Source: a bacterium (GTDB lineage Bacteria > CAIJMQ01 > JAADFP01). From it: 25,249 nucleotides of DNA. Both the position numbers and the translations under genes were made by a program. This document shows, piece after piece, positions 1 through 25,249 of this stretch. How positions within the stretch are numbered: the stretch's first letter is position 1; each line of letters starts with the position of its first letter. Below the pieces are notes generated by a model. It was not told the DNA's origin, ran no database searches, and worked only from the letters and a program-made list of their open reading frames with translations. Location of the stretch: the NCBI GenBank assembly GCA_027021085.1, contig JALUVB010000261.1, positions 1 through 25,249 on the forward strand, in the 5' to 3' direction.

Positions 1-51
1 AGATTGAAAGAGATAGTCGAAAAGGCAGAGGAAGAGAAAATAGCCACTTAA
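1..51 (+). CDS. C-terminal end of an unidentified protein (partial)
   Basis: An open frame enters from the left edge and ends at a TAA at 49-51. The 16 visible residues are charged and helix-like (LKEIVEKAEEEKIAT), as is common at protein C-termini. Only 17 bases separate this stop from the next ATG at 69, so the two genes could share a transcript. The visible part is too short to assign a family. The lysine/glutamate-rich composition and the tight spacing are the only support that it is real. Confidence 0.5.
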   Translation, partial: RLKEIVEKAEEEKIAT

Positions 52-68
52 AATCTTATGCGATAAAA

Positions 69-1166
69 ATGAATAACCGAGAAAGATTCTTACGGGTAAT
101 GAGATATGAGGAGGTAGACCATCCTCCTTTTATGCCTGAGGGGCCCTGGAAAGATACTCTCAGGAGATGGCATAAAGAAGGTTTACCATTGGGAACCAAT
201 TATGAGGAATACCTGAAAATAGATACACTCAAAAGCGAGTACGTGGGGTTAAACACGGGGCTTTTCCCCGGTTTCGAGGAAAGGATAATCTCGGAGAGTC
301 AGAACGAGATTATAAAAACAGATAATTACGGGAGGGTGGTAAAGGTATTTAAAGCCGAAACTTCCATGCCTGAATGGCTGGAGTTTCCCGTTAAAGATAA
401 AAATGACCTGGAAAAAATAATAAAAGAACACTTTGACCTCTCAAGGATAGAGGAGAGGTGGCCGGAGGATTGGGATGAGAAAGTGAAAAGATGGGATAAT
501 CCGGAAAGGGATTATATTATTTTTCTTGATGGGGGATGCTATTACAATACTTTGAGAAATTTAACCGGGGTTGAATACAGCAGTTACCTATTTTACGATG
601 CCCCGGAGTTAATTGATGATTTATTTGAAAGAATAAACATTATATGTCTGGAAGGATTGAAAAGGGTCTTACCGAAATTAAAAATTGACTACCTGGGATT
701 CGGGGAGGATATAGCCTATAAAACTTCCACCCTGATTTCTCCCGGTATGTTTAAAAGTTTTCTTCTTGCCAGGTATAAGAAGGTAACAGAATTTGCCAGA
801 AAACATGGCTGTGATATTACTGTTTACGATAGCGATGGAAATATTAATCCTTTTATAAAACTTTATTTTGAAGCGGGAATAAACTGCTTTCAACCCTGTG
901 AAGTGGCTGCGGATATGGACCCTGTGAAATTAAGGAAAACATACGGGAAGGAAATCCGTATGATAGGCGGTATTGATAAAAGGGTTCTAAGCAAGTCCAA
1001 AGAAGAAATCAGGGAAGAGGTAAGAAAAAAAATTCCTGTTATTAAAGAAGGGGGATACATTCCCAAGATTGACCACTCAGTTTCCGCGGACATCTCCTGG
1101 GATAATTTTTCTTATTATGTATCCTTGTTGCAGGAGATTTATGAAGGAGAAGTAGATTTTTATTGA
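69..1166 (+). CDS. Uroporphyrinogen decarboxylase superfamily protein (MtaA/CmuA-like), substrate unknown
   Basis: The 365-residue protein has the usual opening of URO-D superfamily proteins (NRERFLRVMRYEEVDHPP). Its C-terminal third has the family pattern DSDGNI, then AADMDPVKLRKTYGKEIRMIGGIDKR near residues 280-305, then GGYIPKIDHSVSADISW near the end. These proteins form a TIM barrel. Outside heme synthesis the superfamily includes methyltransferases acting on corrinoid proteins or thiols, plus many members of unknown substrate. No heme genes lie nearby, so true uroporphyrinogen decarboxylase activity is unlikely. No strong Shine-Dalgarno precedes ATG 69, but the family alignment supports this start. 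A LacI-type regulator follows after about 400 bases. A second family member lies at 3421-4386 and a decayed one at 14904-15088. Family assignment is firm; the reaction is unknown. Confidence 0.85.
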   Translation: MNNRERFLRVMRYEEVDHPPFMPEGPWKDTLRRWHKEGLPLGTNYEEYLKIDTLKSEYVGLNTGLFPGFEERIISESQNEIIKTDNYGRVVKVFKAETSMPEWLEFPVKDKNDLEKIIKEHFDLSRIEERWPEDWDEKVKRWDNPERDYIIFLDGGCYYNTLRNLTGVEYSSYLFYDAPELIDDLFERINIICLEGLKRVLPKLKIDYLGFGEDIAYKTSTLISPGMFKSFLLARYKKVTEFARKHGCDITVYDSDGNINPFIKLYFEAGINCFQPCEVAADMDPVKLRKTYGKEIRMIGGIDKRVLSKSKEEIREEVRKKIPVIKEGGYIPKIDHSVSADISWDNFSYYVSLLQEIYEGEVDFY

Positions 1167-1184
1167 GAGACAGTAAAGAATAAA

Positions 1185-1299
1185 TAGTAAATAGTGAGAT
1201 AGTAAGTAGCGAGTAGATAGTAGTGGGTAGCGAGGGGAACAGGAAAGACTATAGACCTTAGATTTTGGACTACAGACTGGGAGTATAGTAAGCAGTAAA
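1185..1299 (+). repeat. Heptamer repeat tract (TAGTRAG-type and TAGACNN-type units)
   Basis: Seven TAGTRAG-like 7-base units run from 1185 to 1234: TAGTAAA, TAGTGAG, one extra A, TAGTAAG, TAGCGAG, TAGATAG, TAGTGGG, TAGCGAG. A second family of five units follows at about 1247-1279, including TAGACCT, TAGATTT, TGGACTA and CAGACTG. TAGTAAG and CAGTAAA close the tract at 1286-1299. Two more units, TAGTGAG and CAGTTAT, lie at 1447-1460. The rest of the gap from 1300 to 1512 holds no gene that I can support. Because 7 is not a multiple of 3, consecutive TAG units stop translation in all three forward frames. Confidence 0.8.
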
Positions 1300-1512
1300 T
1301 GGTAACGCGGTATCCTGGTAATCCTGGTTTCTTGGTGAAGGGGATAAATTTCGCGGGAATGACAAGAGGGGGATATTGGGGAAAACCTAAGAAGTAAAAA
1401 TACCAGTGCTACCTGGCATGCCTGCTTCACGACATGCGTCGAGAAGTAGTGAGCAGTTATCGGAAAAGCAACTTTCTCCTTCCTTACATTGGCTAATCCC
1501 CTGACCAAAATG

Positions 1513-1542
1513 TTGACAATAATGGTGGTTTTATGGTAGGAT
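1513..1542 (+). promoter_or_regulatory. Promoter of the LacI-family regulator gene
   Basis: A perfect -35 hexamer TTGACA lies at 1513-1518 and a -10-like TAGGAT (four of six matches) at 1537-1542, with an 18-base spacer. Transcription should begin about 20-30 bases before ATG 1578. The last base of the -10 box is also the first base of the operator-like palindrome at 1542-1555. A repressor bound there would therefore cover the start region. The same arrangement recurs at 2637-2679. Confidence 0.65.
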
Positions 1543-1555
1543 GTAAACGGTTTCA
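1542..1555 (+). promoter_or_regulatory. LacI-type operator, probable autoregulation site
   Basis: The sequence TGTAAACGGTTTCA is an imperfect palindrome around a central CG: five of seven half-site positions are symmetric (TG-AA-C / G-TT-CA). This is the usual form of LacI/GalR-family operators. It lies directly over and behind the -10 box of the promoter that drives the LacI-family gene, so the natural reading is negative autoregulation. A very similar site, TGTAAACGATTCCA, occurs at 2666-2679. Confidence 0.6.
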
Positions 1556-1577
1556 TATGTAATTGTAGTTAATAGAG

Positions 1578-2624
1578 ATGAGAAAGAAAAAGCAGGTAAG
1601 CATGCTGGATGTAGCCAAAAAGGCTGGAGTCTCTACAGCTACAGTCTCCAGGGTTTTGAACAGATACGATTACGTAAGTAAAAAAACCCGTGAAAAGGTT
1701 CTGAAGGCTATAAATGCTACCCGATACCAGCCTCATTTAGCAGCCCGTGTTCTGGCGGAAAACAAAAGCAAGAATAGGGTATTATGGCGCACGAAACTTA
1801 TTCGGGTTTTTAGCAGGAGTTACCCGGAAGAAGATTTTAAGTTCTTCCATACAATTCTGGATGGAATTAATTCCACTTTATCTGACCAGGGCTATCATAC
1901 TATTATCTCCGGGTTTGAAAAGTTTACTGAGCCGGTGAGTGCAGACTTGCTGGAGTGTGATGGGGTGATTCTGGTGGGGGAAAGGCATGAAGAGGTTATG
2001 AATTATTATCGTGCTGCTCATAAACCGATAGTGGTGGTGGATGATGACCCCGGGGATGCAAACATTGATTGGGTAATGCCTAACAATGGAGATGGCATAT
2101 TGCAGGCTATGGACTATTTAATAAGCCTTGGCCATAGAAAAATAGCTTACCTTGGTTTAACGGAAGGAATGCCTGCCTGGGAAGAAAGGTTTGCGGGATA
2201 TAGAAAGGCGCTGGAGAAAAATAGTTTGGCATTTGATAAAGACCTGGTAATTAGGTGTGTGGCAGATATTGAAAATGCTAAGTTGCACTTTATAAGTAAA
2301 TTAAAAGATAAATCCTGGAATCTACCTACAGCCATAATTTGCTGTAATGATAGGATTGCCGTGGGAGCGTTAAAAGCCTGCAGGGAAGCAGGGATAAAGG
2401 TGCCGGAGCAAATGAGTATAATTGGTTTTGATGATATCCATATTTGTCTGGTCACTGACCCCAATCTTACTACCGTAAAAGTTCCCCGCTATGCTATGGG
2501 AGAAGAGGCAGCCAAAAAGATTATGGCACGCATAAACGGAGAAAAATCCCTGGGAGTTAAAATAGTGCTTCCTACAAGATTGATAATCCGGGAGAGCTGT
2601 CAGGCGATATTAAAAAGTAAATAA
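1578..2624 (+). CDS. LacI/GalR-family transcriptional regulator
   Basis: The 348-residue protein has an N-terminal LacI helix-turn-helix at residues 7-55 (MLDVAKKAGVSTATVSRVLN, then the hinge region with YQPHLAARVLA). A periplasmic-binding-protein-like effector domain follows, with typical landmarks: YLISLGHRKIAYLG, CCNDRIAVGALKACREAGIKVP and MSIIGFDDI near residues 270-285. Length matches the family. Residues 60-85 between hinge and core (NKSKNRVLWRTKLIRVFS) are less conserved than usual. The effector is not evident; family members usually bind sugars or nucleosides. Two near-identical promoter/operator units flank the gene at 1513-1555 and 2637-2679, suggesting autoregulation and control of a second transcript. 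The neighbouring URO-D-like gene may be functionally linked, but no operator precedes it within the window. Confidence 0.93.
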   Translation: MRKKKQVSMLDVAKKAGVSTATVSRVLNRYDYVSKKTREKVLKAINATRYQPHLAARVLAENKSKNRVLWRTKLIRVFSRSYPEEDFKFFHTILDGINSTLSDQGYHTIISGFEKFTEPVSADLLECDGVILVGERHEEVMNYYRAAHKPIVVVDDDPGDANIDWVMPNNGDGILQAMDYLISLGHRKIAYLGLTEGMPAWEERFAGYRKALEKNSLAFDKDLVIRCVADIENAKLHFISKLKDKSWNLPTAIICCNDRIAVGALKACREAGIKVPEQMSIIGFDDIHICLVTDPNLTTVKVPRYAMGEEAAKKIMARINGEKSLGVKIVLPTRLIIRESCQAILKSK

Positions 2625-2636
2625 TGAAAAAAAGAG

Positions 2637-2679
2637 CTGACCTGAGTGATTCTGTTCTGGTGAAATGTAAACGATTCCA
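2637..2679 (+). promoter_or_regulatory. Orphan promoter plus LacI-type operator (second copy)
   Basis: CTGACC (2637-2642), an 18-base spacer, a -10-like TGAAAT (2661-2666) and the operator-like TGTAAACGATTCCA (2666-2679) follow the regulator gene. Laid over the unit at 1513-1554 without gaps, 27 of 42 positions agree, with all elements at identical spacing. The shared ATGTAAACG core is exact. This unit points into 2680-2933, where no plus-strand gene is visible. It may drive a small RNA, or it may have lost its gene. Confidence 0.5.
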
Positions 2680-2933
2680 GGGGTATTTGCATAATATCAG
2701 AGCATGAAGAGAGGGGGATAAGCAAATCAATCATTTTTTCCTGTCCACGCATCCAGCTGGTTGCTGTAGCAAAGAATTAAAAAAAGTAGTTATTGTTGCA
2801 GGAGAGATTTAAAAGGATACACTGTTAGAGATAAAAAGGTGGGATAATCTTGTTTTATAAGAGTCTACAATACACATAAAGAATATTGGGAGAGCAAAAT
2901 TTTTTAATTAATAAAGTGCGGCAAGGCTTAGAA
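2680..2933. other. Intergenic stretch without a recognisable gene
   Basis: This AT-rich gap follows the orphan promoter/operator and precedes the 3' end of the minus-strand unit. On the plus strand the longest ATG-started frame near the promoter is only a few codons (ATG 2704, stop 2719). A frame that begins with TTG at 2886 runs antisense through the membrane-protein gene and resembles nothing I know. I saw no clear hairpin-plus-T-run terminator for either converging transcript. Confidence 0.4.
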
Positions 2934-3416
2934 CTAATTTTCAGGCCTATATTGGGAGAGATGTTGAACTGGTATAAGAAGCAATCTGCCCCAGAGTATC
3001 AGAATTACAGAAATACCAATAGGAACAATTACCGGTGCTACCCAGGGCAGGGGAATGAGGAAGAGGACATCCTGGGTAAGCAGAGAGGGAGGCCATTTTA
3101 TCCACAGGTAGAGAAATACGTAGTAAAAGATGTCCCATACACCAAAGGAAATCAGGAATCCTGCCCATTTCTCCCTCTTGTTTCTCCCGAATAAATAAGC
3201 TACAGTACCGAGCATTATTATGGTGGCGAACTCCCGGGTTTGTTCGCTCCACATAATACCTGCTTTTTGAATGAGCCGGATTATATCCTGGTAACCGGTA
3301 ACTTTATTCCATATTTCCAGGGGAACGATTCTTCTCAGGTAAACTACCACCAGGGCTTCCAGGTAGGCCATGGCCACCGCGTAAATGAGAAGAGAGATGA
3401 TTCTTTTCTTCATCAT
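2934..3416 (-). CDS. Conserved four-helix membrane protein, function unknown
   Basis: The 160-residue protein has four hydrophobic segments at roughly residues 5-27, 64-78, 83-103 and 114-145. Conserved-looking blocks include YLEALVVVYLR near the N-terminus, a glutamate-containing EQTREFATIIML, and FGVWDIFYYVFLY followed by WPPSLLTQDVLFLIPLPWVAP. I recognise this pattern from uncharacterised integral membrane proteins of diverse bacteria, but I know of no assigned function. It is the last gene of a minus-strand unit, starting 4 bases after the stop of the URO-D-like gene. The start (MMKKRI) follows a weak purine-rich stretch. Confidence 0.8.
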   Translation of the reverse strand: MMKKRIISLLIYAVAMAYLEALVVVYLRRIVPLEIWNKVTGYQDIIRLIQKAGIMWSEQTREFATIIMLGTVAYLFGRNKREKWAGFLISFGVWDIFYYVFLYLWIKWPPSLLTQDVLFLIPLPWVAPVIVPIGISVILILWGRLLLIPVQHLSQYRPEN

Positions 3417-3420
3417 CTTT

Positions 3421-4386
3421 TTACTCTCCCGTTGTGTAATTTCCCTCTTTCCTCCAGATTTCCAGCATCAATTCGTACCTTTTCAAAGGCATGCCCGTAT
3501 ATACACAATTTGAAGTGGAAAATATGTAGCCGTAACCGGGCATACCATATTTAAGTGCATAACTGGCCGATTCTATAACTTCCTCCTCGCTTCCTGTCTG
3601 GAGAAGCCCGCAATTCACGTTTCCGATAAGGCATACTCGTTCACCTATTAATCTTTTTACTTCTGCTATATCTACTCCTGCCTGCGGGTCTAATGAATGA
3701 AGTGCATGTGGGTGTGCTTCTGTTAATTGGTCAAGAATGGGCATGATGTTGCCGTCTGTATGTTTTATGGTGTAAAAGCCCATGTCTCTATATCCCTGTA
3801 TCAGTTTTTTTAGATAGGGAGTGATGAATTCTGCAAACATGGAAGGAGACAAAAACGGCCCGGTGTTAAAGCAATAATCTGCACAGAGGGCAAATCCGTC
3901 CAGGAGGCCGGGATAGCGGCTGAATTTTTCCGCTCTTGCCAGTGCCTTGTTTACCATACTTTCTGCTTTCTCTTTTAGTTTGTCTGGTTCGTCTGCTACC
4001 TGGTAGATAAATTCTTCTATTTTTTCACCCGGGGGAATCCCGAATGTTGCATCACCGTGCACCATCAGGAAGTACTTATCCCCGCTTTTCTCCCTTAATA
4101 TCTCTAGTAGTTTTACTGTCTCCTCAAAGGTAGTTGGATTGGGATGGACAAAAATTGCGCTGTGTTCGTACTTTTCTGCCGTAGCAAGGAATATTCCGGC
4201 TATATCTTCCCGGTGTAGCTTTTTTTCTTCCTGGCTCATCTGCTCCCACTGGGCATAGTTTCTATGATTTGGATGTACTTTGCCAAGTGCTTCCATGGTG
4301 AGATAAAAGACGAGTTCAAAATGTGGCACTCTGCCTTCTATGGGTTTTCGTTCCAGGGCAGAGATAAATCTTTCTCTTGGTAACAT
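3421..4386 (-). CDS. Second URO-D superfamily protein (methyltransferase-like)
   Basis: With the start at 4386 (MLPRERFISALERKP) the protein has 321 residues. That start has a good ribosome site (AAGGAGAAGAG) just upstream and matches the family opening, so the in-frame upstream ATG at 4437 is rejected. Family features are VHGDATFGIP near residue 108, a KHTDGNIMPILDQL block near 210, SLDPQAGVDIAEVKRLIGERVCLIGNVNCG near 240, and a C-terminal YIFSTSNCVYTGMP segment. HTDGN replaces the DSDGN of the homologue at 69-1166, and the C-terminus ends in NCVYTGM rather than DHSV, so the two belong to different subfamilies. Its partners are a radical SAM activase, a membrane protein and an SGNH hydrolase. 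The substrate is unknown. Confidence 0.85.
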   Translation of the reverse strand: MLPRERFISALERKPIEGRVPHFELVFYLTMEALGKVHPNHRNYAQWEQMSQEEKKLHREDIAGIFLATAEKYEHSAIFVHPNPTTFEETVKLLEILREKSGDKYFLMVHGDATFGIPPGEKIEEFIYQVADEPDKLKEKAESMVNKALARAEKFSRYPGLLDGFALCADYCFNTGPFLSPSMFAEFITPYLKKLIQGYRDMGFYTIKHTDGNIMPILDQLTEAHPHALHSLDPQAGVDIAEVKRLIGERVCLIGNVNCGLLQTGSEEEVIESASYALKYGMPGYGYIFSTSNCVYTGMPLKRYELMLEIWRKEGNYTTGE

Positions 4387-4415
4387 CTCTTCTCCTTTTC
4401 CTTTCAGGTGGGTTT

Positions 4416-5123
4416 TTATTTTCCTCTCGTTCCGCACTTAACCACCCGCCGGGCAATTTTTTTACACATACTCTCTAACCTTTCCCGCGGGTAGGGGGTA
4501 ATTTTCTCATAGGCGGGGTTTAGTGTGTCATGCGGCACAAAATTCTGCAGGTAGTATGCCCTGGCACCCTGAATATAACTGGCGATTTCTTCAATGTCTT
4601 TTTCTGTGTGCAGGGTGGGAACCACCGTAGTACGAAACTCGTAGTCGATGCCGGAATCTCTTATCATCTGAATGCTTTCCTTGATTCTTTTCAGGTAAAA
4701 CTCTCTCTTTATCCCCGTAGATTTTTGGTAGGAAGCCATATTTAAAGGTGCTTTAATATCCATAGCTATGTAGTCCACAAGGTTCTCGTTGATTACTTCT
4801 CCCAATCTCCGGGGGAATGTGCCGTTAGTGTCCAGTTTTACTTTTAGCCCCAGCCCTTTTATCCCCCGCAGCAACTCGGGTAACTTGCGGTAAAGACAGG
4901 GTTCACCACCGGTTATACATACTCCGTCTATCCATTTTTTGTTTTTCTTCCAGTAGCTTTTTAATTCTTCCCAGGTAATGGTAGAAAGGGTGTGGGGGGA
5001 AAATATCAGGGATGGATTCTGGCAGTAGGGACAGCGAAAATTGCAGTAAGGGAGGTAAATTGTGGAGACTATGTAACCTTCCCAGTCAAGAAGGGAATTA
5101 GGAATGAATCCTTTTATCTCCAT
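4416..5123 (-). CDS. Radical SAM protein, NrdG-like activating enzyme
   Basis: The 235-residue protein has the radical SAM cluster motif CNFRCPYC (C27, C31, C34), then GVCITGGEP near residue 68 (SAM-binding glycine segment) and KLDTNGTFP near 95. The MEIKGFIPNSLLDWEGYIVSTIYLPYCNFRC opening is typical of the group annotated as anaerobic ribonucleotide reductase activating protein. NrdG activates NrdD by making a glycyl radical, but no NrdD or other glycyl-radical enzyme is present in the window. This member may therefore act on a partner elsewhere or on another substrate. A ribosome site (AAGGAAA) precedes the start. The next gene begins 29 bases beyond its stop, consistent with one transcript. 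Confidence 0.85.
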   Translation of the reverse strand: MEIKGFIPNSLLDWEGYIVSTIYLPYCNFRCPYCQNPSLIFSPHTLSTITWEELKSYWKKNKKWIDGVCITGGEPCLYRKLPELLRGIKGLGLKVKLDTNGTFPRRLGEVINENLVDYIAMDIKAPLNMASYQKSTGIKREFYLKRIKESIQMIRDSGIDYEFRTTVVPTLHTEKDIEEIASYIQGARAYYLQNFVPHDTLNPAYEKITPYPRERLESMCKKIARRVVKCGTRGK

Positions 5124-5213
5124 TTTCCTTTTTCCTGGTCCTGGTTTAGAGAATAGAAGCTCTGCAAACAGGCAGGCGAGAGCATTCTTTTCTTATTGCT
5201 TGCCATGCACTGT

Positions 5214-5906
5214 TTATTTTATTAAGCCTAATGCCTTCATTATTTCTACTGCTATCAGGGTATGGCCGGTACGGTTGGGGTGTACTGGCTCAGGAGCAAA
5301 TGTCTCTGGTTCGCAGGCAGCAAGTTTGGCCTGGAATATTTCATGAAGGTTAATAAAAAGTGTGGAAAATTCCCTGCTTAGCTTTTCCACTTTTTCAATA
5401 TACGCAGGAATATTTTCCAGTACTCTCTTACGAAAAGTATCCATAGTATTAGTCCTGCTGATATAAAAAGGAGTCATGAGAATTATGTTCGGAGCAATTG
5501 TTTCCCGGGTAATCTTTAGACATTCCCGGTAATTCCTGTAGTAATTTTCCGGGCTAAACTCTCTCTGGCCGTCCCTAACTGCCCTATGCAGGTCGTTTAT
5601 CCCGATAAGTATGGATAGCCAATCAGGAGACTGGAAGATTATATCATCCTCCCATCTTTCCCTTAGCCCGGGTATGGTATTCCCGCTGATTCCTTTGTTA
5701 ATGATTGTTATGCTCGGTTTCGGGTGCAGGGAAATGAGCAGGTCCCTGAAAATTGAGACGTAGCCGTTTCCGTAGGGATAAAACTCCTGACTTCTTCCGG
5801 CATCAGTGATACTATCTCCGACAAAAACTATCTTTTGTGCCTTGAATCCTGCAAGATGAGGAGCCGCAAGCTCCACCCCATGTTCCTTTTCCTTGTTAAA
5901 TCTCAT
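5214..5906 (-). CDS. SGNH/GDSL-family hydrolase (esterase-like)
   Basis: The 230-residue protein has the block I motif FVGDSITD with nucleophile S32, block II NKGISGNT (G72/G75 region), block III GINDLH (N104) and block V PEPVHPNRTGH with H209. In block V the usual Asp three residues before the His is Glu (E206). SGNH enzymes use a Ser-His-Asp set to cleave ester bonds in lipids or acetylated sugars. There is no signal peptide, so it should be cytoplasmic. It is the first gene of the minus-strand unit. GGAACAGGAAGT just before ATG 5906 gives a good ribosome site. The true substrate cannot be told from the sequence. Confidence 0.88.
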   Translation of the reverse strand: MRFNKEKEHGVELAAPHLAGFKAQKIVFVGDSITDAGRSQEFYPYGNGYVSIFRDLLISLHPKPSITIINKGISGNTIPGLRERWEDDIIFQSPDWLSILIGINDLHRAVRDGQREFSPENYYRNYRECLKITRETIAPNIILMTPFYISRTNTMDTFRKRVLENIPAYIEKVEKLSREFSTLFINLHEIFQAKLAACEPETFAPEPVHPNRTGHTLIAVEIMKALGLIK

Positions 5907-5932
5907 ACTTCCTGTTCCTTTATTTATCCCTA

Positions 5933-5938
5933 ATTATA
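5933..5938 (-). promoter_or_regulatory. Candidate -10 element for the minus-strand four-gene unit
   Basis: Read on the minus strand, 5938 to 5933 is a perfect TATAAT, about 27 bases upstream of ATG 5906. The region 17-18 bases further upstream is T-rich (TTCTTT) with only a weak -35 match. The position suits a short 5' leader that ends in the ribosome site GGAACAGGAAGT. Confidence 0.4.
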
Positions 5939-6060
5939 CCTGAGAAATACTGTAAAAAGAAAAGATTTCTTATTTCCCCGATTGCATCTTGAAGAGAAAG
6001 CGATTTTGAGTTAAACTTAAGGCTGAATAATAAACCCGAAATTCAGAAAGGAGAATTAAA

Positions 6061-6237
6061 ATGGCTGTACCCAAGAGAAAGACCTCGCATTCACGTAAGG
6101 GAATGCGAAGGTCTCACCATCACCTGCAGGCTCCCATGTTAGTGGAGTGTTCTCATTGTCACCAGATGAAGCCTTCTCACACGGTCTGCCCGAATTGTGG
6201 CTACTATCGCGGAAGGAAAGTAATCGAAGTAAAGTAA
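6061..6237 (+). CDS. rpmF: 50S ribosomal protein L32
   Basis: The reading frame encodes 58 residues that begin [20 protein letters not shown], the classic L32 N-terminus. Four zinc-binding cysteines follow in two CxxC pairs (C30/C33 and C43/C46, the second as [10 protein letters not shown]). Length is normal. AGAAAGGAG lies 7 bases before ATG. L32 is a large ribosomal subunit protein, and rpmF-plsX-fab order is widespread in bacteria. The stop is 7 bases before plsX. A possible promoter (TTGAGT at 6006 and AATAAT near 6026) has a short spacer and is weak. This is the first gene of the plus-strand lipid cluster. Confidence 0.95.
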
Positions 6238-6244
6238 TGGCCAA

Positions 6245-7225
6245 ATGAGAATCGCTCTGGATGTAATGGGAGGGGACAGGGGCCCCGAGGTAATCTTAAA
6301 AGGGGGGGCCTTAGCTGCCTCTGAAATCCCTGATGAGATAGTCCTGGTAGGAAACGAAGATATAATAGGAGACTTTATAAACAAAAACCCTTTACCCAAT
6401 TTCAGTATTTACCCTTCAGAAGAAGTTATCCAGATGGACGAAGAACCGGTCTCCGCAGTTAGGCGGAAGAAAAGCTCTTCCCTGGTCAAATGTTTTCAGT
6501 TGCTCAAAGAAAAAAAGGTGGAAGCGGTGGTTACCGCGGGTAATACGGGTGCGGCAGTAGCTGCTGCCTCTATATTTTTAAGAAGGATAAAAGGAGTGAA
6601 GAGACCTACCCTGGCTATTTTACTGCCCACTTCGTCTGATTTTACCCTTCTCTTAGATGCAGGGGCGTGTGTGGATACCGGGGAAGAGGAACTGGTTCAA
6701 TTTGGCATAATAGGCAGTATATATGTACGTGAGATGATAGGGAAAGAAAATCCTCGTGTAGGATTGTTGAATATAGGTGAGGAGCCTACCAAAGGAAACC
6801 GGGTAGTAAAGTCAGCCTATCCCTTGCTGAAAGAATCCGGCCTGAATTTTATAGGGAATATTGAGGGAAGGGACATTTTCCGGGGGAAAGCAGATGTTGT
6901 GATTTGCGATGGTTTTGTGGGAAACATTGTTTTAAAGTGCGGCGAAGGGGTAGCAGAAAGCATGGCTATGTATATAAAAGAGTACCTGAAAAAAGCGGTT
7001 ATTCCCCGGGAGGTAGAGGGCTCGCTGGAAAAATTGCTGGGTGATTTCTTCAGGAGAGTAAACTATTCAACTTATGGCGGAGCAATACTCCTGGGGGTAA
7101 AAGGATACTGTATTATAACTCACGGAGCTTCTCCTGCCGAAGGGATAAAAAATAGTATTCTGGTGGCTTGTAGAGAAGTCAAAAAAGGAATTAATAGGGA
7201 AATAGAAAAGGAGTTCTCCTCTTGA
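6245..7225 (+). CDS. plsX: Phosphate acyltransferase PlsX
   Basis: The protein has 326 residues, normal for PlsX. It opens MRIALDVMGGDRGPE, the family signature, and contains VVTAGNTGAAVAAA near residue 97, LLDAGACVDT near 138 and ICDGFVGNIVLK near 219. PlsX converts acyl-ACP plus phosphate to acyl-phosphate, the donor for PlsY in phosphatidic acid synthesis, at the inner face of the membrane. ATG 6245 lies 7 bases after rpmF. The stop overlaps the TTG start of fabH by 4 bases (TTGA), implying coupled translation. Confidence 0.96.
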   Translation: MRIALDVMGGDRGPEVILKGGALAASEIPDEIVLVGNEDIIGDFINKNPLPNFSIYPSEEVIQMDEEPVSAVRRKKSSSLVKCFQLLKEKKVEAVVTAGNTGAAVAAASIFLRRIKGVKRPTLAILLPTSSDFTLLLDAGACVDTGEEELVQFGIIGSIYVREMIGKENPRVGLLNIGEEPTKGNRVVKSAYPLLKESGLNFIGNIEGRDIFRGKADVVICDGFVGNIVLKCGEGVAESMAMYIKEYLKKAVIPREVEGSLEKLLGDFFRRVNYSTYGGAILLGVKGYCIITHGASPAEGIKNSILVACREVKKGINREIEKEFSS

Positions 7226-8202
7226 ACAAAGAAATTCGTATTGTAGGCACAGGTTCTTATCTTCCGGAGAAAGTATTGACAAACTTTGACCTGGAAAAAA
7301 TAGTAGACACCTCGGATAAATGGATTCATGAGAGGACAGGTATCAAGGAAAGGAGAATTGCTGCTCCGGACCAGGCTACTTCTGACCTGGGAACAGAGGC
7401 AGCTTTGCGGGCTCTTAAAATGGCAGGGGTTTCTCCTGGCGAACTTGACCTCATCGTGGTAGCTACTATAACCCCGGATATGTTCTTTCCTTCTACCGCG
7501 TGTTTTATTCAGAAAAGGATTGGGGCAAAGAATGCTGCCGCCTTTGATGTTATGGCTGCCTGTTCTGGATTTGTCTATGGGCTGGCTACGGTGGAAGGAT
7601 TAGTTAGGGGAGGCAGGTATAAAAAGGTGCTTTTTGTTGCTTCTGAAACTCTGTCAAAAATAACTGACTGGGAAGACCGGGGGACCTGTGTGCTGCTGGC
7701 TGACGGGGCAGGTGCCTGTGTAATTGTACCGGATGCACAGAAACATCTTTTATCCTATACTCTGGGAGCAAATGGCGAATTTGGGCATTTGCTTTACATG
7801 CCTGCGGGAGGATCCAGGCTTCCTGCCAGTGTGGAGACCGTAAAAAACAGAAAACATTACCTGAAGATGAAAGGTAACGAATTGTTCAAGATTGCGGTGC
7901 GGATACTTGCTGAAGCTGGAATGGCGGCTATCGAGGAAGCTGGAATTAAGCCGGAAGATATTTCTCTTTTCATTCCTCACCAGGCTAACTGGAGGATTAT
8001 GAAAGCATGTGCACGCAGGATAGGCATTCCTGAAGATAAAGTATTCATTACCATTCATAAATATGGAAACACCTCTGCTTCCACCATCCCTATTGCGCTG
8101 GATGAAGCAGTAAGGGAAGGAAGAATCAAAGAAGGTGATTTAATCCTTCTGGATGCTTTTGGAGGCGGGCTTACCTGGGGAGCTTGCGTGATAAGATGGT
8201 AG
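7222..8202 (+). CDS. fabH: Beta-ketoacyl-ACP synthase III
   Basis: The protein has 326 residues and the full KAS III triad: Cys in AFDVMAACSGFVYGL near residue 112, His in IPHQANWRIM near 252, and Asn in YGNTSAST near 282. FabH starts fatty acid synthesis by condensing acetyl-CoA with malonyl-ACP. The start is a TTG overlapping the plsX stop, with AAAAGGAG at 7207-7213 as ribosome site and family-typical opening residues (NKEIRIVGTGSYLPEKVLTN). The gene ends DAFGGGLTWGACVIRW, a complete C-terminus. fabD starts within its last codons. Confidence 0.96.
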   Translation: MNKEIRIVGTGSYLPEKVLTNFDLEKIVDTSDKWIHERTGIKERRIAAPDQATSDLGTEAALRALKMAGVSPGELDLIVVATITPDMFFPSTACFIQKRIGAKNAAAFDVMAACSGFVYGLATVEGLVRGGRYKKVLFVASETLSKITDWEDRGTCVLLADGAGACVIVPDAQKHLLSYTLGANGEFGHLLYMPAGGSRLPASVETVKNRKHYLKMKGNELFKIAVRILAEAGMAAIEEAGIKPEDISLFIPHQANWRIMKACARRIGIPEDKVFITIHKYGNTSASTIPIALDEAVREGRIKEGDLILLDAFGGGLTWGACVIRW

Positions 8203-9122
8203 CATTTGTCTTTCCCGGACAGGGTTCTCAATATGTAGGTATGGGCAGGGAGTTTTACGAAAGATTCCCTCTGGTAAAAGATTTATTCCAGAAAGCCGAA
8301 GAGATACTAAAATGGGATGTTCCTGCCTTTATTTTCTCGGGAAAGGAAGAAGCCCTGGGAAGAACGTTGTTTACACAGCCGGCTATTTACCTGGTTAGTT
8401 TTTCAATATTCAGAGTCTGGGAGGAAGAAGGAGGAATAATTCCTGATTATGTAATGGGACATTCCCTGGGAGAATACACTGCTCTTGCTGCCAGTAGAGT
8501 TTTTTCTTTCGAGGAAGGATTGGAGCTGGTGAAAGCGAGGGCGGAGTTAATGGATGTAGCAAAAAAGGGGAGTATGGCAGCTATTATAGGATTAGGGAGA
8601 GAAAAAGTGGAGGAAATAATTTCCCGGGCGAAAACAAAAGGAACCGTAGTATGTGCCAATTATAACTCTCCCGGGCAGATAGTGATTTCCGGAGAGGAGG
8701 ATGCTTTGAGATACGCGGCAGGACTTGCCGAGAAATCCGGTGCCCGACGGGTAATATATCTGAAAGTAAGTGGAGCATTCCATTCTCCCCTTATGGAAGA
8801 AGCAGCCAATGAGTTTAAGAAAAAACTCAGCAGTTTCCGATTTCACTCACCCCGTTTCCCTGTGATCTCCAATGTTACTGCCCGGGAAGAGAGTGAACCG
8901 GATAAAATCAAGGAGAACCTTACCCTTCAACTTACTTCCCCGGTTAGATGGGAAGAGTCCGTCTCCTACCTGGGAGAAAAGGGGGTAGATACATTTGTGG
9001 AAGTGGGCCCCGGGAAAGTATTGGGAGGATTAATAAAAAGAATACAAAAAGGGAGTAAGATTTTAACCACGGATACCCTGAAATTGCTGGAAGAGGCCAT
9101 CAAGTTGCTCCGGATTAAATAA
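8196..9122 (+). CDS. fabD: Malonyl-CoA:ACP transacylase
   Basis: Starting at ATG 8196 gives 308 residues that open MVAFVFPGQGSQYVGMG. An in-frame TTG at 8184 would add only four residues and has no ribosome site. Active-site features are all present: GHSLGEYTA with nucleophile Ser near residue 90, ARAELM with the substrate-binding Arg, and SGAFHSPLM with the catalytic His near residue 200. FabD loads malonyl onto acyl carrier protein. It overlaps fabH by 7 bases. A 42-base gap follows before fabG, the largest gap within the lipid cluster. Confidence 0.95.
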   Translation: MVAFVFPGQGSQYVGMGREFYERFPLVKDLFQKAEEILKWDVPAFIFSGKEEALGRTLFTQPAIYLVSFSIFRVWEEEGGIIPDYVMGHSLGEYTALAASRVFSFEEGLELVKARAELMDVAKKGSMAAIIGLGREKVEEIISRAKTKGTVVCANYNSPGQIVISGEEDALRYAAGLAEKSGARRVIYLKVSGAFHSPLMEEAANEFKKKLSSFRFHSPRFPVISNVTAREESEPDKIKENLTLQLTSPVRWEESVSYLGEKGVDTFVEVGPGKVLGGLIKRIQKGSKILTTDTLKLLEEAIKLLRIK

Positions 9123-9164
9123 AAAGCAGTAGAAGATTCCAGATAATATACAAAGAGGAGGGAT

Positions 9165-9905
9165 ATGGTGAAAATTTTACAGAACCGGGTCGCATTGATT
9201 ACCGGGGGGGCCAGGGGAATAGGTAAAGCTATTGCCTTGAAGCTGGCAGAGGAGGGGGCTGACATCGCTGTCTTTGACATTCAGGAAGGAGATGCGCTAT
9301 CTGGCGAAATAGAAAAAAAAGGCGTCAGCTTCGGATTCTGGAAAGTTGACATAAGAGATTTTGCCCAGGTGGAGAGAGCTGTCTTAGAGGTAAAAGAAAA
9401 GTTCGGAAATATTCATATCCTGGTCAACAACGCTGGCATTACCAGGGATAATCTGCTCATCCGCATGAAAGAAGAAGAATGGGACCAGGTCATAGCGATT
9501 AACCTGAAAGGTGCCTTTAACTGTTCCCGGGTCGTGGTAAAGATGATGATGAAGCAAAAGGAAGGCTGCATAGTTAATATTGCTTCCGTGGTGGGAATGA
9601 TTGGAAATACAGGCCAGGCAAATTATTCAGCCTCAAAAGGAGGCCTGATTGCCTTTACCAAGTCTTTAGCCAAGGAACTGGCGCGATGGGGGATAAGGGT
9701 TAATGCAGTAGCTCCCGGGTTTATTCAGAGTGCCATGACAGAAAAACTCTCTCCTCAAGCCAGGGAGAAAATGTTGGCCGATATTCCCATGGATAGGATA
9801 GGATTGCCGGAGGAAGTGGCAAACTCGGTGTTTTTCCTTTCTTCCCCGCTTTCTTCTTATATTACAGGAGAAGTGGTAAGGGTGGACGGAGGAATGGCTA
9901 TATGA
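9165..9905 (+). CDS. fabG: 3-oxoacyl-ACP reductase
   Basis: This 246-residue short-chain dehydrogenase has the NAD(P) motif TGGARGIGKA near residue 13, NNAGIT near 88, and the catalytic Ser-Tyr-Lys set in NIASVVGMIGNTGQANYSASKGG (Tyr near 153, Lys four residues later). The ending GEVVRVDGGMAI is typical of FabG. It reduces beta-ketoacyl-ACP using NADPH in each elongation cycle. A strong ribosome site, AGAGGAGG, lies at 9154-9161. In many bacteria acpP and fabF come next; here the stop overlaps pheT directly (ATGA). Confidence 0.95.
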   Translation: MVKILQNRVALITGGARGIGKAIALKLAEEGADIAVFDIQEGDALSGEIEKKGVSFGFWKVDIRDFAQVERAVLEVKEKFGNIHILVNNAGITRDNLLIRMKEEEWDQVIAINLKGAFNCSRVVVKMMMKQKEGCIVNIASVVGMIGNTGQANYSASKGGLIAFTKSLAKELARWGIRVNAVAPGFIQSAMTEKLSPQAREKMLADIPMDRIGLPEEVANSVFFLSSPLSSYITGEVVRVDGGMAI

Positions 9906-12259
9906 AGATTCTTTACCACTGGGTGAAAGAATTTATAAATATTCCTTTTTCTCCGCCTGACTTGGCCGACAGGCTTACTTCCTTGGGGTTGGAAATTGAG
10001 GGGGTAGAAGAGATTAAGCTTCCCTCAGTCGTAGTGGGAGAGGTAATTAAAGTCTCTCCCCATCCCAATGCTGATAAACTAAGCCTATGTGAAGTATTTA
10101 CCGGGAAAGAAAAGGTGCAGGTTGTTTGCGGGGCTCCCAATGTACGGGAGAGAATCAAATCCCCTCTGGCTTTGGTAGGGGCAGTGCTTCCCGGGGGAAT
10201 TAACATTGAGAAGAGGAAAATCAGGGGAGTGGAGTCCACGGGTATGCTGTGTTCAGAAAAAGAGCTTGCCGTAGGGGAAGATGCTTCCGGCATCTGGATA
10301 CTCCCGCCCGAGGCCAGGGTAGGGGAGGAAATTTATACCTCGCTTGGTCTGGAAGACTGGGTTCTGGATATAAGTGTGACTCCAAACCGTGGTGATTGTC
10401 TGAGTATCCTGGGGATTGCCCGTGAAATAAGGGCTCTCAGCGGGGAGGAGTTGAGAATACCAGAGCATTTTATAGAGGAATTTGAACCTGCTTCTGAAAA
10501 AGTAGAAGTAAAAGTAAAAGACCCGGAATTATGCCCGCGTTATACCCTGAGAATAATTGAAAACACCAGGGTAAAGAAAAGCCCGTTAAAGATTCGCTGG
10601 AGGCTTAAACTCTGTGGTATAAGAGATATAAATAACATTGTTGATGTGACAAATTACGTAATGTTAGAGCTGGGGCAGCCTCTGCACGCATTTGATAGGG
10701 ATAAAATTAAAGGCGGGAAAATCCTGGTAAGAAAAGCAAAACCCCAGGAGAGACTGATTACCCTGGACGGAGTAAGCAGGACTCTCTCTGGCGAAGACCT
10801 GGTAATTGCGGATGAAGAAAAAGCCGTAGCCCTGGCCGGGGTAATGGGGGGGGAGGAGAGTGAGATTTCTCCCGCCACCAGAAGCATCCTGTTGGAAAGC
10901 GCCTGCTTTCACCCGCAAAGCATAAGGAAAACTTCCCGCCGCTACGGATTGGTAAGCGAGTCTTCCTATAGATTTGAAAGAGGGGTGGATTGGAATATAG
11001 CCGCCATTGCTTCGGATAGGGCAGCCTATCTCATAGATAAATTTGCAGAAGGAAAGCCGCTCAAGGGATTCGTAGATGTAAAAAGAGAGGGATTAAAGGA
11101 GAAAGAGGTTAGCCTAAGGCCTCAAAGGGCAGGTAAAATCCTGGGAAAAGCTCTTCATGACTATGAGGGAATCCTCTCCCGGCTGGGGTTTACCTGTGAG
11201 AAAAAAAAGGATCGTTTGCAGGTTAGCGTTCCTTCCTTCCGCTACGACATAGAGCAGGAAATTGACCTGATAGAAGAAATAGCACGCATCCATGGCTATG
11301 ATAACTTCCCTTCTACTTTACCGGAGGGCGGAACGCCTCCCTTTTACCGAAATGAGGAAGAAGAGAAAACAGATAAAATCAGAAACATTCTTCTTAGTAT
11401 GGGTTTGTGGGAGGTGTTGAATTATTCCTTTATCCCTCTGGAGATTATTACAAAATTAAATTTCCCCCTTCCCCCGGATGTAATTCGGATGGATAATCCG
11501 TTAAGCGGAGAGTGGGAAATTATGAGGTTCTCTCTCCTTCCCGCACTTATCCAGGTGGGTGTAATAAATCTCAGCCGGGGTAATCGTGACCTGAAAATCT
11601 TTGAAGTAGGCAAGGTGTATACGAAAAAAGGGGATGGTTTCCGGGAGGAGTATCATGCAGGAGGATTGCTGGCGGGAATCTGGCAAAAAGGGGGATGGAA
11701 GGCAACCGATATTCAGGCGGACTTGTTCCAGGCAAAGGGAATAGTGGAAAAGTTGTGTGAGGAATGGGAGAAGGATTTTCACTGGGAAGAGGTAAGCAAT
11801 CCCTTGCTGGAGCCGGCTCTGGCACTAAAAGTAGGCGGCAAAGAGGCGGGAATTGCGGGAGAATTGAAAGAAGAAGTACGGGACAGGCTGGATTTGGACG
11901 CGCACCTTTTTCTCTGGGAAATTTACTTAAGCCAGCTGTCCGATAAAATTTCTCCCAGGAGATACGAGGAATTGCCCAAATTCCCTCCCCTTAAAAGGGA
12001 CCTTTCTCTGGTGTTAAAAGAAGAAATACCCTACCAGGCAGTAGAACAATTGATACGGGAAAGCGCCGGGGAGTTGCTTAAAGATATTTATCTCTTCAAT
12101 TTGTACCGGGGGAAGCCAATTCCTCCCGGTTTCAAGAGTTTCACCTATTCGCTTGTTTTTCAGAAAAAGTCAGGTACCCTTACCGACAAAGAAGGTGAGA
12201 AAATTATGGGGAAAATCAAGAAGAAACTCTCTCAGAAAGGTATCGAGATAAGGCAGTAA
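9902..12259 (+). CDS. pheT: Phenylalanyl-tRNA synthetase beta subunit
   Basis: The 785-residue protein has the bacterial PheT layout: an EMAP-like tRNA-binding domain at residues 40-150 (HPNADKLSLCEV, VVCGAPNVR, MLCSEKELAVGED), then B3/B4 (DISVTPNRGDCLSILGIARE, ITLDGVSRTL, VALAGVMGGEESEI) and B5 near 410-480. A catalytic-like core near 490-670 follows, and a C-terminal anticodon-binding FDX-ACB domain from about 690 (LPKFPPLKRDLSLV). It charges tRNA-Phe together with PheS, but pheS does not lie beside it. It is coupled to fabG by an ATGA overlap, an unusual neighbour. Length and domain order are normal. Confidence 0.95.
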   Translation: MKILYHWVKEFINIPFSPPDLADRLTSLGLEIEGVEEIKLPSVVVGEVIKVSPHPNADKLSLCEVFTGKEKVQVVCGAPNVRERIKSPLALVGAVLPGGINIEKRKIRGVESTGMLCSEKELAVGEDASGIWILPPEARVGEEIYTSLGLEDWVLDISVTPNRGDCLSILGIAREIRALSGEELRIPEHFIEEFEPASEKVEVKVKDPELCPRYTLRIIENTRVKKSPLKIRWRLKLCGIRDINNIVDVTNYVMLELGQPLHAFDRDKIKGGKILVRKAKPQERLITLDGVSRTLSGEDLVIADEEKAVALAGVMGGEESEISPATRSILLESACFHPQSIRKTSRRYGLVSESSYRFERGVDWNIAAIASDRAAYLIDKFAEGKPLKGFVDVKREGLKEKEVSLRPQRAGKILGKALHDYEGILSRLGFTCEKKKDRLQVSVPSFRYDIEQEIDLIEEIARIHGYDNFPSTLPEGGTPPFYRNEEEEKTDKIRNILLSMGLWEVLNYSFIPLEIITKLNFPLPPDVIRMDNPLSGEWEIMRFSLLPALIQVGVINLSRGNRDLKIFEVGKVYTKKGDGFREEYHAGGLLAGIWQKGGWKATDIQADLFQAKGIVEKLCEEWEKDFHWEEVSNPLLEPALALKVGGKEAGIAGELKEEVRDRLDLDAHLFLWEIYLSQLSDKISPRRYEELPKFPPLKRDLSLVLKEEIPYQAVEQLIRESAGELLKDIYLFNLYRGKPIPPGFKSFTYSLVFQKKSGTLTDKEGEKIMGKIKKKLSQKGIEIRQ

Positions 12260-12280
12260 TGATTTAAGGATTCTCTAAGC

Positions 12281-12532
12281 ATGGAGGAAAAGTGGAAAGA
12301 ACTGGAGAGGAGAATCAAGAAGTTACTGCGGGAAAGAGAGAACAGGGGAAAAGAAGAGAATTTGCTTGCCTCCAGGATTAAAGAACTTGAAAAAAAAGTG
12401 GAATCCCTCCAGAGGGAAAATCTCACGGTAAAATTGTTGCGGGAAAGAGTTAAAGCCCTGGAGCAAATGCGGAACGAGGTAAGGGGGAAAATAAAAGATA
12501 TATTGCGGGAAATCAGGGGAATACTTAGATGA
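12281..12532 (+). CDS. Small coiled-coil protein, ZapB-like in form only
   Basis: The 83-residue protein is almost wholly charged helix: heptad-like leucine and isoleucine spacing runs through ERRIKKLLRERE, SRIKELEKKVESLQREN and VKALEQMRNEV. There is no signal peptide or membrane segment. It starts 21 bases after pheT, behind a weak AAGGA. In many bacteria pheT is followed by zapA or a coiled-coil division protein, so a role in cell division is conceivable, but nothing in the sequence shows it. Composition fits a dimeric coiled coil. Confidence 0.7.
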   Translation: MEEKWKELERRIKKLLRERENRGKEENLLASRIKELEKKVESLQRENLTVKLLRERVKALEQMRNEVRGKIKDILREIRGILR

Positions 12533-12615
12533 ACGAGAACAGAAACTTAATATATATATCTGGATTGTTACTCTTTGGTTCACAATGTTTAGCATGGGAG
12601 GAAGGTTATGGATGA
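12529..12615 (+). CDS. Possible 28-residue leader or small membrane peptide
   Basis: An ATGA overlap with the coiled-coil gene opens a 28-codon frame reading MNENRNLIYISGLLLFGSQ and ending EEGYG. It has a short hydrophobic middle. Its stop overlaps the start of the Trm112-like gene by 8 bases, so its translation would carry ribosomes onto that gene. It could be a real small protein, a decayed zapA start (many ZapA proteins begin in a similar way), or chance. Confidence 0.2.
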   Translation: MNENRNLIYISGLLLFGSQCLAWEEGYG

Positions 12616-12775
12616 AAAGTTGCTGGAAATACTCGCCTGTCCTAAGTGTAAAGGAGAGGTTAAATGGAAGGGTGATAAGATTATCTGCCCGCAGTGCAAG
12701 AAGTATTATCCGATAAGAGAAGGCATACCAGTAATGTTAATAGAGGAAGCTAAAGATTACGAGGACGAAGAGTGA
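12608..12775 (+). CDS. Trm112-family zinc-binding protein
   Basis: The 55-residue protein opens MDEKLLEILACPKCKGEVKW and has a second pair as ICPQCKKYYPIREGIPVML, so two CxxC knuckles hold one zinc. This is the bacterial Trm112/UPF0434 (YcaR-like) pattern at normal length. In eukaryotes and archaea Trm112 activates methyltransferases; the bacterial role is less clear. The stop overlaps the GTG start of the glycosyltransferase (GTGA), so the two are translationally coupled and may work together. GGAGGAAGG precedes ATG 12608 as the ribosome site. Confidence 0.88.
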   Translation: MDEKLLEILACPKCKGEVKWKGDKIICPQCKKYYPIREGIPVMLIEEAKDYEDEE

Positions 12776-13464
12776 AATTATCTATACTGATCCCTGTATA
12801 CAATGAAGAGGCTACCATCACCCGTGTAATTGAAGAAGTAGAAAAAGTGGATATAGGAAAAGTAGATAAAGAAGTGATTGTAATAGATGATGGTTCCCGC
12901 GATTCTACACTTAAAATCGTAACAAAACTAAGAGCCAAATATAATAACATACGGGTGTTTTCTCACCCGAGAAACCGTGGCAAGGGGAGTGCAGTCCGTA
13001 CAGGCATCAAGGAAGCTACGGGCGACCTGATAGTAATCCAGGATGCAGACCTGGAGTATAACCCGGAAGATTACCCCCTGCTTATGAAACCGATACTTGC
13101 CGGCAAGGCCGATGTGGTTTACGGAACACGCTTCCTGGGGCCTCATAGAGTGCTTCTTTTCTGGCATATGATGGGAAACGTTTTTCTGAACCTGCTCACC
13201 AACCTTCTCTACAACAGTACTCTTACAGACATGGAGACCGGATACAAGATGTTCAAAAAAGAAGTGATAAAGAATATCCCCTTGCACTCTTCCGGCTTTG
13301 ATATAGAGCCGGAGATAACCGCAAAGATTTTAAAGAGAGGCTACCGTGTATGGGAAGTGCCCATAAGTTACTATGGACGGGGATACGAGGAAGGAAAGAA
13401 GATAACCTGGAAAGATGGAGTAGTAGCAGTTGTAGCTCTCCTTAAATACAGGTTCAGGGATTAG
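12772..13464 (+). CDS. Family 2 glycosyltransferase, polyprenyl-phosphate sugar transferase type
   Basis: The 230-residue protein is a GT-A fold enzyme with SILIPVYNEEATI at the N-terminus, VIDDGSRDST near residue 38, the metal-binding DADLEYNPEDY near 87 (DAD), YGTRFLG near 118 and TDMETGYKMFKKEV near 150. The pattern matches dolichyl/undecaprenyl-phosphate mannose or glucose transferases. The C-terminal membrane segments found in some members are absent, so it is probably a peripheral membrane enzyme. GTG 12772 is the start, overlapping the Trm112-like stop. The sugar is not determinable. Confidence 0.9.
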   Translation: MKLSILIPVYNEEATITRVIEEVEKVDIGKVDKEVIVIDDGSRDSTLKIVTKLRAKYNNIRVFSHPRNRGKGSAVRTGIKEATGDLIVIQDADLEYNPEDYPLLMKPILAGKADVVYGTRFLGPHRVLLFWHMMGNVFLNLLTNLLYNSTLTDMETGYKMFKKEVIKNIPLHSSGFDIEPEITAKILKRGYRVWEVPISYYGRGYEEGKKITWKDGVVAVVALLKYRFRD

Positions 13465-13468
13465 AGGA

Positions 13469-13482
13469 TAGTGAACAGTGAG
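13469..13482 (+). repeat. Two heptamer units and flanking non-coding gap
   Basis: TAGTGAA and CAGTGAG lie end to end a few bases after the glycosyltransferase stop. They belong to the same TAGTRAG-type heptamer family as the tracts at 1185 and 14753. The remaining gap to folD (13483-13636) holds no gene and no riboswitch I can recognise. Confidence 0.5.
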
Positions 13483-13636
13483 GAAGGATGGCAAACAAAG
13501 AATGAATCGGCAACACAAAAATAGCCCACCTGTCATACCTGCCTGCCTTCACCTGGCTCGGGATTGGCAGGAAATTTTCTGGAGAGTCAACCTTTTAAAA
13601 ATTGCACGTGGTGTTAGAAAATAAAAGGAGGGAACG

Positions 13637-14551
13637 ATGGCAGCCAAACTTCTGGAAGGAAAAGAATTAGCCGGGAAAATCAAAGGTGAAGTAAAAACAG
13701 AAGTTGAGAAGTTAAGGAAAGAAGGAGTTGAAGTATCGCTTCATGCGGTAATGATAGGAGATAATGCGGGGGCACGAGTTTATGCACGGAATCAGAAAAA
13801 GAGCGCTGAGGAAGTAGGGATAGTTTATCATCTCCACGAATTGCCCGAAGATAAGACCCAGGAAGAAGTAGTAAAATTCATAGAAGAATTAAACCGGGAC
13901 GAAAAGGTAAACGGAATAATCCTCCAGGTTCCTGTCCCTTCCCATATGAACGCCCGAGAAATTCAAACGAGTATATCCCCGGAAAAGGATGCTGAAGGGA
14001 TGAACCCGTACAATATGGGACTTCTGGTATACGGCAAAGGCACACTGGTTCCCTGTACGGCAAAGGCGGCAAAAACCTTGCTGGAAGCTACCGGTATTTC
14101 CCTTAAGGGATTGGAGGTTACGATTGTAGGACACTCGGAAATAGTAGGTAAGCCCTTGACCTTGATGCTCCTGGAATCTTTGTTTGAGTCTCCCACTCCC
14201 ACTGTCTGTCATATTGCCACGCGAGACCTTTCATTTCATACCAAGAGAGCAGATGTGCTTATCGTGGCAGTCGGTAAACCCGGCTTGATAAAAGGAGAGA
14301 TGGTTAAGGAAGGGGCCGTGGTCATAGATATTGGAATTAACCGTGTACCTGTTCTTGACACAGAGGGGAAACCGGTGCTAAACGAAAAAGGCAGAAAGAA
14401 AATGAAGATTGTGGGCGATGTTCTCTTTGAGGAAGCAGTAGAAAAAGCCTCCTTTATTACTCCCGTACCCGGCGGAGTGGGGCCTGTCACTACTGCTATC
14501 CTGCTGAGGAATACTCTGGAGGCGGTAAAATTACAGAAAAGGGGGGAATAG
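13637..14551 (+). CDS. folD: FolD-family methylenetetrahydrofolate dehydrogenase, possibly without cyclohydrolase activity
   Basis: The 304-residue protein has the FolD fold: an N-terminal catalytic domain, IILQVPVPSHM near residue 94, SPEKDAEGMNPYNMG near 114, the Rossmann segment TIVGHSEIVGKPLT near 160, and TPVPGGVGPVTTAILLRNT near 275. FolD normally oxidises methylene-THF and hydrolyses methenyl-THF. Two residues needed for this chemistry differ. The lysine of the YxxxK motif is Gln53 (Y49-ARN-Q53), and the aspartate of the KDVDG motif is Glu120. Gln97 is retained. Cyclohydrolase activity may thus be reduced or lost. An extra stretch (LDTEGKPVLNEKGRKKMK) precedes VGDVLFEEA, making it slightly longer than usual. 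AAAAGGAGGG precedes ATG, and the next gene starts directly after the stop. Confidence 0.9.
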   Translation: MAAKLLEGKELAGKIKGEVKTEVEKLRKEGVEVSLHAVMIGDNAGARVYARNQKKSAEEVGIVYHLHELPEDKTQEEVVKFIEELNRDEKVNGIILQVPVPSHMNAREIQTSISPEKDAEGMNPYNMGLLVYGKGTLVPCTAKAAKTLLEATGISLKGLEVTIVGHSEIVGKPLTLMLLESLFESPTPTVCHIATRDLSFHTKRADVLIVAVGKPGLIKGEMVKEGAVVIDIGINRVPVLDTEGKPVLNEKGRKKMKIVGDVLFEEAVEKASFITPVPGGVGPVTTAILLRNTLEAVKLQKRGE

Positions 14552-14758
14552 ATGAAAGGATTCAGGTTTGGTTTGTGGGTATCTTTTTTGCTGGCCATTC
14601 TCAGTGTGCTGGTAGGGTTTATTCAGAAGCTTACCGGCATAGCAATTGGTGTGGCAGAGTTGCCTGCCTATCCTCTGAGTTTCCTGCGTTTTGCCATGTT
14701 CTGCCTGCTGTTTGCCATTGCACTTTCTCTGGCGGAGATAGCACTGAAGAAACAGTGA
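14552..14758 (+). CDS. Small two-helix membrane protein
   Basis: The 68-residue protein has two hydrophobic segments: about residues 8-26 (LWVSFLLAILSVLVGF) and 45-64 (LRFAMFCLLFAIALSLAEIAL). Between them lies a short loop, and a KKQ tail ends it. It starts on the base after the folD stop, with GGGGGGAA as ribosome site, so it is coupled to folD. I do not recognise a family. The last codon and stop (CAG TGA) fall inside the first unit of the heptamer repeat at 14753, so the repeat may have replaced the original 3' end. Confidence 0.65.
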   Translation: MKGFRFGLWVSFLLAILSVLVGFIQKLTGIAIGVAELPAYPLSFLRFAMFCLLFAIALSLAEIALKKQ

Positions 14759-14857
14759 GCAGTAAACAGTAGCGGGTAGTGAGGGGGATGCTCCCAACAT
14801 AAGTTGGGATAGACTTTAGACTGTAGACCTTAGACGGGGAAAGCAGTGAACAGTTAA
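14753..14857 (+). repeat. Heptamer repeat tract, both unit families
   Basis: CAGTGAG, CAGTAAA, a partial CAG, TAGCGGG and TAGTGAG run over 14753-14783. TAGACTT, TAGACTG, TAGACCT and TAGACGG follow with exact 7-base period at 14810-14837. CAGTGAA and CAGTTAA close the tract at 14844-14857. The order (TAGTRAG family, TAGACNN family, TAGTRAG family) is the same as in the tract at 1185-1299. A 7-bp hairpin at 14792-14809 sits between the first two parts. Confidence 0.8.
14792..14809. repeat. Short perfect hairpin within the repeat tract
   Basis: TCCCAAC and GTTGGGA form a perfect 7-bp stem around the loop ATAA. No T-run follows on either strand, so it does not look like a standard terminator. 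It sits between two heptamer blocks behind the folD operon. Confidence 0.5.
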
Positions 14858-14864
14858 TAGCTTG

Positions 14865-14889
14865 CCTGTTCCGGATTTACCGGGGCAGG
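14865..14889. repeat. Ten-base-pair hairpin before the pseudogene
   Basis: CCTGTTCCGG (14865-14874) pairs with CCGGGGCAGG (14880-14889) around the loop ATTTA, with eight Watson-Crick and two G-T pairs. There is no T-run after it. It lies between the heptamer tract and the URO-D remnant and could be a small palindromic repeat element. Confidence 0.45.
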
Positions 14890-14903
14890 GATGGGTGGGA
14901 AAG

Positions 14904-15088
14904 TTAATAAAGAAAATAATAGTTATGGATAACATAAAGATGCGAGAAATGGTAAGGGTGAATCTGGGGTTATTGAGGAAGAAATAATAGAGAAGATTAC
15001 CGTAGCTAAGAAAGAAGAAGGTTACATTTACCATTCTGACCATTCGCTGCCAAAGAATGTGAGTTTTGATCAGTATAAAAAAGGATAG
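14904..15088 (+). pseudogene. Decayed C-terminal remnant of a URO-D superfamily gene
   Basis: Two frames together restore a URO-D C-terminus. In one frame (14904 to about 14957) reads LIKKIIVMDNIKMREMVR. In the other, from about 14957 to the TAG at 15086-15088, reads GESGVIEEEIIEKITVAKKE, then EGYIYHSDHSLPKNVSFDQY. The complete protein at 69-1166 has GKEIRMIGGIDKRVLSKSKEE and GGYIPKIDHSVSADISWDNF in the same places. One frameshift near 14957 joins the halves, and about 80 percent of the gene is missing upstream. The residues immediately after FDQY end at a stop instead of continuing into the final helix. The remnant cannot encode a working enzyme. Confidence 0.75.
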
Positions 15089-15131
15089 GGGACTTGTGTT
15101 AAAATATGGAAAGTATTAAAAAGGAGAAAGT

Positions 15132-16121
15132 ATGGGTTTTGTGTCTACTACTTACCAGATTGTTAAAAAACTGGGAAATAACGAAAGAACGAAAATTATC
15201 AATGTAATCGTCAAGTTGAGGAAGAACGTGCTTACCGCCTATATATTTCCGCGCTGGCGGAGACTCCCCGATAATTATGTGAAACACTTTGGTGACCCGG
15301 ATAAGACCATAAAACCAGGCTCTTCGGAGATGGCCGGTTTTGTTGTGGCCGTGGATAGGGATATATACGATTTTTCCGGCCTGGAGGCAGTGTGGGAGGC
15401 ACTGGATTCTATCAGTTCTACTCATGAAGATTTACAATTCCTTTACCAGGAATTAACAGAAGAAATAGATGCGACTCCGGAAAGATTGGGTGTTTCTTGT
15501 GAGAATATAGAGGCAAGAATTGATAAGCTCTGGGATAAGGGTATTGAGAATGAGTTTATCAAAGAGAAATGTCTGAGAGATATAGAAAGTAAAGTATTTA
15601 AGGATGGGCTAATTGAAGTGCAGTTTAACCCGCATAGAAAGTCAATCGTAAGTAAAGCCCGGGTGGAAAAAAGAAGCAAGGGGAAGGAGCTCTGTCCTTA
15701 CTGTATACAGGAGCCGGGTAGAGAAGATTATTTCTGGAACAATTACGTAATTTCTGCCAACCCCTATCCTTACTACGACCACCATATTGTTATTGTTAAT
15801 TCCAGGCATGTTTCCCAGTATATAGATGCAGAGGCTTTAAAAGTAATGGCGGAATTTGTTTTGAGCTCTCCCCATTATTTCTCCGTGTACAATGGGCCAC
15901 CGGGCACCTCGATTCTTTCCCACATGCATTTCCAGGCAGGAATATATACTTTCCCCGTGGAAAAGGCAAAAAAGGAACTCCTTAATAAAAAAGATAATCT
16001 CAGGGTGAGCCGGCTGCTTGATTTTCCCACCCGGGGTATAGTGGTGGAAAAAGAGATTGATAAAACGGGGGAAGGACTGCCTGATTCCTCTCCTGGTTAT
16101 ATATCGGGGAGGAGCAGGTAA
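15132..16121 (+). CDS. DUF4922/HIT-like nucleotidyltransferase or phosphorylase with reversed domain order
   Basis: The 329-residue protein has a HIT-like active-site motif HMHFQ (H264, H266, Q268). Before it come DGLIEVQFNPHRKSIVSKARV (159-177), CPYC (188-191) and NPYPYYDHHIVIVNSRHVSQ (210-229). This is the N-terminal half of DUF4922 proteins, related to GDP-sugar phosphorylases and galactose-1-phosphate uridylyltransferases. Residues 23-95 (INVIVKLRKN, YIFPRWRRLP, IKPGSSEMAGFVV) resemble the part that in the Bacteroidetes proteins I recall follows the HIT half. The order here thus seems swapped. The start is fixed by AAGGAG at 15121-15126 and an upstream in-frame stop at 15117-15119. A sugar-nucleotide reaction is likely; the substrate is unknown. 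Confidence 0.75.
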   Translation: MGFVSTTYQIVKKLGNNERTKIINVIVKLRKNVLTAYIFPRWRRLPDNYVKHFGDPDKTIKPGSSEMAGFVVAVDRDIYDFSGLEAVWEALDSISSTHEDLQFLYQELTEEIDATPERLGVSCENIEARIDKLWDKGIENEFIKEKCLRDIESKVFKDGLIEVQFNPHRKSIVSKARVEKRSKGKELCPYCIQEPGREDYFWNNYVISANPYPYYDHHIVIVNSRHVSQYIDAEALKVMAEFVLSSPHYFSVYNGPPGTSILSHMHFQAGIYTFPVEKAKKELLNKKDNLRVSRLLDFPTRGIVVEKEIDKTGEGLPDSSPGYISGRSR

Positions 16122-16144
16122 GTTTTCACATTTGACATTGACAG

Positions 16145-18172
16145 GTGTTTATAACTGTGAGTGATGGAGTAAAGCAGAATGGCTCACTGGAAAACTGGAT
16201 AAAAGGGTTTATTCTCTTTTCTCTTTTCCTGGTTCCTCTTGTCCAGCTTCCCCAGGCTTATAATTACGTTTTAGTTAAGCTGTCCCAGCTCCAGTTTTTC
16301 TTGCTTCTTTCTCTCCTGTTCTTCTTCATAGGGCTAACTCAGAAAGGGAAAGTTAGGCTGTTCTATCATCCTGCCTACCCTGTCTTAATTTCTCTTTTCC
16401 TCTGGTACCTCCTTTCCACCCTTTTCTCCCCCTATCCCTATGCAAGCCGTCCTTATTTTTACACCCAGATTTCTTACTTTTTGCTTTTCTATATTATCTC
16501 CATAATGGACTGGAGCAAGAAAGAAGAAAGAATTATCATAGGAATTCTGTTAATACCTTTTGCTTCCCTGGTTATAAAAGAAAGCATCTCCTACCTGCAG
16601 GGTTTTATGCACGATATAAGACTTGCCTATACCAGGGTCGGAATAAAAGAAATCATTACCTATTCCCGCGCCTACGAAAAAGTTTTGCCTTCTACTTTCG
16701 GAAACCCAAACTTCTTTTCTGCCTACCTGAATATACTTTTCCCTTTATCACTTCTTTTCTCTTTGCATAACCTGAAACAGAAAAGGGCTTTCATAGGAAT
16801 TCCCTCTCTTCTCATTTCTATTTTTTCTTTGTTGTTGATATACGGAGTAAGAGGACGAGCAGCTGGCATAGGAACAATTGCTGGATTGATTACACTAATA
16901 GTTATTTACCGGAACAAGTTATTTAGGAACAGGGGGAAAATTATTTTTGCTCTCTTACTGGTTTTTCTGCTTATAGTCAGCGCTCTATCTATCGTTCCCA
17001 GGATACCCGAGGTTAAAAAACAGATAAAGATTGACTTAAGAGAGGGGACGATTGGCATAAGGGTAAGAATATGGCAGGGAACCTGGAGAATGATAGTGGC
17101 ACGTCCTTTGGTGGGGTGGGGACTGGGGACCTTTTTAGTGGTTTATCCGGAGTACAGGGTCCCAGAATATTTTCGTAATCCTCATGCTGTAAATGCTACC
17201 GACCATGCCCATAATGAGTTTCTGGAACAATGGAGTGAGACGGGAATAGTCGGCTTGCTGATTTTCTTAATGCTTGTTTTTATCTCCATGAGAGAAGGAG
17301 CAAGGAAGTTTAATAAAAGCGGCAATTTTATCTTTCCTGCGCTTATGGCAGGAATCGTGGGAATACTGGTAAATAATCTGTTCGGGGTTAATTTGCGCTA
17401 TCCCTCTTCTTCTATCTTTTTCTTTACTTTCATGGGATTGTTATTTGCCCTGCCCCCCCAGGGCAAGAAGAAATTTTATCACATCAAGTTATCTTTCTCG
17501 GCTATGCAGAGAAACCTCTTAATAGTTTTTCTTTCTCTGGCAGGCGGGTGGATTTTCTTTAATGTGGGAGTAAAAGAAAACTTATCCCAGATACACCTCA
17601 GAAAGGGAATTATTTTCAGGAAGCAGCTTATCTGGAATGAGGCAATACCCGAATACCTTAAGTCTTTAGCCTGGAATCCTTACAATTTGAGAACTCGTTA
17701 TCGGCTTGCCTTTGCCTATGCTTCCACCAACAACCTGGACAAAGCACTAAAAGAGTATTTGAGAATCAAGGAACTGGCTCCGCATTATGCTGAGACGGAC
17801 TTCAATTTAGGGGCTCTTTATCTCAGGAAAGGGGAAATAATAAAGGCGGGGTTTTACCTGGAAGAAATGCTTAAACTTAATCCGTATCATCCTACTGCAC
17901 ATGCCAACCTGGCACTGATATATAAAAAAATAGGAAAAAGAGGAAAAGCCATCGAAGAATTTAAAAAGGTTATTGCATTGAATCCCTCTATTCTGCCCGC
18001 TTACTGGGACCTGGCAGCTCTTTTGCGGGAAGAAGGGCGCTACGAGGAAGCATTGAGTGTGCTGGAGGAACTTGCTAAAAAAGATAGCGAAAATGTTAAA
18101 ATTAGAGAAGCTATCGGGGCACTGCAGAGGCGAATCAGGAGAAGAGATGGAAGAAGATATAAATCTGAGTAA
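16145..18172 (+). CDS. O-antigen ligase/polymerase-like membrane protein with C-terminal TPR repeats
   Basis: The 675-residue protein has about eleven to twelve membrane segments up to residue about 480. It carries the Wzy_C/O-antigen ligase signature: RIWQGTWRMIVARPLVGWGLGTF near residue 302, then a periplasmic loop with DHAHNEFLEQWSETG near 353. Residues 490-665 form about five tetratricopeptide repeats (NEAIPEYLKSLAWNPYN, DKALKEYLRIKELAPHY, IKAGFYLEEMLKLNPYH, GKAIEEFKKVIALNPS, EEALSVLEELAKK). Such proteins join or polymerise lipid-linked glycans at the outer face of the inner membrane. The start is GTG 16145 or GTG 16157, both with poor ribosome sites. The end overlaps mlaE by 26 bases, so the genes are probably co-transcribed. 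Confidence 0.88.
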   Translation: MFITVSDGVKQNGSLENWIKGFILFSLFLVPLVQLPQAYNYVLVKLSQLQFFLLLSLLFFFIGLTQKGKVRLFYHPAYPVLISLFLWYLLSTLFSPYPYASRPYFYTQISYFLLFYIISIMDWSKKEERIIIGILLIPFASLVIKESISYLQGFMHDIRLAYTRVGIKEIITYSRAYEKVLPSTFGNPNFFSAYLNILFPLSLLFSLHNLKQKRAFIGIPSLLISIFSLLLIYGVRGRAAGIGTIAGLITLIVIYRNKLFRNRGKIIFALLLVFLLIVSALSIVPRIPEVKKQIKIDLREGTIGIRVRIWQGTWRMIVARPLVGWGLGTFLVVYPEYRVPEYFRNPHAVNATDHAHNEFLEQWSETGIVGLLIFLMLVFISMREGARKFNKSGNFIFPALMAGIVGILVNNLFGVNLRYPSSSIFFFTFMGLLFALPPQGKKKFYHIKLSFSAMQRNLLIVFLSLAGGWIFFNVGVKENLSQIHLRKGIIFRKQLIWNEAIPEYLKSLAWNPYNLRTRYRLAFAYASTNNLDKALKEYLRIKELAPHYAETDFNLGALYLRKGEIIKAGFYLEEMLKLNPYHPTAHANLALIYKKIGKRGKAIEEFKKVIALNPSILPAYWDLAALLREEGRYEEALSVLEELAKKDSENVKIREAIGALQRRIRRRDGRRYKSE

Positions 18173-18914
18173 GAGAATAGCAGCAGGCGTAGGTAGAGCA
18201 GGGGATATGTTGATTTTTCTTTTCCATGCTTTCTACTGGTTCAAGACCGCATTCCGCATGAAGAAAGAAATAATAGCTCAAATATATAGAATGGGAGTGG
18301 GGAGCTTGCCCGTAGTAAGTCTCATGGCAGTATTTACCGGTATGGTTATGGGGCTCCAGGCCGGACAGGAACTCTTGAGGTTTCAGGCCACGCAATGGCT
18401 GGGCGGTATTGTGGGTGCTACTCTTGCCCGGGAGCTTGGCCCGGTGCTTACCGGGCTTATCGTAGCGGGAAGAGTGGGAGCTTCCATGACTGCAGAATTA
18501 GGGACGATGAAAATTTCCGAGGAGATTGATGCTCTCCGGGCTATGGCTATCAATCCTATCAGGCTGCTGGTAGTTCCTCGCATGATATCTTCTATAATTA
18601 TCCTACCTTTACTTACTATCTACACTAATGTTACCGGGTTACTGGGTGGATTTATTATAGGTAAGGCACAACTGAATATAAAATTATTCCCCTATATAGA
18701 GGGCATAGCAAAATTTGTTTCTCCCAAGGACATTGCGAATGGATTGATTAAGTCAACAGTGTTTGGCTTGATAATGGGGTTGGTAAGTTGTTATGAAGGA
18801 TTTACTACTGAAGGTGGTGCACGGGGAGTGGGAGAGTCCACCACTCGCTCAGTAGTAATTGCCTTTTTATTAATTCTTGTAGCTGATTACGTAGTAACCC
18901 ATCTATTGTACTGA
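18147..18914 (+). CDS. mlaE: MlaE-family ABC transporter permease
   Basis: From ATG 18147 (with AGGAGAAG before it) the protein has 255 residues, close to the usual length. An upstream in-frame start at 18057 would lie deep inside the preceding gene and adds non-family residues. Landmarks are [17 protein letters not shown] near residue 55, [29 protein letters not shown] near 93-121, [13 protein letters not shown] near 125 and [27 protein letters not shown] near 210-236. As MlaE it forms the inner-membrane core of the phospholipid transporter with MlaF and MlaD. mlaF starts 3 bases after its stop. Confidence 0.95.
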
Positions 18915-18916
18915 AA

Positions 18917-19687
18917 ATGAAAGAAGTCGTTATTAAAATGGAGAATGTATATAAATCTTTTGGGGAGAAAAGTGTTCTCAACGGGCTTAACCTGGAAGTC
19001 TTTAAAGGAGAAACCCTGGTAATCATTGGAAGGAGCGGATGTGGGAAGAGCGTTTCCTTGAAACTGATAGTCGGACTCATAAGGCCTGACGCGGGAAATA
19101 TACAGGTTTTTGGAGAAGATATTACCCATCTTACTGAGGAAGGTATGGAAAAAATAAGGAAGAGGATAGGTATGGTATTTCAATCTGCCGCTTTGCTCAA
19201 TTCATTGAATGTAGAGGAAAATATTGCCCTACCCCTGGTAGAGCATACCCAGCTTGGCCAGGAGGAAATCAGGGAAAGGGTGGCAGAAAAGTTATCGTTA
19301 GTAGGCCTTAAGGGGGTGGAGAAGCTCTATCCGGACGACCTCTCCGGGGGGATGAAAAAGAGGGTAGGAATTGCACGTGCTCTGATAATGGAGCCGGAAA
19401 TTGTGCTCTATGATGAGCCGACTACCGGGCTTGACCCTATAACGGCTTCTGCCATAAATATTCTGATTATGGAGCTGGAAAAGAAGCTTCATACTACCTC
19501 GATAGTGGTAACCCATGATATGAAAAGTGCCTACCTGGTAGGCGATAGAATCGGGCTGCTTTACCAAGGGAAAATGGTGGAGATTGACAGTGCAGAAAAT
19601 ATTAAAGAGAGTAATAATCCCCTGGTTATCCAGTTTATCACTGGTTCACATAAGGGGCCTATACCAGTGGAGGAGGGCTGGAAATGA
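18917..19687 (+). CDS. mlaF: MlaF-family ABC transporter ATPase
   Basis: The 256-residue protein has Walker [11 protein letters not shown] near residue 38, Q-loop [12 protein letters not shown] signature [15 protein letters not shown] near 141, Walker [14 protein letters not shown] near 161, and the switch His in VVTHD near 196. [20 protein letters not shown] is typical of the MlaF group. It powers lipid movement through MlaE. ATG 18917 follows mlaE after two bases (AA), and the stop overlaps mlaD as ATGA. No stand-alone MlaB/STAS gene is present in the operon. Confidence 0.96.
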
Positions 19688-21066
19688 TAGGAAACGTAGA
19701 AAGAAAAGTAGGAACATTTTTTATCCTGGGATTGATTCTTTTGCTTCTTTTAACCATTCTGGTAGGAAAAATTAAACCTTTTCGTAAGGGAGCTTTCTAC
19801 TACATAAACTTTTCTTATGTGGCGGGTTTAAGGGTGGGTGATGAAGTAAGATTAGCCGGGATGAAAGTGGGAGAAGTTTCGGACTTAAAATTTGCCGGGT
19901 CAAAGATTGCCGTTACTATCTGGGTGAGAAAGGGGACCCCTATCAAAAAGGATTCTCAATTTACCATATCCAGCATATCCATTATGGGAGGAAAGCTTGT
20001 TTCTATCACTCTTGGCTCTCCCAATTCACCTCTCCGGAAGCCAGGAAGCGTGATAAACGGAATAGACCCACCCAGGGTGGAAGAATTGATTACTGAGGCG
20101 GCAAGAATAGGGGGGGAAGTAAAGGATACGCTGAAGAAATTTCAAAATATTGCCTTTCAGCTATCCGAGTGGTTGGGAGAAAATAAGGAGAATATTAGTA
20201 CCAGTATTTCTCGTTTCAATAAAACATTTTCGGATGTACAGGAATTAACTACTTCCCTCCGCAAACTGGTAAATGATATAGACCGGGGAGAGGGTACCCT
20301 GGGTAAACTAATCAAGGACAAGGAAACCTACGAGAAATTGCAGGCAATACTAAATGAAGGAGAAAAAGCAAGCAAAAACATAGAGGAATTAAGCCAGAAA
20401 GCCAACCTTAACTTTGACAGGTGGGAGAAAGAAATTTATCCCTCCCTGAAAAGCCTGCGGGAGATACTGGAAAAGGTAAACAAGGGAGAGGGAACCGTAG
20501 GCAAATTGATAGCTTCCGAAGAAGTGTACAAAGAGGTAAAAGAAACCCTGAAGTCTGCAAAGAAGATAAGTGTGGAAGCACAAGGCATGATAAAGCGGAT
20601 AAACCAGGTTAAAACTTACATCGGATATGAGGGTGGGGTTGGTTCCAATAAGGCGGGGGCCACACATATAGGGTACCTGAAAATAGAACCCAGGCCTGGT
20701 AAATACTACCTGGTGGGAGGAGGAATGGAGATGGGGAAAGACTTGCCTCTCTTTAGAGCAGAGATAGGGAAGGAAATAAAAAAGAATGTAACTTTGCATG
20801 GTGGATGGATAGAAACTGGGGGAGGCTTAGGGATTACTTTTGATCCCAGGAAAAATCTTGAGATTCTCACAGAAGGCTTCTATCAAAAAGGGATAAAACC
20901 GTTCTACTTACGCAGCAGGATTTATTATAGAGTGAAAAATAACATGTGGGTATTTATAGGAGGAGAAAACTTGCTTGATGCCTCTTACCTCATGGTGGGA
21001 ATAAGAGTGGCATTTGAAGATGAGGACATAAAGTATATGATAGGAGCATTATCAGCGGCGCGGTAG
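19684..21066 (+). CDS. mlaD: MlaD-family MCE protein with long helical region and probable C-terminal beta-barrel
   Basis: The 460-residue protein is far longer than E. coli MlaD (about 180). It has one N-terminal membrane helix (residues 10-28, [16 protein letters not shown]) and an MCE domain near 36-118 ([27 protein letters not shown]). About 190 residues of helix follow, including two copies of GEGT[LV]GKLI near 202 and 268. The last 150 residues have alternating strands rich in Gly and aromatics ([59 protein letters not shown]), resembling a small outer-membrane beta-barrel. A trans-envelope MlaD of this kind is known from Veillonella. It is coupled to mlaF by ATGA and is the last gene of the block. 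Confidence 0.92.
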
Positions 21067-21091
21067 AAGCGGATAATCCAAAACTATTTTA

Positions 21092-21122
21092 GAGACACAT
21101 TTCATAAAAAATTTGGTAAAAT
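21092..21122 (+). promoter_or_regulatory. Candidate promoter of the polyamine operon
   Basis: GAGACA (21092-21097, four of six matches to TTGACA) and TAAAAT (21117-21122, five of six to TATAAT) are spaced 19 bases apart. They lie in the 112-base AT-rich gap between mlaD and the TTG start of the S-adenosylmethionine decarboxylase. The leader would be about 50 bases. The long spacer weakens the call. Confidence 0.35.
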
Positions 21123-21178
21123 TATGCACCTCGGTGATTGGTTTTTTTATAAACGTCTTGGAGAAAGGAGGGGATAAG

Positions 21179-21592
21179 TTGAAAGCACTGGGAAGACATG
21201 TTCTGGGGGAATTCTACCATTGTAACCCCGAAGTGCTCAACGACCTTGCCAAGATTGAAAATATCATGAAAGACGCTGCCCTGGAAAGTGGTGCCACTAT
21301 CCTGGGCAGTTTTTTTCATCCCTTCCAGCCTCATGGAGTAAGCGGTGTGATAGTGATTGCAGAATCGCATCTTTCTATTCACACCTGGCCTGAGTATGGA
21401 TATGCAGCAGTGGATGTTTTCACTTGTGGCAAGGTGGTTGACCCCTGGAGAGCTCTCCGATACCTTAAAGATTCCCTTCAGGCAGAGAATTTTTCTGCCA
21501 TGGAGGTAAGAAGGGGAAACCTGGAAGAAGTGGCGACGGTATCGGAAGGTGGGACCTTGTCCCAGGCTGATAAAGCTTGTTATGGTTTTTGA
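21179..21592 (+). CDS. speH: S-adenosylmethionine decarboxylase proenzyme (pyruvoyl type)
   Basis: Starting at TTG 21179, just behind AAAGGAGGGG, the protein has 137 residues and opens [15 protein letters not shown], as the family does; the upstream in-frame start at 21113 has no family residues. The processing site is E62-S63 in [12 protein letters not shown], with H68 and C83 at the positions known from the Thermotoga maritima enzyme. Self-cleavage makes the pyruvoyl group. The enzyme forms decarboxylated S-adenosylmethionine, the aminopropyl donor for SpeE. The gene overlaps pdaD by 11 bases. Confidence 0.95.
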
Positions 21593-22049
21593 AACCCCCG
21601 TAAAGTTTTTCTTGGTGAGAGGGAAGGGGGAGGCATCTTTTCCCCTAACGGCTTTTGACGCGGCATTGCTGGATTCCGGGGTTGGTAACACCAACCTGCT
21701 GAAAGTTTCCAGTATATTGCCGCCTGCCTGTAGTGAAACAGAACCGTTTACTCTCCCCTTTGGCGTATTGGTGCCCGTGGCTTATGCGGCACTTACCTCT
21801 GAGAAAGCGGGAGAGGTAATTGCTGCATCAGTAGCCGTAGCGGTGCCCCAGGATAACAGCAAGCCGGGTTTAATTATGGAAGTTTCGGGGAAGGGAACCT
21901 CATCAGAAATAGAGAAAAAAGCACGCGAGATGGTTAAGGAAGGAATGTCTATAAGAAAGGAGCCTATTTCTCGTATCCTGTCCATTTCCGTTGAACATAG
22001 AGTTATCAAAGTGGGAGCTGTATTTGCCGGTGTAGTACTCTGGAAATAA
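21582..22049 (+). CDS. pdaD: Pyruvoyl-dependent arginine decarboxylase
   Basis: From ATG 21582 the protein has 155 residues: [17 protein letters not shown], then [24 protein letters not shown], which holds the self-cleaving serine pair S43-S44 of the PvlArgDC family. [20 protein letters not shown] and [22 protein letters not shown] complete the pattern. It converts arginine to agmatine. It overlaps speH, has little ribosome site of its own and is probably coupled; a GTG at 21549 in the same frame is a less likely start. The family is best known from archaea and Chlamydia, with scattered other bacteria. Confidence 0.92.
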
Positions 22050-22053
22050 CATC

Positions 22054-22911
22054 ATGGAACTCTGGTTCAGCGAAGAACATACTGACCATACCCGCTTATC
22101 TTTCCGGGTGGAGAAAGTTTTGGCATCTGTTTACAGCAAGTACCAGAGAATAGATGTCCTGGAAACACCTGATTGGGGTAAGGTGTTACTTCTCGACGGC
22201 AAGGTCATGCTTACTGAAAAAGACGAATTCATCTATCATGAAATGATAACTCATCCCTCTCTTTTTATACATCCCGCACCGCAGAGAATTCTGATAATAG
22301 GCGGGGGAGACGGGGGGACAGTAAGAGAGATAACACGTCATAAAAAGGTGAAAGAAATAGACCTGTGCGAGATAGATGAAGCTGTTATAGAAGTCTCTCG
22401 CCGGTTCCTGCCTCACCTGAGCGAGAAATTATCTGAGCGTAGAGTCAAAATTTACCTGGAAGATGGCGAGAAATTTATAAATGAGAAAAAGAATCACTAC
22501 GATATTATAATAATAGATTCCACAGACCCTTCTGAAGTTAGCCAGGGGTTGTTCACCGCGGAGTTTTACGAAGTAGTGAGCAATTCTTTGCATGAAGAGG
22601 GCATTCTCATAGTGCAGAGCGAATCTGTTATAAATAACCCTCAACTGGTAAAAGATATATACTGGAACATAGAGAAATCTTTCCCTCATACCTACCTCTA
22701 TTGGGCTCCTATACCAACTTACCCGGGAGGGATATGGACTTTTACCATGGGAAGCAAGAAGTATTCTCCTGTAAAAGACTTACTGCTGGACTACTGGGAA
22801 AGCTTCAAGCCAGAATTGAGATACTATAATCCATCTGTTCATCGTGCTGCGTTTGCTCTGCCCAATTTTGTGGAACAAGAGTTATCCCTGAAAAATGAAA
22901 CCTTACTCTAA
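22054..22911 (+). CDS. speE: Spermidine synthase-type aminopropyltransferase
   Basis: The 285-residue protein opens MELWFSEEHTDHTRLSFRVE and has DWGKVLLLDGKVMLTEKDEFIYHEMITH near residue 40, the SAM-like cofactor loop IIGGGDGGTVREI near 86, EIDEAVIEVSRRFLP near 108, and the catalytic IIDSTDPSE near 153. It adds an aminopropyl group from decarboxylated SAM to putrescine or agmatine. It starts 4 bases after pdaD and overlaps the agmatinase gene by 17 bases. Preferred acceptor cannot be told by eye. Confidence 0.95.
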   Translation: MELWFSEEHTDHTRLSFRVEKVLASVYSKYQRIDVLETPDWGKVLLLDGKVMLTEKDEFIYHEMITHPSLFIHPAPQRILIIGGGDGGTVREITRHKKVKEIDLCEIDEAVIEVSRRFLPHLSEKLSERRVKIYLEDGEKFINEKKNHYDIIIIDSTDPSEVSQGLFTAEFYEVVSNSLHEEGILIVQSESVINNPQLVKDIYWNIEKSFPHTYLYWAPIPTYPGGIWTFTMGSKKYSPVKDLLLDYWESFKPELRYYNPSVHRAAFALPNFVEQELSLKNETLL

Positions 22912-23719
22912 GTTTACTTTTCTTTCTGCCACCTCTCCGGCAGAAGAAGCCAGCGTAGTAATTGCAGGTTTCCCTTACGAATTAACCACTTCTATTCCGG
23001 GTACCATCCTGGCGCCCAACAAGATAAGGGAAGCTTCCTGGTTAATAGAAGCTTATTCTCCCTACCAGGGAGGGGACCTTGCCAGCATTCCCATTTCTGA
23101 TGTGGCAAACCTTACCCTCTCTTCCCTGGAAAGAAAAGAAGACATACTTTCCCGCGCAGAAAAACACATACTTCCCCTGCTAAACCAGGGAAAGAAGATT
23201 GCTACCATGGGGGGAGACCATTCCATCACCTATTTTATAGTAAGCCAATTACCTGCAGGAGTAAAAATCCTCCACCTGGATGCGCACCTTGATTTTCGCA
23301 ATTCCTGGAGAGGTTCTTCTCTTAATCATGCCACTGTGATGAAGAGACTGAAGGAGAGCGGAAGAGAAATTATCCCGGTGGGTATCAGGTCTGTGGCAGC
23401 AGAGGAAAAAACAGTCGCTTTCTTTCCCGTAGGAAAGCCCCCTCCCTTAAAAAAAGGAGATAAAGTATACCTGAGTATAGACATGGATGTATTCGACCCC
23501 TCAATTGCTCCGGCAGTAAGCAACCCTGAGCCAGGCGGAATCTCCTTTCCGGAATTCTTAAAATGGCTTCTCCACCTTCCCCCTTTTGAGCTTATAGGCT
23601 TTGATATAGTGGAATTCAACCCTCTCCTGGAAGGGGCTCATATTACCTCGGTTCTGGGAGCAACAGTAATCAGGGAGGTAATCTTGAAATTCTGGAGCGA
23701 AAAGGAGGTATTAGCATGA
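22895..23719 (+). CDS. speB: Agmatinase-family ureohydrolase
   Basis: The 274-residue protein has the two-manganese motifs of the arginase/agmatinase family: GGDHS near residue 108, DAHLDFR near 129, NHATVMKR near 148 and SIDMDVFDPS near 194. It would release urea from agmatine to give putrescine, or from aminopropylagmatine to give spermidine. It lies behind speE with a 17-base overlap and ahead of the phosphoesterase with ATGA. Together with speH, pdaD and speE it completes the route from arginine to spermidine. Confidence 0.93.
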   Translation: MKPYSKFTFLSATSPAEEASVVIAGFPYELTTSIPGTILAPNKIREASWLIEAYSPYQGGDLASIPISDVANLTLSSLERKEDILSRAEKHILPLLNQGKKIATMGGDHSITYFIVSQLPAGVKILHLDAHLDFRNSWRGSSLNHATVMKRLKESGREIIPVGIRSVAAEEKTVAFFPVGKPPPLKKGDKVYLSIDMDVFDPSIAPAVSNPEPGGISFPEFLKWLLHLPPFELIGFDIVEFNPLLEGAHITSVLGATVIREVILKFWSEKEVLA

Positions 23720-24201
23720 AATGGGGAATAATTTCCGATACACATGACAACCTTCCTTCTTTAAGGAAGGCAATAAATACTTTTAGAGAGCAGAACGTAG
23801 AAATCATCTTCCACGCGGGAGATTTCATCTCTCCTTTCACGGCGAGGTTGTTTGAGGGCTTTGCAGGCAGGCTTATCGGGGTTTTTGGCAATAACGATGG
23901 AGAAATAATTGGCTTGAAGAAGGCCTATGAAACAATAGGAGAAATTCACCAGGAGTTTTTCCTGGGGGAGGTGCAGGGCAAGAAAATATTTCTGACTCAC
24001 AAAGGAGATTTAATTCCCTGCATGGCAAAATCGGGTGATGTTGATATTCTTATTTATGGACATACTCACCGACAGGAAATAAAAAAATCAGGTAATTCAT
24101 TGATAATAAACCCGGGAGAATGCGGTGGCTGGTTAAGCCAGGAGTCCACCATAGCCCTCCTTGACCCGGAGAGTCTGGAAGCAAGAATCATTACCCTGTA
24201 G
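23716..24201 (+). CDS. Calcineurin-like metallophosphoesterase (YfcE/MJ0936 family)
   Basis: The 161-residue protein has the five phosphoesterase blocks in order: SDTHDN near residue 7, HAGDFISP near 35, GNND near 58, LTHKGD near 94 and GHTHRQE near 115. It ends NPGECGGWLSQESTIALLD, which is typical of the small YfcE/MJ0936 group. Members hydrolyse phosphodiesters, often tested with 2',3'-cyclic or model substrates, and the natural one is uncertain. ATG overlaps the speB stop as ATGA, so it is probably part of the polyamine transcript without an evident metabolic link. Confidence 0.92.
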   Translation: MKWGIISDTHDNLPSLRKAINTFREQNVEIIFHAGDFISPFTARLFEGFAGRLIGVFGNNDGEIIGLKKAYETIGEIHQEFFLGEVQGKKIFLTHKGDLIPCMAKSGDVDILIYGHTHRQEIKKSGNSLIINPGECGGWLSQESTIALLDPESLEARIITL

Positions 24202-24213
24202 CGAAAAGATTAA

Positions 24214-24975
24214 ATGCAATTTTTGCAAAGAGAGAAGCCGGTACTCCTGGTAGATACTCATTCTCACCTTTACGACATTCCCGACATGGAAACTGTCCTG
24301 GCGGAAGCCGAGAGAAGGGGGATAATTGTGTTAGGGGTAGGGGAGGAGAAAGTCTCAAACCAGAAAATTCTTGAAATCTCCCGTAAATTTCCTGGCCTGG
24401 TATATCCAGCCATAGGACTCCATCCTTTTCTTTTAAGTAAGCTGGAAGCGGAGGAGGAAATTGCCTGGTTAAAAGAGCATATTGAATCTGTTGCTGCCCT
24501 GGGAGAAATTGGGCTAGATTACAAGGGAGAAGTGGAACCTGAGAAGCAAAAAGAAGTTTTTAAGAGACTTCTCTCCCTGGCTGGGGAATACCATAAGCCA
24601 GTTATTATTCATTCCAGGAGGGCTGCCAGGGACTGCGTGGAACTCGTGAAAGGGATGGGTGTGGAAAAAGCAGTATTTCACTGGTTTTCGGGAAGTCCTT
24701 CCCTGGTAGGGGATATAGTTTCTGCCGGAGGCTATCTTTCAGTCAATCCTGCCATAGGTTACAGTCATGGATACAAAAGAGTGATTGAGAGAGCACCCCT
24801 GGAAAGGCTAATCCTGGAAACCGATAGCCCGGTTCCTTATAAAGGTAAGCCTACTACTCCGCTGGAAGTGATGCTTTCTTTACAGATGCTTTCTGAATTA
24901 AAAGGAATCCCCGAAGAAGATATTGCTTGCATTACCACAGAAAACTTCTTTTCCCTTTTTGCCCAGGTGAGCTGA
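24214..24975 (+). CDS. TatD-family metal-dependent hydrolase
   Basis: The 253-residue protein has a TIM-barrel metal site: DTHSH near residue 14, GEIGLDYKG near 95 (Glu), IIHSRRA near 130 (His), VFHWFSGS near 150 (His) and LETDSPVPYKG near 200 (Asp). TatD/YcfH proteins are 3'-5' nucleases or have D-aminoacyl-tRNA deacylase-like roles. It follows the phosphoesterase by 12 bases. ATG 24214 has a poor ribosome site; since conserved sequence begins within 12 residues, no later ATG fits. Length is typical. Confidence 0.92.
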   Translation: MQFLQREKPVLLVDTHSHLYDIPDMETVLAEAERRGIIVLGVGEEKVSNQKILEISRKFPGLVYPAIGLHPFLLSKLEAEEEIAWLKEHIESVAALGEIGLDYKGEVEPEKQKEVFKRLLSLAGEYHKPVIIHSRRAARDCVELVKGMGVEKAVFHWFSGSPSLVGDIVSAGGYLSVNPAIGYSHGYKRVIERAPLERLILETDSPVPYKGKPTTPLEVMLSLQMLSELKGIPEEDIACITTENFFSLFAQVS

Positions 24976-25013
24976 AACTCTGCCACGCTCTCCGTCAACA
25001 GGCTCTTCATTCC

Positions 25014-25128
25014 CTATTCACTGCTTACTATTCTGCATCTTCCCTCTCCCCCCCTGAACCACGTGGGGTTCAGGGTAAATAGTCTAAGGTCTATAGTCTA
25101 AAGTCTATGGTCTAACGTCTATGGTCTA
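25014..25128 (-). repeat. Heptamer repeat tract, inverted relative to the other tracts
   Basis: Read on the minus strand, seven perfect TAGACNN units fill 25128-25080: TAGACCA, TAGACGT, TAGACCA, TAGACTT, TAGACTA, TAGACCT, TAGACTA. Three more units of the other family lie at 25034-25014 (AGAATAG, TAAGCAG, TGAATAG). The unit sequences match the tracts at 1185-1299 and 14753-14857, but here they run opposite. The tract fills the gap between the TatD-family gene and the converging YraN-family gene. Confidence 0.8.
25052..25075. repeat. Perfect 9-bp hairpin inside the terminal repeat tract
   Basis: CCCTGAACC (25052-25060) pairs with GGTTCAGGG (25067-25075) around ACGTGG. There is no T-run on either side, so a bidirectional terminator for the two converging genes is possible but not shown. 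As at 14792, a hairpin separates the two heptamer families. Confidence 0.5.
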
Positions 25129-25133
25129 CAGTT

Positions 25134-25249
25134 TCACTCCTCAAACGGGAAAGCATTCTCAATCCATTCGATTGATTGCAAGCGGTTATCAGGCTGCAGG
25201 TTTACATATATTACGTCAAACCTGGCTTTAAAAGGTCTTCCCTTCTTTT
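25134..25249 (-). CDS. yraN: YraN/UPF0102-family protein, C-terminal part (partial)
   Basis: On the minus strand a frame enters from the right edge, reads KKGRPFKARFDVIYVNLQ and ends IEWIENAFPFEE before the TGA at 25136-25134. RFDV...I.NAF is the typical C-terminus of the UPF0102/YraN family, a restriction-endonuclease-like fold often near rnhB, with unclear function. The N-terminus with its nuclease core lies outside the window. The gene converges with the TatD-family gene. Confidence 0.75.
   Translation of the reverse strand, partial: KKGRPFKARFDVIYVNLQPDNRLQSIEWIENAFPFEE

Follow-up and report, generated by a model that had tools for sequence, protein, structure and literature searches.

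The window examined here is a stretch of 25,249 nucleotides, and at positions 15132-16121 of its forward strand it contains an open reading frame whose 329-residue product matches PF16269 (DUF4922) with 63.9 bits against a gathering cut-off of 23.6. This match covers residues 148-270 of the protein and positions 19-145 of the 146 in the model; residues 1-153 matched no family in our Pfam scan, and the window genome has no second DUF4922 protein above the cut-off. The features that we assign to this gene, and to the region immediately upstream of it, are as follows.

14972-15088, + strand: remnant (C-terminal piece) of a UroD-like gene, outside the permuted gene and after folD, assigned by similarity to the open reading frame at 69-1166
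15121-15126, + strand: AAGGAG, likely ribosome-binding site judged by sequence, 5 nt 5' of the ATG
15132-16121, + strand: permuted DUF4922/GalT-like gene, open reading frame of 329 amino acids with an ATG start
15132-15467, + strand: residues 1-112, N-terminal here and homologous to the C-terminal half of canonical proteins (reciprocal HMMs, alignment, N-half model on Apa2 221-319)
15246-15269, + strand: FPRWRRLP, residues 39-46, counterpart of the canonical FPRxKHRP (alignments)
15312-15338, + strand: KPGSSEMAG, residues 61-69, counterpart of the canonical SPASVDxGG (alignment; invariant in 7 orthologues)
15468-15503, + strand: junction of about 12 residues from the old C-terminus to the old N-terminus, between the two canonical terminal helices
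15504-15572, + strand: residues 125-147, matching the N-terminal helix of canonical proteins (alignment, IDKLWDKGIEN.. against IDRLFARQLRD..)
15573-16067, + strand: residues 148-312, HIT (catalytic) half, canonically N-terminal and now C-terminal (PF16269, hhalign, model)
15693-15704, + strand: CPYC, residues 188-191, likely structural zinc ligands (invariant; analogy with Cys52/Cys55 of E. coli GalT, PMC5081055)
15921-15941, + strand: HMHFQAG, HxHxQ-phi-phi nucleotidyl-histidine motif (HMHFQ at residues 264-268; invariant in 7 orthologues)

The motifs named in a preliminary description of this DNA were all found in the 329-residue open reading frame where that description had placed them, with FNPHR at residues 165-169 and NPYPYY at residues 210-215. 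Across the seven permuted proteins, C188, C191, H217, H218, H264 and H266 are invariant, as are K61 and E66 of KPGSSEMAG, and the junction varies in length among the orthologues.

The gene directly downstream (16145-18172) encodes a fusion of an O-antigen ligase (Wzy_C) domain with a C-terminal TPR array, and precedes an MlaE/F/D-like set. Further along, the region at 21113-23719 appears by eye to be a polyamine cluster, with SpeD-like, pyruvoyl arginine-decarboxylase-like, spermidine synthase-like and agmatinase-like open reading frames. After folD, a small membrane open reading frame at 14552-14758 weakly resembles, below the cut-off, the end of DUF2721. The degraded sequence between this point and the permuted gene ends in the remnant of a uroporphyrinogen-decarboxylase (UroD)-like gene: 14972-15088 encodes IEEEIIEKITVAKKEEGYIYHSDHSLPKNVSFDQY, which is 46% identical over 35 amino acids to the C-terminal part of the UroD-like open reading frame at 69-1166. 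In a sister genome (L010), the same place holds the N-terminal part of a UroD-like gene (L010 7354-7905), and in L011, where the permuted gene is intact, little sequence separates it from folD. The preliminary description had offered, as one alternative, that the permuted gene is a chimaera formed beside the scar at 14753-15088; this idea falls, since the scar is a UroD-like remnant, in agreement with L010 and L011, and it has no part in the permutation.

Order of the halves and homology of the N-terminal half

Our scan of 84,980 species genomes identified 80 loci, six of them encoding full-length permuted proteins and the rest canonical, and a set of 72 DUF4922 proteins served as the canonical comparison. 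In every one of these 72 proteins, the HIT half (approximately residues 54-181) lies ahead of the C-terminal part (approximately residues 234-317), i.e., the part carrying FPRxKHRP and SPASVDxGG follows the HIT half, and this order is reversed in the permuted protein. By eye, the HIT half is also first in class II GalT and in the more distant relatives L006, L093, L096 and L097. The family order given in the preliminary description, with the HIT half leading, is thus correct, and in none of the 72 canonical proteins is the order already the one seen here. GGP proteins have the canonical order of halves as well.

A Pfam search of each half, as had been proposed, gave a divided result, with the HIT half matching PF16269 and residues 1-153 matching nothing; because PF16269 (146 positions) spans only the HIT half, this test was not decisive by itself and a custom profile was needed. 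An HMM built from residues 1-122 of the seven permuted proteins matched 72 of 72 canonical proteins, with its best match in the C-terminal third (best E-value 2e-11), and the reciprocal HMM of the canonical C-half matched residues 8-110 of all seven permuted proteins with E-values of 1e-10 to 1e-6, both searches being against small target sets, where the controls weigh more than the E-values. In these controls, the N-half HMM scored above 5 bits in 70 of the 72 canonical proteins and in none of the 72 reversed sequences, and each of 20 column-shuffled N-half HMMs exceeded 5 bits in at most one canonical protein of the 72. Comparison of profiles with hhalign placed the N-half on columns 309-413 of the 417 canonical columns (probability 96.5, E-value 8.5e-10) and the HIT half on columns 135-296 (probability 99.7). 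Our alignment A4 gives a near gap-free match over about 110 residues, from the helix before the C-half through to the natural canonical C-terminus, in which N24, R41, P46, P62 and G69 are invariant and pairwise identity between the permuted N-half and the canonical C-halves is only about 14-23%. Residues 23-95, on which the preliminary description had let the question turn, do align with the canonical C-terminal part, both by profile and in A4.

No part of the canonical chain is missing, since the N-half corresponds to the C-half, residues 125-147 to the N-terminal helix, and the HIT half is present. The old C-terminal helix ends at approximately residue 112 and the old N-terminal helix begins at approximately residue 125, with the new termini located in the inter-half linker (the break being at Apa2 214-221). 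Canonical DUF4922 proteins, which occur in Bacteroidota and Ignavibacteria, and the permuted protein have elements in common along approximately 300 residues, i.e., a HIT half with Q[FY]N, CxxC, NPxPxx and HMHFQAG, and a C-half with FPR..P and [KS]Px[SA]x[ED]xxG. They differ in that the permuted protein has its halves reversed, has E for the D of SPASVD, sits on a very long stem branch, and has RL for the HR pair of FPRxKHRP, with H219 and R220, invariant in 25 canonical proteins, replaced by R44 and L45.

Orthologues, predicted structure and origin of the permutation

Full-length orthologues with the same reversed order were found in six other genomes, at 57-88% identity to the window protein, which answers the question, raised in the preliminary description, of whether such orthologues exist. 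These belong to the family of the window genome and to Candidatus Ratteibacteria, where 4 of 35 genomes of the phylum contain the permuted gene; a search of these 35 genomes and of 386 relatives of genome G292 for further permuted members returned only the same four. A separate observation in G292 is an isolated 31-codon tail of the permuted gene (L104, G292:C64:235-327), which is either a relic or a stray contig and which appears by eye to be nearer to L013 than to the copy G292 itself carries. In a tree built on rows rotated to a common order, the seven permuted proteins form one clade (SH-aLRT 100) with a very long stem, with canonical DUF4922 proteins in another, and within the permuted clade the family of the window genome splits from Ratteibacteria; the exact sister group is unsure because this quick tree has long branches. 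Values of dN/dS within the permuted clade are 0.08-0.11, and the protein is therefore under purifying selection.

There is no gene neighbourhood conserved across the seven-member clade. For example, in L012 the permuted gene is followed after 17 nt by the gene for a galactokinase-like GHMP kinase, which scores below the galactokinase cut-off, and is preceded by genes for a HAD hydrolase and a phosphofructokinase. In L013-L015, by eye, it has priA on one side and an unrelated 7-deazaguanine/queuosine-type cluster on the other. In G293 the HAD gene adjoins the kinase gene with no permuted gene between them, and in G294 a different gene stands between the two. With regard to this kinase, we observe that a long (approximately 500 amino acids) galactokinase-like GHMP kinase is linked to a HAD hydrolase in the Ratteibacteria loci L132, L134 and L012, with a phosphofructokinase also linked in L012 (and, by eye, in L134), and that the permuted gene stands between HAD and kinase genes in L012 only, not in L132 or L134.

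The AlphaFold2 model of the full-length protein, predicted from alignment A4, which included canonical C-half fragments, has a pLDDT of 80 and a pTM of 0.84. With VIA-align, residues 121-313 of this model align with residues 1-214 of the yeast Ap4A phosphorylase Apa2 (PDB 4i5t, 4i5w, 4i5v) with a Z of 9.9 over 171 residues at 3.4 A. The N-half was also predicted alone (pLDDT 78, pTM 0.63), and residues 1-106 of that model align with Apa2 221-319 over 90 residues at 3.5 A, with a Z of 4.6, a modest value that unrelated folds reach and that would not stand alone. All three Apa2 entries were listed among the N-half alignments, with the longest aligned lengths, and the part of Apa2 matched by the N-half is exactly the part left free by the full model. 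Foldseek ranked Apa2 second for the full model (E-value 0.16) and returned no significant match for the N-half model, and neither phmmer nor a profile search gave anything useful when the permuted sequence was run against the PDB; a canonical DUF4922 profile searched against the PDB found Apa2 with an E-value of 8e-5. Apa2 and the permuted protein have HxHxQ and, in the predicted models, the two-half fold in common, with the halves in opposite order and 13-14% identity. With its ends placed between the two halves, the permuted chain could still adopt the fold of the canonical parent, as the predicted structures support.

The true permutation that the preliminary description had considered is thus borne out by the reciprocal profiles, the near gap-free alignment, the complementary alignment to Apa2 and the six other orthologues, and the 329-residue protein is almost certainly a natural circular permutation of a DUF4922 protein. 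Sequence gives good support, and predicted structure moderate support, for the changed order of halves, and it is highly likely that the permutation and the membership of the DUF4922/GalT/Ap4A-phosphorylase branch of the HIT superfamily hold together. A HIT half fused to an unrelated N-terminal domain, whose FPR..P and EMAG resemble the canonical motifs by chance, would fit the absence of a Pfam match in residues 1-153 and the low identity of the N-half to the canonical C-halves, but we consider it very improbable, given that the N-half profile finds the same part of all 72 canonical proteins with negative reversed and shuffled controls, that the matches are reciprocal and near gap-free over 110 residues, and that the N-half aligns to the complementary part of Apa2. 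Even less credible, to the point of being negligible, is a chimaera of recent date, or an error of assembly, next to the scar (14753-15088). Degraded sequence does border the permuted gene on its upstream side, but six other genomes have the same order at 57-88% identity in different neighbourhoods, the scar is what remains of a UroD-like gene, and dN/dS values are close to 0.1.

The permutation is kept in evolution: two uncultured lineages, with at least seven genomes between them, carry it as one clade with a dN/dS of about 0.1, and a single origin in the ancestor of the seven-member clade is shown within the sample. In the permuted chain, the old C-terminal half comes first, a short new linker leads to the old N-terminus, and the end of the chain is at the old linker between the halves. 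The simplest route to such a gene would be a tandem duplication whose copies fused and then lost the outer head and the outer tail, and the idea of a tail of one copy joined to the head of another, put forward in the preliminary description, may hold as an ancient origin by tandem duplication and not as a local, recent event. Fission into separate half-genes followed by re-fusion in reverse order, as opposed to tandem duplication and trimming, is a possible though less probable route. The new termini do lie where the halves naturally meet, and the two halves of GalT are pseudo-symmetric HIT-type units, but no separate half-genes were found, nor were tandem full-length copies, and the routes of origin are not separated by these data.

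Predicted activity and significance

HxHxQ-phi-phi is the motif of GalT and of Ap4A phosphorylases (PMC7705103), and in GalT the second histidine of the motif becomes uridylylated (PMC5081055). The zinc ligands of E. coli GalT are Cys52, Cys55, His115 and His164 (PMC5081055). Since HMHFQ and CPYC are invariant in the clade, the permuted protein is probably a nucleotidyltransferase or phosphorylase of the GalT/Ap4A-phosphorylase type, and nucleotidyl-transfer chemistry is likely on the strength of these motifs. By analogy with this conserved motif, the second histidine of HMHFQ would attack the alpha-phosphate of a nucleoside-diphospho-sugar or a dinucleotide to give a nucleotidyl-histidine, and the nucleotidyl group would then pass to a sugar-1-phosphate or to phosphate in a ping-pong reaction. 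In human GALT, C-terminal residues 334-346, including Glu340, line the hexose-phosphate pocket, which also contains Gln188 and Asn173 of the other subunit (PMC5081055). KPGSSEMAG is, by position and by eye, the likely counterpart of this stretch, through which the moved half probably supplies part of a sugar-phosphate pocket. The HR pair of FPRxKHRP is lost, and the substrate may therefore differ from that of canonical DUF4922 proteins.

With class II GalT (NF003629, TIGR01239) the permuted protein shares HxHxQ and a similar HIT segment at residues 204-283 (best E-value 1.6e-16); class II GalT proteins are approximately 490-510 amino acids long and in canonical order, whereas the permuted protein has 329 amino acids and misses all the NCBIfam equivalog cut-offs. 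Our Pfam scan of the permuted protein found no match to GalT (PF01087) or to the Ap4A phosphorylase domains PF19327 and PF09830, canonical DUF4922 gives only a sub-threshold match to PF19327, and an hhalign comparison of the N-half with five bacterial Ap4A phosphorylases gave no match. Plant GGP proteins (GDP-L-galactose/GDP-D-glucose phosphorylases) belong to the same superfamily, cl14728 according to PMC9871823, and some carry a DUF4922 annotation (PMC9871823, PMC11047344).

Two narrower readings concern the substrate. An Ap4A or NDP-sugar phosphorylase, with phosphate as acceptor, is a tentative possibility, in that the closest solved fold is yeast Apa2 and some plant members of the GGP family bear the DUF4922 annotation, but the sequence profiles gave no significant match to bacterial Ap4A phosphorylases and the sugar-kinase neighbour in L012 better fits a sugar-1-phosphate as acceptor. 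It is unlikely that the protein stands in for the usual GalT as the galactose-1-phosphate uridylyltransferase in these organisms. The window genome and G001 do have a galactokinase and lack a PF01087 GalT, profiles of class II GalT recognise the HIT half, and one orthologue (L012) adjoins a galactokinase-like gene, but every GalT equivalog cut-off is far missed (60 bits against 628), and the L012 neighbour is itself under the galactokinase cut-off. Replacement of GalT is only one possibility, because genomes G294 and G295 each have a normal GalT together with the permuted gene.

We found no report of a circular permutation associated with GalT, HIT or the histidine triad in the open-access literature, and paywalled work may hold one. 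It would be a speculative claim, which we put forward with reserve, that no natural circular permutation had been described in the GalT/Ap4A-phosphorylase branch before this one, and that the enzyme has a substrate of its own and serves the sugar-1-phosphate metabolism of candidate phyla, some members of which lack a normal GalT. The protein is a conserved natural permutation of a known kind of enzyme, whose biochemical role we infer. A domain library that models DUF4922 by its HIT half alone, as Pfam does, will annotate a protein of this kind and miss the relocated remainder, and this serves as a warning. In human GALT the hexose-phosphate pocket is built by both subunits, including the C-terminal stretch 334-346 (PMC5081055), and naturally swapped halves test directly how far the fold, the dimer and the active site depend on chain order.
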